A DNA stretch of 64,000 nucleotides from Streptomyces sp. NBC_01445 (lineage in GTDB: Bacteria > Actinomycetota > Actinomycetes > Streptomycetales > Streptomycetaceae): NCBI RefSeq assembly GCF_035918235.1, contig NZ_CP109485.1, positions 4,588,001 through 4,652,000 on the forward strand. Direction: 5' to 3'. The notes under the pieces are model-generated. The model did no database searches and was not told where the DNA came from. It saw only the letters and a program-made list of their open reading frames with translations. Shown here piece after piece: positions 1 through 64,000 of the stretch. Each line of letters opens with the position of its first letter. The first letter of the stretch is position 1. Position numbers and translations under genes: made by a program.

Positions 1-2247
1 CGCGAACCCCGGCGGCGCCGTCCCCACGGCCGCCGTGGGTCCCGCCCCCGCGGGCCCGCGCCGCACCAGCTCCCCCAGCGTGCGTCGCACACCGGATTCG
101 TAGGCGGAGAACGTGCGGCGCAGCAGCGGCAGTACGTCCGTGAACGCGTCAGCGGAAACTCCCGTCAGCCAGCCGTCGACGAGTGCGAGCAGCCGCTCGT
201 CGTGTACGAGGAGCAGCCCGCCGCCGGATCCGCCGCCCACGAACCCCTCGATCCACGCGGCGGCCTCGGCGGGCCCGGTGCCGGGCGAGAGGGCGAGCCC
301 CATCAGCCGCGCGGCCTCGCCCTCGGCCAGCTGTCCGTCGTCGAGGAGCAGCCGCGCGCACCGCCCCCGGATCACGCCGGCCACACTGTCGCGTACGGCG
401 AGGACCCGCAGCACGGAGTGCCAGCGGCCTCTGTGTCCGGCCGTCCCGTCGTCCTCCAGGAGCCCCACCGCCGCGTGCACCGCGTCCACATGGCCGCGCA
501 TCTCGGCCGCGGCGTCCCCGTCGAGCCCCGCGCACGCGGGCGGCAGGCCCACGAAGACGCGCTCGGCGAGACCGGCCGCCACCTCGCTCAGCGCCTGGGT
601 GTCCGTCCCTCGCACATCGCCGTAGCGCAGGGAGCGGACGAGGGCGGGCAGGGCCTGGGCGAGATGGCCGACGTCCGCGTCCATCGCGGCGCGGTCGGCG
701 AGCACACGCATCACCACCGGGAGCGCATCCGGCAGTTCGGCGAGGAGGCAGCGCTCCGCGAGGGCGGTGACGTCGGCGAGGGCCGGCGCGCCGATCGCGT
801 CCGCCTCGGCTCTGGCGGTGGCCGCCGAGAGCACGGTCGTCCCCCAGACCCCCGCCTCGGCGACGCGCACGGACAGCTCGGGCTCCCAGCGCAGCCGCCA
901 GGTCTCCCGGAACGTGCCCGTGGAGGCGCGCATGGACCGTGCCGGTTCGCCCCAGCCGACGTCGAGGAGGCGGAGCCGGTGCAGGAGCCGGCTGCGCGCC
1001 GCGTCGGTCTCCCGGCGCAGGTCGAGCTCCAACTCCCGCTCCAGTGCCTCCGGTTTGAGCCGCAGGGAGCGCTGCAGCCGCGTGAGGTCGCGTTGCAGCG
1101 GCACGGCGGGCGCCGCGTCCGGGACCTCGCCGAGTACGTCCCCGACGACGAGCCTGTCGTGGACGAGCGACAGCGGTACGTCCGACCCCTCGCACATCAC
1201 GGCGCGGACCGCGTCGGTCGTCTCGGTCAGCCCGGCCAGCGGACGGCCCCGCATCGCGGCGAGCGTCTCGGCGAGCCGCACCGCCTCGATGACGTGCGCC
1301 GACGACACGATCCTGTCCTCGTCCCTGAACAGCCCGGCGACCTTGGTCATCCAGCGTTCGACGGGCCGGTCCGGGGCGCTGAACAGATGCCCGTACCAGC
1401 CGGGCGAGTCGATACCCGCTCCGTATCCACCGGTCCGGGCGAGCCGGCGGTGCGTCCAGGGCACCCAGGTCATGTCGACCTTGGCCTTGGGCAGCCCCTT
1501 GAGGACGGCCCGGTCGGCGGCGACCGTGGTCTTCGTGCGCAGCGCGGGAACGTGCCAGGCGCCGCACACCACCGCGACACCGTCCCCGAACTTCTTCTGT
1601 GCGGTGCGCAGTTGAAGGCGCATATAGGCCTCCCGCACGAGGTCCCGCTCGTGCCCGCCGTCGCCGTACTCCTCCCGCAGCGCCCCCATCGCCTCACCGA
1701 GCGCCTCGAACGGCGCGAACGCGTCCCCCGACGCGCCCCGGTGCTCGATGACGTCCTCCCACCAGCGCTCCGGGTCGTCGTGCCCCGCGGTCTCGGCGAG
1801 TACGGCGAGCGGATCGACGCGCATCGCCTCCCTGGAATCCTCCTCGCCCTGGCCCGCGCCCTGCTCCCCGTCCCCCTCGGGGTCGTCCGGCGTCGCGCCC
1901 TGGTCGCGCAGGGCCAGGCTGTGCGCCGCCGGCAGGTCGATGAAGCGGACCGGAACGTCCCGCTCCAGGGCCCACCGGATCGCGACCCACTCCGGGGAGA
2001 ACTCGGCCAGCGGCCAGAACGCGGAGCGCCCCGGCTCGTCCACGACATGCGCCAGCAGCGCGACCGGCGGCACCATGCCCTCGTCGGCGGCGAGGGCCAC
2101 CAGGGCGTCCGCCTCGGGCGGCCCCTCGACCAGGACCACACTCGGACCCGCCGCGTCGAGCGCGGCCCGGACAGCCCTGGCCGAACCGGGGCCGTGGTGA
2201 CGCACCCCGAGCAGCAGCGGTCCCTGCCCCCTCCCCCGCTCGCTCAT
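1..2247 (-). CDS. DUF5682 family protein, partial (C-terminus beyond left edge)
   Basis: Reads from an ATG at 2245-2247 to the left edge with no stop, giving 749 residues in the window. The start overlaps the stop of the MoxR gene as ATGA, so the two are probably translationally coupled. The N-terminus has GVRHHGPGS (about residues 14-22), VLVEGPPEAD (about 38-47) and later CGAWHVPAL (His232). This order (a G-x-x-H motif, an acidic VE motif, then GAxH) resembles the TIKI/TraB/erythromycin-esterase-like putative hydrolase superfamily. That fold assignment is my inference from motifs. The rest is helical and rich in Ala, Arg and Leu. DUF5682 genes are known to travel with MoxR ATPases, SWIM proteins and VWA-domain proteins; a VWA gene may lie just outside the window. 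Function is unknown. Confidence 0.85.
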   Translation of the reverse strand, partial: MSERGRGQGPLLLGVRHHGPGSARAVRAALDAAGPSVVLVEGPPEADALVALAADEGMVPPVALLAHVVDEPGRSAFWPLAEFSPEWVAIRWALERDVPVRFIDLPAAHSLALRDQGATPDDPEGDGEQGAGQGEEDSREAMRVDPLAVLAETAGHDDPERWWEDVIEHRGASGDAFAPFEALGEAMGALREEYGDGGHERDLVREAYMRLQLRTAQKKFGDGVAVVCGAWHVPALRTKTTVAADRAVLKGLPKAKVDMTWVPWTHRRLARTGGYGAGIDSPGWYGHLFSAPDRPVERWMTKVAGLFRDEDRIVSSAHVIEAVRLAETLAAMRGRPLAGLTETTDAVRAVMCEGSDVPLSLVHDRLVVGDVLGEVPDAAPAVPLQRDLTRLQRSLRLKPEALERELELDLRRETDAARSRLLHRLRLLDVGWGEPARSMRASTGTFRETWRLRWEPELSVRVAEAGVWGTTVLSAATARAEADAIGAPALADVTALAERCLLAELPDALPVVMRVLADRAAMDADVGHLAQALPALVRSLRYGDVRGTDTQALSEVAAGLAERVFVGLPPACAGLDGDAAAEMRGHVDAVHAAVGLLEDDGTAGHRGRWHSVLRVLAVRDSVAGVIRGRCARLLLDDGQLAEGEAARLMGLALSPGTGPAEAAAWIEGFVGGGSGGGLLLVHDERLLALVDGWLTGVSADAFTDVLPLLRRTFSAYESGVRRTLGELVRRGPAGAGPTAAVGTAPPGFA

Positions 2248-3383
2248 ACGCTCACCTCGCGGCACGCGCGGTAGAAGTCCTTCCAGCCGTCCCGCTCGCG
2301 GACCACGGCCTCCAGGTACTCCTGCCAGATCACCCGGTCCGCGGCCGGGTCGCGGACGACGGCCCCGAGGATGCCCGCCGCGACGTCGGACGGCCGCAGC
2401 ACCCCGTCCCCGAAGTGGGCGGCCAGCGCGAGCCCGCTCGTCACGACCGAGATCGCCTCGGCCGTGGACAGCGTGCCGCTCGGCGACTTCAGCTTCGTAC
2501 GCCCGTCCTCGGTGACGCCGCTCCGCAGCTCCCGGAAGACCGTGACGATGCGGCGGATCTCATCGGTGCCGTCCGGAGCGGCCGGCAGGTCGAGGGAACG
2601 GCCGATCTGGTCGACGCGGCGCGAGACGATGTCGACCTCCGCCTCAGCGCTCTCCGGCAGCGGGAGCACGACGGTGTTGAAGCGGCGGCGCAGCGCGCTC
2701 GACAGGTCGTTGACCCCCCGGTCCCGGTCGTTCGCCGTGGCGATCAGGTTGAAGCCCCTGACGGCCTGCACCTCCTGGCCCAACTCCGGTATCGGCAGCG
2801 TCTTTTCCGACAGGATCGTGATCAGCGTGTCCTGCACATCGGCCGGGATGCGGGTCAGCTCCTCGACCCGGGCCGTCATGCCCTCGGACATGGCGCGCAT
2901 GACGGGGCTGGGCACGAGGGCGTCCCGGCTCGGGCCGTGCGCGAGAAGTCGCGCGTAGTTCCACCCGTAGCGGATCGCCTCCTCGGGGGTGCCCGCCGTG
3001 CCCTGCACGAGCAGCGTCGAGTCGCCGCTGACGGCGGCCGCGAGATGCTCGGAGACCCAGGTCTTCGCGGTGCCCGGCACACCGAGCAGCAACAGGGCGC
3101 GGTCGGTGGCGAGCGTGGTGACGGCGACCTCGACGATGCGGCGCGGCCCCACATACTTCGGCGTGATGACGGTCCCGTCGGGCAGCGTCCCGCCGAGCAG
3201 ATACGTGGCGACGGCCCATGGCGAGAGGCGCCAGCGCTCCGGGCGCGGCCGGTCGTCCTGCGCGGCCAGCGCCGCGAGTTCGGCGGCGAAGGCGTCTTCG
3301 GCATGCGGCCGCAGCGCCTGCGCGGCGCCCCGGTCCCCCGCGGACGCGGCGCTCTTCTCGGTCGGTTCGACGGACACGGTCAT
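2244..3383 (-). CDS. MoxR-type AAA+ ATPase
   Basis: A 379-residue AAA+ ATPase. Walker A is GVPGTAKT (101-108). The Walker B region is ARVEELTRIP (171-180), with Val-Glu-Glu where most MoxR proteins have Leu-Asp-Glu. Sensor 1 is NLIATANDRDRG (from 212) and the arginine-finger strand LRRRFN is at 231-236. MoxR ATPases usually act as chaperones that remodel or insert cofactors into partner proteins, often with a VWA partner. The start has a strong ribosome site (GAGGGGGAT) a few bases upstream. It is first in the leftward operon, followed by the DUF5682 gene with an ATGA overlap. Its promoter mirrors that of the SWIM gene, so both arms probably respond to the same signal. The substrate is unknown. 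Confidence 0.92.
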   Translation of the reverse strand: MTVSVEPTEKSAASAGDRGAAQALRPHAEDAFAAELAALAAQDDRPRPERWRLSPWAVATYLLGGTLPDGTVITPKYVGPRRIVEVAVTTLATDRALLLLGVPGTAKTWVSEHLAAAVSGDSTLLVQGTAGTPEEAIRYGWNYARLLAHGPSRDALVPSPVMRAMSEGMTARVEELTRIPADVQDTLITILSEKTLPIPELGQEVQAVRGFNLIATANDRDRGVNDLSSALRRRFNTVVLPLPESAEAEVDIVSRRVDQIGRSLDLPAAPDGTDEIRRIVTVFRELRSGVTEDGRTKLKSPSGTLSTAEAISVVTSGLALAAHFGDGVLRPSDVAAGILGAVVRDPAADRVIWQEYLEAVVRERDGWKDFYRACREVSV

Positions 3384-3460
3384 GGCGATCCCCCTCGATT
3401 TCGGCCGGGCTCGGCCGGCACGTCCGGCACATCCCGAGCACTCGGCCGGGATGTGACTCC

Positions 3461-3483
3461 ACCGTGCACCACGCCACTGACAA
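3461..3483 (-). promoter_or_regulatory. PafBC/RecA-NDp-type promoter of the MoxR operon
   Basis: On the minus strand TTGTCAGTG (3483-3475) is followed by 8 bases and CACGGT (3466-3461). The published RecA-independent damage promoter of actinobacteria is TTGTCRGTG-N8-TAnnnT. The upstream element matches fully; the -10 matches except for C in place of the first T. It is one half of a perfect 13-bp inverted repeat with 3531-3543. The predicted start lies about 70 bases upstream of the MoxR ATG. Confidence 0.65.
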
Positions 3484-3543
3484 TCACCGGTCGCACGCCG
3501 TTGACCTGTGCGAACACCCGCGCCACGGCCGATTGTCAGTGGC
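3473..3543. repeat. 13-bp perfect inverted repeat in the divergent promoter region
   Basis: GCCACTGACAATC at 3473-3485 and its exact reverse complement at 3531-3543, separated by 45 bases. Each arm contains the TTGTCAGTG damage-promoter element facing outward, so the repeat is explained by two divergent promoters of the same class. Confidence 0.9.
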
Positions 3544-3555
3544 GGGACCTACCTT
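3533..3555 (+). promoter_or_regulatory. PafBC/RecA-NDp-type promoter of the SWIM gene
   Basis: TTGTCAGTG (3533-3541), 8 bases, then TACCTT (3550-3555): a full match to TTGTCRGTG-N8-TAnnnT. The start codon is at 3563, 8 bases after the -10, with no ribosome site between, so the transcript is probably leaderless. Confidence 0.8.
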
Positions 3556-3562
3556 CGAGAAC

Positions 3563-4969
3563 ATGACTCAGCAGGGGGTGCGCTGGACGGCGGACCAGGT
3601 GCTGGCACTGGCGCCTGACGCCCCGTCACGCAAGGCGGGAAGCAAACTCGGCGTCGCCGGACCTTGGTCGGAGGCGGGAAGTTCGGGCGAAGGGATGGTG
3701 TGGGGGCTCTGCAAGGGCAGTGGCAGCAAGCCGTATCAGACGGTCGTGGATGTCGCGGACGCGGCGGGCCCGGCCTACAAGTGCAGTTGTCCGAGCCGTA
3801 AGTTCCCGTGCAAGCACGCCCTCGGGCTCCTCCTCCTGTGGGCGGGGGCGGACGGCTCGGTGCCGGACGCGCAGACACTTCCGGACTGGGCGGAGCAGTG
3901 GGCCGAAGGGCGCAGGAAGCGGGCGCAGACCAAGCGGGAGACGGATGCGGCCGGGGGCGCCGCCGCTGATCCCGAGGCCGCGCGCCGCAGGGCCGAGCGG
4001 CGCGCCGAGCGGGTCACGGCGGGCGCGAGCGAGCTGGAGCAGCGGCTCGCGGACCTGCTGCGCGGCGGCCTGGCCTCGGCCGAGCAGGCCGGTTACGGGA
4101 TGTGGGAGGAGACCGCGGCCCGCATGGTGGATGCACAGGCACCCGGACTGGCCGCGCGGGTAAGGGAGTTGGGGTCGATACCCGCGTCCGGCCCCGGCTG
4201 GCCGGTGCGGCTCCTGGAGGAATGCGCGCTGCTGCACCTCCTCGACAGCGGCTGGCTGCGCCGCGACCTGCTCCCCGCCGGACTCTCGGCGACGGTCCGC
4301 TCCCGCGTCGGACTGCCGTCATCGGCGGAAGGGCGGCCCACCCGGGACCGATGGCTGGTCCTGGCGCAGTACGACCAGGCCGACAGCCGCCTCACCACAC
4401 GCCGGACGTGGCTGTACGGGACGGAGGCCGGCCACACCGCGCTCCTCCTCTCCTACGGGGCGGCGGGCCGCGCCCCGGCGCTCTCACTGCCGGTCGGCCT
4501 TGCACTGGACGCCGAGCTCTGCGCGTACGCGGGCGACGGGCAGCTCCGCGCCGACCTGGGCGAACAGTTCACGGCGCCCGCCCCAAGTCCCGTGCGGCCC
4601 AAGGGGGCAGGTGTGGCGGAGGCGGCGGCTCGGTACGGGGACGCGCTGGGCCGCGACCCATGGCTGGAGTCGTGGCCGGTGACGCTGAGTCGGGTCATAC
4701 CCACGCCGGATGAGGCGAGCGGTAGCGGTAGCGGCTGGCAACTGGCTGATGCGGACGACGACTTGGCGCGACCCCACCCGGCGCGACCGGCCTCGGAGCG
4801 GCTGGCGCTCCCGATCACGCCGCAGGCCGCTTCGAGCCCCGGGCTGTGGCGGCTGGCGGCGCTGTCCGGCGGAGCCCCCGTCACCGTCTTCGGCGAGTGC
4901 GGCCACCGGGGCTTCACCCCTCTCACGGCCTGGCCCGAAGGCCCGGGAGAAGCGGTGGCACTGTGCTGA
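3563..4969 (+). CDS. SWIM zinc-finger domain protein
   Basis: A 468-residue protein starting MTQQGVRWTADQVLAL. The N-terminal SWIM finger is CSCPSRKFPCKH, with ligands Cys74, Cys76, Cys83 and His85 (CxC-x6-CxH). SWIM fingers bind DNA or mediate protein contacts. The middle (about 125-165) is charged, Arg/Ala-rich and probably helical. The C-terminal half is a conserved globular region with no motif I recognise. The ATG at 3563 is chosen because it begins the SWIM-family N-terminus and lies 8 bases from a strong -10, consistent with a leaderless mRNA. The longer open frame upstream is not used. It forms a rightward operon with the DUF5691 gene 62 bases downstream. The promoter suggests DNA-damage induction. 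Confidence 0.9.
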   Translation: MTQQGVRWTADQVLALAPDAPSRKAGSKLGVAGPWSEAGSSGEGMVWGLCKGSGSKPYQTVVDVADAAGPAYKCSCPSRKFPCKHALGLLLLWAGADGSVPDAQTLPDWAEQWAEGRRKRAQTKRETDAAGGAAADPEAARRRAERRAERVTAGASELEQRLADLLRGGLASAEQAGYGMWEETAARMVDAQAPGLAARVRELGSIPASGPGWPVRLLEECALLHLLDSGWLRRDLLPAGLSATVRSRVGLPSSAEGRPTRDRWLVLAQYDQADSRLTTRRTWLYGTEAGHTALLLSYGAAGRAPALSLPVGLALDAELCAYAGDGQLRADLGEQFTAPAPSPVRPKGAGVAEAAARYGDALGRDPWLESWPVTLSRVIPTPDEASGSGSGWQLADADDDLARPHPARPASERLALPITPQAASSPGLWRLAALSGGAPVTVFGECGHRGFTPLTAWPEGPGEAVALC

Positions 4970-5031
4970 CGAGCCGGACGACAGAAACGACGGAAGCGAC
5001 TACGCGGACCCATCCCCTGGAGAGGAGCGGC

Positions 5032-6672
5032 ATGAACGGACCGTCGGCCGCCGGCGCCACGCCCACCAGCACCACCACGGGTGACCCATGGGAAGAGCTG
5101 GTCACCGTCGCCCTGCTCGGAACGGACCGGCGGACGCCGCCAGGACACTCGACCGGCGCCGACGCACCCACCGCGCTGCTCGACGCCGCCGCCGTACAGA
5201 CCGTACGACGGCGGGCCGGGCTGCGGCCCGCACCCGCTGCCGCGCTTCCGGCACGGGCGGCGGACGACCCGCGGCCCCCGCTCCCCGCCCCCGCGCGACG
5301 CAGACTTGCGATGCTGCTCACCGACCGCCCCGGCACCGGAGGCGGCCGCCGCGGCACGGCCCCCGACCTCATGGAGTTGCTGCCCCAGTGGCTGGCCGGG
5401 GCCAACGCAAAGGGGTACGCGGCCCCTCCGGATCTCCTCCCCGCACTCCTCGACGCGGCGCGCGGGCGCACGGATCTGCGGCCGCTGGCCCTCACGTTCG
5501 CCGGCCCGCGCGCACTGTGGCTGGCCCGGCTGAACCCGGACTGGAAGTTCGCGCTCCGTGCCGCCCCCGGCGGCGGCACTGCACTCCCGGCGCCCGAGGA
5601 GGGGGCAGACGTGCAACGCCTGTGGGAGGAGGGCCTGTTCGCCGAACGGGTCGCGCTCCTGGCCCGGGTGCGCGCACACAGCCCGGACGCGGCGCGGGAC
5701 CTGCTCGCAACCACCTGGGCCGCCGAGCGGGCCGAGGACCGGCTGATGTTCCTCGACTCGCTGCGGTCTGGGCTCGGCGACGCGGACGAGCCGTTCCTGG
5801 AACAGGCATTGTCCGACCGCAGCCGCAACGTCAGAGCCACGGCCGCCGAGCTGCTCTCCGCACTCCCCGGCTCGGCGCTGGCAGCCCGGATGGCCTCGCG
5901 CGCCGCCTCCTGCGTCGCCGTCGACCGCACCCAGGGCGCGGCGACGATCACCGTCGAGGCGCCGCACGAGTGCGACGCGGGCATGGAGCGGGACGGTGTC
6001 GCCGCCAAACCGCCGACGGGCCGGGGTGAACGCTCGTGGTGGCTGGGCCAGTTGGTCGAGGCGGCGCCGCTCGGCTGCTGGACCGCGCGGTTCGGCGGGC
6101 GCACGCCGGAAGAGATCGTCACGCTGCCGGTGGCCGACGACTGGCAGCGCGAACTGCACGCCGCCTGGTGCCGGGCCGCAGTGCGCCAGCGGGACGCCGT
6201 ATGGTCGCGCGCGCTCCTCGGCGCACCCGCCTCACCGGACGCCGGAGGCCCGGGCGCCGTATCGCTGTCCGAACGGGCGAAGCTCCTCGGCGCACTCCCC
6301 GACGGTGAACGCGCCGAGTGGGTGGCGGGGTTCATCGCGACGCGCGGCCTGTCCGAGGCGTTCCAGCTGCTCGGGGTCTGCGCCCAGCCCTGGGCCGAGG
6401 CGCTCGGGCGGGCAGTGGTCGACGCGCTGAACATCGCGCGGGACGCGGGCAGTTACCCCTGGAGCTTCAGCGGCGTCATGGGCCTGGCCGAACGCTGCCT
6501 GGACCCCGCCGAAGCGTCCCGGCTCGAAGGCCTCACCGCCACCCCGGACGAACCGGAGGACGCGGCCCCCGGAGCCGGCGGCTACTGGTCGGAAGCGTTC
6601 CAGCGCCTGGTCAGCACGTTGCGCCTGCGGCAGGCGATGCGCGACGAGTTGAGAGGGGCGCAAGCGCGATAG
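5032..6672 (+). CDS. DUF5691 family protein
   Basis: A 546-residue protein of the DUF5691 family, recognised by the N-terminal ELVTVALLGTDRRTPPG block and its pairing with a SWIM gene. The ATG at 5032 has a strong ribosome site (GGAGAGGAG) about 5 bases upstream. The sequence is mostly alpha-helical. Segments such as FLEQALSDRSRNVRATAAEL (about 258-277) look like a HEAT-type repeat; that is my reading of the pattern, not an established domain. There is no signal peptide or membrane segment, so it is cytoplasmic. It probably works with the SWIM protein and the divergent MoxR/DUF5682 pair. Molecular function is unknown. Confidence 0.85.
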   Translation: MNGPSAAGATPTSTTTGDPWEELVTVALLGTDRRTPPGHSTGADAPTALLDAAAVQTVRRRAGLRPAPAAALPARAADDPRPPLPAPARRRLAMLLTDRPGTGGGRRGTAPDLMELLPQWLAGANAKGYAAPPDLLPALLDAARGRTDLRPLALTFAGPRALWLARLNPDWKFALRAAPGGGTALPAPEEGADVQRLWEEGLFAERVALLARVRAHSPDAARDLLATTWAAERAEDRLMFLDSLRSGLGDADEPFLEQALSDRSRNVRATAAELLSALPGSALAARMASRAASCVAVDRTQGAATITVEAPHECDAGMERDGVAAKPPTGRGERSWWLGQLVEAAPLGCWTARFGGRTPEEIVTLPVADDWQRELHAAWCRAAVRQRDAVWSRALLGAPASPDAGGPGAVSLSERAKLLGALPDGERAEWVAGFIATRGLSEAFQLLGVCAQPWAEALGRAVVDALNIARDAGSYPWSFSGVMGLAERCLDPAEASRLEGLTATPDEPEDAAPGAGGYWSEAFQRLVSTLRLRQAMRDELRGAQAR

Positions 6673-6702
6673 GTACGGGGTGAGGCAGGGCAAGGGGACT
6701 GT

Positions 6703-6738
6703 CCGGTTCGGGCGGAGCAAGACCGCACACCGAACCGG
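6703..6738. terminator. Bidirectional terminator hairpin
   Basis: CCGGTTCGG (6703-6711) pairs with CCGAACCGG (6730-6738), with an inner GCGG/CCGC stem. It sits between the convergent DUF5691 and icmB genes. Confidence 0.7.
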
Positions 6739-6773
6739 CACCCCTGCGCCCTCACCCGGAGAGACCGGAGGAA

Positions 6774-7190
6774 TCAAGCCCCGGCAGGCTGACGAACGTT
6801 CGCGTTGACCCAGTCCACGATCGACGCCGTCGTCGCGCCCGGGGTGAAGATCTCCGCGACGCCCTTCTCCTTGAGCGGAGCGATGTCCGCCTCGGGGATG
6901 ATCCCGCCGCCGAACACCTTGATGTCCGCGGCGTCGCGCTCCACGAGGAGCTCGATGACGCGCGCGAAGAGCGTGTTGTGCGCCCCGGAAAGAATCGAGA
7001 GACCGATCGCGTCGGCGTCCTCCTGGATCGCCGTGTCGACGATCTGCTCCGGCGTCTGGTGCAGGCCGGTGTAGATGACCTCCATACCGGCATCACGCAG
7101 CGCCCGCGCGATCACCTTGGCCCCGCGATCGTGACCGTCGAGCCCCGGCTTGGCGACCACCACGCGGATCGGACCGGCTGCCACACCCAT
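6774..7190 (-). CDS. icmB: Isobutyryl-CoA mutase small (cobalamin-binding) subunit
   Basis: A 138-residue single-domain B12-binding protein. The cobalamin signature DGHDRG (Asp18, His20, Gly23) supplies the lower axial His; GGGIIPE and the TPGATT C-terminal motif complete the Rossmann-like fold. The sequence closely matches my memory of Streptomyces IcmB, which pairs with the large subunit IcmA to interconvert isobutyryl-CoA and n-butyryl-CoA, feeding valine catabolism and polyketide precursor supply. icmA is not in this window, as is usual in Streptomyces. The ATG at 7190 ([10 protein letters not shown]) is preceded by GGAGG at 5 bases, so I prefer it to ATGs further upstream. It could also serve another acyl-CoA mutase. 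Confidence 0.9.
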
Positions 7191-7621
7191 CACTGCCTCC
7201 ATGAAGCGACTTCTACCCGATACCTGACCTGATGCGTACCCGGGAAGTGAACGAACGTTATCGACAGCATCCCGCAACCGGCCGTTTCGCGGTGCGGAGC
7301 GAGGGGGAAATCACACGTTGGGACACGTTCGCTGCGCGCCACAGCCGCCGCAGGCGGTTCAGAAGCCGCATACGGGGGCCTCTGGCGCAAGGGGAGCCGC
7401 AAAGAGACAGCCACACCGCCGCCGGCCGCGCGGCGGGCGGCACGGCGCATCGGCGCCGCGGTACGTACGGAGTTTTCGTAGCGCACCGCGACGGTCACAC
7501 ACGGGCACCATTCAGTCACAGCCCGCGTACGACGCGCATCGTCGGCCACCTCGGCGCATGCTTCCCATGAGGGCACACGGGAGACAGAGCCGTTTTCCCG
7601 GGTGCCGACGGGAGGTCGGCC
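7191..7621. other. Divergent intergenic region, no gene seen
   Basis: About 430 bases between divergent icmB and the lipase gene. It must hold both promoters. I found no convincing ORF, RNA or consensus promoter pair. Short open frames here lack ribosome sites and look like GC-rich noise. Confidence 0.5.
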
Positions 7622-8617
7622 ATGAAGGTCACGAGCATCCTGCCTTTTCGCCCGCTCTGTCAGCTGATCCCCACCAGACTGGTGTTCCCCGCCAGACTGG
7701 CCGGGGTCTCCGTCTCGTTGTTGAAGGCGACCGCTCTCGAGGTCGCGATCCTCGCCGGGCACCTCCTGCTGTACCCCTCCGGCATCATCCAGGAGCGCAG
7801 GGCCGCCCCGGAGCTCCCTGCGCTCGGCTACACCCCCGCCCCCGAGGGCCTGGACGAGGGGGCCGACGATGCCTCGTACCTGACGGAGAGCGCCACGCTA
7901 CCGGGGCATGAGGCCCAGAACGCCCACAGCACCCCCGACAGCCTCAGCGCCCGCCTGCCGGTCACCGAGAGCAAGCCGCCGGTTCTCCTGCTGCACGGCT
8001 TCATCGACAACCGCTCCGTCTTCCTCCTGCTGCGCCGTTCCCTCGCCCAGCACGGCCGGCACCACGTGGAGTCGCTGAACTACTCGCCGCTGACCTACGA
8101 CATCCGCACCGCCGCCGCGCTGCTCGCCCGCCATGTCGAGGAGATCTGCGAGCGCACGGGCCACGACCGCGTGGACGTCGTGGGGCACAGCCTCGGCGGA
8201 CTCATCGCCCGCTACTACGTGCAGTGCCTGGGAGGCGATCTGCGCGTACGCACCCTCGTGTCGCTCGGCACCCCGCACAGCGGGACCACGGTCGCGCCGC
8301 TGATGAACGCGCACCCGATCGTCCGGCAGATGCGCCCCGGCTCGACCGTCATCGAGGAGCTGTCCCGGCCTGCCCCCGGCTGCCGCACCCACTTCGTGAG
8401 TTTCTGGAGCGACCTCGACCAGATCATGGTTCCGCTGGAGACGGCCTGCATCGACCACCCCGACCTCATCGCGCAGAACGTCCGCGTCACCGGCGTCGGA
8501 CACCTCGCGCTCCCCGTCCACCCGGCGGTAGCCGCCGGTATCCGGCAGGCACTCGACGCCGAGGAGACGGAAGGAGCGCGCTCCGCCGACGAGGTGGGCG
8601 GCCTGACGGTGGCCTGA
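7622..8617 (+). CDS. Alpha/beta-hydrolase, triacylglycerol lipase/esterase type
   Basis: A 331-residue esterase/lipase. The nucleophile elbow is GHSLGG (Ser190) and the oxyanion-loop motif is LLLHGF (about 122-127). The catalytic Asp is probably in FWSDLDQ and the His in GVGHLALP near the C-terminus. The N-terminus has a hydrophobic stretch (about 26-55) with few charges, so the protein may be membrane-associated; no clear cleavage site is visible. A linker of about 50 residues precedes the catalytic domain. The start ATG has GGGAGG 6 bases upstream. The core resembles PGAP1/LipA-like Streptomyces lipases. It is a stand-alone gene. Confidence 0.85.
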   Translation: MKVTSILPFRPLCQLIPTRLVFPARLAGVSVSLLKATALEVAILAGHLLLYPSGIIQERRAAPELPALGYTPAPEGLDEGADDASYLTESATLPGHEAQNAHSTPDSLSARLPVTESKPPVLLLHGFIDNRSVFLLLRRSLAQHGRHHVESLNYSPLTYDIRTAAALLARHVEEICERTGHDRVDVVGHSLGGLIARYYVQCLGGDLRVRTLVSLGTPHSGTTVAPLMNAHPIVRQMRPGSTVIEELSRPAPGCRTHFVSFWSDLDQIMVPLETACIDHPDLIAQNVRVTGVGHLALPVHPAVAAGIRQALDAEETEGARSADEVGGLTVA

Positions 8618-8749
8618 CCGTGCCCCCGGAACGGTCTCCGAACTGGCCAAACGTCGAACGATTCTCGAACGCAGGGCCAAAGCTCTGCCCACAGTCCGCC
8701 GAAAGACGGCCGAATGCCCGTTTCCTGCGAACGGGAAACCTGCCGAAGA

Positions 8750-8779
8750 TTGTCGAGCCCGCGTACCGCCGGGTACAGT
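8750..8779 (+). promoter_or_regulatory. SigHrdB-type promoter of the M23 peptidase gene
   Basis: TTGTCG (8750-8755), an 18-base spacer and TACAGT (8774-8779), followed by a leader of about 40 bases before the GTG at 8828. Confidence 0.5.
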
Positions 8780-8827
8780 CACCGCACTGCTCTGGCAGCC
8801 CCTGTTGTCGAGGCGAAAGAGAAGTTG

Positions 8828-10444
8828 GTGAACGACCGTCACCTGTCGGGGACTCAGACCTCCCCGGCCCCGGCTCAGGACGCCGACTATGCGCCCTACG
8901 CTCCGTATGACCAGCAGAGCGCGCACTACGGCGACTACACCGGTTACGACGGCTACGCCACCGGCGGTTTCGCGGCCGATCCCCTCTTCGGGGACCTTCC
9001 CGGCGCGCAGAACACCGGCTCGTACGACAGCGGCCAGTGGGCGACCGGCGCGCACCAGACGCTGACGACGCAGGACCCCCAGCACCACGACCCGTACGCG
9101 GCGCAACAGCACGCCTCCGCGTACGGCACCGGCAGCTACGACACCACCGCCGTCTGGGGCACCGCCGCTCACGAGCAACTCGGCGGTATTCCGGCCCAGT
9201 CCGGACCGGACCATTCCGGCCAGTGGGACAACAGCGCGTGGGCCGACCAGACCGGGCAGTGGGACGCGAACGCCTTCGGGGCGCAGGCGCAGGGATTCAC
9301 CACGCAGGACGCGTTCGCCACGCAGACCTTCCAGGCGCCGGCGGCCTTCGAGACCGGTACTTACGAGACCGGAACCTTCGACGCGCAGGGCTTCGAGACC
9401 CAGGCGTTCGAGGCTCAGGCCTATGAGACGCAGGCGTTCGAGGCCCAGCCCTTCGCAACACAGACCTTCGAAGCGCAGGCCTTCGACACCGGCGCGTACG
9501 ACGCCACCGCGTGGAACTCCGCGGGCACCGAAGGCGACGACAACGACCTCGACGCACGGCACGACTACGGCCAACCCGACGCCTCCGAGCCCGAGTCGAG
9601 CCACAACGACGATCACCACGACAGCTACAGCGAGGGCCTCGACGACGTCGAGGAAATCGTCGCCCGCGACGAGCGGCCCGCCCCGGTCACCCCGGCCCAG
9701 CGCGCCCGCTCCCGCCGTCGCTCCCCCGCCAAGCGCTCCGCGCTGCTCACCGTCGCGGTGCCCTCGGTGTGCGTGATGGGTGTCGCGGGAGTAGCCGCGG
9801 CCTCCGTCGGCGGGCTCGGCGGCGACGACAGCAAGGACACGACGGCGGCCTCGGCACCGGACGCGACCGCCGTGAAGCCCTCCGTCGCCAACAACAAGCT
9901 CGACACGCAGCTCGCGGACCTCTCCGCGGACGCGGGCGACTTCGCCGACCGGGCGAGCCGCACCCAGGAACGTATCGACCTCAGGGCCAAGCAGCAGGCC
10001 GAGCGGAAGCAGGCGGCGGAGGAAGCGGCGCGCAAGGAGCGGCTGCGTCCCAAGTTCGTCCTCCCGGTCAAGCAGCGCGGGCTGAGCGCGTACTTCGGGC
10101 AGGCCGGTATCAACTGGATGTCCGTGCACACCGGCATCGACTTCCCCGTCTCGTACGGGACGCCGGTGATGGCCGCGACCGACGGCACCGTCCGTACGCA
10201 GTGGAACAGCGCCTACGGGAACATGACGATCCTGACGGCGAAGGACGGCACGGAGACCTGGTACTGCCACCTCTCCAGCCACGCCGTCATGAGCGGACCG
10301 GTCAAGGCCGGCGACCTCATCGCGCACTCCGGGAACTCAGGCAACTCCACCGGTCCGCACCTGCACTTCGAGGTGCGTCCCGGCGGCGGCTCGGCCGTCG
10401 ACCCGCTGCCGTGGCTCCGCAGCCACGGGCTCGACCCGACGTAG
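8828..10444 (+). CDS. Membrane-anchored M23 family metallopeptidase with repeat-rich N-terminus
   Basis: A 538-residue LytM-type endopeptidase predicted to cut peptidoglycan cross-bridges. The zinc ligands are visible: HTGID (His434, Asp438) and HLHFE (His511, His513). One transmembrane segment (about 302-325, LLTVAVPSVCVMG) is followed by a coiled-coil linker rich in Gln, Ala and Glu. The first 300 residues are cytoplasmic, very acidic and low in complexity, with Tyr/Gly/Asp/Gln-rich sequence and near-identical units of the type FETQAFEAQ (about 171-225). I chose the GTG at 8828 (a TTG lies directly before it); the upstream GAGAAG is a weak ribosome site. Its neighbours include two NlpC/P60 genes, so this is a wall-hydrolase neighbourhood. 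Confidence 0.88.
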   Translation: MNDRHLSGTQTSPAPAQDADYAPYAPYDQQSAHYGDYTGYDGYATGGFAADPLFGDLPGAQNTGSYDSGQWATGAHQTLTTQDPQHHDPYAAQQHASAYGTGSYDTTAVWGTAAHEQLGGIPAQSGPDHSGQWDNSAWADQTGQWDANAFGAQAQGFTTQDAFATQTFQAPAAFETGTYETGTFDAQGFETQAFEAQAYETQAFEAQPFATQTFEAQAFDTGAYDATAWNSAGTEGDDNDLDARHDYGQPDASEPESSHNDDHHDSYSEGLDDVEEIVARDERPAPVTPAQRARSRRRSPAKRSALLTVAVPSVCVMGVAGVAAASVGGLGGDDSKDTTAASAPDATAVKPSVANNKLDTQLADLSADAGDFADRASRTQERIDLRAKQQAERKQAAEEAARKERLRPKFVLPVKQRGLSAYFGQAGINWMSVHTGIDFPVSYGTPVMAATDGTVRTQWNSAYGNMTILTAKDGTETWYCHLSSHAVMSGPVKAGDLIAHSGNSGNSTGPHLHFEVRPGGGSAVDPLPWLRSHGLDPT

Positions 10445-10473
10445 CAGGGCCGAGCCTCCCGGCGGCAGCCTCC

Positions 10474-10519
10474 CTACAGCTTCGCCACCGGCCTACAGAG
10501 CTACAGCTTCTCCACCGGC
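10474..10519. repeat. Near-duplicate of the pcrA 3' end
   Basis: A 19-base segment at 10474-10492 recurs at 10501-10519 with one difference (period 27). The second copy encodes the last codons and stop of the helicase gene; the first lies just beyond it. It looks like a small local duplication. Confidence 0.75.
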
Positions 10520-13011
10520 GCGTACCGCAGCAGCAGGCGCTTCGGCTTGGGCTCGCCGAAGTCGACTGTCGCCTCCGCGTTCGCCCCTGTGCCCTTGACT
10601 CCGACGACCGTGCCGAGGCCGAACTGGTCGTGCGTGACCCGGTCTCCCACGGACAGCGCGACGACCGGCTTCTCCGTCGCCCGGCGCGTGGCGAACGCCG
10701 GTGTCGAGCGCGAGCGCGACGACGAGAGAGACGCGGCGATACCGCTCGTCGGACCCGCCGACTTGGCGGGCGCCATGGCGCCGGTCCGCTTCCACTCCAG
10801 ATGCGTGTCCGGGATCTCCTCCAGGAAGCGCGACGGCGGGTTGTACGAGGGCTGGCCCCAGGCGCTGCGCAGCGTGGAGCGCGTCAGATACAGCCGCTCA
10901 CGCGCGCGCGTGATGCCGACGTAGGCGAGGCGGCGCTCCTCCTCCAGCTCCTTGACCTGGCCGAGGGAGCGCATGTGCGGGAAGACGCCGTCCTCCATGC
11001 CGGTCAGGAAGACGACCGGGAACTCGAGGCCCTTGGCGGTGTGCAGCGTCATCAGCGTGATGACGCCGGAGCCGTCGTCCTCCTCGTCCGGGATCTGGTC
11101 GGAGTCGGCGACGAGCGCGACCCGCTCCAGGAACTCGGAGAGCGTACCGACGCTCGCCTCGCCCGCACCCTCGGCCGCGCCGTCCGCCGTCGCGCTCTCC
11201 TGCTCGAACTCCAGGGCCACGGCCGCGAGTTCCTGAAGGTTCTCGATGCGCGTCTCGTCCTGCGGGTCCGTCGACGACTGCAACTCGGCCAGATAGCCGG
11301 TCCGTTCGAGCACGGCCTCCAGGACCGTGGCCGGGCCCGCGCCCGACTCGACGATCGTGCGGAGGTCCTCCATCAGCGTGTTGAACCGCTTCACCGCGTT
11401 CGTCGAGCGGGCCGCCATGCCGTACGCCTCGTCGACGCGGCGCAGCGCCTGCGGGAAGGAGATCTTCTCGCGCTGGGAAAGCGCGTCGATCATCGCTTCG
11501 GCACGGTCGCCGATGCCGCGCTTCGGCACATTGAGAATGCGGCGCAGGGGGACGGAGTCCTCGGGGTTGGCGAGCACCCGCAGATAGGCCAGGACGTCCC
11601 TGACCTCCTTGCGCTCGTAGAAGCGGACTCCGCCGACGACCTTGTAGGGCAGGCCGACGCGGATGAAGATCTCTTCGAAGACACGGGACTGCGCGTTCGT
11701 CCGGTAGAAGATGGCGACGTCGCCGGCCTTCGCGTCGCGCGCGTCCGTGAGCCGGTCGATCTCGTCGGCGACGAACTGCGCCTCGTCGTGCTCGGTGTCC
11801 GCGACGTAGCCGGTGATCTGCGCGCCCGCGCCCGCGTTCGTCCACAGGTTCTTGGGGCGACGGGATTCGTTGCGCTCGATGACCGCGTTGGCCGCGGAGA
11901 GGATGGTCTGCGTCGAGCGGTAGTTCTGCTCCAGCAGGATCGTTGTCGCGTCGGGGTAGTCCTCCTCGAACTGGAGGATGTTCCGGATGGTGGCTCCGCG
12001 GAACGCGTAGATCGACTGGTCGGCGTCACCCACGACGCACAGCTCGGCCGGCGGGAGGTCGTCCGCGCGGGGCGGCTCGTCCTCCCCGCGGCCGCTGTCG
12101 GCCGACCCCACCAGCTCCCTGACCAGCGCGTACTGCGCGTGGTTCGTGTCCTGGTACTCGTCGACCAGGACGTGGCGGAAGCGGCGGCGGTAGTGCTCGG
12201 CGACGTCCGGGAAGGCGCGCAGGAGGTGCACCGTCGTCATGATCAGGTCGTCGAAGTCCAGCGCGTTCGCCTCGCGGAGGCGGGACTGGTACATCGCATA
12301 GGCCTGGGCGAGGGTCTTCTCGAAGCCGTCGGCGGCCTGAGCCGCGAAGTCCTCCTCGTCGATCAGCTCGTTCTTCAGGTTCGAGATCTTGGCGCTGAAC
12401 GACTTCGGCGGGAACTTCTTGGGGTCCAGGTCGAGGTCGCGGCAGACCAGGGCCATGAGGCGCTTGGAGTCGGCGGCGTCGTAGATCGAGAACGACGATG
12501 TGAAGCCGAGCTTCTTCGACTCGCGGCGCAGGATGCGGACGCAGGCGCTGTGGAACGTCGACACCCACATCGCGTTCGCCCGCGGGCCGACGAGGGACTC
12601 GACGCGCTCCTTCATCTCGCCCGCGGCCTTGTTCGTGAACGTGATCGCGAGGATCTGGCCGGGGTGCACACCGCGCTCGCCGAGGAGGTAAGCGATGCGG
12701 TGCGTGAGCACGCGGGTCTTGCCGGAACCCGCGCCCGCCACGATGAGCAGCGGGGAGCCGCCGTGGACGACGGCCGCCTTCTGGTTCTCGTTCAGCCCGT
12801 CGAGGAGCGCCGCCGGGTCGAGCGCCGGGCGTGGGGCGCCGTCCCGGTAGTACTCGTCTCTGGCCGGGGGCACGTCGAACTTCCCGTCGAACAAGTCGTC
12901 CGGAACATGCTCCGGAGCCGTGTCGTCCTCGGGCGGCGGCGGGGCATGCTCCTCACTGGCCTTCGAAGCCGTGAGGTCCGCCAGGAAGCTGTCGTCAAAG
13001 AGGCTGCTCAT
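10501..13011 (-). CDS. pcrA: ATP-dependent DNA helicase, UvrD/PcrA (SF1)
   Basis: An 836-residue superfamily 1 helicase. Walker A is GAGSGKT (93-99), followed by the motif Ia region (ITFTNKAAGEM), motif II VDEYQDTN, motif III GDADQSIYAFRGA, motif IV QNYRST and motif V/VI TLHTAKGLEF...YVGITRARE. An acidic N-terminal extension of about 70 residues precedes the helicase core, and the C-terminus ends in a Tudor-like KGTGANAEATVDFGEPKPKR region typical of PcrA. PcrA acts in nucleotide-excision repair, replication-fork maintenance and clearing of stalled RNA polymerase. It is transcribed alone. Its promoter is a clear damage-inducible PafBC-type element that leaves almost no 5' leader. Confidence 0.95.
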   Translation of the reverse strand: MSSLFDDSFLADLTASKASEEHAPPPPEDDTAPEHVPDDLFDGKFDVPPARDEYYRDGAPRPALDPAALLDGLNENQKAAVVHGGSPLLIVAGAGSGKTRVLTHRIAYLLGERGVHPGQILAITFTNKAAGEMKERVESLVGPRANAMWVSTFHSACVRILRRESKKLGFTSSFSIYDAADSKRLMALVCRDLDLDPKKFPPKSFSAKISNLKNELIDEEDFAAQAADGFEKTLAQAYAMYQSRLREANALDFDDLIMTTVHLLRAFPDVAEHYRRRFRHVLVDEYQDTNHAQYALVRELVGSADSGRGEDEPPRADDLPPAELCVVGDADQSIYAFRGATIRNILQFEEDYPDATTILLEQNYRSTQTILSAANAVIERNESRRPKNLWTNAGAGAQITGYVADTEHDEAQFVADEIDRLTDARDAKAGDVAIFYRTNAQSRVFEEIFIRVGLPYKVVGGVRFYERKEVRDVLAYLRVLANPEDSVPLRRILNVPKRGIGDRAEAMIDALSQREKISFPQALRRVDEAYGMAARSTNAVKRFNTLMEDLRTIVESGAGPATVLEAVLERTGYLAELQSSTDPQDETRIENLQELAAVALEFEQESATADGAAEGAGEASVGTLSEFLERVALVADSDQIPDEEDDGSGVITLMTLHTAKGLEFPVVFLTGMEDGVFPHMRSLGQVKELEEERRLAYVGITRARERLYLTRSTLRSAWGQPSYNPPSRFLEEIPDTHLEWKRTGAMAPAKSAGPTSGIAASLSSSRSRSTPAFATRRATEKPVVALSVGDRVTHDQFGLGTVVGVKGTGANAEATVDFGEPKPKRLLLRYAPVEKL

Positions 13012-13020
13012 CGCTCTACG

Positions 13021-13043
13021 AGTCTAGGCCGCCCCACTGACAC
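13021..13043 (-). promoter_or_regulatory. PafBC/RecA-NDp-type promoter of pcrA
   Basis: On the minus strand GTGTCAGTG (13043-13035), 8 bases, then TAGACT (13026-13021). This fits TTGTCRGTG-N8-TAnnnT with one mismatch at the first base. The -10 ends 9 bases before the ATG at 13011, so the mRNA is leaderless or nearly so. Confidence 0.8.
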
Positions 13044-13121
13044 CCACGGCCGTCCCGGAAACTTCCCCCGACTTCACGCGCCCGGCCACCTCTCGTAGTG
13101 CGGTAATTACCCTCAGCGAGG

Positions 13122-13161
13122 GTTACCGGAGGTCACGAACAAGATTGCCGAAGGTCACGAA
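13122..13161 (+). promoter_or_regulatory. Direct-repeat GTNAC-type sites upstream of the riboswitch
   Basis: GTTAC (13122-13126), 5 bases, GTCAC (13132-13136); the 9-mer GGTCACGAA occurs at 13131 and 13153, two helical turns apart. The pattern GTnAC-N5-GTnAC resembles direct-repeat sites described for the cell-wall regulator MtrA. That assignment is tentative. Confidence 0.35.
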
Positions 13162-13264
13162 AATGTATCGGGCATATCGAACATCAACCTTCACAGCAGC
13201 CACACGAGTTGGCTAGCGTGCTCCGCGGGCCGCCCGTCCCCCCGCCGGCAACCGCGCCGCGAGC

Positions 13265-13428
13265 GGGTCGCCCCCGCTGAGTTCAGTACGCCGAGAGGCA
13301 TGAAACCGGGGACCCACGACCTTTGGGGTGAATCGGCCGACGACCCGTCAGGGCACGGCCGTAGGGCAGCCTTCCGAATCTCCGCCCGAACCCGACAGCT
13401 AACCCGGTAGGCGGTCATGGGAAGGAGA
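13265..13428 (+). promoter_or_regulatory. c-di-AMP riboswitch (ydaO/yuaA class)
   Basis: The conserved segments of the class appear in order: AAACCGGGGACCC (about 13303-13315), TTGGGGTGAATCGG (13323-13336), GGGCAGCCTTCCGAA (about 13364-13378), CCCGACAGCTAACCCGGTAGG (13391-13411) and a terminal GGGAAGGAG overlapping the ribosome site of the following NlpC/P60 gene. In Streptomyces this class turns down wall-hydrolase genes (for example rpfA) when c-di-AMP is high. The 3' end sits where folding would affect both a terminator and ribosome access. The outer boundaries are approximate. Confidence 0.92.
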
Positions 13429-13436
13429 CGCGACCC

Positions 13437-14594
13437 TTGGCGTCGCACCGCAAGCCGCGCACCAGAACAGCCGGCCCCCGCACGGCCCCCGTCGCCGGCA
13501 TCACCACGGCGGCCCTCACCTCCATTGCCCTGCTCTCGCAGACCGCGACCGCCGCCCCCTCGGCGCCGCCGAAGCCGAGCCTGGAAGAGGTCCAGAAGAA
13601 GGTCGACACCCTCTACCACCAGGCGGGCGTGGCCACGGAGAAGTACAACGCGGCCAAGGAGCGCACCACCAAGCAGCAGAAGCGCGTCGGCGAGCTGCTC
13701 GACGACGTCGCGCAGCGCACCGAGAAGCTCAACAAGGCCCGCCAGGAGCTCGGCACCTTCGCCGCGGCCCAGTACCGCACGGGCGCCGTCTCCGACACCG
13801 CGACGCTGCTCCTCGCCGACGACGCGCAGGACTACTTCGACCAGGACCAGCTGATGAGCCGGCTCACGAGCCGCCAGAAGAAGGCCGTCGACGACTACCA
13901 GACCGAGCAGGCCGCCACCACGAAGAAGCGCACGGAGGCGGCCAAGAGCCTGGAGACGCTGACCACTTCGCAGGCCACGCTCAAGAGCACGAAGAGGGAC
14001 GTCCAGCAGAAGCTCGGTGACGCCCGCGAACTCCTGTCGAAGCTGACCGCCGAGGAGAAGGCGCGGCTCGCGGCGATCGAGAAGAAGAAGCAGGAGGCCG
14101 CCAGGAAGAAGGCGGAGGAGCTGGCGCGTCAGCAGGCCGAGGCGGAGGCCAAGCGCAAGGCGGCCGAGGAGGCGCGCCAGAAGGAGAACCCGGGCACCGG
14201 CACCGGTTCGGGGACGGGCTCCGGGAGCACCAGCGGCGGTTACGCCACCAAGGCCGCGAAGGTCATCGACTTCGCCGAGTCCCAGATGGGCAAGCCGTAC
14301 GTGTGGGGCGCCACGGGCCCGGACTCGTACGACTGCTCGGGCCTTACGCAGGCCGCGTGGAAGGCGGCCGGCATCACGCTGCCGCGCACGACCTGGGACC
14401 AGGTCAAGGTCGGCACGACCGTCACCACGGCCGACGCCAAGCCCGGTGACCTGGTTTTCTTCTACGACGACATCAGCCACGTCGGCATCTACATAGGCGA
14501 CGGCAAGATGATCCACGCGCCGAAGCCGGGCGCGAACGTCCGCGTCGAGTCGATCTACTACATGCCGATCCACAGCGTGGTGCGCCCGGCCTGA
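13437..14594 (+). CDS. Secreted NlpC/P60 peptidoglycan endopeptidase, riboswitch-controlled
   Basis: A 385-residue RipA-like wall hydrolase. A Sec signal peptide (about 1-40, ending near ATA-AP) leads into a long Lys/Glu/Gln/Ala coiled coil (about 45-245), a Gly/Thr/Ser linker and a C-terminal NlpC/P60 domain. Catalytic Cys300 lies in YDCSGLTQ and His348 in ISHVGIYIG. The enzyme should cleave the D-Glu/mDAP bond in stem peptides; the coiled coil is expected to be autoinhibitory. The start is TTG at 13437, fixed by GAAGGAG about 9 bases upstream and by its match to the SHRKPR N-terminus of the paralogue at 16218. The c-di-AMP riboswitch directly upstream controls it. Confidence 0.92.
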   Translation: MASHRKPRTRTAGPRTAPVAGITTAALTSIALLSQTATAAPSAPPKPSLEEVQKKVDTLYHQAGVATEKYNAAKERTTKQQKRVGELLDDVAQRTEKLNKARQELGTFAAAQYRTGAVSDTATLLLADDAQDYFDQDQLMSRLTSRQKKAVDDYQTEQAATTKKRTEAAKSLETLTTSQATLKSTKRDVQQKLGDARELLSKLTAEEKARLAAIEKKKQEAARKKAEELARQQAEAEAKRKAAEEARQKENPGTGTGSGTGSGSTSGGYATKAAKVIDFAESQMGKPYVWGATGPDSYDCSGLTQAAWKAAGITLPRTTWDQVKVGTTVTTADAKPGDLVFFYDDISHVGIYIGDGKMIHAPKPGANVRVESIYYMPIHSVVRPA

Positions 14595-14621
14595 CCGCCT
14601 TCGTGGGGTTACGTTCGGGCG

Positions 14622-15569
14622 GTGCGCGGCCCGAACGCAACCCCACGTCCCGGACCCACGTGGTCCCAGCTCCCTCCGGCCGCCGGCGCCGCCGTCATGG
14701 CCACCGGCATCATTTCGGTCGGCCTGCGACTGACCGGTTACTCGGTGCTGTCCGGCATCATGCTGGTGCTCGCCGCCGCCCTCTGGCTGCTCCTCGCGGC
14801 GGACTTCGCGAACCGGCTGGTGCGGGAGCGCGACCGCTGGGAGTCCGAGGCGGACACCCCGCCCGCGCTCACCGCGGTCGCGGCGACGGCCGTCCTCGGC
14901 ACCCGGATCTCCATGTTCGGCTGGCAGACCCTGGCAGAGGCGCTCCTTGCCCTGGCCGCGCTCGTCTGGCCGGTGCTCCTGATCAACGTCGTGCGGCACT
15001 GGAAGCCGCGGATGCCGGGGGCCGTGTTCCTCGGCTGTGTCGCGACGGAGGGGCTCGTCGTCCTGGCGGCGACGCTCGCGCCCGCGGTCGGCGCGCACTG
15101 GCTCGCGTTCACCGGGATGGTGCTCTTCTGGGGCGGGATCATCCTGTACTGCTTGGCGCTGCTCCACTTCGACCTGCGCGAGGTGGCCTCCGGCGCCGGG
15201 GACCACTGGGTCGCGGGCGGCGCGCTCGCCATCTCCGCACTCGCCGCGTCGAAGCTCGTCGCGACGGGCCTGTGGAACAGTGACGACACGGACGTCCTGC
15301 GCACCATGAGCTTCCTGCTGCTCGCGCTCGATGTGGTCTGGTACGTCGTGCTGGCGCTGGCGGAGGTGCGGTGGCCCAGGCCGCGTTACGACGTGCGGCG
15401 CTGGTCGACGGTCTTCCCGATGGGAATGACAGCGGCGGCGGCACTGTCCGTGAGCGCCGCCGCCGATGTGCCCTGGCTCAAGGGGCCGGGGCAGGTCCTG
15501 GTGTGGATCGCGGTGGCCGCGTGGCTCGCCACCCTGTTCGGGACGTTCAGGTCCCGAACAGCCGCCTGA
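14622..15569 (+). CDS. TDT family transporter (TehA/SLAC1-like)
   Basis: A 315-residue integral membrane protein with about ten hydrophobic helices. The VMATGIISVG motif near residue 25 is the signature of the tellurite-resistance/dicarboxylate transporter (TDT) family, which includes anion channels such as TehA and plant SLAC1. The GTG at 14622 follows the NlpC/P60 stop by 27 bases without an obvious ribosome site, so it may be co-transcribed or leaderless. The substrate cannot be told from sequence; dicarboxylates, sulfite or small anions are possible. It ends one base before the convergent small membrane gene. Confidence 0.82.
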   Translation: MRGPNATPRPGPTWSQLPPAAGAAVMATGIISVGLRLTGYSVLSGIMLVLAAALWLLLAADFANRLVRERDRWESEADTPPALTAVAATAVLGTRISMFGWQTLAEALLALAALVWPVLLINVVRHWKPRMPGAVFLGCVATEGLVVLAATLAPAVGAHWLAFTGMVLFWGGIILYCLALLHFDLREVASGAGDHWVAGGALAISALAASKLVATGLWNSDDTDVLRTMSFLLLALDVVWYVVLALAEVRWPRPRYDVRRWSTVFPMGMTAAAALSVSAAADVPWLKGPGQVLVWIAVAAWLATLFGTFRSRTAA

Positions 15570-15570
15570 C

Positions 15571-15924
15571 TCAGGTCCAAAGGACCGCGATGAAGATGTT
15601 CGCGGTGGTCAGGAGGCCGACGAGGCCGAACAGCCCCTTGTCCACCTTCTCGTCGTCCCGCTTCACGTACACGAGGCCGAGGATCACGATCAGCAGCGCG
15701 AGCTTCACGCCGATCTTGATGTTGTTGACGGTGTTGTCGTCCGCCTGGTTCAGACCCACCAGGACGACACCCGTGACCAGCATGGTCAGCGCGCCGTGCA
15801 GCATCGCCGGGACGAACCGGGCCGTTCCCTTGCCCATCGCCTTCATCTGGGTGAGGAACCCACCGAGGAGCGAGGCGATGCCGATGATGTGCAGGCCGAC
15901 GAAGAGGTGGATGAGTACGTCCAT
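15571..15924 (-). CDS. Small integral membrane protein
   Basis: A 117-residue protein with four hydrophobic helices (starting MDVLIHLFVGLHIIGIASLLGGF), conserved in actinobacteria with no assigned function. I prefer the ATG at 15924: a TAGGCT -10-like element lies 8 bases upstream, suggesting a leaderless mRNA, and residues before it are not hydrophobic. The C-terminal helices flank a short charged loop, YVKRDDEKVDK. It is convergent with the TDT transporter gene. Confidence 0.75.
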   Translation of the reverse strand: MDVLIHLFVGLHIIGIASLLGGFLTQMKAMGKGTARFVPAMLHGALTMLVTGVVLVGLNQADDNTVNNIKIGVKLALLIVILGLVYVKRDDEKVDKGLFGLVGLLTTANIFIAVLWT

Positions 15925-15987
15925 GACCGGCGAGCCTAGCCGGGGCCTCACTGCCTCCATGAACCGGCCCGCACCGGTCCCACGCCG

Positions 15988-16002
15988 GTCACATACGGTC
16001 AC
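15988..16002 (+). promoter_or_regulatory. GTCAC-N5-GTCAC direct repeat upstream of NlpC/P60 gene 2
   Basis: GTCAC (15988-15992), ATACG, GTCAC (15998-16002). It has the same spacing as the GTTAC-N5-GTCAC site before the first NlpC/P60 gene. A shared regulator such as MtrA is possible but unproven. A 7-bp inverted repeat CCGTCAC/GTGACGG follows at 16034-16053, and TAGCGT at 16061-16066 is a plausible -10. Confidence 0.4.
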
Positions 16003-16139
16003 ACCCGGAGCACAAGGACCAGTTGCGGACAATCCGTCACCAACCCGTGACGGTCAGGTTTAGCGTCCTTCCTCAGGTGACCGGCTCCCCACCCCCGCCC
16101 CGCTCAGGGGCGGCAGTCGGGCACCTACCGCCGAGAAAG

Positions 16140-16182
16140 GTCCGGCGGCGGCCCGCTTCCCCTGTGCGGGCCGCCGCCGGAC
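16140..16182 (+). terminator. 17-bp perfect hairpin in the NlpC/P60 gene 2 leader
   Basis: GTCCGGCGGCGGCCCGC (16140-16156) pairs perfectly with 16166-16182 over a 9-base loop. A smaller CCGCCCC/GGGGCGG hairpin lies at 16095-16113. Both fall between the probable promoter and the ribosome site (GGAAGGA at about 16201), so they could attenuate transcription or hide the start. No known riboswitch motif is visible and no U-tract follows. Confidence 0.5.
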
Positions 16183-16217
16183 GCGTAAGCAGTACGTACC
16201 GGAAGGACGTGCCCCTC

Positions 16218-17288
16218 GTGTCGGCAGCGCACCGCAAGCCCCGACAGCGCTCGCTCACCGGCCCCACGGCCCGCACCGCGGCGACCCTGGCTCTCGCCTC
16301 CGCGGCGACCGCCACCGCCCTGGACGGCGCGGCGCACGCGGATCCCCGGCTCACCCCGAGCCAGGTGAAGGCGAAGGTCGACCAGCTCTACCAGGAGGCC
16401 GAGAAGGCCACCGAGAAGTACAACGGCGCCAAGGAGAAGGCGGACAAGGCCGAGAAGAAGCTCGGCTCCCTGCGGGACGAGGCGGCCCGCAGGACGGACC
16501 GGCTCAACACCCAGCGCGAGGCGCTCGGTTCGGCCGCCGCCGCGCAGTACCGCACCGGCGCCCTCGACCCGGCGGTCCAGCTCGTCCTGTCCTCCGACCC
16601 TGCCCGGTACCTCGACAACGCGGCGCTCGCCGACCGGCTCGGCACCCGGCAGGCCTCCGCGGTCGGGCGCGTGCAGCGCGAACTCCGGCAGATCGACCAG
16701 CTGCGCTCCGAGGCCGACGGCCGGCTCGCCGAGCTGCGCAAGCGGCAGGGCGAGCTGAAGAAGCAGAAGAAGACGGTCACCGGGAAGCTGGCCGAGGCGA
16801 AGCGTCTGCTCGACCAGTTACCGGCGGCCGAGCGCACCGGCGTCGGAGCAGGCGCCGGCGACAGCGGCGCGGCCGGCCGCGCCTCCCGCTCGGACTCCTC
16901 CCGCGAGGTGCCGTCCGGCGCCCTGCCCAAGGCCCCCGACTCCCGCACGGCGGCGGCCATCGCCTACGCCTACAGCGCCCTCGGCAGCCCGTATGTGTGG
17001 GGCGCCACGGGCCCGAACGCCTTCGACTGCTCCGGCCTCACCCAGGCCGCGTACCGCTCGGCGGGCATCTCCCTGCCGCGCACCACGTACTCCCAGATCA
17101 ACGCGGGCCCTCGCATCCCACGCTCCCAACTGCAGCCGGGCGACCTGGTGTTCTTCTACTCGGGCATCAGCCACGTGGGGCTCTACATCGGCAACGGCAA
17201 AATGATCCACGCCCCGAACCCGAGCGCCCCGGTCCGCATCGCCCCGATCGACGAGATGCCATTCGCGGGGGCTACGCGGGTGGCGTGA
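16218..17288 (+). CDS. Secreted NlpC/P60 peptidoglycan endopeptidase, TTA-containing
   Basis: A 356-residue paralogue of the enzyme at 13437. It has a signal peptide (cleavage near AHA-DP), a coiled coil (about 40-205), a Ser/Arg/Pro linker and a C-terminal NlpC/P60 domain with Cys271 in FDCSGLTQ and His319 in ISHVGLYIG. Leu201, at the end of the coiled coil, is encoded by TTA (16818-16820), so translation should need the bldA tRNA and would be favoured late in development. I use the GTG at 16218, 10 bases after GGAAGGA and aligning with the paralogue's N-terminus; a GTG at 16209 is too close to that site. The 3' end overlaps the convergent gene by 17 bases. Confidence 0.9.
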   Translation: MSAAHRKPRQRSLTGPTARTAATLALASAATATALDGAAHADPRLTPSQVKAKVDQLYQEAEKATEKYNGAKEKADKAEKKLGSLRDEAARRTDRLNTQREALGSAAAAQYRTGALDPAVQLVLSSDPARYLDNAALADRLGTRQASAVGRVQRELRQIDQLRSEADGRLAELRKRQGELKKQKKTVTGKLAEAKRLLDQLPAAERTGVGAGAGDSGAAGRASRSDSSREVPSGALPKAPDSRTAAAIAYAYSALGSPYVWGATGPNAFDCSGLTQAAYRSAGISLPRTTYSQINAGPRIPRSQLQPGDLVFFYSGISHVGLYIGNGKMIHAPNPSAPVRIAPIDEMPFAGATRVA

Positions 17289-17958
17289 CGAGAGTGCCGT
17301 TCCGGTGCTCACGCGCCATGTGGGCGTACGCGAGGTCCGCCACTTCGGCCAGCACCTCGGGGGCCGCGGAGCCGCAGTGCGCGCGCAACTGCGCGGCGAA
17401 CGCCTCCGAGTCCCGGCAGAGGGCGAGCGCCTGTGTCACCTGGGCGATCAGCTCCGGCAAGACCTCGGCGCAGTAGGGGTGTTCGCTCTCTGTCGCCGCG
17501 CGGATCGGGTCCTCCTCGTCCGGGAAAGCCGGGTCGAGCCAGGTCTCGAGGCCGAGCAGCCGCGGAAATCTCACCGCCAGCTCCCAGCCGGCGAGCGGGA
17601 TCTCCTCATACGTCGCCTCGGGTTCGCGGCACGCCATCCTCAGGAGCGTCGCCAGGTCGTTCATGAACTCGGGCACAGTCCTCTTTCCCGCCGCACGGCT
17701 CCACAGGGTGCGGGCGGCCGGCGGGCAGGTCGAGAAGAACTCCTCGATGAACGTGTGGGCCAGATAGTCGAGTTGCGCCGCGGCCGGCTGCAGCGGCCAG
17801 GTCCATGACGGGCGGGTGTACTCCACCCCCTGAATGCGCCGGTAGCGCAGCACCTGCCACTCCAGCGGATCACCCGATTCGGCCGCGTCGGCCGCGAGAC
17901 CGACCAGGTGGAATATGGCGCCGCTGCTCAGCGCGGACTGCGGAAGACGCGTCGTCAC
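17272..17958 (-). CDS. Conserved hypothetical protein
   Basis: A 228-residue soluble protein starting MTTRLPQSALSSGAIFHLVG. I do not recognise a domain. It is acidic and Ala/Glu/Leu-rich, with aromatic clusters (YTRPSWTWPLQP), no signal peptide and no membrane segment. Its start lies 6 bases before the stop of the response-regulator gene on the same strand, so it is probably the last gene of that two-component operon. Its 3' end overlaps the NlpC/P60 gene by 17 bases. Confidence 0.75.
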   Translation of the reverse strand: MTTRLPQSALSSGAIFHLVGLAADAAESGDPLEWQVLRYRRIQGVEYTRPSWTWPLQPAAAQLDYLAHTFIEEFFSTCPPAARTLWSRAAGKRTVPEFMNDLATLLRMACREPEATYEEIPLAGWELAVRFPRLLGLETWLDPAFPDEEDPIRAATESEHPYCAEVLPELIAQVTQALALCRDSEAFAAQLRAHCGSAAPEVLAEVADLAYAHMAREHRNGTLVTPPA

Positions 17959-17964
17959 CGCCCG

Positions 17965-18684
17965 TCACACCAGCCGTCGCGCCGTAGCCCACCGCGTCAG
18001 CTCATGGCGGTTCGACAGCTGAAGCTTTCTGAGGACCGCCGAGACATGGGACTCGACCGTCTTGACCGAGATGAACAGTTGCTTGGCGATCTCCTTGTAC
18101 GCGTAACCGCGGGCGATGAGGCGCAGGACCTCACGCTCGCGCTGCGTGAGGCGGTCGAGGTCCTCGTCGACCGGCGGGGCGTCCGTGGACGCGAACGCGT
18201 CGAGGACGAAGCCCGCCAGACGCGGCGAGAAGACCGCGTCGCCGTCCTGGACGCGGAAGATCGAATCGACCAGGTCCGTGCCGGTGATCGTCTTGGTGAC
18301 GTACCCGCGGGCGCCACCGCGGATGACCCCGATGACATCCTCCGCGGCGTCCGACACGGAAAGGGCCAGGAAGCGGACCGGGTTGTCGGCCGCTGCCATC
18401 AACGGGGCGCAGCGGCGCAGGACTTCGACGCCGCCGCCACCGGGAAGGTGCACGTCGAGGAGGACGACCTCGGGGCGCGTGGCCGTGATGACCGTGACCG
18501 CCTGGTCCACGTCCGCGGCCTCGCCGACCACCTCGACGCCCGTCGTCTCCGTGCGGCCGATCTCCGCCTGGACGCCGGTGCGGAACATCCGGTGGTCGTC
18601 GACAAGGACCACGCGCGCGTGACGGCCGACCGGCTCCGCCTCGTTCGCCGCGGTCGCGTCCGGCTTGACCTGCTCGTCACTCAT
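17965..18684 (-). CDS. NarL/LuxR-family response regulator
   Basis: A 239-residue response regulator. The receiver domain (about 22-150) has the acidic pair Asp29-Asp30, phospho-acceptor Asp77 in VLLDVHLP and Lys in VTKTITG. The C-terminal LuxR helix-turn-helix carries LTQREREVLRLIARGYAYKE and IAKQLFISVKTVESHVSAVL. The true start is the ATG at 18684, whose ATGA overlaps the sensor-kinase stop; the much longer open frame upstream is an artefact. Partner of the PspC-domain kinase. Targets are unknown, but the divergent PspC/LiaF-like gene is an obvious candidate, by analogy with LiaRS-type envelope-stress systems. Confidence 0.92.
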   Translation of the reverse strand: MSDEQVKPDATAANEAEPVGRHARVVLVDDHRMFRTGVQAEIGRTETTGVEVVGEAADVDQAVTVITATRPEVVLLDVHLPGGGGVEVLRRCAPLMAAADNPVRFLALSVSDAAEDVIGVIRGGARGYVTKTITGTDLVDSIFRVQDGDAVFSPRLAGFVLDAFASTDAPPVDEDLDRLTQREREVLRLIARGYAYKEIAKQLFISVKTVESHVSAVLRKLQLSNRHELTRWATARRLV

Positions 18685-19985
18685 GGGGTCTTCTCCGCCC
18701 TCTTCATGGTCAGTTCGACCTCCGTGCCGCCGTCCGGCACCGCGCGCAGCCGCGCCGTGCCGCCGTTGCGCTCCATCCGGCCGATGATCGATTCTCGTAC
18801 GCCCATCCGGTCCGCGGGAATCGAGTCGAGGTCGAAACCGGGGCCCCGGTCGCGTACGGACACGAACACCGTCTCCTCCTCGACCTCGGCGTAGACCTGG
18901 ACCGCACCGCCCTCGCCACCGTACTTGGCGGCATTCACCATCGCTTCCCGCGCAGCCTGCATCTGTGCCGAGAGACCGTCGTCGAGCGGGCAGTCGCCGA
19001 CCACCACCACCTCGAGGGGCACCCCGTGCTTGTCCTCGACCTCGGCCGCGCTGCGCTTGACCGCCTCCGCGACCGTGCCGGGCTCCTCCGCCTCGTCCTT
19101 CCCGTTCCCCTCCGGTCTGTAGAGCCAGGCCCGCAGGTCTCGCTCCTGCGCGCGGGCCAGGCGCCGCACCTCGCTCGCGCTCTCCGCGTTCCGCTGGATC
19201 AGCGTGAGGGTGTGCAGGACCGAGTCGTGGACATGGGCCGCGACCTCCGCCCGCTCCTGCGCGCGGATCCGCATGAGGCGCTCCTCGGACAGATCCTGCG
19301 TCATGCGCACGAGATAGGGGCCGGCGAGGAGGGCGATACCGACGAGGACGGCGAGGGCGGCCTGAAGGATGGAGCCGAGGTGCTCGGCCGACCCCTGGAG
19401 CACGAAGATCCCGGTGACACCGGCCCCGACGAGTACGACACCCGCCGCGGCCCGCGCCAGATTCAGCGTCCGCTTGCGGCGGCCGACCTCCATCCAGCGG
19501 GCCCGGCGCGCATTGTCCGCCTGGCGCCAGACGAGGGCCACGCCCGCGCCGACGAGGAGCGTCGGCCACAGATACGCCTTCGCGTTCCCCGCCAGATTCA
19601 CATTGCCGACGAACACCATCGACACGACGACCATGAGCAGCAGGGCGACGATCTGCCCCTTGTCCGGCTTGCGGGCGACGAGTCTGCGCCGCCCGTCCGT
19701 AGCCGTCTCCGTGGTGAAGGCAGGGGTCCGCTCGCTGCCCACGCCTCCGACGCCGAGCGGGACGAAGAACCAGAACGCCGCGTACAGGAGAGCGCCGAGG
19801 CCGTCCGCCATGAACAGGCCCACGAAGACGAGCCGCACCCAGATCACGGGCAGGCCGAGATGCCCGGCGAGCCCCCGCGCCACTCCGCCGAGCCAGCGTC
19901 CGTCGCTGGAGCGGTAGAGCTTGCGCGGCGGCCGCGGTCCGTCAATGGGTGGTGCTGCGGCTTCCGGCATGCCATTGATGGTCAC
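18681..19985 (-). CDS. Sensor histidine kinase with N-terminal PspC domain
   Basis: A 434-residue HisKA_3-type kinase. A PspC domain (about 20-80: KLYRSSDGRWLGGVARGLAG plus a hydrophobic helix) is followed by further transmembrane helices (about 110-225). The dimerisation/phospho-acceptor motif is AAHVHDSVLHTL (probable phospho-His253) and the HATPase has VRDRGPGFDLD. The architecture matches actinobacterial LiaS-like kinases that sense envelope stress through membrane segments. The downstream response regulator overlaps by ATGA. The gene is divergent from the PspC protein gene at 20133 across 147 bases. Confidence 0.9.
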   Translation of the reverse strand: MTINGMPEAAAPPIDGPRPPRKLYRSSDGRWLGGVARGLAGHLGLPVIWVRLVFVGLFMADGLGALLYAAFWFFVPLGVGGVGSERTPAFTTETATDGRRRLVARKPDKGQIVALLLMVVVSMVFVGNVNLAGNAKAYLWPTLLVGAGVALVWRQADNARRARWMEVGRRKRTLNLARAAAGVVLVGAGVTGIFVLQGSAEHLGSILQAALAVLVGIALLAGPYLVRMTQDLSEERLMRIRAQERAEVAAHVHDSVLHTLTLIQRNAESASEVRRLARAQERDLRAWLYRPEGNGKDEAEEPGTVAEAVKRSAAEVEDKHGVPLEVVVVGDCPLDDGLSAQMQAAREAMVNAAKYGGEGGAVQVYAEVEEETVFVSVRDRGPGFDLDSIPADRMGVRESIIGRMERNGGTARLRAVPDGGTEVELTMKRAEKTP

Positions 19986-20132
19986 ACGTGGGGCGGACCC
20001 CGGGCATCAGGGTTCAGCCCGGAGACTCCCCTGATCTCCGGCCCGGCCCCGAGCGCCGTCAGGGGCGATATCAGGGTTGGTCCAGGGTCGTCCCGACTGC
20101 CGCGGCGGGCCTCGGCCCGTCACGATGGACGC

Positions 20133-21524
20133 ATGACAGATCACCAGCACGCCTCGACGGGAGCGCAGGCCGGGCAGCCGCAGGACGCGGTGCCCGGGCG
20201 CGGCTCCGGCGGTGCGTCCGCGCCGCCCGCACCGGGACAGGAGCCCGGCGTCCCCGCGCCGCCGAGCAAGTTCCGGCGCGACCGGCGGCACGGGACGCTG
20301 GGCGGAGTGTGCGCGGGACTCGGCCGGCACTGCGACATGGATCCGGTGATCTTCCGGATCGGCCTCGCCGTGCTCGCCGCGACGGGCGGGCTCGGCCTGA
20401 TCTTCTACGGTTTCGCCTGGCTCTTCGTCCCGTACGACGACGAGGAGGAGAACGAGGCGCGCAAGCTCCTCTCCGGCCGCGTGGACGGCCCGGCGCTGAC
20501 GGCCGTGCTCTTCGCGCTCGTCGGCTGCGGGCTCTTCCTCTCCATGCTGAACAACGGCGGAGTGCTCACATTCGCCGCCGTCCTCGCCCTGCTCCTCGCG
20601 GGCGCGGGGTACTGGTCCCAGCAGCGCCGAGCGGCCGACCCCGACCCTCTGGCCGCGCAGACCGTGGCCGACGCGCCGCCCGAGGCGCAGGCGCCGCCCG
20701 TCACCGGGGCGCCGTCCTGGTGGCGGGACCCGATAGTGAAGGACGGCACGCACGTCGGAGGGACCGGGTACTTCTGGGGGCCCGACAGCGGCGTCGACAT
20801 CCGGTACGAGCCCACGGCGCACGGACACCGGACGGCGTGGGGCCCCGACGTCTCCTCCCGCGGCCCGGAAGGCGGGGCACCCAAGCAGCGCGGGCCGCGC
20901 TGGATCGGCGGCTGGACGTTCCTGCTCGCGCTGGCCGCGGGCTGCGCGGGCACGGCGGCGACCTGGGACGGCCACCCGCTCGGCACGGCCCTCCAGGCCG
21001 GTCTCGCGAGCGCGCTCGTCGTCTTCGGTCTGGGCATCGCGCTCAGCGCCTTCGTCGGACGGACCGGCGCCGGCTCGATCGTCCTCGCGGTCATCACGGC
21101 GGGCCTCCTCGCCGCGTCGGCCGCGCTCCCCTCCAACATCACCACCCACTGGATGCGCACCAACTGGACCCCAGCCTCGGTCGCCCAGGTGGAGCCGGTA
21201 TACGAGCTGGGAACGGGCGTCGGCACGCTCGATCTGAGCGGGATCGATCTCGGCAAGGGCAAGACGCTGACGACGAGAGCGGAGGTCGGGGCGGGGCAGC
21301 TCAAGGTCATCGTGCCGAAGGACGCGACGGTCGTGCTGCGGGCCGAGGTGGGCGTCGGTGACGTCCGGCTGCCGGACGAAAAGACACAGGACGTCGACAT
21401 CCGTCCGAGACAGGAGCAAAGGGTGACCCTCACACCGCCGGTGGGCAGCAAGGACGGCGGCACGGTCGAGCTGCGACTCGAAGTCGGTGTCGGACAGGCG
21501 GAGGTGGCCCGTGCCACGTCATGA
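20133..21524 (+). CDS. PspC-domain membrane protein with LiaF-like C-terminus
   Basis: A 463-residue protein with a disordered Gly/Ala/Pro/Gln N-terminus (1-50), a PspC domain (about 50-110, RDRRHGTLGGVCAGLGRHCD), several transmembrane helices and a C-terminal beta-rich domain (about 360-463, with repeated EVGVG-type strands such as RAEVGVGDVRLPD and LEVGVGQAEV). The tail resembles the LiaF/DUF2154-like domain that inhibits LiaS-type kinases. Being divergent from a PspC-domain kinase fits a three-part envelope-stress module of kinase, regulator and inhibitor. The start ATG lacks a clear ribosome site and may be leaderless. The role is inferred. Confidence 0.85.
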   Translation: MTDHQHASTGAQAGQPQDAVPGRGSGGASAPPAPGQEPGVPAPPSKFRRDRRHGTLGGVCAGLGRHCDMDPVIFRIGLAVLAATGGLGLIFYGFAWLFVPYDDEEENEARKLLSGRVDGPALTAVLFALVGCGLFLSMLNNGGVLTFAAVLALLLAGAGYWSQQRRAADPDPLAAQTVADAPPEAQAPPVTGAPSWWRDPIVKDGTHVGGTGYFWGPDSGVDIRYEPTAHGHRTAWGPDVSSRGPEGGAPKQRGPRWIGGWTFLLALAAGCAGTAATWDGHPLGTALQAGLASALVVFGLGIALSAFVGRTGAGSIVLAVITAGLLAASAALPSNITTHWMRTNWTPASVAQVEPVYELGTGVGTLDLSGIDLGKGKTLTTRAEVGAGQLKVIVPKDATVVLRAEVGVGDVRLPDEKTQDVDIRPRQEQRVTLTPPVGSKDGGTVELRLEVGVGQAEVARATS

Positions 21525-21735
21525 CTTCCAGCCGGGAAAGCTGATCGCGGGCCTGTTTCTGACCGCGGCCGGAGTCCTCTACCTGGGCGCCGCGCTGGGC
21601 GGCTGGGAGGTGGAGTGGTTCGCGGTGATCCCCCTGGTCACCGTCGGCCTGGTCCTGGCCGGAGCAGCGGGCACAGCAACCTACGCGATCCGTCGCCGCC
21701 AAAGACCCCACCCGACGGACTCCAGCTCCCCGTAA
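21511..21735 (+). CDS. Small membrane protein downstream of PspC gene
   Basis: A 74-residue protein with two transmembrane helices and a basic C-terminus (RRRQRPHP). The GTG at 21511 has GGAGG with a 6-base spacer and lies inside the end of the PspC gene (14-base overlap), so the two are co-translated. A longer reading from 21487 is possible but lacks a ribosome site. It is probably an accessory of the PspC/LiaF-like protein. Confidence 0.7.
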   Translation: MPRHDFQPGKLIAGLFLTAAGVLYLGAALGGWEVEWFAVIPLVTVGLVLAGAAGTATYAIRRRQRPHPTDSSSP

Positions 21736-21858
21736 GACCGGAAACGGCGCGCGGGCGCCCGTCAAGGGGCGCAGGGAACCGCGCGCCCAGCCACAACCGG
21801 CCAGCAGCCAAAGGACGCGACACGGGCCCCCGAAGCCCCCGCCGCACAAAGAAACACG

Positions 21859-22386
21859 TCAGCCGAGCCCACCCCGGGCCCGGCGTCGAGCCGCAAGCAT
21901 CGCATCCACCGAAAACACCGAAGCCCCCGCAAGCACCAGCGGCAGCCAAGCCATCAGATAGGCAAGATCATTGCCGAGGTAGTACGGCTCGGTGGCCCAG
22001 CTCACCGTCAGCCACAGGCTGAGCGAGATCAGCATGCCGCCCACGGCGGCGAGCCGGGCGAGCAGACCGATCAACGTGCCGATGCCGACGGCCAGTTCGC
22101 CGAAGGCGATCGCGTAACCGAAGCCGGTCGGGCTCTTGAGCGCCAGGTCGACCATGGCGGGGATGGCGGAGATGTCCCGCACTCCGCGCATCTGCTCGCC
22201 GATCGACCCCGATCCGGTGGCGTGGAAGAACGCGCTGTCGGTCAGCTTGTCGAGCCCCGCGTAGATGAAGGTGACGCCGAGGAAGATCCGCAAGGGAAGG
22301 AGTGCAAATCGTTGGGCGTTGTCCCGCCAGCTGCCCCTGCCGTTGAGGTAATTGGTATGGATGTCCGTCCGCATGCCATGAGTCAT
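21859..22386 (-). CDS. DoxX family membrane protein
   Basis: About 175 residues with four hydrophobic helices. The motif LPLRIFLGVTFIYAGLDKL and the later FGELAVGIGTLIGLLARLAA are hallmarks of the DoxX/thiosulfate:quinone oxidoreductase small-subunit family. Actinobacterial members are linked to redox and membrane-stress functions. The start is uncertain: ATGs at 22428, 22416, 22386 and 22374 are in frame, and I chose 22386 because the more upstream residues look unstructured. It stands alone. Confidence 0.8.
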   Translation of the reverse strand: MTHGMRTDIHTNYLNGRGSWRDNAQRFALLPLRIFLGVTFIYAGLDKLTDSAFFHATGSGSIGEQMRGVRDISAIPAMVDLALKSPTGFGYAIAFGELAVGIGTLIGLLARLAAVGGMLISLSLWLTVSWATEPYYLGNDLAYLMAWLPLVLAGASVFSVDAMLAARRRARGGLG

Positions 22387-22512
22387 CGCCCGTCCGCCGC
22401 CCTCTCCCACCCGCATCAGTGCCCGCAAAATTGCCCGTCACCAGACCCTACGTACGAGCGGGCGCGACTGTTCAGTAACGTTCAGCTATTGCCGCAGGCC
22501 GGACACGGGCAC

Positions 22513-23799
22513 TCAGTCCGAAACGTCGATCGCGCACCGGTTCGTCTCCACGCCCGCCGCGGTGACGACCTGGACGTCGACCCGCCCCGGCTCGACGTCC
22601 ACGGGGACCGGGACCGTCAGGGTCGAGTCGGTGGGGTTGGTGAAACCGCCCTGAACCGGGACGAGAGGCACATGGACGTGCACGGGACCGATGCGGACGA
22701 TCATCCGGGAGAGCCGGTCCGCGGTGGCCGCGCCCGGCGGCACGAAGCCGGCCCCGCGGATCTCGATGTCGTCGCCGGTGCGGATCGGCGCGTCCAGGTC
22801 CCCGGCCTCACGGGACCGCACGACCGAAAGGATCACGGGCCGGCCGCCCTCCGCGTACTTGGCGGCGAGGTAGGTGGCCGCCGAGACCAGGACCAGCAGG
22901 GCGAGGCCCCACGGCAGATCGGGCAGCTGTCCGGGGCGGCGGGCGAGGCGCGCCGCTACGAAGACGAGCGCGACGGCCGAGATCAGCACGTACTGGATGT
23001 CGGCGAAGGTGCCGCGTCCGGAGTCGTCCGTGAGCAGGTCGGCGGCGCGCGGCCGGTCCGCGCGCACCTTCTGCAGGCGCTGGCCCAGCACGCGCATCCA
23101 CACGACCCGCCGCACCAGGACGGCGACCCCGCAGACGACGGCGAGGACGGTCACGACCCCGGCGCCCCGGGCGAGTTCAAGGCCGGAGATCAGCGCGTCC
23201 CGTTCGCGGTGGCCGGAGGCGCCGGCCAGCTCGCCCGCCAGGACGAGCACCGCGTAGACCACGACGAGGACCCAGCAGGCGGCGACGGCTCGGGAGGTGG
23301 ACAGGCGGTTGTCCTCGCCGACGACCGGGGCGAGCACCCCGCCGGCCGCCCGGTGGACGTAGGCCGCGCCGGTCAGGAGGCCGCTCACGACGACCGCCGC
23401 GAGCAGTCCCGCCGTGCGCGCCGGCGTCCAGCCCGCGCCGATCGCCGTGAGCGCCTGCACGATCAGGAGCAGCGCGCACCCGCCCCACACCACGCCGACC
23501 GTGCGCGGCCACAACCCGGCGAGCCACGCGTCGCCCTCGGCGCGCCCGCGATCGGCCATGCCCCGCGCGGACTGGGTCAGCTCGTCCGAGACCCACTGGC
23601 GGGACGCGCCCGCCGAGTGCGCGACGGCAGCGGGCAGCCCCTGCCCGGCCGCCAGTTCGTCCCGTTTCGCAAGGAACGCGGCCACGGCCCTGCGGTGCCC
23701 TTCGCGCGCCCCGTGCGGGCAGTCGCCGCAGGTGCAGCCCCCGCTGTGCGTTCCCTCTCGCGCCTCCTGGACCGCCACCCGGTACGCCCGCCTTCCCAT
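22513..23799 (-). CDS. Multi-pass membrane protein with C-terminal IPT/TIG-like domain
   Basis: A 428-residue protein that I do not recognise as a named family. The N-terminal soluble part has a Cys cluster CTCGDC (about 23-28) and helical sequence. Then come about seven transmembrane helices (from about 98 to 320). The last 95 residues form a soluble beta-rich domain with the pattern of an IPT/TIG immunoglobulin-like fold (DDIEIRGAGFVPPG and following strands). Start ATG at 23799. It stands alone, and function is unknown. Confidence 0.75.
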   Translation of the reverse strand: MGRRAYRVAVQEAREGTHSGGCTCGDCPHGAREGHRRAVAAFLAKRDELAAGQGLPAAVAHSAGASRQWVSDELTQSARGMADRGRAEGDAWLAGLWPRTVGVVWGGCALLLIVQALTAIGAGWTPARTAGLLAAVVVSGLLTGAAYVHRAAGGVLAPVVGEDNRLSTSRAVAACWVLVVVYAVLVLAGELAGASGHRERDALISGLELARGAGVVTVLAVVCGVAVLVRRVVWMRVLGQRLQKVRADRPRAADLLTDDSGRGTFADIQYVLISAVALVFVAARLARRPGQLPDLPWGLALLVLVSAATYLAAKYAEGGRPVILSVVRSREAGDLDAPIRTGDDIEIRGAGFVPPGAATADRLSRMIVRIGPVHVHVPLVPVQGGFTNPTDSTLTVPVPVDVEPGRVDVQVVTAAGVETNRCAIDVSD

Positions 23800-24014
23800 C
23801 CGGAGCCCGCCCGACCCGAACGGCCTCGCGTCAACTTCCGTGTAATGACTGGGAATTGTGCCGTACGCCAGGCCGTCCAGGGCCGCCAGGTCCGGTCAGA
23901 GCGGGTGAACAGTGAACGCCGGTGTTGACCCCCGAGGCCACAGCCACGGCTCAAGGACGACGGCCCCGGCTCAAGACACCGCTGCCCCGACTCGAGACGA
24001 CACCGGCCATCCGC

Positions 24015-24806
24015 TCAGGACAGCAGATCCGGCTCCGCGCTGCTGATCTCCTGCCACAGGGGCTGATGATTGATCCACGCCACCAGGTCGCCGCCCAGCT
24101 GATCCCGTGACGCCACGGCCTGGCGGTGGTCGATCAGAATCGGGCGGCCCGCGGCCCGCGCCGCGAGCTGCACCTGGCAGGAGCGCTCCATCGACACGAA
24201 CCACCACGCGGCCGAGTCGACGGACTCGCCCACGGTGAGCAGCCCGTGGTTGCGCAGGATGAGCGCCTTGTACGAGCCGAGCGCGGCCGCGATCCGCCGC
24301 CCCTCGTCCGGGTCCACGGCCACGCCGGTGTACTCGTCGAGCAGCGCGTGGTCCTCGTAGAAGGCGCACGCCTCCTGGGTGATCGGGTCGAGCAGATCGC
24401 CGAGCGTGGACAGCGCCCGCCCGTACAGCGAGTGGCAGTGCGCGACGGCGACCACGTCGGGCCGCGCCCGGTGGACCTGGGCATGGACGGTGAACGCGGC
24501 CTGGTTCACATGGCGGCGGCCCTCGACGACCTGCCCGTCCCCGTTGGCGAGGACCAGGTCGGACACGGTGACGTGCTTGAACGGCATCCCGAAGGGATTC
24601 ACCCAGTAGCAGTCGTCGTACTCCGGGTCCCGCACCGTGATGTGCCCCGACACCCCGTCCTCGTAGCCGAGACGCCCGAAGATGCGCAGCGCGCCCGCGA
24701 GCCGCTCCATGCGATGCCGACGCTCGTCGGCCGGGGAGCCATGGATGGGGGGCATCGCGAACTGGAGGTGTTCGGTGGGGACCGGCGGCGGCGTCTGCGT
24801 GGACAT
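24015..24806 (-). CDS. Class II aldolase/adducin family protein
   Basis: A 263-residue protein of the fuculose-1-phosphate aldolase/adducin fold. Zinc-ligand motifs are visible: the His pair in VAHCHSLYGRAL and a third in LRNHGLLTVG; GVSGHITVRDP is the phosphate-loop region. The start ATG at 24806 gives the typical MSTQTPPPV beginning; a GGAGG lies about 13 bases upstream. The much longer upstream frame overlaps the divergent PPOX gene and is rejected. The substrate is unknown. Confidence 0.87.
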   Translation of the reverse strand: MSTQTPPPVPTEHLQFAMPPIHGSPADERRHRMERLAGALRIFGRLGYEDGVSGHITVRDPEYDDCYWVNPFGMPFKHVTVSDLVLANGDGQVVEGRRHVNQAAFTVHAQVHRARPDVVAVAHCHSLYGRALSTLGDLLDPITQEACAFYEDHALLDEYTGVAVDPDEGRRIAAALGSYKALILRNHGLLTVGESVDSAAWWFVSMERSCQVQLAARAAGRPILIDHRQAVASRDQLGGDLVAWINHQPLWQEISSAEPDLLS

Positions 24807-24936
24807 GGAGCGGAAGTTACCTCCGAGGAGCGCAGGAGGACAGAGGCGGGCGGTGAAGAGAGTGCGCCGAACTCGTCGTGGGCGGCGCCACGCATACCGG
24901 ACAGCAGGTGTCGGGTATCCGCGCCAGACTCGGCGT

Positions 24937-25419
24937 ATGACGTCGAACTGGGCCACTTTCACCACGGCCGAACCGGACCTCGCCAAGACGGTCGAGGAAC
25001 GCTTCGGTCGGTTCCAGCACCACATCCTGGCGACCCTCCGCAAGGACGGTTCGCCGCGCACGAGCGGACTGGAGGTGCGGTTCCTGCACGGGGAGTTCTG
25101 GCTCGGCATGATGCCGGGCTCGCTCAAGGCGCGCGATCTGCTCCGGGACCCGCGCTTCGCCGTCCAGGCCAACCCGGGCGACGGCACCGGCATGGGCGGC
25201 GGGGACGTACGGATCTCAGGACGGGCGCTGCTGGTCGAGGACCCCGAGGTCATCGCCTCGTACACGGACTCGGTCCAGGTCCCCGACCCGGACGACTTCC
25301 ACCTCTTCCGCACTGAGCTGACCGAGGTCACCCGCACCTTCATCGAGGACGCGAAATACCTGGTCGTACAGGTGTGGAAGCCGGGCGGCGAGCCAGTGCG
25401 CACCCTGAAGCGCACCTGA
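24937..25419 (+). CDS. Pyridoxamine 5'-phosphate oxidase (PPOX/FMN-binding split-barrel) family protein
   Basis: A 160-residue flavin- or F420-type split-barrel protein. Family signs are the N-terminal helix, ATLRKDGSPRTSGLEVRF (strands 1-2) and DLLRDPRFAVQANP (dimer helix). Such proteins reduce small molecules using FMN or F420, or bind heme; the reaction cannot be assigned here. ATG at 24937 has no ribosome site but lies 6 bases after CAGACT (24925-24930), suggesting a leaderless mRNA. Divergent from the aldolase gene. Confidence 0.83.
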   Translation: MTSNWATFTTAEPDLAKTVEERFGRFQHHILATLRKDGSPRTSGLEVRFLHGEFWLGMMPGSLKARDLLRDPRFAVQANPGDGTGMGGGDVRISGRALLVEDPEVIASYTDSVQVPDPDDFHLFRTELTEVTRTFIEDAKYLVVQVWKPGGEPVRTLKRT

Positions 25420-25435
25420 GCCGCCCCCCAGACAT

Positions 25436-25476
25436 GAAGGCGCCGCCCACTCCATGCGGCAGTGGGCGGCGCCTTC
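25436..25476. terminator. Bidirectional terminator between PPOX gene and guaA
   Basis: A perfect 16-bp stem: GAAGGCGCCGCCCACT (25436-25451) against 25461-25476, with a 9-base loop. Confidence 0.9.
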
Positions 25477-25497
25477 ACACACGGTGTCGGGGAGCGA

Positions 25498-27084
25498 CTA
25501 CTCCCACTCGATGGTGCCCGGCGGCTTGCTCGTGACGTCGAGCACGACGCGGTTGACGTCCGCGACCTCGTTCGTGATGCGGGTCGAGATCTTCGCCAGG
25601 ACGTCGTACGGCATGCGCGTCCAGTCCGCCGTCATGGCGTCCTCGGAGGAGACGGGGCGCAGGACGATCGGGTGGCCGTAGGTGCGGCCGTCGCCCTGGA
25701 CGCCGACGCTGCGGACGTCCGCGAGCAGGACGACCGGGCACTGCCAGATGTCACGGTCGAGACCGGCCGCCGTCAGCTCCTCACGGGCGATGGCGTCGGC
25801 CTCGCGCAGCAGGTCGAGCCGGTCCTTGGTGACCTCGCCGACGATGCGGATACCGAGGCCGGGGCCCGGGAACGGCTGGCGCTGGACGATCTCGTCCGGC
25901 AGGCCGAGCTCGGCGCCGACCATGCGCACCTCGTCCTTGAAGAGCTGGCGCAGCGGCTCGACGAGCGCGAACTCCAGGTCCTCGGGGAGGCCGCCCACGT
26001 TGTGGTGGGACTTGATGTTCGCCGTGCCGGTGCCGCCGCCGGACTCGACGACGTCCGGGTAGAGCGTGCCCTGGACCAGGAACGCGACGTCCTCGCCGTC
26101 GGCCGCGCCCTCGGCGACGATCTCCGCCTGCGCCTGCTCGAAGACGCGGATGAACTCGCGGCCGATGATCTTCCGCTTGGTCTCGGGGTCGGAGACCCCG
26201 GCGAGTGCGTCCAGGAAGCGCTGGCTCGCGTCGACGACCTTCAGGTTCGCGCCGGTCGCGGCCACGAAGTCCTTCTCGACCTGCTCGGTCTCGCCCTTGC
26301 GCATCAGGCCGTGGTCGACGTACACACAGGTCAGCTGGGATCCGATGGCCTTCTGCACGAGGGCCGCGGCCACCGCGGAGTCGACGCCGCCGGACAGGCC
26401 GCAGATCGCGCGCTTGGTGCCGACCTGCTCGCGGATCGCGGCGACCTGCTCCTCGATCACGTTGCCCGTGGTCCAGGTCGGCTCGATGCCGGCGCCCCGG
26501 TAGAGGAAGTGCTCGAGGACCTGCTGGCCGTACGTGGAGTGCATGACCTCGGGGTGGTACTGCACGCCGTACAGCTTCTTGGCGTCGTTCTCGAAGGCCG
26601 CGACCGGCACGACGTCCGTGGACGCGGTGACGGTGAAGCCCTCGGGCGCGGCCGAGCAGGCGTCGCCGTGCGACATCCACACGGACTGCTCGGCCGGGGT
26701 GCCCTCGAAGAGGGTGGAGCCGGGGCGGGAGACGGTCAGCGGCGTGCGGCCGTACTCACGGGCGCCGTTGTCGTCGACGGTGCCGCCGAGGGTCGTGGCC
26801 ATCAGCTGGAAGCCGTAGCACATGCCGAAGACGGGGACGCCGGCCTCGAAGATGGCGCGGTCCAGGCGCGGGGCGCCCTCCGCGTACACGGACGAGGGGC
26901 CGCCGGAGAGGATGATCGCCTTCGGGTTCTTGGCGAGCATCTCCTCGACCGGCATGGTGCTCGGCACGATCTCGCTGTAGACGCGGGCCTCGCGGACGCG
27001 GCGGGCGATGAGCTGGGCATACTGCGCACCAAAGTCGACGACCAGAACGGTGTCAGGGGCGGCAGCGGGGGACGCTGATGGCAC
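25498..27084 (-). CDS. guaA: GMP synthase (glutamine-hydrolysing)
   Basis: A 528-residue enzyme that converts XMP to GMP. The N-terminal glutamine amidotransferase has the nucleophile in GMCYGFQ and the His/Glu pair in YHPEVMHS. The ATP-pyrophosphatase domain carries the P-loop [10 protein letters not shown]. The C-terminal dimerisation domain ends in [12 protein letters not shown] use the GTG at 27084, with GGAAGG 8 bases upstream; homologous sequence begins just after it. Together with guaB2 and guaB3 at 48.8-51.6 kb it covers the guanylate branch. It is monocistronic, ending at a strong bidirectional hairpin. Confidence 0.97.
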
Positions 27085-27216
27085 GGCGGCGGCCTTCCGG
27101 CGGTGGAACACGAGCAGGGGTCTGTTTTGTCGATTCTAACGGGCCCGGACGGACACTCTTCGTCTCATCCCACGGACGCGGTGGCCGGGGCCATCGCGCC
27201 GGGGCATACTGGTCTT

Positions 27217-27291
27217 GTGACCAAGCACCGCATCGACTTCCTCTTTACCTATGGCAACCGGCCCGCCGGCTGCCGAGGTCGAGCTGCTTGA
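27217..27291 (+). CDS. Candidate leader peptide of chorismate mutase (24 aa)
   Basis: A GTG-initiated ORF encoding 24 residues. It contains the run D-F-L-F-T-Y-G, so two Phe and one Tyr sit close together; the second Phe uses TTT (27244) and the Tyr uses TAT (27250), both rare in Streptomyces. A CATACT -10-like element (27205-27210) lies 7 bases before the GTG, so the mRNA may be leaderless. A hairpin starts directly after the Tyr codon, and a 12-bp terminator-like stem follows at 27315. The next gene makes prephenate, the Phe/Tyr precursor. All this fits ribosome-mediated attenuation; I infer it from sequence only. Confidence 0.5.
   Translation: MTKHRIDFLFTYGNRPAGCRGRAA
27253..27274 (+). 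promoter_or_regulatory. Hairpin adjoining the Tyr codon of the leader ORF
   Basis: GGCA-A-CCGG (27253-27261) can pair with CCGG-C-TGCC (27266-27274) across a 4-base loop with one mismatch. A ribosome paused at the Phe/Tyr codons would cover its 5' arm. Confidence 0.4.
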
Positions 27292-27314
27292 TCACCTGAC
27301 AAGCGACTTACCGG

Positions 27315-27343
27315 GCGCCCCGGGCCGACAAGGCCCGGGGCGC
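27315..27343 (+). terminator. Terminator/attenuator hairpin before chorismate mutase
   Basis: A perfect 12-bp stem, GCGCCCCGGGCC (27315-27326) with 27332-27343, and a GACAA loop. It ends about 60 bases before the chorismate mutase ATG. Confidence 0.7.
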
Positions 27344-27405
27344 TCTGTCATCTCCGGTCCTTGCCACTCCAGGACACCCGTCCCCATACGACGAGGAGCC
27401 CCAAG

Positions 27406-27699
27406 ATGACCACCACCGCGACCCCCAGCGAAAAGACCGGCGCCCACACCTCCGAGGCCGCCGACGTGATCACCGGCGCCCGCGAGCGCATCGACTCGCT
27501 CGACGACCGGATCATCGGCCTGATCCAGGAACGGATGGCCGTCTCGGCCGTCATCCAGGAGGCGCGCATCACCTCCGGCGGGCGCCGCGTGAACCTGGCG
27601 CGCGAGCTGGAGGTTCTCGGCCACTACAGGGACGCACTCGGCAAGCCCGGCACCGGCCTCGCGATGACGCTCCTGGAGCTGTGCCGGGGCCGGGTCTGA
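27406..27699 (+). CDS. aroQ: Chorismate mutase, AroQ class (delta subclass)
   Basis: A 97-residue all-helical chorismate mutase. The family positions are clear: ARERIDSLDDRIIGLIQERM (helix 1 with the Arg active-site residue), ARITSGGRRVNLARELEV and the final LLELCRGRV. Size and sequence match the small actinobacterial AroQ-delta enzymes, which are weakly active alone and gain activity by binding DAHP synthase. It converts chorismate to prephenate for Phe and Tyr. Start ATG at 27406 has GAGGAG 9 bases upstream. A leader ORF and hairpin upstream may control it. Confidence 0.93.
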   Translation: MTTTATPSEKTGAHTSEAADVITGARERIDSLDDRIIGLIQERMAVSAVIQEARITSGGRRVNLARELEVLGHYRDALGKPGTGLAMTLLELCRGRV

Positions 27700-27828
27700 G
27701 GCCTACTCGACGCACCCACGTTCGGATCCGCTCTCACCCGTACGGCGCGTGACCGGTGCGCGGCACCCTTCGTTGGTCCCGATGTCCGTGCCAGCCAGGG
27801 GCGGGCCCGCTCAATCCACGCGTGGCTC

Positions 27829-27886
27829 CGCTGGAGCGATGAGACGTAGGGATCCATGCCGTACGTCGTGGGACCTCGCTCCAGCG
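27829..27886. repeat. Two-tier inverted repeat downstream of aroQ
   Basis: Outer arms CGCTGGAGCGA (27829-27839) and TCGCTCCAGCG (27876-27886); inner arms GACGTA (27843-27848) and TACGTC (27862-27867). It could be an RNA hairpin or an operator. Confidence 0.6.
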
Positions 27887-27933
27887 TTTGTGACCGGACG
27901 GCAGGGGACAGCAGCCCGGTCACCCAAGAGAAC

Positions 27934-27963
27934 GACCGGTCCCGGGGACGCCCGGGGCCGGTC
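27934..27963. terminator. Terminator-like hairpin
   Basis: GACCGG-T-CCCGGG pairs with CCCGGG-G-CCGGTC around a GACG loop. Confidence 0.65.
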
Positions 27964-28232
27964 GGCCTCCCAGCAGAACCCCTTCGCCCCTGTGGTCGAA
28001 ACGGTCGGTCGAAACGGTTGCGCGCACGACAGACCCGCGAGCACGATGCGGAGCCCCCCACACCCCACAGAGCCCCAAGTCCCGGGCTTCACAAGTGAAT
28101 TGCCGCAGGCCCGCCCCATCCGTGCGCCACCGCGCGCCGGCGTGGCGACCCCTGGCAGACCCGCACCAGCGGCGCAACCCCCCGGCGCCGCTCCCCGGCA
28201 CCGACGCCGCCCTGACGTCGGTGCCGAAGGCC

Positions 28233-28264
28233 AAGGGCCCCGCGGACGCGTCCGCGGGGCCCTT
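28233..28264. terminator. 32-bp perfect palindrome downstream of the lipoprotein gene
   Basis: AAGGGCCCCGCGGACG followed at once by its reverse complement, with no spacer. It lies 50 bases past the stop of the leftward lipoprotein gene and is its likely terminator. Confidence 0.75.
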
Positions 28265-28314
28265 CGCTGTGCTCACCGAGCCAAGCCGAACTTGCCCGGT
28301 CCGGACAGCCGAGG

Positions 28315-29043
28315 TCAGACGGCCTTCTCCAGCTTCGCGAGCTGCGCGTCGACGATCACCTGCGGCACGTCGGTCTTGCTCGAGTCCAGCATGTTCATGG
28401 TGTAGAAGGCCACGACCGTCGAGCCGCTGCGCACCACGGTGAAGGTCATCGGGACCTTGTCGCCGTCGATGACACCCTTCACGTCGTACGAGACCGCCTC
28501 GTCACCCGCGTCGGGCGCGGGCCGCGCCTTGACGCCGCTGTACTTGTAGTCGACGTGCTCGTACGCGGTGCAGCTCTTCGAGGCCGTGCGCAGGTCCTTC
28601 ATGACCTTGGCGGCGTCGGCACCGTCGTACGCGAGCAGCGCCAGCGAGGTCACCTTGGGGTCGAGCTCGTCCGTCGCCATGAGCGTGCGCACGACCCGGT
28701 CCTTCGCCGTCGGCTGCGTCGAGAACATGAACATGTCGGCGAGCGGCTGGCACGAGGCCGGCTTCGCGGCGACGCTCTCGGTCGGCGGCAGGTCGTCCTT
28801 GCCCACCTTCTCGACCTTGTAGCCCTTGACGTCGCCCGTACCGACGACGGCCTTCTCCAGCTCGGCCGCCGTGAGCGCCTTCGCGCCCTCCTCGGCGGGC
28901 TTCGCGGGTGCCGTGGTCTTCTCCGAAGCGGCCGGCTTCTTGGCGTCGTCGGTGGTCTCGGAGGACCCCCCGCACGCAGTCGTCACACCCAGGGCCGCGA
29001 CCACGGCAGCGGCCGCCACGGCACGTCTCACACCTGACTTCAC
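28315..29043 (-). CDS. Secreted lipoprotein, LpqN/PsbP-like candidate
   Basis: A 242-residue lipoprotein. The signal sequence ends in a lipobox-like VTTAC with lipidated Cys about residue 24, followed by a Thr/Lys/Glu/Ala-rich spacer (about 25-55). The mature domain is mixed alpha/beta (GTGDVKGYKVEKV..., DKVPMTFTVVRSGSTVVAFYTMN). Its strand pattern resembles the extracellular domains of the kinases at 34-44 kb; I infer a distant relation. GTG at 29043 has AAGGTGGG upstream; the much longer open frame upstream is an artefact. The ligand is unknown. Confidence 0.85.
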   Translation of the reverse strand: MKSGVRRAVAAAAVVAALGVTTACGGSSETTDDAKKPAASEKTTAPAKPAEEGAKALTAAELEKAVVGTGDVKGYKVEKVGKDDLPPTESVAAKPASCQPLADMFMFSTQPTAKDRVVRTLMATDELDPKVTSLALLAYDGADAAKVMKDLRTASKSCTAYEHVDYKYSGVKARPAPDAGDEAVSYDVKGVIDGDKVPMTFTVVRSGSTVVAFYTMNMLDSSKTDVPQVIVDAQLAKLEKAV

Positions 29044-29302
29044 ATTCCCACCTTCGCCCTCTGCGGCACGGGGCCACCCGTCGGCCCGTACCGAGGCGCC
29101 ATCCAAGCCCGCCACCAGCCCCCTTTGCCAGCGCTTTGCGTAACGATCGGAGATCGCCGTAAAGGTTGTACGGGGCACTGAGTGACCCAGCTCACATAAG
29201 AATCGTGTGAGGTCGAGGGCAACCATTTCCCGGGGTTGCCGGTCACTTGTGCGGAACCAACGGCCACACCCGCGACCCCACAACGCGGAGGCCTCCCAGC
29301 TC

Positions 29303-29322
29303 GTACTGCGCCGCAGCAGTAC
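29303..29322 (+). promoter_or_regulatory. Hairpin just upstream of the LAETG protein gene
   Basis: GTACTGC (29303-29309) pairs with GCAGTAC (29316-29322), 21 bases before the ATG. It may affect translation. Confidence 0.35.
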
Positions 29323-29343
29323 GCCGGACTTTCCGAGGTCTTC

Positions 29344-30351
29344 ATGAAGCTTCGCCGTGCCCTGGCCGCCGCGGCCGCGACGGCTGCGATAGCCCCGATC
29401 GCGCTCCTTTCGGCGCCGGCCGCGTTCGCGGACGAAACTCCCGACACGACGACCGTCACGACCGAGACGCCGTCGACGCCGGCCGAAACGCCTCCGTCGA
29501 CCCCGGCCACGCCGTCGTCGCCCGAAACCACTCCGTCCACCCCCGAGTCGCCGTCGACGCCGGCCTCCACGCCCGCGACGACCCCCGCCTCCACCCCGTC
29601 GGGTACGCCGTCCGACTCCACGTCGCCGTCGCCGTCCGCGACGCCGTCCGACGAGCCGACCGATCCGACCGGCATCTGCGAGGAGGACAACGAGGGCTAC
29701 CAGTCCAAGCTGTCCGTCTCCATCAGCGGCCTGCCCGGCAAGATCGCGGCCGGCAGCGGCTGGCACGGCTTCACCCTCAACGTGAAGAACCCGACGAAGA
29801 CCGACCTCGACCAGGCCATCTTCTACGCGGGCGTCGGCCCGAACGACGAGAACGCCGAGAACCCGTACAAGGCGAGCGAGGTCCGCCTCCAGGCGAAGGT
29901 CGACGGCACCTGGGTCGACATCGACGACGGCGACGGCTACTCGTTCGGCTTCCTCGACCTGTCGGGCATCAAGGCCGGCAAGTCCGTCAACTATCAGCTC
30001 CGCCTGAACGTGAAGGCCGGCGCCCCCATCGGTGAGGGCCTGACCATCGGCGGCGGCTTCTACAACGACGACGAGCTGAACTGCGAAGGCGAAGCCTCCG
30101 CCAGCTACCTCATCCAGATCGTGAAGCCGGGCACGGACACCGACGGGACCAAGCCGCAGGAAGGCGGCAAGGTTCCGATGCCGACCGAGAAGCCGAACGA
30201 CAACAACACCCAGGAGGTGACCGGCAGCCTCGCTGAGACCGGTTCGTCCTCCATGGTCCCGACCATCGGCCTGATCGGCGGCGTCGCCGTCGTCGCCGGT
30301 GCCGGTGCCGTGTTCACCGTGCGCCGCCGCAAGGCCGGCGCCACCGCGTAA
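29344..30351 (+). CDS. Cell-wall-anchored surface protein with LAETG sortase signal
   Basis: A 335-residue secreted protein. The signal peptide (1-about 29) ends in AAFA-DE. A Pro/Ser/Thr/Glu stalk of about 75 residues (repeats of the type TPSTPESPSTPAST) follows, then a beta-sandwich-like domain of about 160 residues. The C-terminal sorting signal is LAETG (296-300), a hydrophobic helix and an RRRKAG tail. LAxTG is the class E sortase signal of Streptomyces, as in the long chaplins. ATG at 29344 has GAGG upstream. The folded domain suggests an adhesin or surface-coat role; no enzyme motif is visible. Confidence 0.9.
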   Translation: MKLRRALAAAAATAAIAPIALLSAPAAFADETPDTTTVTTETPSTPAETPPSTPATPSSPETTPSTPESPSTPASTPATTPASTPSGTPSDSTSPSPSATPSDEPTDPTGICEEDNEGYQSKLSVSISGLPGKIAAGSGWHGFTLNVKNPTKTDLDQAIFYAGVGPNDENAENPYKASEVRLQAKVDGTWVDIDDGDGYSFGFLDLSGIKAGKSVNYQLRLNVKAGAPIGEGLTIGGGFYNDDELNCEGEASASYLIQIVKPGTDTDGTKPQEGGKVPMPTEKPNDNNTQEVTGSLAETGSSSMVPTIGLIGGVAVVAGAGAVFTVRRRKAGATA

Positions 30352-30377
30352 CACCCCGTAGGGGCTGCGCACACGGC

Positions 30378-30411
30378 AAGGACCTGCGCTCGGAGGGGGG
30401 CGCAGGTCCTT
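30378..30411. terminator. Bidirectional terminator
   Basis: AAGGACCTGCGC (30378-30389) pairs with 30400-30411, between the convergent LAETG and GMC oxidoreductase genes. Confidence 0.85.
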
Positions 30412-30459
30412 TCGTGTGTCCGGGACTGTTCGTGTACCCGGGGCTGCCGGGCCGCGTGG

Positions 30460-32295
30460 TTACTTCTTCTTGGGCGGGACCGCCGGCATCCCCAGGAACG
30501 GCAGCTTCAGCGCGCCGAACGCGTCCTGTGGGACCGCCGGGTTCTTCGGCGCCACGGCCGACAGCCGCGCGTACGCCACGCCCTGCGCCGGACGCGGATC
30601 CTCCTCGCCCTTGTTGGGCCAGTACGACATCGCGCGCTCGGCCTGGGCCGTGATGGTCAGTGACGGGTTCACGCCCAGGTTCGCCGTGACCGCGGCGCCG
30701 TCGACGACCGAGATGCCCGGGTGCCCGTAGACGCGGTGGTACGGGTCGATGACACCCGTCTCCGGGGAGTCACCTATCGGGCAGCCGCCCAGGAAGTGCG
30801 CGGTCAGCGGGGTGCCCATCAGCTCGCCGATGTTCGAGCCGGCGAAGCCGTTGATCTCGGCGGCGATCGTCGACGCGGCGTCCACGGCGGCCTTGATCTG
30901 CTTGGGGTTGGGCGCGCCATGGCCCTGCTCGGCCGTGAGCAGGCCCTTGCCGACGCCGTCCGGCTTCAGATAGGTCGTCAGCGAGTTGTCGAGTGACTGC
31001 ATGACCAGGCCGATGATGGTCCGCTCCGACCAGCGGTGGTTGGAGAGCGAACGTGCCATCAGGGTCGGGTGCTTGGCCACGTTGGCGAGCCACCCGGCCA
31101 CGCGGGACGAACCCTGCGCGTACGGGACCTGGAGGATCGTCATGCCGCCCATCGCGTTCGAGCCCTTGCCGTAGCGGACCGGCTCGATGTGCGTGTTCTC
31201 GTCCGGGTGGATCGAGGACGTGATCGCGACGCCCTGCGTGAAGTCGACCTTGGGCTTGCCGTGACGCTTCTTGTAGCGGCGGTTGTTGGTCTGGGCGCCG
31301 ACGAGCGCCTCGGAGTTCGTCCGCGTCAGCTCGCCCAACCTGGCGGAAAGGTACGGCAGTTGGCCGCCCGCCTTCATGCGGTGCAGCAGGGTCTGGGTGC
31401 CGTACGTGCCGGCCGCGACGATCACGCGCCGGGCCTTGAACGTACGGCCCGCGCCCTTCTTCTTGTCGTCCGTCGGGAGCGTCTGGACCGCGTAGCCACC
31501 CTGCGAGTCGTCGGTGACGGAGACGGCCGTCGTCATCGGGTGCACGACCGCGCCCGCCTTCTCGGCGAGGTACAGGTAGTTCTCGTTGAGGGTGTTCTTC
31601 GCGCCGTGGCGGCAGCCCGTCATGCACTCGCCGCACTCGGTGCACGCCTTGCGGGCCGGGCCCGCGCCCCCGAAGTACGGGTCGTCGACCTGCGTGCCGG
31701 GCGCGGCCTTCACCGAACCGGCCCCGTCCTCGCCGCAGGCGTCCTTGCCGTCACCGAAGAAAACACCCACCGGCGCCATGTGGAACGTGTCGCCGATGCC
31801 CATGTCCTCGGCCGCCGCCTTGAGGTGGACGTCGGCCGGGGTCATGGTCGGGTTGAGCCGCACGCCCAGCATGCGCTGCGCCTGGTCGTAGTAGGGCTTC
31901 AGCTCCGCCTGCCAGTCGGTGATGTCCTTCCACTGCGGGTCCTCGAAGAACGGCTTCGGCGGCACGTAGAGCGTGTTGGCGTAGTTCAGCGAGCCGCCGC
32001 CGACGCCCGCCCCGGCGAGGACCATCACATTGCCGAGGAGGTGGATGCGCTGGATGCCGTACATGCCGAACTTGGGCGCCCACAGGTAGTTCTTGAGGTC
32101 CCAGGAGTTCTTGGGCAGCGTGCCGGGCTCGAAGCGGCGGCCCGCTTCGAGCACGCCGACGCGATAGCCCTTCTCGGTCAGGCGCAGGGCGGACACGGAG
32201 CCGCCGAAGCCGGAGCCCACGACGAGGACGTCGTAGTCGTACGCGGCGTCGTCGTCGCTCCCGGCTTCACTCCGGACAGAGTTCTCCTGTGACAC
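30460..32295 (-). CDS. GMC-family FAD oxidoreductase (cholesterol-oxidase-like)
   Basis: A 611-residue flavoprotein. The FAD-binding GSGFGG (27-32) lies in DYDVLVVGSGFGGSVSAL; AGAGVGGGSLNYAN is the second FAD region. The C-terminal GMC block has HFLGGCPIGDSPETGVID and ISVVDGAAVTANLGVNPSLT, with the catalytic His probably HFLGG. A Cys cluster CTECGECMTGC (Cys218, 221, 224, 228) is unusual for a flavin oxidase and recalls a ferredoxin-type iron-sulfur motif. GTG at 32295 has GAGGAG upstream. It follows the aldehyde dehydrogenase gene by 30 bases, probably one operon converting an alcohol to an acid. The substrate is unknown; a sterol or other hydrophobic alcohol is possible. Confidence 0.88.
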   Translation of the reverse strand: MSQENSVRSEAGSDDDAAYDYDVLVVGSGFGGSVSALRLTEKGYRVGVLEAGRRFEPGTLPKNSWDLKNYLWAPKFGMYGIQRIHLLGNVMVLAGAGVGGGSLNYANTLYVPPKPFFEDPQWKDITDWQAELKPYYDQAQRMLGVRLNPTMTPADVHLKAAAEDMGIGDTFHMAPVGVFFGDGKDACGEDGAGSVKAAPGTQVDDPYFGGAGPARKACTECGECMTGCRHGAKNTLNENYLYLAEKAGAVVHPMTTAVSVTDDSQGGYAVQTLPTDDKKKGAGRTFKARRVIVAAGTYGTQTLLHRMKAGGQLPYLSARLGELTRTNSEALVGAQTNNRRYKKRHGKPKVDFTQGVAITSSIHPDENTHIEPVRYGKGSNAMGGMTILQVPYAQGSSRVAGWLANVAKHPTLMARSLSNHRWSERTIIGLVMQSLDNSLTTYLKPDGVGKGLLTAEQGHGAPNPKQIKAAVDAASTIAAEINGFAGSNIGELMGTPLTAHFLGGCPIGDSPETGVIDPYHRVYGHPGISVVDGAAVTANLGVNPSLTITAQAERAMSYWPNKGEEDPRPAQGVAYARLSAVAPKNPAVPQDAFGALKLPFLGMPAVPPKKK

Positions 32296-32325
32296 TGGCT
32301 CTCCTCGTTGAGAACGGGTGGTGCT

Positions 32326-33954
32326 CTAACGAAGACGGAAGGTCTTCATCGCCTTCAGGCTGCGGCTCATGAACGCCGCGTACTTCTCGTCGGTCATCCC
32401 GAACGACGGCGCCATCGGCATGATCCGCTGGTGCGCGACGGTCTGCGCCTCGGTGTACTTGAGGATGCCCTCGGAGCCGTGGCGGCGGCCGAGGCCCGAG
32501 TCCTTCATGCCGCCCATCGGCGACTGGACACTGCCGTACGCGGGCGCGTAGCCCTCGTTGATGTTGACGGTGCCGGTGCGCAGCCGGGAGGCGACGTCGT
32601 GACCGCGCCTGGCGTCCTTCGTCCAGACCGAGGAATTCAGGCCGTACGGCGTCCCGTTGGCCAGCGCGATGGCCTCGTCCTCGTCCGTGAAGCGGTAGAT
32701 GGAGACGACCGGGCCGAAGGTCTCCTCGTTGCACACGGCCATCGGGGCCTCGACGGCGTCGAGGATGGTCGGCTCGAAGAAGTAGGGGCCGATGTCGGGG
32801 CGCGCGACGCCACCGGCCACGAGCTTCGCCCCCTTGGCCACGGCCTCGTCGACGTGCCGCGTCACCGTCTCCAACTGCCGCTCGCCGACCAGGGATCCCA
32901 TGTCCGCGCCGTACGCGAGGGACTTGCCCAGGCGCATCGCCTTGGTGCGCGTGGCGAACCGCTCGACGAACGCGTCGGCGATCGACTCGTGGACGTAGAG
33001 CCGCTCGATGGAGATGCAGAGCTGGCCCGCGGAGGAGAAGCAGGCGCGGACCGCGCCGGCCGCCGCCTTGTCGATGTCGGCGTCCGCCAGGACCAGCATC
33101 GCGTTCTTGCCCCCGAGTTCGAGCGAGACGCCGACGAGGCGCGCGGCGGCACCCTGGGCGACCTCGCGGCCCGTGCGCGTGGAGCCGGTGAACGAGACGT
33201 AGTCGGCGTGCTTGACCAACTCGGGCCCCACGACCGGGCCTTCGCCGAGGACGACCTGGAAGACCTCGGCGGGCAGCCCCGCCTCGATGAGCAGGTCACG
33301 CGCCCACAGCGCTGTCAGGCAGGTCTCCGTGTCGGGCTTCATGACGACCGCGTTGCCGGACACGAACGCCGGGAGCGCGTCACCGACGGACAGCTCGAGA
33401 GGGTAGTTCCAGGGGGCGATCTGGCCCACGACGCCGCGCGGCTGGCGCAACTCGGTGACCTTGGTGAGGGTCGGGACGGCGCCCGTGTGCCGCTTCGGCT
33501 TCAGGTAGGCGGGGGCCTTGCGGCCGTAGTGGCGGGCCGCGACGGCCACGGCCTGGACCTCTTCGTGCGCGTGCAGGCGCGCCTTGCCGGTCTCCAGCTG
33601 GATCAGGTCGAGGACCTCAGCCTGGCGGGCGAGCACCAGGTCGTGGAAGCGCAGCAGCACGGCGGCGCGCTGCCGCGCGGGCACCTTCGCCCAGACGGCC
33701 TGCGCGGCGCGGGCGCGCTCGAAGGCCTCCGTGACGTCCTCGGGCGTGGACTCGGGCAGGTCCGCCAGCTTCTCGCCGGTGAACGGCGTGTGGTTGGCGG
33801 TGCGGCCCGAGCCGGCCACACCCTTGGTGAGCTGGGCGACCAGCTCGGGCGTCACCACGTCGGCCGCGGTGCGCGCGCCCTGCGGGGCGGGGGCGACCGG
33901 GTTCGTGCCGGTCTTGTCCGTACGGTCCTTGGAGATGGCCTGCGAGTCCGTCAT
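32326..33954 (-). CDS. gabD2: Succinic semialdehyde dehydrogenase-type NAD(P)+ aldehyde dehydrogenase
   Basis: A 542-residue aldehyde dehydrogenase. Catalytic Cys313 lies in SSAGQLCISIERL, the general base Glu279 in SLELGGKNA, and the cofactor loop is FTGSTRTG. The sequence fits the succinic-semialdehyde dehydrogenase group (GabD2-like), which forms succinate. The start ATG at 33954 is chosen over the upstream ATG because the leading residues are not family-like and a TACGCT -10-like element lies 6-7 bases before it. First gene of an operon with the GMC oxidoreductase. The exact substrate is inferred. Confidence 0.88.
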   Translation of the reverse strand: MTDSQAISKDRTDKTGTNPVAPAPQGARTAADVVTPELVAQLTKGVAGSGRTANHTPFTGEKLADLPESTPEDVTEAFERARAAQAVWAKVPARQRAAVLLRFHDLVLARQAEVLDLIQLETGKARLHAHEEVQAVAVAARHYGRKAPAYLKPKRHTGAVPTLTKVTELRQPRGVVGQIAPWNYPLELSVGDALPAFVSGNAVVMKPDTETCLTALWARDLLIEAGLPAEVFQVVLGEGPVVGPELVKHADYVSFTGSTRTGREVAQGAAARLVGVSLELGGKNAMLVLADADIDKAAAGAVRACFSSAGQLCISIERLYVHESIADAFVERFATRTKAMRLGKSLAYGADMGSLVGERQLETVTRHVDEAVAKGAKLVAGGVARPDIGPYFFEPTILDAVEAPMAVCNEETFGPVVSIYRFTDEDEAIALANGTPYGLNSSVWTKDARRGHDVASRLRTGTVNINEGYAPAYGSVQSPMGGMKDSGLGRRHGSEGILKYTEAQTVAHQRIMPMAPSFGMTDEKYAAFMSRSLKAMKTFRLR

Positions 33955-34125
33955 GGCGCGAGCGTAAGGGCCCGTCAACGTTTTGGGTACCCACGGGTAA
34001 CGAGGTTTCACCAAGCACTCACACGCCGCCAGCGATCGCTGGCAACAAAGGCGCTGATCAGGGCGTTGTCAGGGCCTTCGCCGGGAGTTCGTCGATGTTC
34101 GCCGATGTCCGCCGATACTCGCCGA

Positions 34126-35835
34126 TCAGACTTTGTCGATGTCGAGATTGGCGATCGCCGCCTTCGCCACCTCACGCCCGCGCTCGGTGAAGTCGCCCTT
34201 GCCCGGGTAGTCGATCCAGAGCTGGTACATGTCGCCCGACTTGGTCTTGTAGTAGAAGACCTTCGCCTCGCGCGGCTTGAGCTCGTCGGAATCGCTGTCA
34301 TCCGTGTAGGTGATGGTGTTCTCGGCGGACTCTCGGTCGTTGTACGTGGTCTTGGCGGTCCGACTGCGCGGAGCGGGCTTGTCCGCCATCTTCGAGTTGT
34401 CACCCTTGTTGATCTCGTCGGAGTCCTTGTAGGCCTGCGCGGACGCGGAGCTCGCGATCCCGTTCACGCTGTCCTCGGACTTCTTCTTGAGCGAGAGGGT
34501 GATGGAGACCGCGTAGCTCGGATCCCGGTAGGAGACCCAGTGATCGGTCTTGATGATGCTGTTGTCCGCCTCGAATCTGACGTACTCCGGCGGCGCCGCG
34601 AACGTCGCCGCGACCGTCTTCTCCCGATGGTCCTGCCACCCGTCCGGCAGCGGGCCCGCGAACGGGTTCGCGATCACCAGGTACGCCACCACCGCCGCCG
34701 CGACGACCGCGGCGCCGACGCCGAGCAACGCCTTGCGGCTGAGGCTGACGCCCTTGCCGCCGGGGCCCGCGAGCTGGACGACCTGGGTGGGCGGCTGCAC
34801 CGGCGGGTTGGCCGCGCGCTCCAGGAGGTCGCGCACGCGCGCCGCGTTCGGGCGCCGGGCCGGGTCCTTGGCGAGCAGGCCGTTGATGGCCTCGGCGAGC
34901 GGGCCCTGGGCCGCGGCGGGCGCCGCCGGGGTCGCGTTGATCACGGACTGGAGCGTCGCCGGCGTGTTGTTGCGGCGGAACGGCGAGACGCCCTCCGTCG
35001 CCGCGTACAGGACGACGCCGAGGGACCACAGGTCGGACGCGGGGCCCGGGCGCTGGCCGAGGACCCGCTCCGGGGCGATGAACTCGGGCGAGCCGACGAA
35101 GCCGCCGGTGTCCGTCAGATTGGTCTCGCCCTCGATCTGGGCGATGCCGAAGTCGGTGAGGACCACGCGGTCGTGGCGGCCGAGCATCACGTTGTCGGGC
35201 TTCACGTCGCGGTGCAGGACACCCGCGGCGTGCGCGGCCTCAAGGGCGCCCAGCACTTCGAGGCCGATCCGCGCCGCCTCGCGGGCGCTGAGCGTGCCCT
35301 CCTGGAGCACGTCACCGAGCGTGCGCCCCTGCACGAACTCCATGACGATCCAGGGTTGTCCGTCCTCGACGGCGACATCGTGGACGTTGACCACGGCCGG
35401 GTGGTCGAGCCGGGCCGCCGCGCGCGCCTCGCGCCGCATCCGCTCGAAGACGGTGGTCCGCTCGCGCTCCGGCAGATGGTCGGGGACGCGCGGCTCCTTG
35501 ACCGCCACCTCGCGGTCCACCGTCTCGTCCTTGGCCCGCCACACGGTGCCCATGCCGCCGTGCCCGAGCTTGCTCAGGAGCCGGTAGCGCCCGCCGATGA
35601 GACGCCCCGCGCCCGGCTCGGCCTCCGCGCTCTGCCGCGGCGGGACGACCTGGGTGGGCGACGGCTGGTGCGGGGGCTGCGGCTGCGGCTGCGGCTGCGG
35701 CTGCGGCTGCGGATACGCGGTGGGAGGCTGGGCGTACGGGTTCCCCTGCTGGGGCGTGTGCGGCGGCTGCGGCGGCTGGAGTCCGAAGCTCGTCGGATCG
35801 TTCGGGCCGTAGGCGGGTCCCCCGTTGTTACTCAT
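34126..35835 (-). CDS. Membrane Ser/Thr protein kinase 1
   Basis: A 569-residue Hanks-type kinase. The N-terminus is Pro/Gln-rich (1-70), including a PQPQ run encoded by a hexanucleotide repeat. The kinase domain (about 82-345) has LGHGGMGTVW, Lys113 in VAVKE, HRDVKPDN and DFGIAQ, all intact. A transmembrane helix (GVGAAVVAAAVVAYLVIA) leads to an extracellular domain of about 180 residues without PASTA repeats. I use the ATG at 35835; a GTG at 35886 is also possible. It is last in the five-gene kinase array. Targets are unknown. Confidence 0.9.
   Translation of the reverse strand: MSNNGGPAYGPNDPTSFGLQPPQPPHTPQQGNPYAQPPTAYPQPQPQPQPQPQPPHQPSPTQVVPPRQSAEAEPGAGRLIGGRYRLLSKLGHGGMGTVWRAKDETVDREVAVKEPRVPDHLPERERTTVFERMRREARAAARLDHPAVVNVHDVAVEDGQPWIVMEFVQGRTLGDVLQEGTLSAREAARIGLEVLGALEAAHAAGVLHRDVKPDNVMLGRHDRVVLTDFGIAQIEGETNLTDTGGFVGSPEFIAPERVLGQRPGPASDLWSLGVVLYAATEGVSPFRRNNTPATLQSVINATPAAPAAAQGPLAEAINGLLAKDPARRPNAARVRDLLERAANPPVQPPTQVVQLAGPGGKGVSLSRKALLGVGAAVVAAAVVAYLVIANPFAGPLPDGWQDHREKTVAATFAAPPEYVRFEADNSIIKTDHWVSYRDPSYAVSITLSLKKKSEDSVNGIASSASAQAYKDSDEINKGDNSKMADKPAPRSRTAKTTYNDRESAENTITYTDDSDSDELKPREAKVFYYKTKSGDMYQLWIDYPGKGDFTERGREVAKAAIANLDIDKV
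35677..35712. repeat. GGCTGC hexanucleotide repeat inside kinase 1
   Basis: About six tandem GGCTGC units encode the Pro-Gln run of kinase 1 on the other strand. Such tracts change length by slippage, in steps of two residues here. Confidence 0.8.
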
Positions 35836-35905
35836 GCCTCCATGCCTACCGTGCGGGACGCCTCCGGATCCACTCGGGTCACTCACTTGTGACCGCCCCG
35901 ATGCC

Positions 35906-37498
35906 TCAGCCGCCCCCGGAGGGCACGAATGTGGCGACCGCCGTGTCGAAGTACCGCTTGGCCTCCGCTACCCGGCCGACCGGCGCCGACACCCACACGT
36001 CGTACATCCGGCCGCCCTGCTCCCAGCACAGGTCGTACGTGTGCCTCGCGCCCTCCGCCGTGCTGAAGCCGTTCCACGTGAACCGCCAGAGCGCGGCGGG
36101 CCGGCCGCCGTGAGTCGTGTCGGTGACCGAACCGTCGCGGTAGCCCGGGTTGTTGGCGGGCCCCTTCGCGTCGGAGCGGCGCTGCACGGCGCCGGGCCCG
36201 CCCGGGTCGGGGGCCGCCTCCTTGATGCCGATCCTGAACGTGTCGCCCGGCGACATGTAGAAGATCCGGGATCCGTCGGGCTTCCTGCTGAAGTCGTCCG
36301 GCACGGCCAGGGAGAACCCCTCCGGGTCGACGGCCGTGCGGTAACCGGCGGGGGACGCGGGCCGCGTGCCGGTCTGCTGCTCCGTGACGGTGACCGTCGG
36401 ACGGGGCTCCGACGCCGAGTCCGAGGGGGACGCCGTGTCGCCCGTGGGGCCCGGCGCGGACGCCGTGGGGCGGTGGGTGCCGCCGCCATCGCCCCCGTTC
36501 ACGAGCAGCGCGGCCGCGGAGACGCCTGCCCCGGCCATCGCGGCGACGAGCGCGGCGGCCGCGAGGACCACGCGAGCGGAACGCTTCTGCGGGGGCGCGG
36601 GAGCGGGCGCCGTGAGGCTGTTCCTGGCGGTGGGCGTGTAGCCGCCCATGGACCGCGGCGTCGTACCCGTGGCGACGTACGCGCGAAGGAGCCGGTCGGC
36701 CTCGTCCAGGCCGAGCCTGCGCTCCGGATCGCGCTCGAGGAGGCCCCGTACGACGGGCAGCAGCGGCTCGGCCTCGGCGGGCGGGCGGATCTCGCCGACG
36801 ACCACGGCGTGCATGATCCCGCCCAGCGAGTCGCGCCGGAACGGCGACTCGCCCGTCAAGGCCGCGCACAGCATCGCGCCCAGCGACCACAGGTCCGACT
36901 CGGGGCCGGTCCGCTCCCCCGACATGCGCTCGGGCGCCGTGTACTCGGGCGAGCCGACGAAGGAACCCGTCTCGGTGAGCGTCGTCGCGCCGCTGACCTG
37001 CGCGATCCCGAAGTCCGTGAGCACAACGCGCTCGCTGCCCGCCTCGACGAGCACGTTCGCCGGCTTCAGATCGCGGTGCAGCACCCCCGCCGCGTGGGCG
37101 ACCCGCAGCGCGCCGAGGAGCGCGATCCCGATCCGGGCCGCCTCCCGCGCGTCGACGGGCCCGGTCCGCGAGAGCCGGTCGGCGAGCGAGCCGCCCTCGA
37201 TCAACTCCATGACGATGTACGGGCGTTCGCCGTGCTCCACGACATCGTGGACGACGATGACGTTCGGGTGGCTCAGCTGGGCGACCGCGCGGGCCTCGCG
37301 CAGGGTGCGGTCCTTCTGGCGGCGGGCCTCGTCGGCGGAGAGCGTCTCGTCGAGTACGAGTTCCTTGACTGCGACGCGCCGCCCGAGCAGCTGGTCGGAG
37401 GCGCGCCACACGACGCCCATTCCGCCCCGGCCGATGCGCGCCTCCAGCCGGTAACGCCCGGCGATCACACGGACGTTGTCCTCCCCCTCGGTCCCCAT
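35906..37498 (-). CDS. Membrane Ser/Thr protein kinase 2
   Basis: A 530-residue Hanks-type kinase with IGRGGMGVVW, Lys45 in VAVKEL, HRDLKPANVL and DFGIAQ intact, and ERMSGERTGPESDLWSLGA as the activation-segment end. A transmembrane helix (about 350-370) precedes an extracellular domain with EGFSLAVPDDF and ALWRFTWNGF motifs shared with kinase 3, kinase 5 and the pseudokinase. Start chosen at ATG 37498; ATGs at 37510 and 37507 and a GTG further in are alternatives. 71 bases separate it from kinase 1. Confidence 0.9.
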   Translation of the reverse strand: MGTEGEDNVRVIAGRYRLEARIGRGGMGVVWRASDQLLGRRVAVKELVLDETLSADEARRQKDRTLREARAVAQLSHPNVIVVHDVVEHGERPYIVMELIEGGSLADRLSRTGPVDAREAARIGIALLGALRVAHAAGVLHRDLKPANVLVEAGSERVVLTDFGIAQVSGATTLTETGSFVGSPEYTAPERMSGERTGPESDLWSLGAMLCAALTGESPFRRDSLGGIMHAVVVGEIRPPAEAEPLLPVVRGLLERDPERRLGLDEADRLLRAYVATGTTPRSMGGYTPTARNSLTAPAPAPPQKRSARVVLAAAALVAAMAGAGVSAAALLVNGGDGGGTHRPTASAPGPTGDTASPSDSASEPRPTVTVTEQQTGTRPASPAGYRTAVDPEGFSLAVPDDFSRKPDGSRIFYMSPGDTFRIGIKEAAPDPGGPGAVQRRSDAKGPANNPGYRDGSVTDTTHGGRPAALWRFTWNGFSTAEGARHTYDLCWEQGGRMYDVWVSAPVGRVAEAKRYFDTAVATFVPSGGG

Positions 37499-37599
37499 GC
37501 GTTCCATCATGCCGCACGGAACGGGCGCCGGAGGGGCGTGCTCCGGGCCGTCAAGGGATCAACGAAACCGCAGGGCCGGCGCCCGCGGGCCACGGGCGG

Positions 37600-39183
37600 C
37601 TACGGCTCCCAGCCCCGCAGGATCGCGTCGAACTGCTGCCGCCCCTCGTCCCAGTCGGCCTCCGGCACGGACAGATAGATGGCGTACTCGGTGCCGTCGT
37701 TCTCGACGTACGTCTGCTCGATCGCGTGCCGCGGGCCCGACGTCGTGTCCTTGTTGCCCGCGGTCCAGGTGAACTCCCACAGGGATCCCGGCCGGTCGCG
37801 GTAGGTGTTGGGCTGCAGATTGACCTGCTGGTAGTCGGGTAGCCCGGGCGGCTTCGTTACCTGCCGCTCCAGGTCCAGCTGGTGGTGGTACGAGTCGGGC
37901 CAGTCGGGGGACTTGTCGACCGCTATTCGCACGAAGTGCGCGCCGCCGTCCGGCGTGTAGTCGACCTGGGTGCCGTCCGCCTGCCGCTTCCAGTCCTTCG
38001 GCAGCATGAGGCTGTAGCCCTCGACGTCGTCGACGCGGACCCAGTCGTCCGGAATGCTCCCGGACTTGTGCTTGCCGTTGCCCGAACCCGCCGATGTGCT
38101 CGGGGCCCCGTCCTTGCCGGAGTTCGAGTTCGACGAGGTCCGGTCGTTCAGATAGTGGTTCGCGGCGAACACGCCACCGCCGCCGACGAGAGCCGCCGCC
38201 AGGGCCACGGCGACGACACGCGGCCACTTGCGGCTACCGGAGGCGCGGGCCGCGGGCGTCACCGGCTGTCGCACGCCTATCGCAGTCGACTGCTCCGTGG
38301 GCGTCGGCTGTGCCGGGACATGCACCTGTGTGGGTACGTACGCCTGCGCCGCGTCGGAACGGCGCCCCTCGGCGGCCTCGGCGAGCATCGTCTCGGCCTC
38401 GTCGGCGGACGGGCGCGCGGCCGGATCCTTGCGCAACAGCGCCTGGATGACGGGCGCGAGGGCGTCCGCGTACGTGAGTTCGCCCGGCTCCTCCTCGACG
38501 ACGGCCTGCATCGTGCTGATCGGCGACGTGCGCCGGAACGGGGACTTGCCCTCCACGGCCGTGAACAGCGTGGCGCCGAGCGCCCAGAGGTCGGACGCGG
38601 GTCCGGGCGCGGCGCCGCTGACCCGCTCGGGCGCCAGATAGTCGACCGAGCCGACGATCTCGCCGGTCCGCGTGATCGTCGAGTCGCCCTCGACCTGCGC
38701 GATCCCGAAGTCGGTGAGCAGCACCCGTCCGTCGCGGGCGAGCAGGACGTTGCCCGGCTTGACGTCGCGGTGCAGCACCCCGGCCGCGTGCGCGGCGCGC
38801 AGCGCCCGCAGTGTCCACAGGCCGATGCGGGCGGCCTCGCGCGGCTGGATCCGGCCATGTTCCTTGACGGCGTCCGCGAGCGAGGGGCCCTCGACGAGCT
38901 CCATCACGATCCACGGCCGGTCGTCGTGCTCCAGCACGTCGTGGACGGTGACGACCGCCGGGTGGTTGATGCGCGCGGCGGCCCGCGCCTCCGTCTGCGT
39001 CCGCGCGAGCAGCACGGCGCGGTCGGCCTCCTGCACGTACTGGGCCGCCGTCAGTTCCTTGACAGCCACGGCCCGGTGCAGCACTTCGTCGTGTGCCCGC
39101 CACACCCGGCCCATGCCGCCTCGCCCGATCGAGTCACCGAGTCGATAGCGGCCCGCGAGGAGCAGGCCCTGCATCTGATTCAC
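37600..39183 (-). CDS. Membrane Ser/Thr protein kinase 3
   Basis: A 527-residue Hanks-type kinase with IGRGGMGRVW, Lys42 in VAVKEL, HRDVKPGNVL and DFGIAQ intact. A transmembrane helix (VVAVALAAALVGGGGVFAA) leads to a Ser/Gly/Lys linker and an extracellular domain (GYSLMLPKDW..., LWEFTWTAG...) of the type shared across the array. The start is GTG 39183 or ATG 39174, both downstream of GGGGGA. About 220 bases separate it from the pseudokinase stop, so a separate promoter may lie there. Confidence 0.9.
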   Translation of the reverse strand: MNQMQGLLLAGRYRLGDSIGRGGMGRVWRAHDEVLHRAVAVKELTAAQYVQEADRAVLLARTQTEARAAARINHPAVVTVHDVLEHDDRPWIVMELVEGPSLADAVKEHGRIQPREAARIGLWTLRALRAAHAAGVLHRDVKPGNVLLARDGRVLLTDFGIAQVEGDSTITRTGEIVGSVDYLAPERVSGAAPGPASDLWALGATLFTAVEGKSPFRRTSPISTMQAVVEEEPGELTYADALAPVIQALLRKDPAARPSADEAETMLAEAAEGRRSDAAQAYVPTQVHVPAQPTPTEQSTAIGVRQPVTPAARASGSRKWPRVVAVALAAALVGGGGVFAANHYLNDRTSSNSNSGKDGAPSTSAGSGNGKHKSGSIPDDWVRVDDVEGYSLMLPKDWKRQADGTQVDYTPDGGAHFVRIAVDKSPDWPDSYHHQLDLERQVTKPPGLPDYQQVNLQPNTYRDRPGSLWEFTWTAGNKDTTSGPRHAIEQTYVENDGTEYAIYLSVPEADWDEGRQQFDAILRGWEP

Positions 39184-39403
39184 GTTCCCCCGCAGGCGCA
39201 TTGGTCGTGCCAGGGCCGCTCATGGCCTTGACAGAGCCACATTAGGGAGCGGCCCAGGCCCAGGGAACCGCCGGGGGTGCACGGAGACCGCACTGTGACG
39301 CTTGTCGCCTGCCGGGACGGGGCCGACAGGTCATCAACTGGGTGTATTCCGTGCGCCCGTACGTCACCGGGCGTTGTCTCAGCCCGTGCACCGGGCAGGG
39401 TTC

Positions 39404-41869
39404 TCAACCAGTGCTCTGATACGTCGCCGACGCCTGCTCGTACAGGCGCGTCACCTCGTCGCGTTCGGCTTCGGGGCCCCGCAGTTGCACCACGTGGTAG
39501 CGGCCGCCCACGATCATCGCGAGGTTGCGTACGTACGTCTCTCGACCCGCCGAGTTCTGCCACGTGAACTGGCCCTCGGCCATGGCCCGACCGCCCACGT
39601 CGATCCGGCGCATCCCGGAGGACGTCGCCCACGTCGAGTCGCGGAACGGCTGCAACTCGCGCTCCTTCTCCCGCTGGTACGTCATCGGGTCGCTGCCGTA
39701 CGCGGAGGTGCTGTCGCGGCCCGGGACGACGACGAGCTCGAAGTCGCCGTGCGTGTACAGGACCTGACCCTGTCCGTTCCTGCCCTGCCGGTTCCAGCCC
39801 TTGGCGACGGCGACGCGGAACCCTTCGGGGTCCTTGCGCAGCGTGAAGCCCTGCGCGACCTCGGGCTCGGACGAGTCGGTCTGCGGATCGGTGGCGGAGG
39901 GGGTCGACGAGCTGTTGCCGCCGTTCTTGCCCGCGGATTCGCCCGCCGACGGCGTCGGCGTGGACCTGCCGCCCTCGGGCGCGGGCCGGCCCCCGCCGGT
40001 GGCGCCCGCGTGATCCTTGCCGCCATCGCCGGGCGTGCCGCCGCTCGGCTCGGCCTTCGGCATGAAGAGCACGGCATACGCGACCGCGGCGGCCAGGCCG
40101 AGCAGTACGAGAACGAGCAGGGTGCGGCCGAGCGAACGGGGCTTGCTGGGACCGCGCTCCGACTGGGGGCGACGCTCTCGCTCCGACTGGGGGCGAAGCT
40201 CCGGCCTCGTGTGCCGCTCAGCCTGCTGCGGCTGCGCCTTGGCCCGCTTGTGCCGCGCATGCCCGGGCCCAGCTCCGGCCTGGGCGGAGGAGCGCCAGCG
40301 GCGCCTGCGCACGAGCTCGCCCCGGCGCCGTACGACCGGCAGCCGCGTGGCGTCGAACGGGGGTGCGACCACGACGTTCGCGCCCGCCTCAGGCTCCGGC
40401 GCGGACCGCACCAGCGACCTGAGCCACCCCCGCAGCTCCTCGAAGTCGAGCCGCTCCGTGGGGTCCTGACGCAGCAGCGACTCGACGACGGGCCGCAGCG
40501 GCCCGCACTCCTCGGCGAACGCGGGCGGCTCGGCGCACACCATCTGCACCAGCTCACCGGTGTTCTCCTCCGGGTACGGGGCATGCCCCTGGACCGCCCG
40601 GAAGAGGAGGGCGCCGAGGGCCCACAGGTCGGTGGCCGGGCCGATCGGGGCGGCCAGCTGCCAGTTCTCGTGGACGGGCCCCGCCTGCTCGGGCGCCCAG
40701 CGCTCCGTGACGGGCCCGACGACGGTCATCCGCGCCTGCCGCGCACGGTCGGCGGCGAGGGCGGTGGCCGGCCCGCGACCGGCCGTCGACGCCGTCTGCT
40801 GCGCGGGGATGAGCTGGTCCCAACGCGTGCTCTCCGGGGCGGAGTCGGGCCCCTCAAGAGCGGTGGGCTCGGCCTGCTCCATGCCGGGCCGCGGGATCGC
40901 CCCGTGCCAGGGGCGCTCGGCGGAACCGCGTACGCCGTAGGGGTCGTCGATCCGGCCGGACTGCGCGTCGCCACAGTGTGTCCCGGCGCCGGACTCGCCC
41001 CCGGACTCCCCGCCCGGCCCGCGCTGCGGCGGCCCCGGCGTCCCGTCCGTGTCCACACCCCCGCGCGCGGCGGCCCGCGCACCGGCCCGGTACGCGGCTA
41101 TCGCCCCCGCGCGCGCGGCCCGCGGGTCACTCCCGGACTCAAGGGCGGCGGGCCGGGACGGCGCGGGGGCAAAGGGAGCGGGAGGCGTGTAGGGGGACGC
41201 GGGAGCCGAAGACTGCGGGTCCTGCGGCTCCGAAGGTGCCGCGGGCGGCGCCGGCGTCGGGTCATAGCCGCACAACGCCTCCTCCGCCGCGCCGGCCGCG
41301 AGTCCGGTGAGCACGATCCGGCCGTCGTCGCACACGAGAACCGTGCGGGCGGTGATGTTCCGGTGGACCCAGCCGTGGGCGTGCAGCGCGCGCAGGGCGG
41401 TGAGGACGTCGGACGCGACCTCGGCCGCCCGGTACGGGGACAGCGGCTCCTCGGCGAGCAGCGCGGCGAGCGGCCGCGCGGAGACGACCTCACTGACGAT
41501 CCACAGCGAGCCGCCCTCGGCGAACACGTCGAAGACCTGGTCGAGCCGCGGATGGTCGGGGATCTGGGCGGCGGCCTGCGCGGCCTCGATGGCACGGCGC
41601 ACCGCGGGATCCGTCGGCCTGCGCGTGGTCCGCGCCGCGTCCCCCCGCTCGCGCCGGCCACGCGACTCACGCGGCACGAAGCCGTCCGGGAGCCCCTCGG
41701 CGTCGAGCACCTCGGCCTCGACGACCTCGGGTAACGGCACCTGTCTGACCAGGACCTCCTGGCCGCTGTAGGTGTCGAACGCCCGCGTCGATGCGAACTC
41801 GTACGCGTCGGCGGGCGACAGCGGCAGGCGGTAGCGGTCGGCGAGCACTCGCCCCGCGTAGTCCTCCAC
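39404..41869 (-). CDS. Membrane pseudokinase of the Ser/Thr kinase family, TTA-containing
   Basis: An 821-residue kinase-fold protein whose catalytic residues are gone. The beta-3 Lys is Arg42 (VLVRQV), HRD reads HRN (Asn171) and DFG reads TGL (188-190). Between these and the helical lobe (LWALGALLFRAVQG) lies an insert of about 200 residues rich in Pro, Ala and Gly. A transmembrane helix (LLVLVLLGLAAAVAYAVLF) and an extracellular domain like its neighbours' (EGFRVAVAKGW..., GQFTWQNSAG) follow. Leu46 is a TTA codon (41732-41734), so translation should depend on bldA. GTG at 41869 has GGGGGAC upstream. It is probably a scaffold or allosteric partner of the adjacent kinases. Confidence 0.88.
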   Translation of the reverse strand: MEDYAGRVLADRYRLPLSPADAYEFASTRAFDTYSGQEVLVRQVPLPEVVEAEVLDAEGLPDGFVPRESRGRRERGDAARTTRRPTDPAVRRAIEAAQAAAQIPDHPRLDQVFDVFAEGGSLWIVSEVVSARPLAALLAEEPLSPYRAAEVASDVLTALRALHAHGWVHRNITARTVLVCDDGRIVLTGLAAGAAEEALCGYDPTPAPPAAPSEPQDPQSSAPASPYTPPAPFAPAPSRPAALESGSDPRAARAGAIAAYRAGARAAARGGVDTDGTPGPPQRGPGGESGGESGAGTHCGDAQSGRIDDPYGVRGSAERPWHGAIPRPGMEQAEPTALEGPDSAPESTRWDQLIPAQQTASTAGRGPATALAADRARQARMTVVGPVTERWAPEQAGPVHENWQLAAPIGPATDLWALGALLFRAVQGHAPYPEENTGELVQMVCAEPPAFAEECGPLRPVVESLLRQDPTERLDFEELRGWLRSLVRSAPEPEAGANVVVAPPFDATRLPVVRRRGELVRRRRWRSSAQAGAGPGHARHKRAKAQPQQAERHTRPELRPQSERERRPQSERGPSKPRSLGRTLLVLVLLGLAAAVAYAVLFMPKAEPSGGTPGDGGKDHAGATGGGRPAPEGGRSTPTPSAGESAGKNGGNSSSTPSATDPQTDSSEPEVAQGFTLRKDPEGFRVAVAKGWNRQGRNGQGQVLYTHGDFELVVVPGRDSTSAYGSDPMTYQREKERELQPFRDSTWATSSGMRRIDVGGRAMAEGQFTWQNSAGRETYVRNLAMIVGGRYHVVQLRGPEAERDEVTRLYEQASATYQSTG

Positions 41870-41998
41870 GACGCGTCCCCCTGTCCGCCCGGTGGTCAAT
41901 TCCGTTCGCTTTGCGCCCTGTTGTGCGCAGTGATGCGTACCGATGCGACTGCGCACGGTCCGCAAGCACTCACGATACGTGCCGGACCGCTGTCAGGC

Positions 41999-44095
41999 TC
42001 AGGACTTCGGCTCGAACGTCTTGGTGAACGTCTCCCAGGCGGCCTTGCGCTGCGCACCGTCCCAGTCAGCGGCCTTGGCCGTGTACATCAGGCCGTAGCC
42101 GAGACCGCTGTTGACCACGAAACCGCGGTCTACGGAGCGGTACTTGGTGCCCCCGTCGACGTAAGTGAACTCCCAGTCCGCCGTGTTCCAGTCGCGGAAG
42201 TCGACGGCCGCGATGCGTATCCGGTCGTACTGGGCGCGGCGCATGTACTGCTCCTGGTTGCGCCAGTCCTGGACCGGGTTCGACTTGGGCGTCGTCGTCC
42301 AGCCGACGAGCAGCTTCTGCCCGTCGGGACCCGTGAAGCGGGCCCCCGCCGCGCTCGTCGAGGTGTACTTCCAGCCCTTCGGGAGCCCGATGGAGAAGCC
42401 CTGGTCGTGCTTGTACGTCGAGGCGGCGCCGCCGGCGCCGGGGACCCCGCCGCCGCCGCTGGTGCTCTCGGGCGACGCCCCCTGGCCGGCGTCGCCGTCC
42501 TTGCCGGTGTCCGAGCCGGAGCCCTTGCCCTTGTCGGAGCCCTTGCCGCCGTCCTGCGCCGCGCCGCTGCCGGAGCCGCTGCCCTTGTCCTTGCTACCGC
42601 TACCGCTACCGCTACCGCCGCTGCCTCCGGTCGCTCCCGCGGACGCGGCCTTGTCGCCGCCCTTGGCGGCACTGCCGTCGTCGCCACCGCTGAACGCGAT
42701 GCCGATGACGGTGCCGATCACGGCGAGCGCGACGAGCACCGCCACGATCACGAGGGTGCGCCGCGGAACCACGTCCGTGAGCGAGGCCCTGGTCGCGGGC
42801 GTACGCGGCGGCCCGGCGGGCTGCGCCGGGATACCCGAACCGCCCTGCCCGACCGCGGGATGCGCGGAGGCCTCCGCCGTAGCGCCGGACGCTTCTCCGC
42901 CACCCTTGCCTGCCGCTGCGGCCGCCGTCGCGGCGGTGGCCGCAGCAGCGGCCTTCCGCACCGTCCGCAGCGCACCGCGCAGCTTCTCGGCGGCCTCTTC
43001 GCCCCTCTTGCCCGCGCCATCGCCCACGGCGACACCGGAAGCGGATCCGGATCCGGCCTCCGCGGAACCAGAAGTGGCGGCAGCACTGGCGCCCGCAGCA
43101 GCCCCTGCCCCCGAACTCCCCTTACCGAAGCGCACCTTGGGCGTCTTCGACGCCTTCGGCGCCCTGGACGTCTGCTCGGGAATGGGCGGCAGCGGCACGA
43201 CCTTGGTCGCGTCGACCGGCTCGGGCTCCTCGTCCTTGGGCTCGGGGGCGTGCAGGACGTCGTTGAGGAGCGCCCGCGCCCCGGCGTCGTCGAGCCGCTG
43301 CTCCGGGTCCTTGGCGAGCAGCCCGTAGATGACCTTCTCCAGTGGCCCGGCGTTCTTGGGCGGGTCGACCGGCTCGGTCATGACGGCAGTCAGGGTCGCG
43401 ATGGCAGACCCCTTGTCGTACGGAGGAACGCCCTCCACCGACGCGTACAGCAGTCCGCCGAGCGACCAAAGGTCGGCTGCGGGACCGGGCTTGTGCCCGC
43501 GTGCCCGCTCCGGCGAGATGTACGAGGGCGCGCCGACGAGCATGCCGGTGGACGTGATCGAGGGGTCGCCCTCGACCTGGGCGATGCCGAAGTCCGTGAG
43601 GACGACGCGCCCGTCCTCGGCGATCAGCACGTTCGACGGCTTCACGTCGCGGTGCAGGATGCCCTCGCGGTGCGCGGCGCGCAGCACGTCGAGGATCGCG
43701 AGACCGACCTCGGCGGCGCGCCGCGGCTCCAGCAGACCGTCCTCGCGGATCTGCTCCGCGAGGGACTTGCCCTCGACGAGTTCCATCACGATCCACGGCC
43801 GGTCGTCCTCGTCGACCACGTCGTAGACCGTCACCGCGCTGTTGTTCCGGATCCGCGCGATCGCCTTCGCCTCACGCAACGTACGCGTGATCAGGCGACG
43901 CTTCTCCTCGTCGTCGATGCTCGACGGGAACCGCAGCTCCTTGACGGCGACCGTCCGGCCGAGCGTCTCGTCCTTCGCCCGCCACACGGTGCCCATGCCG
44001 CCGCGGCCGAGGACTTCTCCCAGCCGGTAGCGCCCGGCGAGGAGACGTGCACTCTTGTCCTGACGAGCTGTGCCCGCCTGCTCCGCCTCCGACAT
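41999..44095 (-). CDS. Membrane Ser/Thr protein kinase 5
   Basis: A 698-residue Hanks-type kinase with LGRGGMGTVW, Lys52 in VAVKEL, HRDVKPSNVL and DFGIAQ intact. A long Ala/Gly/Lys juxtamembrane stretch (about 320-440) precedes the transmembrane helix (LVIVAVLVALAVIGTVIGIA). A Gly/Ser/Asp/Lys spacer (SGSGSGSKDKGSGSG) then leads to an extracellular domain with GFSIGLPKGWKY and ADWEFTYVDGG, the shared array motif. ATG at 44095 has AGAGGGG upstream. First gene of the leftward array. Confidence 0.92.
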   Translation of the reverse strand: MSEAEQAGTARQDKSARLLAGRYRLGEVLGRGGMGTVWRAKDETLGRTVAVKELRFPSSIDDEEKRRLITRTLREAKAIARIRNNSAVTVYDVVDEDDRPWIVMELVEGKSLAEQIREDGLLEPRRAAEVGLAILDVLRAAHREGILHRDVKPSNVLIAEDGRVVLTDFGIAQVEGDPSITSTGMLVGAPSYISPERARGHKPGPAADLWSLGGLLYASVEGVPPYDKGSAIATLTAVMTEPVDPPKNAGPLEKVIYGLLAKDPEQRLDDAGARALLNDVLHAPEPKDEEPEPVDATKVVPLPPIPEQTSRAPKASKTPKVRFGKGSSGAGAAAGASAAATSGSAEAGSGSASGVAVGDGAGKRGEEAAEKLRGALRTVRKAAAAATAATAAAAAGKGGGEASGATAEASAHPAVGQGGSGIPAQPAGPPRTPATRASLTDVVPRRTLVIVAVLVALAVIGTVIGIAFSGGDDGSAAKGGDKAASAGATGGSGGSGSGSGSKDKGSGSGSGAAQDGGKGSDKGKGSGSDTGKDGDAGQGASPESTSGGGGVPGAGGAASTYKHDQGFSIGLPKGWKYTSTSAAGARFTGPDGQKLLVGWTTTPKSNPVQDWRNQEQYMRRAQYDRIRIAAVDFRDWNTADWEFTYVDGGTKYRSVDRGFVVNSGLGYGLMYTAKAADWDGAQRKAAWETFTKTFEPKS

Positions 44096-44209
44096 GCGTC
44101 CCCTCTGCAACCCGCCCTGACAGAGCCTTCATTGTCCCTTACCCGGGGACCACTCCACGCCCAGGGTCGGCCGTCCCGCAAGATGGACCGCACACAGGGA
44201 GGAACCGTC

Positions 44210-45241
44210 ATGCCCGTACTTCGGACACTGCTGGCGATACCCCTGGCAGCAGCCCTGTTCTGTATGTTTCCGGGCAGTTCCACGACACTCGCGGCCCCGG
44301 CCACGGACGCCACTCTTCCGTTGCTGGTCACGGAGGGCAAGGCCCCCGCCGCGGCGCTGCTCGCCCGCGAGGGCAGGACGACACGCTTCGTACGCACCGG
44401 CCCCACGATCCGCCGCACCGACCACTTCCGGGCCGGGAGCATCACGAAGTCGTTCATCGCAACGGTCGTGCTGCAACTCGCCGCCGAACACCGCCTGCGC
44501 CTCTCGGACACGGTTGACGATCACCTCCCGGGTCTCCTACGTGACCACGCCGTCTCCCTCCACTCGCTTCTCACCCACACCAGTGGCCTGCCCGACTTCA
44601 CGGCGCGCACGCACGGCAAAATCCCGGTATCCCCCGGAACCGCCGTACGCCTGGCCGAGGCCGACCCGCCGAAGCCCCGCGGCCACTGGTCGTACTCGAA
44701 CACGAACTACGTCCTGCTCGGCATGGTCATCGGCCAGGTCACGGGCCACTCGTACGCGACCGAGGCCCGCCGCCGCATCATCGAACCGCTCCACCTCACC
44801 GGTACGTCGTTCCCCGGCACTCACACCGGCCTACCCACCCCGCACGGCCGCGCGTACGACGCGAAGGGCCGCGACGTAACCATCCTGAACCCACGCGTGG
44901 CCGGCGCCGCAGGCGAACTGATCTCCACCCTCACGGACCTGAACCGCTTCTACACGGCCCTCCTGAAGGGCGTCCTCCTCCCGCCACGCCAACTCGGCAC
45001 GATGCTCAACACCCGCACCGCGCAAGGCCGCTACGGCATGGGCCTCTACCCGACGAAACTCCCCTGCGGACTGACGGTCTGGGGCCACAACGGCCGAATC
45101 GAAGGCAGTTACGTCCGCACAGCGGCAACGAAAACGGCGTCGAGAGTCATCACGTTCCGCACCGACACAGCCACGGTGACGAACACCCCCCAACTGGAAC
45201 GCCGCCTATTGACGGCAGAGTTCTGCGAACCCGACACCTAA
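44210..45241 (+). CDS. Serine hydrolase, class C beta-lactamase/DD-peptidase family
   Basis: A 343-residue secreted penicillin-binding-type hydrolase. Signal peptide (1-about 29, ending LAA-PA). SxxK is SITK (Ser77, Lys80), YxN is YSN (Tyr162, Asn164) and the third motif is HNG in WGHNGRIEG. This fits D-alanyl-D-alanine carboxypeptidases and related esterases more than true beta-lactamases. ATG at 44210 has GGGAGGAAC upstream. Divergent from kinase 5 across 114 bases. It may trim peptidoglycan or hydrolyse an ester. Confidence 0.88.
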   Translation: MPVLRTLLAIPLAAALFCMFPGSSTTLAAPATDATLPLLVTEGKAPAAALLAREGRTTRFVRTGPTIRRTDHFRAGSITKSFIATVVLQLAAEHRLRLSDTVDDHLPGLLRDHAVSLHSLLTHTSGLPDFTARTHGKIPVSPGTAVRLAEADPPKPRGHWSYSNTNYVLLGMVIGQVTGHSYATEARRRIIEPLHLTGTSFPGTHTGLPTPHGRAYDAKGRDVTILNPRVAGAAGELISTLTDLNRFYTALLKGVLLPPRQLGTMLNTRTAQGRYGMGLYPTKLPCGLTVWGHNGRIEGSYVRTAATKTASRVITFRTDTATVTNTPQLERRLLTAEFCEPDT

Positions 45242-45256
45242 AGACGAGCACGCCGT

Positions 45257-45400
45257 TTCAGCCCGCCCGGCGCCTGAGGACAGGCCAAGCCCGAACCCCC
45301 AGCCCGTCCGGCGCTTGAGGACGAGCCCGAACCCCCAGCCCGTCCGGCGCTTGAGGACGAGCCCGAACCCCCAGCCCGTCCGGCGCTTGAGGACGAGCCC
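45257..45400. repeat. 36-bp tandem repeat array
   Basis: Three exact 36-bp copies at 45293-45328, 45329-45364 and 45365-45400, built around CCCGTCCGGCGCTTGAGGAC, with a degenerate fourth copy just upstream (about 45257-45292). This sequence type is common between Streptomyces genes. No spacers are present, so it is not a CRISPR array. Confidence 0.92.
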
Positions 45401-45417
45401 GAAGGGCGAAGGGGGGT

Positions 45418-45436
45418 CTGGGGGCACAGCCCCCAG
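45418..45436. terminator. Terminator hairpin
   Basis: CTGGGGGC (45418-45425), loop ACA, GCCCCCAG (45429-45436), between the convergent serine hydrolase and glpD genes. Confidence 0.75.
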
Positions 45437-45456
45437 CGCAACCCCGGCCCACCCCA

Positions 45457-47163
45457 TCACAGCGGCACAATATCCGGCGCCCCCAATCGCGCCGCATCGG
45501 CCGAGAGGTCATCAGGTTGACGCTGAGACTCCCGCTCAGCCTGCACCCGCTTCTCGTAATGCTCCACCTCACGCTCGATCTGGTCCTTGTCCCAGCCGAG
45601 CACCGGAGCCATCAGCTCCGCCACTTCACGCGCACACCGCGTCCCCCGGTCGAACGTCTCGATCGAGATCCGCGTGCGCCTCGTCAGCACATCGTCGAGA
45701 TGCCGCGCCCCCTCGTGCGAGGCGGCGTAGACGACCTCGGCCCGCAGATAGTCGTCGGCGCCGGTGAGGGGCGCGCCGAGCCCGGGGTCGGCAGCCACCA
45801 GGTCGAGCAGCTCCTCCGCCAACGACCCGTACCGGTTGAGCAGATGCTCCACCCGCACCACATGGAGCCCGGTCCGCGCGGCGATCCTCGCCCGCGCGTT
45901 CCACAGCGCGTGGTAGCCCTCGGCGCCGACCAGCGGAACGTCCTCGGTGACGCAGTCGGCAACGCGCTGGTCGAGCCCGTGCACCGCCTCGTCGACGGCG
46001 TCCTTGGCCATGACCCGGTACGTCGTGTACTTGCCGCCCGCCACGACGACGAGCCCCGGCACGGGGTGCGCCACCGTGTGCTCGCGCGAGAGCTTGCTCG
46101 TGGCGTCGGACTCACCGGCGAGCAGGGGCCGCAGGCCCGCGTAGACCCCCTGGACGTCGTCGCGCGTGAGGGGCACCGCGAGCACCGAGTTCACATGCTC
46201 GAGCAGATAGTCGATGTCGGCGCTGGAGGCCGCGGGGTGCGCCTTGTCGAGGTCCCATTCCGTGTCCGTGGTGCCCACGATCCAGTGGCGCCCCCACGGG
46301 ATCACGAACAGGACGCTCTTCTCAGTACGCAGGATGAGCCCGGTCGTCGAGTTGATCCGGTCCTTGGGCACGACGAGGTGAATGCCCTTGGACGCGCGCA
46401 CGTGGAACTGGCCCCGCTCGCCCACCATCGCCTGCGTGTCGTCCGTCCACACGCCCGTCGCGTTCACGATCTGGCGGGCGCGGATCTCGTACTCCCCACC
46501 GCCCTCCACGTCCTCGACGCGGGCGCCGACGACGCGCTCGCCCTCGCGCAGAAACCCCGTCACACGCGCCCTGTTGGCGACCTTCGCCCCGTACATCGCG
46601 GCGGTCCGCACCAGCGTCGCCACGTACCGCGCGTCGTCCATCTGCGCGTCGTAGTACTGCAACGCACCCACGAGCGCGTCCTTCTTGAGCGCGGGCGCGA
46701 CCCGCAGTGCGTGACGCCGGCTCAGATGGCGGTGCATGGGCAGTCCGCGCCCGTGCCCGCGCGCCATCGACATCGCGTCGTACATGGCGACGCCCGAGCC
46801 CGCGTACAGCCGCTCCCAGCCCTTGTGCTGGAGGGGATACAGGAACGGGACCGGCTTCACGAGGTGCGGGGCGAGCCGCTCAAGGAGCAGCCCGCGCTCC
46901 TTCAGCGCCTCGCGCACGAGCGCGAAGTCGAGCATCTCGAGATACCGGAGCCCGCCGTGGATCAGCTTGCTCGACCGGCTCGATGTGCCGGAGGCCCAGT
47001 CCCGCGCCTCGACCAGGCCGGTGGACAGACCGCGGGTCGCGGCGTCGAGCGCGGTTCCCGCGCCGACCACCCCCGCGCCCACGACCAGGATGTCCAGCTC
47101 CCGCTCGGCCATTCCCGCGAGCGCCTCGGCACGCTCCGCCGGTCCCAGTGTCGCTGTCCTCAC
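45457..47163 (-). CDS. glpD: Aerobic glycerol-3-phosphate dehydrogenase
   Basis: A 568-residue FAD enzyme that oxidises glycerol-3-phosphate to dihydroxyacetone phosphate and feeds electrons to quinone. FAD GxGxxG is GAGVVG (29-34); SSRSSKLIHGGLRYLE, GVWTDDTQAM and IPWGRHWIVGTTDTEWD are family blocks. The C-terminal helical GlpD domain is complete. The start is GTG 47163, with GGGAGGTAGCA directly upstream; the longer ATG reading lacks a ribosome site. No glpF or glpK lies next to it, so it is a stand-alone glpD. Confidence 0.95.
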   Translation of the reverse strand: MRTATLGPAERAEALAGMAERELDILVVGAGVVGAGTALDAATRGLSTGLVEARDWASGTSSRSSKLIHGGLRYLEMLDFALVREALKERGLLLERLAPHLVKPVPFLYPLQHKGWERLYAGSGVAMYDAMSMARGHGRGLPMHRHLSRRHALRVAPALKKDALVGALQYYDAQMDDARYVATLVRTAAMYGAKVANRARVTGFLREGERVVGARVEDVEGGGEYEIRARQIVNATGVWTDDTQAMVGERGQFHVRASKGIHLVVPKDRINSTTGLILRTEKSVLFVIPWGRHWIVGTTDTEWDLDKAHPAASSADIDYLLEHVNSVLAVPLTRDDVQGVYAGLRPLLAGESDATSKLSREHTVAHPVPGLVVVAGGKYTTYRVMAKDAVDEAVHGLDQRVADCVTEDVPLVGAEGYHALWNARARIAARTGLHVVRVEHLLNRYGSLAEELLDLVAADPGLGAPLTGADDYLRAEVVYAASHEGARHLDDVLTRRTRISIETFDRGTRCAREVAELMAPVLGWDKDQIEREVEHYEKRVQAERESQRQPDDLSADAARLGAPDIVPL

Positions 47164-47303
47164 TGCTACCTCCCGCTGTCGGTCAGTCGGCGTCGGTCCA
47201 GTCGGGCCCACCGGTGTCACCTGTTCGGTGCGCCCCCGCTCTCATTCCCCATTCACCGATTCTGACCGCCGTGCACGACTTCAGCCACCACTCACCCGCA
47301 GCC

Positions 47304-47312
47304 TGTGGACAA
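47304..47312 (-). promoter_or_regulatory. Consensus DnaA box
   Basis: TGTGGACAA, the reverse of TTGTCCACA, the preferred Streptomyces DnaA box. It pairs as an inverted repeat with the box at 47389. Confidence 0.6.
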
Positions 47313-47388
47313 CACTCCCGGATTCCCGGCCCCGCAATACCGCATAACGGTCATATTTACTCCTAGTCTGACATTGCGCTCGTCCATC

Positions 47389-47397
47389 TTGTCCACA
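47389..47397 (+). promoter_or_regulatory. Consensus DnaA box
   Basis: TTGTCCACA, in opposite orientation to the box at 47304. The matching flanks extend the inverted repeat to 11 bases (CCTGTGGACAA / TTGTCCACAGG). Confidence 0.6.
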
Positions 47398-47448
47398 GGA
47401 CTTGCGCTCCCCTCCCGCTCCGGCTATTGGGAAGGACGGCCCACTTCC

Positions 47449-48702
47449 ATGCCCGCAGATCTCGCCGTCATCGGACTCGGTCACCTCGGCCTGCCCCTCG
47501 CCCAGGCCGCCGTCGCCACCGGCATCGCGACCATCGGCTACGACCCCGCACGCGCCACCGACCTCGCGGCCGGCCGCCTCCCCGGCGACGGCGCCGAGGG
47601 AACCCTGACCGCCGCCGACATCCGCCGGATGCTCTCGGGGGGCTTCCGGCCGACCGCCGACCCCGTCGAACTCGGCCGCGTCCGCACCGCCGTCATCTGC
47701 GCCCCCGCGCCACTCGGCGCGGACCGCTCCCTCGACCTCGCGCAGCTCACCGACGCCACGCGCGCCCTCGCCGCCCGCCTGCGCCCCCACACCACGGTGA
47801 TCATCGAGACCCCGGTCGCCCCCGGCACCACCGAAGGCGTCCTGCGCCCCCTCCTGGAGGACGGCTCGGGGCTGCGCGCCGGCCGCGACTTCCACCTCGC
47901 CTACTCCCCCGGCCGCCTCGACCCCGGCAGCCGCACGCACGCGTACGCCACGACCCCCAAGGTCATCGGCGGCCTCACCCCCGCCTGCACCGAGTCCGCC
48001 GCCGCCTTCTACGGCCGCCTCTCCGACAAGGTCGTACGCGCGCGTGGCCCACGCGAGGCCGAGACCGTCCAGCTCCTGGAGACCAACTACCGCCACGTCA
48101 ACATCGCCCTGGTCAACGAGATGGCCGTCCTCTGCCACGACCTGGGCGTCGACCTGTGGGACGTCATCCGCTGCGCCGAGACCAAGCCCTTCGGCTTCCA
48201 GGCGTTCCGCCCCGGCCCCGGCGTCGGCGGCCACGGAGTGCCCCAGGACCTCTCACGCCCGCCCCTCCCGGTCCGCCCCCTGCGCATGGTGGAACTGGCC
48301 CAGCAGGTCAACCACCACATGCCGCAGTACGTGATCCAGCGCGCCGCCACCCTCCTCAACGAACACGGCAAATCGGCCCGCGGCGCCCGCGTCCTGCTCC
48401 TCGGCGTCACGTACAAGCCCGACGTCGCCGACCTGGAGGGCACCCCCGCCCATGAGATCGCCACCCGGCTGATGCAACTGGGCGCGGCGGTCAGCTACCA
48501 CGACCCGCACATCCCGTCGTGGAACGTCCTCGGCCACCCCGTCCCCCGCGCGGACTCCCTCTACGAGGCAGCCGCCGACGCCGACCTGACGATCCTGCTT
48601 CAGCAGCACCGCACGTACGACCTCCAGGGCCTGTCCGTGAAGGCCCAGCTCCTCCTGGACACCAGGGGCGCCACCCCGACAGGCGCGGCCCACCGCCTGT
48701 AG
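47449..48702 (+). CDS. Nucleotide-sugar dehydrogenase homologue lacking catalytic residues
   Basis: A 417-residue protein of the UDP-glucose/UDP-ManNAc dehydrogenase family. The N-terminal Rossmann motif GLGHLG, the central dimerisation domain and the C-terminal UDP-binding domain (LLLGVTYKPDVADLEGTPA) are all present. The active site is changed: the catalytic Cys of GVGGHC is Gly263 (GVGGHGVPQD), the Lys of the KLxxN motif is Gln208 and its Asn is Thr212. Oxidation of the sugar 6-OH through a thiohemiacetal should be impossible. ATG at 47449 has GGAAGGAC 14-15 bases upstream, which is rather far. It may bind nucleotide sugar without oxidising it, or catalyse something else. Confidence 0.85.
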   Translation: MPADLAVIGLGHLGLPLAQAAVATGIATIGYDPARATDLAAGRLPGDGAEGTLTAADIRRMLSGGFRPTADPVELGRVRTAVICAPAPLGADRSLDLAQLTDATRALAARLRPHTTVIIETPVAPGTTEGVLRPLLEDGSGLRAGRDFHLAYSPGRLDPGSRTHAYATTPKVIGGLTPACTESAAAFYGRLSDKVVRARGPREAETVQLLETNYRHVNIALVNEMAVLCHDLGVDLWDVIRCAETKPFGFQAFRPGPGVGGHGVPQDLSRPPLPVRPLRMVELAQQVNHHMPQYVIQRAATLLNEHGKSARGARVLLLGVTYKPDVADLEGTPAHEIATRLMQLGAAVSYHDPHIPSWNVLGHPVPRADSLYEAAADADLTILLQQHRTYDLQGLSVKAQLLLDTRGATPTGAAHRL

Positions 48703-48764
48703 AGGCCCTCCACGAAGAGCTGTACCGGCCCTCTACGGAGACCTGTAGCGGCCCTCTACGGAGA
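48696..48764. repeat. Three 23-bp tandem repeats at a gene end
   Basis: Copies at 48696-48718, 48719-48741 and 48742-48764 share GCCCTCnACGnAGA and CTGTA. The first contains the stop codon of the dehydrogenase homologue; the third runs into the terminator stem. Confidence 0.85.
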
Positions 48765-48802
48765 TGGGGCCCGCACCGAACCGGTGCGGGCCCCATCTCC
48801 GT
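48758..48802. terminator. Bidirectional terminator, 21-bp perfect stem
   Basis: 48758-48778 pairs exactly with 48782-48802 over a 3-base loop, between the convergent dehydrogenase homologue and guaB3. Confidence 0.95.
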
Positions 48803-48811
48803 AAAACTGCG

Positions 48812-49936
48812 TCAGCGGCGGTGCTGCGAGTCCGCCACCGTGACCTCGACCCGCTGGAACTCCTTGAGCTCGCTGTAGCCGGTCGTCGCCATGGCGCGCT
48901 TGAGGGCGCCGAAGAAGTTCATCGAACCGTCCGGGGTGTGCGAAGGCCCGGTGAGGACCTCCTCCGTCGTACCGACGGTCCCGAGGTCGACCTTCTTGCC
49001 GCGCGGCACGTCCTCGTGGACGGCCTCCATGCCCCAGTGGTGGCCCTTGCCGGGCGCGTCCGTGGCGCGCGCCAGCGGGGAGCCCATCATCACGGCGTCG
49101 GCGCCGCAGGCGATGGCCTTCGGCAGGTCGCCGGACCAGCCCACGCCACCGTCGGCGATCACGTGCACGTACCGGCCGCCGGACTCGTCCATGTAGTCAC
49201 GGCGGGCGGCGGCCACATCGGCCACGGCGGTCGCCATCGGCACCTGGATGCCCAGCACGTTGCGCGTGGTGTGCGCGGCGCCGCCACCGAAGCCGACGAG
49301 CACACCGGCCGCGCCGGTGCGCATCAGGTGCAGCGCGGCCGTGTACGTGGCGCAGCCGCCCACGATGACCGGCACGTCGAGCTCGTAGATGAACTGCTTC
49401 AGGTTCAGCGGCTCGGCGGCACCGGAAACGTGCTCGGCGGACACGGTGGTCCCCCGGATCACGAAGATGTCGACGCCCGCGTCCACGACCGCCTTGGAGA
49501 ACTGGGCGGTGCGCTGCGGCGACAGCGCGGCGGCGGTGACGACACCGGAGTCGCGCACCTCCTTGATGCGCTGCCCGATCAGCTCCTCCTTGATGGGAGC
49601 CTCGTAGATCTCCTGGAGGCGGCGTGTGGCGCTCTCCGTGTCCAGCTCGCCGATCTCGTCGAGGAGCGGCTGCGGGTCCTCGTAGCGGGTCCACAGGCCC
49701 TCGAGGTTCAGCACGCCGAGGCCACCGAGCTCCCCGATCCGGATGGCGGTGGCCGGCGACACGACCGAGTCCATGGGAGCGGCCAGGAACGGCAGCTCAA
49801 AGCGGTAGGCGTCGATCTGCCAGGCGATCGAGACCTCCTTCGGGTCGCGCGTACGGCGGCTCGGTACGACGGCGATGTCGTCGAAGGCGTACGCCCGGCG
49901 GCCGCGCTTGCCGCGCCCGATCTCGATCTCAGTCAC
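48812..49936 (-). CDS. guaB3: GuaB3 family IMP dehydrogenase-related protein
   Basis: A 374-residue TIM-barrel protein of the IMP dehydrogenase/GMP reductase superfamily without CBS domains. AAPMDSVVSP, IVGGCATYTA and VIADGGVGWSGD are family blocks. At the catalytic loop, where GuaB has GPGSICTTR, this protein reads GFGGGAAHTTR, so the Cys nucleophile is absent. GuaB3 proteins are widespread in actinobacteria and their reaction is less settled than that of GuaB2. It lies about 115 bases downstream of guaB2 on the same strand, beyond a strong terminator, so it probably has its own promoter. Confidence 0.88.
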   Translation of the reverse strand: MTEIEIGRGKRGRRAYAFDDIAVVPSRRTRDPKEVSIAWQIDAYRFELPFLAAPMDSVVSPATAIRIGELGGLGVLNLEGLWTRYEDPQPLLDEIGELDTESATRRLQEIYEAPIKEELIGQRIKEVRDSGVVTAAALSPQRTAQFSKAVVDAGVDIFVIRGTTVSAEHVSGAAEPLNLKQFIYELDVPVIVGGCATYTAALHLMRTGAAGVLVGFGGGAAHTTRNVLGIQVPMATAVADVAAARRDYMDESGGRYVHVIADGGVGWSGDLPKAIACGADAVMMGSPLARATDAPGKGHHWGMEAVHEDVPRGKKVDLGTVGTTEEVLTGPSHTPDGSMNFFGALKRAMATTGYSELKEFQRVEVTVADSQHRR

Positions 49937-49992
49937 GTGTGTGGCCTTTCCCTCTGCGTTTCAGCGCCTTCCAGTATCCCCGACATACGCGC

Positions 49993-50027
49993 CAGGGGCG
50001 GCCCCGGGAACCCCGGGACCGCCCCTG
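49993..50027 (-). terminator. Terminator of guaB2
   Basis: A 16-bp stem with one mismatch, 49993-50008 with 50012-50027, and a 3-base loop, 24 bases past the guaB2 stop. Confidence 0.85.
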
Positions 50028-50050
50028 ACCCTGTCTTCGACTGTCGGCGA

Positions 50051-51598
<1,548 letters not shown>

Positions 51599-51773
51599 CT
51601 AACGGGATCTGGAGGTGTCTCATTCCACGATCAAGATCACCAAGCAGATTTGTACGTTCACACGTGCGCAGCCCGCGCCCTGCACAGGGGGAGTACCACG
51701 CGCGCGTGGCGCGTCTCACTCATCAGGTCACTGCTTGGGGCGCTGCTTGAAGCACTGCTCTGCTCGCACTCGC

Positions 51774-51916
51774 TGTTTCGGCTCGCTGTTTCGGCTCGCT
51801 GTTTCGGCTCGCTGCTTCGGCTCGCTGCTTCGGCTCGCTGTTTCGGCTCGCTGCTTCGGCTCGCCGCTTCGGCTCGCCGCTTCGGCTCGCCGCTTCGGCT
51901 CGCCGTCTCGGCTCAC
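51774..51916. repeat. 13-bp minisatellite downstream of shbA
   Basis: About eleven tandem 13-bp units of the type CGCTGYTTCGGCT, varying at two or three positions, run from the guaB2 upstream region up to the shbA stop codon. The unit is not a multiple of three, so copy changes would shift any reading frame. It is unlike the surrounding sequence. Confidence 0.9.
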
Positions 51917-52587
51917 TGCTCGGCGAGCGCCCGCAGTCGGCTGAGTGCGCGGTGCTGGGCGACACGGACGGCACCCGGCGACATGCCGAGCATCTGTCCC
52001 GTCTCCTCGGCGGTGAGGCCGACGGCGATACGGAGCAGTAGCAGCTCGCGCTGGTTCTCCGGAAGGTTGGCGAGGAGCTTCTTCGCCCACTCCGCATCGC
52101 TGCTGAGCAGGGCCCGCTCCTCCGGTCCGAGCGAGTCGTCGGGCCGCTCCGGCATCTCGTCGGAGGGCACGGCGGTGGAACCGGGATGCCGCATGGCGGC
52201 GCGCTGCAGATCGGCGACCTTGTGCGCGGCGATGGCGAAGACGAACGCCTCGAAGGGGCGCCCGGTGTCCTTGTAGCGCGGCAGCGCGAGGAGCACCGCG
52301 ACACAGACTTCCTGCGCGAGATCCTCCACGAAGTGCCGTGCGTCACCCGGCAGTCGGGTCAGACGGCTGCGGCAGTAGCGGATCGCGAGGGGGTGGACGT
52401 GCGCGAGAAGGTCGTGCGTGGCCTGCTCGTCGCCCTCGACGGCGCTGTGGACCAGTGCACCGATGGCTCCTGGGCCGGCTGCCTCGTCGTCGCGCATCGG
52501 TCCATGGTGCCTTGGCGGCGTCCGGTCCGTGGCACCGCGTCCGTAGTTGTGCACTGAAGCGTTATGAGTAGGTGCGCCGGAACTCAT
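51913..52587 (-). CDS. shbA: ECF RNA polymerase sigma factor, ShbA type
   Basis: An ECF sigma factor of 224 residues from ATG 52587, or 194 from ATG 52497. Region 2 has [12 protein letters not shown] and [17 protein letters not shown]; region 4 has [20 protein letters not shown] and [20 protein letters not shown]. Position between guaB2 and bldM matches ShbA, the ECF factor that drives transcription of the main sigma gene hrdB in Streptomyces. No anti-sigma gene adjoins it. The upstream ATG has GGGGAGGG at about 10 bases; the downstream one has a weaker site. A 13-bp minisatellite abuts its stop. Confidence 0.85.
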
Positions 52588-52750
52588 CTCGTGCGCCCTC
52601 CCCTTCCGCTCGACCGACTCGCCCCTGAGGAACTCCACAACTCAAGGATGCGGCATGTCCGGCGAAACGAGGACCGGCGGCCGTCCGCAGCCCCGTCCGC
52701 CCTGGGGCGGACGGGGATCGCTGTGCCCCCGCGGCGGCGCATCGTGGGCC

Positions 52751-53362
52751 TTAGCGGACAAGGCCCCAGCGGAATCCGAGCGCCACGGCGTGCGCGCGGT
52801 CCGAGGCGCCGAGCTTCTTGAAGAGGCGGCGTGCGTGCGTCTTGACCGTGTCCTCGGAGAGGAAGAGCTCGCGCCCGATCTCCGCGTTGGACCGGCCGTG
52901 GCTCATGCCCTCGAGCACCTGGATCTCACGCGCCGTGAGCGTCGGCGCCGCACCCATCTCGGCCGACCGCAGTCTGCGCGGCGCGAGCCGCCACGTCGGG
53001 TCGGCGAGCGCCTGCGTGACCGTGGCACGCAGTTCGGCGCGCGAGGCGTCCTTGTGCAGATAGCCGCGGGCACCGGCCGCGACGGCGAGCGCGACACCGT
53101 CCAGGTCCTCGGCCACGGTGAGCATGATGATGCGCGCACCGGGATCGGCGGACAGCAGCCGCCGGACCGTCTCGACGCCACCCAGACCGGGCATGCGTAC
53201 GTCCATCAGAATCAGGTCCGAGCGGTCGGCGCCCCAGCGGCGGAGTACTTCCTCGCCGTTGGCCGCGGTCGTCACGCGCTCCACGCCGGGGACGGTCGCG
53301 ACCGCGCGGCGGAGCGCTTCTCGGGCAAGCGGGGAGTCGTCGCAGACGAGGACGGATGTCAT
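52751..53362 (-). CDS. bldM: BldM, atypical response regulator of aerial development
   Basis: A 203-residue NarL/FixJ-type regulator. The receiver has Asp8-Asp9 and Asp54 in LILMDVRMP; the C-terminal helix-turn-helix is LTAREIQVLEGMSHGRSNAE...LSEDTVKTHARRLFKKLG. The sequence agrees with what I recall of BldM, which acts as a homodimer early and as a heterodimer with WhiI during sporulation, without needing phosphorylation. ATG at 53362 has GGAGGACGG upstream. Its promoter carries a SigBldN consensus. Neighbours shbA and whiD make this a developmental regulator cluster. Confidence 0.96.
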   Translation of the reverse strand: MTSVLVCDDSPLAREALRRAVATVPGVERVTTAANGEEVLRRWGADRSDLILMDVRMPGLGGVETVRRLLSADPGARIIMLTVAEDLDGVALAVAAGARGYLHKDASRAELRATVTQALADPTWRLAPRRLRSAEMGAAPTLTAREIQVLEGMSHGRSNAEIGRELFLSEDTVKTHARRLFKKLGASDRAHAVALGFRWGLVR

Positions 53363-53744
53363 GACCGTCCTCCGCAGCTGATGCGCGTCACCTTGGGCCT
53401 CCAGGCTGGTACGAATCGTCACCTGTGCGGTCGACGCTCTCGGACACATGCCCGAGCGCTTGTTCTTTCAACCGCCTCCGCACTCTCAACGACGGTCACC
53501 CGAAAGAGTTACGGGTTCGGCGGTCTGCTTCGGCACTCTACGTGAGGGACCGGATACAGAGCAGTCGGCGCAAGCGACCCACAAGGTTTCGCCACAAGGC
53601 ATGCCCCATTTAGCCGTTTTTCTTCACTTTCAGTGGTGTCTGAGGCTAGATTCGTAATGAGTCATATTTTCATCTCCTTAGACAGTAGATGTACGGTTCT
53701 TGGGCACCGTATCCGCGTCAGAACGGCTACAAGGGGACACAGCA
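53363..53744. other. bldM-whiD divergent regulatory region
   Basis: About 380 bases, locally AT-rich (53600-53710), with no gene. It holds the SigBldN-type bldM promoter; the whiD promoter(s) must also lie here but I could not assign one from consensus. Confidence 0.7.
53486..53513 (-). promoter_or_regulatory. SigBldN-type promoter of bldM
   Basis: On the minus strand CGTAAC (53513-53508), 16 bases, CGTTGA (53491-53486). This matches the SigBldN consensus CGTAAC-N16-CGTTGA as I recall it; bldM is a known SigBldN target. The leader would be about 115 bases. Confidence 0.85.
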
Positions 53745-54083
53745 ATGGCAGATTTCTCCCGCCTTCCCGGACCGAACGCAGATCTATGGGACTGGCAGCT
53801 CCTCGCGGCTTGCCGCGGGGTGGACAGCTCGCTCTTCTTCCATCCGGAGGGGGAGCGGGGAGCGGCGCGCAGCGCGCGCGAGAACTCGGCCAAAGAGGTT
53901 TGCATGAGGTGTCCGGTGCGCGCGGAGTGCGCTGCTCATGCGCTCCAGGTGCGCGAGCCGTACGGCGTGTGGGGCGGGCTGACCGAGGACGAGCGCGAGG
54001 AGCTCATGGGCCGCGCCCGCAACCGGCTCGTCGCCGCCGCACCGGCGTCGGCGGGCGGCGCCCCGCCCGTGGTGAACAACTGA
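53745..54083 (+). CDS. whiD: WhiD, WhiB-like iron-sulfur sporulation regulator
   Basis: A 112-residue Wbl protein. The [4Fe-4S] ligands are Cys23, Cys53, Cys56 and Cys62 (AACRG and EVCMRCPVRAEC); GVWGG is the beta-turn motif contacting sigma region 4. Length, Cys spacing and position beside bldM match WhiD, needed for late sporulation and spore-wall maturation. ATG at 53745 has AAGGGG upstream, preferred over an upstream in-frame ATG. Confidence 0.95.
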   Translation: MADFSRLPGPNADLWDWQLLAACRGVDSSLFFHPEGERGAARSARENSAKEVCMRCPVRAECAAHALQVREPYGVWGGLTEDEREELMGRARNRLVAAAPASAGGAPPVVNN

Positions 54084-54103
54084 CGGAAACGTTTCTTCAC
54101 GGT

Positions 54104-54123
54104 GGGCACGCAGTGGCGTGCCC
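54104..54123. terminator. Terminator between whiD and the LysR gene
   Basis: GGGCACGC (54104-54111) pairs with GCGTGCCC (54116-54123) over AGTG. It is followed by two near-identical copies of GTCAGGGCCCGATCA. Confidence 0.75.
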
Positions 54124-54165
54124 GCGGGCTTGTCAGGGCCCGATCACGGGTTCGTCAGGGCCCGA

Positions 54166-55116
54166 TCAGCGGGCCGCGGCCCGCGCCAGGTGGTCGAGCG
54201 TGGCTGCCACGGCCGGCACCTGGGCCAGGTCGGGCAGTGTGAGGGCGACGATCTCGCGCTGCACAGCCGGCTCCACCGTCACTGTGCGTGCACCCTTGGG
54301 GCGTACGGATTCGATGGCGAGTTCCGGCAGGACCGCCACACCGAGGCCCGCGCCGACCAGGCCGATCACCGCCGGATAGTCGTCGGTCGCGAAGTCGATG
54401 CGCGGCGTGAATCCCGCACCCTCACAGACCTCCACCAGCTGCCGGCGACAGCGCGGGCAGCCCGCGATCCAGGGCTCGTCGGCCAGCTCGCCGATGGAGA
54501 CCGCGTCGGACTTGGCGAGACGGTGCCCCTCAGGGACCAGGCCGACGAGACGGTCGGCCAGCAGCGGACGTACGACGAGGTCGTCCCAGTCCTCCGCCGC
54601 CTGCGCCCCTTCTCCCACCCGTCTCCCACGACCGCCCTCGTCCTGAGACGCTTCGCGCCGCCCCTCGTATCTGAAGGCCAGAGCCACGTCGCAGTCGCCC
54701 TCGCGCAGCATCTCGACCGAGCGCGGCGGCTCCGCCTCCACGAGGGAGACGCGGGTGCCGGGGTGCGCGGCGCGCAGGGCGGCCAGCGCAGTGGGGACGA
54801 GCGTGGAGCTGCCGCTCGGGAAGGAGACGAGGCGGACTCGGCCGGCGCGCAGGCCCGCGATGGCAGCGACCTCTTCCTCCGCCGCGGTCAGCCCGGCCAG
54901 GATGCCCGCCGCGTGCCGCACCAGGGCTTCACCCGCCTGGGTGAGGCGCATTTCGCGGCCGGTGCGGATGAGGAGCGGGGTGCCCGCCGAGGATTCGAGG
55001 GCCTTCATCTGCTGGCTGACCGCGGGCTGGGTGCAGCCGAGCTCGCGGGCGGCCGCCGAGAAGGAGCCGGTGGCGGCAACGGCGCGCAGGACACGGAGGT
55101 GACGGGCCTCGATCAT
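54166..55116 (-). CDS. LysR-family transcriptional regulator
   Basis: A 316-residue LTTR. The N-terminal winged helix has LRVLRAVAATGSFSAAAREL and TQPAVSQQMKALE; the C-terminal effector domain begins at RLVSFPSGSS and ends GVAVLPELAIE. A charged insert (REASQDEGGRGRRVGEG, about 155-171) sits in the effector domain. A CPRCRRQ pair of Cys lies near the ligand site. It is divergent from the MOSC gene across 80 bases and probably regulates it. Confidence 0.92.
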   Translation of the reverse strand: MIEARHLRVLRAVAATGSFSAAARELGCTQPAVSQQMKALESSAGTPLLIRTGREMRLTQAGEALVRHAAGILAGLTAAEEEVAAIAGLRAGRVRLVSFPSGSSTLVPTALAALRAAHPGTRVSLVEAEPPRSVEMLREGDCDVALAFRYEGRREASQDEGGRGRRVGEGAQAAEDWDDLVVRPLLADRLVGLVPEGHRLAKSDAVSIGELADEPWIAGCPRCRRQLVEVCEGAGFTPRIDFATDDYPAVIGLVGAGLGVAVLPELAIESVRPKGARTVTVEPAVQREIVALTLPDLAQVPAVAATLDHLARAAAR

Positions 55117-55196
55117 TCCTCAAGCATAAGGGAGCCTTGGATGCAGCGGGAAATATTGCGTCGACGCTTTGGCGCCACGTCGCTTAGCGTGCCGTC

Positions 55197-55895
55197 ATGA
55201 AGCTTCTGTCTCTGAATGTGGGTCGCCCCGAGGCCAGCGAGCACACCGACCAGGCCGAGGGGGTGACCGGAATCGACAAGCAGGCGGTGCCGGGCCCCGT
55301 CCGGGTGGCGGCGCCCGGGCCCAAGGGGGTCGGCGCAAGCGGTCTCGAAGGGGACGCCGTGTGCGACATGCGCCATCACGGCGGCGACGACCAGGCGGTC
55401 TACGCCTTCGCTCGCGAGGACCTCGACGAGTGGCAGGGGACGCTCGGCCGCGACCTGCGCAACGGCTCGTTCGGCGAGAACCTCACGACCGAGGGTGTCG
55501 ACGTGACGGGCGCGAAGATCGGCGAGCGCTGGCGCGTCGGCTCCGACCTGGTCCTCGAGGTCGCCTCCGGCCGGATCCCCTGCCGCACGTTCCAGGGCCA
55601 CCTCGGCGAGAAGGGGTGGGTCAAGCGTTTCACCGCGCGGGCCGCCCCGGGCGCGTATCTGCGGGTGATCGAGCCGGGCGCGATCCGGGCGGGCGACACG
55701 ATCGAGATCGTGCACCGGCCCGACCACGAGGTGACCGTCGCCTTCCAGTTCCGCGCCGTCACGACCGAGCGGGAGCTGCTGCCGCGGCTGCTCGTCGCAG
55801 CGGACGCGCTCGACCCCGAGGCCGTCGAGACGGCTCGTATGTACGTGGCCAAGTACGGAGACGGGGGCGCGGGGGGCGACGCGACGCAGGGGTAG
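55197..55895 (+). CDS. MOSC domain protein (YiiM-like)
   Basis: A 232-residue MOSC-domain protein. The conserved Cys129 in GRIPCRTFQ is the expected molybdenum-cofactor/sulfur-carrying residue; GDAVCDMRHHGGDDQAVYAF is the other family block. YiiM-type proteins act in molybdenum-dependent reduction of N-hydroxylated compounds. The ATG at 55197 opens a family-typical N-terminus. The LysR gene is divergently placed. Confidence 0.88.
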   Translation: MKLLSLNVGRPEASEHTDQAEGVTGIDKQAVPGPVRVAAPGPKGVGASGLEGDAVCDMRHHGGDDQAVYAFAREDLDEWQGTLGRDLRNGSFGENLTTEGVDVTGAKIGERWRVGSDLVLEVASGRIPCRTFQGHLGEKGWVKRFTARAAPGAYLRVIEPGAIRAGDTIEIVHRPDHEVTVAFQFRAVTTERELLPRLLVAADALDPEAVETARMYVAKYGDGGAGGDATQG

Positions 55896-56071
55896 AGCGG
55901 GCCTGGCCGCGTGGCGGTAACGGACTTGGTCCGCACGGCGGTTGGGGCCTGGCCGCACGCCGGCCGCGACACTCGCCAGACCACGTGCGGGGGCTCCCGA
56001 GCGTGGTCATGCCCACGGCGGTCACCGGGGGTGTCCGGCGGATCATGGCCGGGGCCCCCTAGCCTGGCCCC

Positions 56072-56845
56072 ATGACTACCGCTCTGATTACGGGATCCAC
56101 CTCGGGGATCGGTGCCGCGTTCGCGCGCCGGCTCGCCGCGGACGGCCACGACCTCGTCCTGGTGGCGCGTGACACCAAGCGGCTGCGGGAGCAGGCCACC
56201 GAGCTCCACGACCGGCACGGCATCGAGGCCGAGGTGCTCACGGCGGACCTCGCCACCGACGAGGGCATCGGCGCGGTCGAGGCACGGCTGACCGACCGCA
56301 AGCGTCCGGTGGACCTGCTGGTCAACAACGCGGGCTTCGGCAACAAGGGCCAGTACCTGGAGGTCCCGCTCGCCGACGAGTTGACGATGCTGAAGGTGCA
56401 CTGCGAGGCGGTCCTGCGGCTCACGTCCGCCGCGGTGGCGCCGATGCGTGAGCGCGGCAGGGGCGGCGTGGTGAACGTGGCGTCGGTGGCGGCGTTCGTG
56501 CCGCGCGGGACGTACGGCGCGTCGAAGGCGTGGGTCGTGCAGTTCACGCAGGGCGCGGCACGGGACCTGGCCGGCAGCGGTGTGCGGCTGATGGCGCTCT
56601 GCCCGGGCTTCGTCCGTACGGAGTTCCACGAGCGGGCCGCGATGGGCACCGACAACATCCCCAAGTGGATGTGGCTCGACGCCGACAAGCTGGTGGCGGC
56701 GGCGCTCTCCGACCTGGCGCGCGGCAAGTCGCTGTCGATCCCGGATCCGCGGTACAAGACGCTGATGGGCGTCGTGAAGCTGGCGCCGCGCGGGCTGCTC
56801 GGCGGGGTCACGGCGAAGACGGGTCGCAAGTACGGGCCGCAGTAA
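56072..56845 (+). CDS. Short-chain dehydrogenase/reductase
   Basis: A 257-residue classical SDR. The cofactor motif is TGSTSGIG (7-14), NNAG is in VDLLVNNAGFG, and the catalytic Tyr148 and Lys152 are in TYGASKAW. An Arg in LVARDTKRL after strand 2 suggests NADPH preference. The C-terminus (SIPDPRYKTLMGVVKLAPRG) looks like the YqjQ/DltE-type group. The substrate is unknown. Apparently monocistronic, with a terminator at 56854. Confidence 0.9.
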   Translation: MTTALITGSTSGIGAAFARRLAADGHDLVLVARDTKRLREQATELHDRHGIEAEVLTADLATDEGIGAVEARLTDRKRPVDLLVNNAGFGNKGQYLEVPLADELTMLKVHCEAVLRLTSAAVAPMRERGRGGVVNVASVAAFVPRGTYGASKAWVVQFTQGAARDLAGSGVRLMALCPGFVRTEFHERAAMGTDNIPKWMWLDADKLVAAALSDLARGKSLSIPDPRYKTLMGVVKLAPRGLLGGVTAKTGRKYGPQ

Positions 56846-56853
56846 GGCGCGGC

Positions 56854-56894
56854 GGGTTCGGGGCCGGGGCAGGGAGGGCCTCGGCCCCGAACCC
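56854..56894 (+). terminator. Terminator of the SDR gene
   Basis: GGGTTCGGGGCCG (56854-56866) pairs with 56882-56894 over a 15-base loop. Confidence 0.7.
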
Positions 56895-56980
56895 GATCCC
56901 GCCGGCTCGTTACACGGCGGTGGGAAGATAGGGCTGTCCGGACCTTACGCAGGGGGCTCAGGGGGGCCGGAGGCGGCGTC

Positions 56981-57688
56981 ATGACGTTTGTGCAGGTCAT
57001 CGACTGCAAGACCAGCCGATTCGACGAGATGGACCAGCTCATGGACACATGGGCGGAGAAGACCCAGGGGAAACGGACCGCGACACACAGCGTCATCGGC
57101 AAGGACCGGTCCGACGACACCCACTTCATCGAGATCGTCGAGTTCCCGTCGTACGAGGAGGCGATGCGGACCTCGAAGCTTCCCGAGACCGACACGATCT
57201 TCCGGCAAATGGTCGCCCTCTGCGACGAGATGCCCACCTTCACCGATCTGGACGTGGTGCGGGACGAGCAGTTGTACGCGGGCAACGCGCGCCGGTTCTT
57301 CGAGACGGTCGCCACCGAGGGTGAACTGCCGCCGCTCGACGGCCTGCTCGCGGAGGACTACCACGGCCACGATCCCGGCAACGTGACGGACACCATCGGT
57401 CTCGATGCGACGCGGCGCGAGATCGAGATGTACCGCGGCGGGTTCGACTTCGAGTTCACCGTCGACGACCAGATCACCGAAGGCGACCGGGTGTGCACGC
57501 GGTGGACCTTCAGCGCCGAGCACAACGGCAACTTCATGGGGATCCCGGCGACGGGCAAGCAGGTCACGATGACCGGCGCGACCATCTTCCGGTTCCAGGA
57601 GGACGGGAAGATCGTCGAGGGCTGGTGGCACGAGGACCGGCTGGGGCTGATGGCCCAGCTCGGCGCGCTCGACGAACTCGAGGGCTGA
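56981..57688 (+). CDS. ABM-like plus SnoaL-like (ester cyclase) fusion protein
   Basis: A 235-residue two-domain protein. Residues 1-95 look like a dimeric alpha/beta-barrel (ABM-type) domain (MTFVQVIDCKTSRFDE...HFIEIVEFPSYEEAM). Residues 100-235 form a SnoaL-like NTF2 fold (ARRFFETV, AEDYHGHDPG, RVCTRWTFSAEH, GIPATGKQVTMTG, EGWWHEDRLGLMAQLGAL). SnoaL proteins include polyketide cyclases, but most relatives outside antibiotic clusters have no known substrate. ATG at 56981. Confidence 0.82.
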   Translation: MTFVQVIDCKTSRFDEMDQLMDTWAEKTQGKRTATHSVIGKDRSDDTHFIEIVEFPSYEEAMRTSKLPETDTIFRQMVALCDEMPTFTDLDVVRDEQLYAGNARRFFETVATEGELPPLDGLLAEDYHGHDPGNVTDTIGLDATRREIEMYRGGFDFEFTVDDQITEGDRVCTRWTFSAEHNGNFMGIPATGKQVTMTGATIFRFQEDGKIVEGWWHEDRLGLMAQLGALDELEG

Positions 57689-57716
57689 CCGGCGGCCGTG
57701 TCGCGGGGTGCAACGC

Positions 57717-57755
57717 CGAGGCCCGGCCCCGCGACAAGCGCGGAACCGGGCCTCG
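57717..57755. terminator. Bidirectional terminator before groEL1
   Basis: CGAGGCCCGG (57717-57726) with CCGGGCCTCG (57746-57755), an internal 2x2 bulge and a CCGCG/CGCGG inner stem. Confidence 0.85.
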
Positions 57756-57803
57756 TACGAACAGGCGCCAGTGCGACCGGCGCCGCACTAGATGCTCAGT
57801 GCA

Positions 57804-59516
<1,713 letters not shown>

Positions 59517-59533
59517 CTAAAACAGTGGGTGAA

Positions 59534-59842
59534 TTACTTCTCGACGATCGCGAGCACGTCGCGAGCCGAGAGGACGAGGTACTCCTCGCCGTTGTACTTC
59601 ACCTCGGTGCCGCCGTACTTGCTGTACAGCACGATGTCGCCGGTCTGCACGTCGAGCGGCAGGCGCTCGCCGTTCTCGAAGCGACCCGGACCAACGGCGA
59701 GGACGACGCCCTCCTGGGGCTTCTCCTTCGCGGTGTCCGGGATGACCAGGCCAGAGGCGGTGGTCTGCTCGGCGTCGAGCGGCTGGACCACAATGCGGTC
59801 CTCGAGCGGCTTGATGGCAACCTTGGAGCTGGTGGTCGTCAC
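59534..59842 (-). CDS. groES: Co-chaperonin GroES (Hsp10)
   Basis: A 102-residue co-chaperonin. The beta-barrel blocks are [19 protein letters not shown], the mobile-loop segment [11 protein letters not shown] and [16 protein letters not shown]. The start is GTG 59842 with GGGGGAGG upstream; an in-frame ATG at 59944 would read through an operator and is rejected. First gene of the groES-groEL1 operon. Confidence 0.96.
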
Positions 59843-59937
59843 GATCCGACCTCCCCCTTCGGAGATCACGGGGTTAACTGTCTGAGGTGGCGACCAGGTG
59901 GATCCGTCGTCGCGGGTGCCGGACCTGCCCGTCGCTA

Positions 59938-59964
59938 TTGGCACTCTCCAGTGGGGAGTGCCAG
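59938..59964. promoter_or_regulatory. CIRCE operator 2 (HrcA site)
   Basis: TTGGCACTC-N9-GAGTGCCAG, against the consensus TTAGCACTC-N9-GAGTGCTAA. It covers the expected transcription start. Confidence 0.9.
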
Positions 59965-59969
59965 GGCCG

Positions 59970-59999
59970 AGACTATGACTGCGATTAGCACTCGGTCAA
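59970..59999 (-). promoter_or_regulatory. groES-groEL1 vegetative promoter
   Basis: On the minus strand TTGACC (59999-59994), 18 bases, TAGTCT (59975-59970). The -35 lies inside CIRCE 1. Confidence 0.8.
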
Positions 60000-60011
60000 G
60001 CGGAGTGCCAA
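59985..60011. promoter_or_regulatory. CIRCE operator 1 (HrcA site)
   Basis: TTAGCACTC-N9-GAGTGCCAA, one mismatch from consensus. HrcA bound here would block the -35. Confidence 0.95.
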
Positions 60012-60078
60012 TTCAGTGAGGGCGAGTCCTCCGCACGGCCCCTCCGGCGCGTCCGCCACAGCCCCTCCGGCCCATCCC

Positions 60079-61059
60079 TCACAGGTAGTTCTCGAGCCTC
60101 CCCACCGTGAACCCCTGGGCCTGGATACGGCGCAGCAGCCGCACCGTCGTCCCGGTGAGCGTCGCGCCGTGCGGCCCGGCACGGTCAGCGAGCCGGGCCC
60201 GGACGATGTCGCCGGGACGCAGCCGGTCCCCGTCACTCAGGTCCTCGCCCCGCGTCGAGGCGCGCCACAGGACGACGGCGTCGACCCCGCAAGTGGCGGC
60301 CGCGCGCAAGGTGTCCTGGTCGTACTCGCCGAAGGGCGGGCGGAAGAGGCGGGGGCGGGTGCCGAACGGGTTCTTCAGCCGGTCCTGCTGGCCGCAGATC
60401 TCGGCGTGCTGCTCGGCGTACGGGAGCGAGCGCAGAAAGTGGTGGTTCAGGGTCTGGTTCTGCACACCCGCGCCGAGGGCCCGCAGCGTGCCGAAGCGGT
60501 CGTGGCCGGGGCCCGCGACGCCGTCCGTGAGGAAGACGCTGACGGGCAGCCTCAGGTCCCGGACCATGTCAGCGAAGTGCGGGTCGCGGTCCACGCCGTC
60601 GTCGAAGGTCAGGAAGACGACGCGGTCCTTGGTCCGGACGCGGTCCACGACGGGCGGGAGTGTGTGCGAGCCCCGGCCGGCCGCGTGGCGTGCCGGAGGT
60701 CTCGGCGCCGGGGCGAGCGGCGCGGAGAGCCCCCAGCGGCGATAGGCGTCCGGAGTGACGCCGCCCTGAGGGGAGTGGAGAGGCGCGGCGTGACCAGGCC
60801 CCCCAGCCGCCTCCCCGGCGCCGAGCGCGCCCCAGGACGACCCGCGCCCCACACCGACGGCCGGTGTGGCCGTCGGTTCCGGGTGGCGCGAGTGGCGGAC
60901 CTTCTCGGCCGCTTTCCTGCTGAGCCGCTCGATCGGGTCCACGGACGGGGCGCACCCGGTGAGCAGCGCGGGTGCGAGGACACCGGCGGCCAGGGCGGCG
61001 GCCAGCAGTCGCCGCGGCCAGGTGCGCGCGGGGGCCCGTCGCGCCCGCACGGACCTCAC
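60079..61059 (-). CDS. Polysaccharide deacetylase-like lipoprotein, altered metal site
   Basis: A 326-residue lipoprotein with lipobox LLTGC (Cys about 36). The NodB-type domain keeps the Asp-Asp of LTFDDG and the RPPFGEYD motif. The metal-binding His-x3-His is broken: the first His is Gln202 (NQTLNH) while His206 remains. Zinc or cobalt binding should be impaired, so it may be inactive or use another metal mode. Its GTG start overlaps the stop of the upstream deacetylase gene (GTGA), implying coupled, matched amounts of the two paralogues. Confidence 0.87.
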   Translation of the reverse strand: MRSVRARRAPARTWPRRLLAAALAAGVLAPALLTGCAPSVDPIERLSRKAAEKVRHSRHPEPTATPAVGVGRGSSWGALGAGEAAGGPGHAAPLHSPQGGVTPDAYRRWGLSAPLAPAPRPPARHAAGRGSHTLPPVVDRVRTKDRVVFLTFDDGVDRDPHFADMVRDLRLPVSVFLTDGVAGPGHDRFGTLRALGAGVQNQTLNHHFLRSLPYAEQHAEICGQQDRLKNPFGTRPRLFRPPFGEYDQDTLRAAATCGVDAVVLWRASTRGEDLSDGDRLRPGDIVRARLADRAGPHGATLTGTTVRLLRRIQAQGFTVGRLENYL

Positions 61060-61997
61060 AGGTAGTCCTCCAGCCGGGCCACCGCGTACCCCTTGTCGGT
61101 GACGTACTTCATGAGCCGGCGGACCATGTCGGGCATGGTGCCCTTCCACTCCCCGCGGCCGCGGAAGTGGCTCAGGATGATGTCGCCGGGGTGGAGGTCC
61201 TGGTCCACCTCGCGCCACTCGACGTGGTCGACGAACATCTCTTCGTTCCAGATCGGCGCGTACTTGATCCCGCAGGACTTGGCCGCGCGCAGCGTGTCCC
61301 GGTTGTAGTTGCCGTAGGGCGGGCGGAAGAGGACGGACCGCTTGCCGTACTCCTCCTCCATGATGTTCTGCATGCCGCAGATCTCGCGCTTCTGCTCCGC
61401 GTAGGACAGCCCGGGCAGGTAAGGGTGCGTCAGCGTGTGGTTGTTCAGGGTGACGCCGCGGGACTGCATCTTCCTGAAGTAGTCGTAGTTGTCCTCCACC
61501 AGGTAGTTGCTGAGGAAGGCGGTGTACGGGATCTTCAGGTCGCTCATCATCTTCAGGAACGCCGGGTCCTTCTCGGAGCCGTCGTCGATGGTGAGGAACA
61601 CGACCTTGTCCTTGGTGGGCACGGTCGTGAAGACGGGCGGCAGGTCCTCCTGGCCGCGGACCTCGAAGCCCTTGCGGGCCCTGATCACCGGCTTGTCGGC
61701 GGGCGGGGGCGGCGCGAGGAGCGGCGGCTCGGCGAGGCGCCACTTCTTGGCCATCGCGACCCGGGCGGCGCCCAGCTTGCCCGCGTAGGAGTCGAGGGCG
61801 CGGCCGCCGGGCGGCCCGTGGAGGGGCTGCTGGCCGGGCGCCGGCCGGACGGCCTCAGCGCCGACGGGCGCGGCGCACCCGGAGGCGACCGCGCAGGCGG
61901 CGAGCACAGCGATGCAGGCCCGCGTACGGCCGTGCCGGACCCCTCGGCCCAGCGTCCCCTTCATGGCCCTTTTGTCGTTTTGTCGTACAAGTCGCAT
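61056..61997 (-). CDS. Polysaccharide deacetylase lipoprotein
   Basis: A 313-residue lipoprotein with lipobox VASGC (Cys about 41). The NodB catalytic motifs are complete: LTIDDG (Asp pair), NHTLTH (His187, His191) and RPPYGNY. It probably removes acetyl groups from peptidoglycan or another extracellular glycan. Start ATG 61997 has GAGGA 9 bases upstream; ATG 61964 is an alternative. Pro/Ala-rich spacer (about 85-100). Upstream partner of the altered paralogue. Confidence 0.9.
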   Translation of the reverse strand: MRLVRQNDKRAMKGTLGRGVRHGRTRACIAVLAACAVASGCAAPVGAEAVRPAPGQQPLHGPPGGRALDSYAGKLGAARVAMAKKWRLAEPPLLAPPPPADKPVIRARKGFEVRGQEDLPPVFTTVPTKDKVVFLTIDDGSEKDPAFLKMMSDLKIPYTAFLSNYLVEDNYDYFRKMQSRGVTLNNHTLTHPYLPGLSYAEQKREICGMQNIMEEEYGKRSVLFRPPYGNYNRDTLRAAKSCGIKYAPIWNEEMFVDHVEWREVDQDLHPGDIILSHFRGRGEWKGTMPDMVRRLMKYVTDKGYAVARLEDYL

Positions 61998-62088
61998 GGC
62001 GCCGAATCCTCACAGCTCACGGCGCTGATCAGGGCCCGACACCGCGGCCGGGCGCGCACCGTCCACCGACTGGCCCACAATGGGCCTG

Positions 62089-63321
62089 GTGAACGACCTC
62101 GCCTCCTTCAGCTCACTGCTCTCCGCGGAGGGCCAGGCGCTCCTCGACGACGTACGGGACATCACCCCCGGCCAGGAGCTCGCCGTCGCCACCCGGCTGC
62201 GCCGCGACCACCCGGCGGAACTCGTCTCGGCGGCCATCGCCCAGGCCCGGCTGCGACAGCGCGCCGCGGCCAAGTTCGGCGAGGCGGACGCGAGCCGCAT
62301 GTACTTCACGGCGAACGGCGTCGAGCAGGCGACCCGCACGAGCGTCGCCACCCACCGCGCGCAGGAGTTCAAGGCGCTCGGGGTGCGCTCCGTCGCCGAT
62401 CTGTGCTGCGGCATCGGCGGCGACGCGATCGCCCTGGCCCACGCCGGGATCTCCGTACTCGCCGTCGACCACGACCCCCTGACCTGCGAAGTCGCCCGGG
62501 CGAACGCTCAGGCTCTGGGCCTCGACGGGCTGATCGAGGTCCGCGAGGCCGATGTCACCCAGGTCGACACGGAGCCGTACGACGCGGTGTTCGTCGACCC
62601 CGCGCGCCGGGGCGGCGGCAAGGGGGGCGGCCGGATCTTCGACCCGGAGGCGTACTCCCCGCCCCTGTCCTGGGCGGTCGGCGCGGCGCTCGGGGCCCGG
62701 CACGCGGCCCTGAAGATCGCGCCCGGCATCCCCCACGAGGCGATCCCCGATGCGGCCGACGCCGAGTGGATCTCGGACGGCGGGGACGTGAAGGAGGCCG
62801 TGCTCTGGTTCGGCACCGAGCCGGGCCGCATGCGGGCGACGCTGCTCCCCGGGCCGCGCGCACTCATCGGCAGCGGCCTCCCCGACCCCGAAGTGCGGCC
62901 CGTGGGACGGTACTTGTACGAGCCCGACGGCGCCGTCATCCGCGCCCACCTGGTCGCCGACGTGGCCGAGGAGGTGGCGGGCGGGCTGATCGACGAGACG
63001 ATCGCCTACGTCACGTCCGACACGCTGCACGCGACGCCGTACGCCACCGCGTACGAGATCACGGACCAACTCCCTTTCAACGTAAAGAAGTTGAAGGCGC
63101 TGCTGCGGGAGCGCGAGGTCGGGATCCTGACGGTGAAGAAGCGGGGGTCGGCGGTGGAGCCGGAGGAGCTGCGCCGCAAGGCGCTGCCGAAGCGGCACGG
63201 CCCGAACGCGCTGACGGTCTTCCTGACCCGCGTCGCGGGCGCCCCGACGATGCTGCTGGGGGCGCCCGCGCAGGCGGCCACGGGTGAACCCGCCGCCACC
63301 CGGCGCGGAGCGACGCCCTAA
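62089..63321 (+). CDS. SAM-dependent methyltransferase-like protein with THUMP-like C-terminal domain
   Basis: About 410 residues. Motif I is DLCCGIGGDAIAL, motif II AVDHDP, and VFVDPARRGGG replaces the usual NPPY region. The C-terminal 90 residues (NVKKLKALLREREVGILTVKKRG...) form a THUMP-like domain found in this family. It is likely an RNA or tRNA methyltransferase relative; the target is unknown. The start is GTG 62089, 8 bases after CACAAT (leaderless), or ATG 62080. The stop overlaps the convergent sigma gene by 3 bases. Confidence 0.85.
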   Translation: MNDLASFSSLLSAEGQALLDDVRDITPGQELAVATRLRRDHPAELVSAAIAQARLRQRAAAKFGEADASRMYFTANGVEQATRTSVATHRAQEFKALGVRSVADLCCGIGGDAIALAHAGISVLAVDHDPLTCEVARANAQALGLDGLIEVREADVTQVDTEPYDAVFVDPARRGGGKGGGRIFDPEAYSPPLSWAVGAALGARHAALKIAPGIPHEAIPDAADAEWISDGGDVKEAVLWFGTEPGRMRATLLPGPRALIGSGLPDPEVRPVGRYLYEPDGAVIRAHLVADVAEEVAGGLIDETIAYVTSDTLHATPYATAYEITDQLPFNVKKLKALLREREVGILTVKKRGSAVEPEELRRKALPKRHGPNALTVFLTRVAGAPTMLLGAPAQAATGEPAATRRGATP

Positions 63322-64000
63322 CGACACCCCTCCGCCCGAGCCAGCAGCAGCCCCCGCTCCCGCTCGTTACGGGTCAGCGAAGCGGCCCGCTCGAACTCGG
63401 CCCGTGCCTCCTCGTACCGCCCGAGCCGCTCAAGCAGGTCCCCGCGCACGCTCGGCAGCAAGTGGTAGTCGCGCAGCGCCGGTTCATCGGCCAGGGCGTC
63501 CACCAGGGCGAGGCCGGCCGCGGGGCCCTCGGCCATGGACACCGCCACCGCCCGGTTCAGCTCGACGACGGGTGACGGCGCCCTGGCGGCGAGCAGCCCG
63601 TACAGAGTCGCGATCCCCTGCCAGTTCGTCTCCGCGTACGTGTGGGCGTGCGCGTGGCTGGCGGCGATCGCGGCCTGGAGGGCGTACGGGCCGGGGACGC
63701 CGCCCGTGGACACCGCGTCCGCGCGGCCGAGCGCGGCGAACCCGCGCCGGATCAGGAGCTGGTTCCAGCGCGTACGGTCCTGGTCCCTGAGCAGGACGGG
63801 CTCGCCCGAAGGGCCCGTACGGGCGGCCGAGCGCGAGGCCTGGAGCTCCAGCAGGGAGGCCAGGCCGTGCACTTCCGGCTCCTTCGGCATCAGACCGGCC
63901 AGGAGCCGGGCGAGCCGCAGCGCGTCCTCGCACAGGCCGGGGCGCAGATAGTCGTCGCCCGCCGTGGCCGCGTACCCCTCGTTGAAGATGAGGTAGATGA
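63318..64000 (-). CDS. ECF sigma factor with DUF6596/TPR-like C-terminus, partial
   Basis: The C-terminal 227 residues of an ECF42-type sigma factor; regions 2 and 4 lie beyond the right edge. The visible part begins YLIFNEGYAAT, then GLCEDALRLARLLAGLMPKE, PEVHGLASLLELQASR, RTRWNQLLIRRG, YALQAAIAASHAHA and ends in TPR-like helices (DYHLLPSVRGDLLERLGRYE). In this group a DUF6596/TPR-type extension follows sigma region 4, and the genes usually sit by a DGPF-domain (YCII) protein, not visible here. Confidence 0.87.
   Translation of the reverse strand, partial: IYLIFNEGYAATAGDDYLRPGLCEDALRLARLLAGLMPKEPEVHGLASLLELQASRSAARTGPSGEPVLLRDQDRTRWNQLLIRRGFAALGRADAVSTGGVPGPYALQAAIAASHAHAHTYAETNWQGIATLYGLLAARAPSPVVELNRAVAVSMAEGPAAGLALVDALADEPALRDYHLLPSVRGDLLERLGRYEEARAEFERAASLTRNERERGLLLARAEGCR

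Follow-up and report, generated by a model that had tools for sequence, protein, structure and literature searches.

The window analysed here, meaning the whole stretch of 64,000 nucleotides, carries a gene cluster arranged on both sides of an intergenic region, which separates the gene for a MoxR-type ATPase (2244-3383, minus strand) from that for a SWIM zinc-finger protein (3563-4969, plus strand) and contains two copies of the sequence TTGTCAGTG pointing apart. The genes and sites are as follows.

Outside the window, just beyond its left edge, minus strand: VWA protein of 399 aa at the end of the MoxR operon (Pfam VWA_CoxE).
1-2265, minus strand: DUF5682 protein of 800 aa, running past the left window edge (PF18934, 990 bits; 26% identity to YehM).
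2244-3383, minus strand: MoxR-type AAA ATPase (Pfam AAA_5; 39% identity to E. coli YehL).
3461-3483, minus strand: leftward mirror site ahead of the MoxR operon, TTGTCAGTG-GCGTGGTG-CACGGT, with GCGTGGTG as N8 (motif match).
3473-3485, plus strand: left arm of the inverted repeat, GCCACTGACAATC (perfect over 13 bp with the right arm).
3503-3514, plus strand: third conserved element between the arms, GACCTGTGCGAA in the window, usual form GACCTGCnnAAA (seen in relatives).
3531-3543, plus strand: right arm of the inverted repeat, GATTGTCAGTGGC (perfect over 13 bp with the left arm).
3533-3555, plus strand: predicted rightward RecA-NDp/PafBC-type promoter, TTGTCAGTG-GCGGGACC-TACCTT, with GCGGGACC as N8 (motif match, conservation).
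3563-4969, plus strand: SWIM zinc-finger protein with a predicted leaderless start (structure model).
5032-6672, plus strand: DUF5691 protein (PF18944, 588 bits; structure model).

The initial annotation of this locus spoke of a four-gene cluster, but the number has to be corrected to five, because the VWA gene continues the left operon; SWIM-DUF5691 thus lie to the right and MoxR-DUF5682-VWA to the left. The perfect 13-bp inverted repeat that it described, carrying the motif both ways, is present as stated. Its claim of a full rightward match to TTGTCRGTG-N8-TAnnnT followed by a leaderless SWIM gene also held, as the 64-kb window has no other strict match (0 in 100 shuffles), the site is conserved among relatives, and the SWIM ATG at 3563 follows 7 nt past the TACCTT hexamer. 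As for the proposed leftward mirror promoter, the nine bases, the N8 and CACGGT ahead of MoxR were all found, with 77 nt from CACGGT to the MoxR start, but the -10 element is CAnnnT instead of TAnnnT, and this half of the proposal is less firm. The mirrored pair (CACTGACAAT, 20-50 bp, TTGTCAGTG) was detected in exact form in 178 of 295 same-genus genomes and in none of the control. The 64-kb window includes no match to the LexA SOS box (actinobacterial core GAAC-N4-GTTC) and none, with up to 3 mismatches, to the consensus of RDRM, the operator of DdrO control; a PafBC-type site stands there instead.

After a search of the whole 11.47-Mb host genome, the strict motif TTGTCRGTG-N8-TAnnnT was identified at 33 places, against 0 for a reversed-pattern control. 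Ten likely repair genes behind strict sites, chosen by eye from 30 loci, were matched by family search: those for RecA, XseA, RadA, DnaX, UvrB, Ung and an Ogt-type methyltransferase, together with a RarA-like ATPase, a DinG/YoaA-like helicase and a PhoH-like protein, of which the '-like' matches fell below the curated cut-off. Further strict sites lie ahead of genes for a DEAD helicase and for a protein that carries a RecD2 HHH domain, but also ahead of genes for TnpB-like proteins (by eye), a sigma factor, ribosomal S6 and more, so this list is a description and not a test of enrichment. The layout of the SWIM gene, with the start codon 7 nt past the hexamer, is common to five sites, namely those of recA, xseA, radA, dnaX and the rarA-like gene. 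Both PafB and PafC are encoded near PafA in this genome, as judged from the WYL, WCX and HTH_PafC domains. In a LexA study of Streptomyces venezuelae, the PafBC motif of Mycobacterium smegmatis is given as not conserved in that species and the question is left open (PMC9380542); the count of 33 against 0 in a strain other than S. venezuelae argues that such a motif set exists in the genus. SCO6735 of Streptomyces has a RecA-NDp promoter and is UV-inducible (PMC5087735). The sites described here have TTGTC[AG]GTG-N8-TAnnnT and the position ahead of repair genes in common with the known RecA-NDp/PafBC promoters (S. rimosus recA, the mycobacterial regulon and SCO6735), but differ in that two copies face apart, at spacings that move in steps of about 11 bp, and that one has a conserved C at -12. 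One identical sequence accounts for three of the 33 strict places, which are located near the chromosome ends, perhaps in terminal repeats. Separately, two of the genes preceded by the motif are TnpB-like by eye.

SWIM homologues were found in 141 of 150 same-genus genomes, and for the analysis of both sites 90 of these 141 were used, consisting of the 30 best-scoring and 60 more distant ones. The right site was present in strict form in 85 and in relaxed form in all 90; the start codon follows it at 7 nt in 84 genomes, at 6 nt in four, and at 8 nt and 3 nt in one genome each. Among other actinomycete genera, 53 genomes gave a DUF5691 match, and we analysed 40 of these (one piece being incomplete), using a scoring matrix built from the other motif sites of the host genome. 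Of the 237,142 positions in these 40 loci, the 26 with the highest scores each came from a separate locus; every one shares its strand with DUF5691 and precedes that gene by 1-1.7 kb, and 24 have GTG 6-8 nt further on. The remaining 14 loci scored lower, comprising five weaker sites in the expected layout (scores 9.7-11.7), the one incomplete piece and eight loci with a weak site or none. A similar site was recognised in Nonomuraea and in Nocardia farcinica, and of 11 actinobacterial loci from a scan of named genomes only two showed the site, Paenarthrobacter and Prauserella. The reading of the right site as a RecA-NDp/PafBC-type promoter with a predicted leaderless SWIM start is supported, because the site is deeply conserved, the motif is shared with repair genes, and PafB and PafC are encoded in the host.

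Several loci of this collection differ in the SWIM-position gene. On reading the sequence, two loci of one other genus seemed to encode it without the zinc-finger part, and in three further loci it carries no SWIM pattern; all five still keep the motif and the close start codon. The same two loci carry, on the minus strand upstream of the SWIM-position gene, a gene that is DinB-like by eye and has its own CAnnnT-type site and near start codon.

The model of the SWIM protein shows a SWIM domain at residues 5-103 and an OB-like C-terminal half at 253-461, along with a helical part, while that of the DUF5691 protein is helical and HEAT/ARM-like in its repeats; in Foldseek searches with these two models no hit reached an E value of 0.001, and the OB and HEAT folds, which rest on middling Z values, are to be taken as likenesses. 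Sequence searches of the PDB with the SWIM, DUF5691 and DUF5682 proteins returned nothing, and the MoxR protein has midasin and NorQ as PDB relatives. The closest named relatives of the DUF5691 protein are from Streptomyces. In RavA-ViaA and NorQ-NorD, a MoxR ATPase acts with a VWA partner; the window cluster differs by the addition of DUF5682, DUF5691 and SWIM as constant partners.

In a set of 27 loci from other phyla and some actinobacteria, MoxR or DUF5682 was located downstream of SWIM on the same strand in 26, and both were so located in 19. The Nonomuraea locus and those on plasmids of Deinococcus, Rhizobium and Methylosinus also run in this one direction. The initial annotation knew of no description of the cluster as a DNA-damage system, but what is apparently the same cluster has been published as radiation-induced in Deinococcus, where ddrTUVWX (Deide_18730 to Deide_18690) is a five-gene operon with SWIM first and a CoxE-like VWA gene last, is induced by radiation under IrrE/DdrO, and is given as of unknown function (PMC5552922); a second paper likewise lists it with function unknown (PMC8072749). 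A plasmid of D. taeanensis carries SWIM-DUF5691-AAA-hypothetical-DUF5682-VWA, the SWIM protein being 37% identical to that of the window. With D. taeanensis as a stand-in for D. deserti, and from its first and last genes, ddrTUVWX appears to be the same cluster, and the gene set SWIM, DUF5691, MoxR, DUF5682 and VWA is found together in Streptomyces as well. The two differ in that ddrTUVWX is a single operon under the repressor DdrO with RDRM, whereas in the Streptomyces family the cluster is split in two and carries an activator-type site. In D. taeanensis the sequence TTACGCCAGAAACATAA, just past the -10 element, was found by eye, agreeing with an RDRM consensus at 12 of 17 positions; the regular-expression search had missed it.

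A known damage box was detected upstream of SWIM in five of 80 homologous loci from all phyla, namely one PafBC site (Prauserella), two RDRM-like and two LexA-like boxes, and with only five of 80 we do not claim a universal damage link of the cluster. The Rhizobium, Methylosinus and Methylobacterium loci showed no GTTC-N7-GTTC. E. coli yehLMPQ resembles the window cluster in that genes for MoxR, DUF5682, VWA and SWIM proteins form a row, with identities of YehL, YehM and YehP to the window MoxR, DUF5682 and the outside VWA protein of 39, 26 and 36%, but its SWIM protein is not alignable by BLASTP and DUF5691 is not annotated in the row; no SOS box was found upstream of yehL. The host genome itself carries a second cluster with MoxR and a DUF5682-VWA fusion (C1:7989239-8000596), which has the same motif at its head and in which a DUF4132 protein and a long unmatched protein precede MoxR. 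Of 61 genomes, 24 gave a match to the DUF4132 gene, with the relaxed motif upstream of the best match in 20 of the 24 (the first gene only being examined), and in E. coli the DUF4132 gene yehI adjoins yehLMPQ. The literature search, which did not reach most of the subscription literature, gave no paper joining SWIM, MoxR, VWA and Streptomyces, and nothing on the cluster in Streptomyces among the matches listed.

Even with the promoters as described, the cluster might be a module for stress or biological conflict, of the MoxR-VWA ternary kind, that reads the damage alarm and does not itself serve repair. MoxR-vWA pairs form the core of ternary conflict systems described in print (PMC8195603), relatives of the cluster reside on plasmids of rhizobia and Hymenobacter, the distribution is patchy for DUF5691 (92 of 394 class genomes) and for DUF5682 (10 of 149 phylum genomes), and the bpMoxR profile gave the window proteins a weak score, though one below the cut-off. 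Against this, SWIM is present in 141 of 150 congeners, Pfam scans of the cluster detected no effector domain, and PADLOC gave no match for the four window proteins (the VWA protein being outside that scan). We regard a conflict module as rather unlikely. The third part of such systems, VMAP, iSTAND or TERNS3, appeared in neither the Pfam nor the PADLOC scans.

Only in the Streptomyces family did we see two sites in a divergent layout, and no MoxR P-loop was found upstream of SWIM in the 40 actinomycete pieces from outside the family, for which 3 kb was taken. The simplest account would be a split of the operon in an ancestor of the family, which would explain the two promoters, the second keeping the halves co-regulated. 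The initial annotation had made its reading depend on both arms being kept in close relatives; the right arm is kept, in relaxed form, in 90 of 90, but the left arm is unrecognisable in 19 of the same 90, the left site being found in 71 by a relaxed arm pattern that requires CAnnnT. Its -10 element was CAnnnT in all 69 rows in which the left arm was detected, and TA in 0 of 69. These two observations, together with the top-scoring sites lying on the SWIM side in the 40 pieces outside the family, would suit a right copy that alone acts as a damage promoter, with the left copy as a relic or auxiliary docking site and the MoxR operon expressed from another promoter. Both arms are, however, present in 13 of 20 loci from other genera of the family, and TTGTCRGTG-N8-CAnnnT itself is in excess in the host genome, with 22 sites against 3 in the control. 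Of these 22, a total of 20 loci were at hand and ten were checked by family search; six belong to DNA replication or repair, namely LigA, a DnaQ-like exonuclease, a topoisomerase A subunit, Lhr, HolB and polymerase IV, while among the other four were a pentapeptide-repeat protein and a methyltransferase, the last two giving no match within the limits set. The start codon lies 6-7 nt past the CAnnnT site at LigA, Lhr and polymerase IV. Some CAnnnT sites need not be promoters, because long open frames overlap many of the 20. CAnnnT nonetheless looks like a real subclass of these promoters, probably weaker and not recognised before, and since such sites also stand ahead of ligA, lhr and the gene for polymerase IV, the left copy probably works as a promoter. 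We regard the right-only arrangement as improbable.

The distance between the two arms was 44-45, 54-56, 67-68, 78-79, 89 or 99 bp in 68 of 71 genomes, thus moving in steps of about 11 bp, with off-phase spans of 125, 128 and 182 bp in the other three and of 47 bp in one of 13 loci from other genera of the family. For the middles of the six classes up to 100 bp, a period of 10-11.5 bp fits better than 99.86% of random draws, and better than 97.6% when the three long spans are added. On a quick tree built from short stretches of the adjoining coding sequence, at least 19 changes of class are needed, and the phase has therefore been kept through many insertions and deletions. The third element, GACCTGC or its reverse, is located 7-8 or 19 bp from one arm, positions one turn apart; its orientation varies between lineages, and the arm that it accompanies switched at least 4 times on the quick tree. 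In spacer alignments the inverted orientation scored better than the direct (mean 3.32 vs 1.44; better in 215 of 342 pairs, worse in 119), and the flipped element has perhaps arisen by inversion of the whole spacer, which stays only a possibility because the 342 pairs are not independent. That a dimeric regulator uses the repeat as its operator, with the PafBC-motif match as secondary, might be suggested by the perfect 13 bp, the helical-step spacing and the third element between the arms, but is very improbable, as the right site keeps N8, TAnnnT and the close start codon in other genera, the spans of 44 to 99 bp and more are unlike a usual operator, and further copies of the nine bases, also with N8-TAnnnT, stand before repair genes at other places in the genome.

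Taken with the anatomy of the region, its conservation, the motif that it has in common with repair genes and the presence of PafBC, all seen directly in the genomes, we consider it probable that the intergenic region controls transcription in both directions in response to DNA damage, through two PafBC-type promoters, one for each half of the operon. In mycobacteria, PafBC is activated by single-stranded DNA upon damage. Active PafBC would let RNA polymerase with sigma-A start at promoters that carry TTGTCAGTG near -25. A leaderless SWIM-DUF5691 mRNA would then start from the right copy, and the MoxR-DUF5682-VWA operon from the left copy, which has C at -12 and is probably weaker, so that the mirrored second site would hold both split halves under the same signal. 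Induction by damage and dependence on PafBC in Streptomyces are predicted from the sequence. The arms being spaced by helical turns, a fixed rotational relation of the two polymerase complexes is therefore suggested. The products may form a damage-induced machine, in which the SWIM/OB-like protein would touch nucleic acid, DUF5691 would serve as a scaffold, and MoxR with VWA would remodel a target using ATP.

In a wider and tentative proposal, which we put forward as possible, the five-gene cluster would be a widespread damage machine wired independently in each phylum, by PafBC in actinomycetes and by DdrO in Deinococcus, in which the SWIM finger and tandem OB parts bind single-stranded DNA and bring MoxR/VWA, as a remodeller driven by ATP, to lesions or to protein-DNA complexes that have stalled. 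For the cluster, which is present in many phyla, a second phylum would then show a link to DNA damage, through an unrelated regulator, and the convergence of unrelated damage regulators on the same cluster in two phyla would therefore point to its function. For Streptomyces, it offers a direct test of the PafBC response, a question left open in the published work (PMC9380542), and the divergent promoters of the family may serve as a natural series for studying how one short region accommodates two sigma-adapted polymerase complexes.
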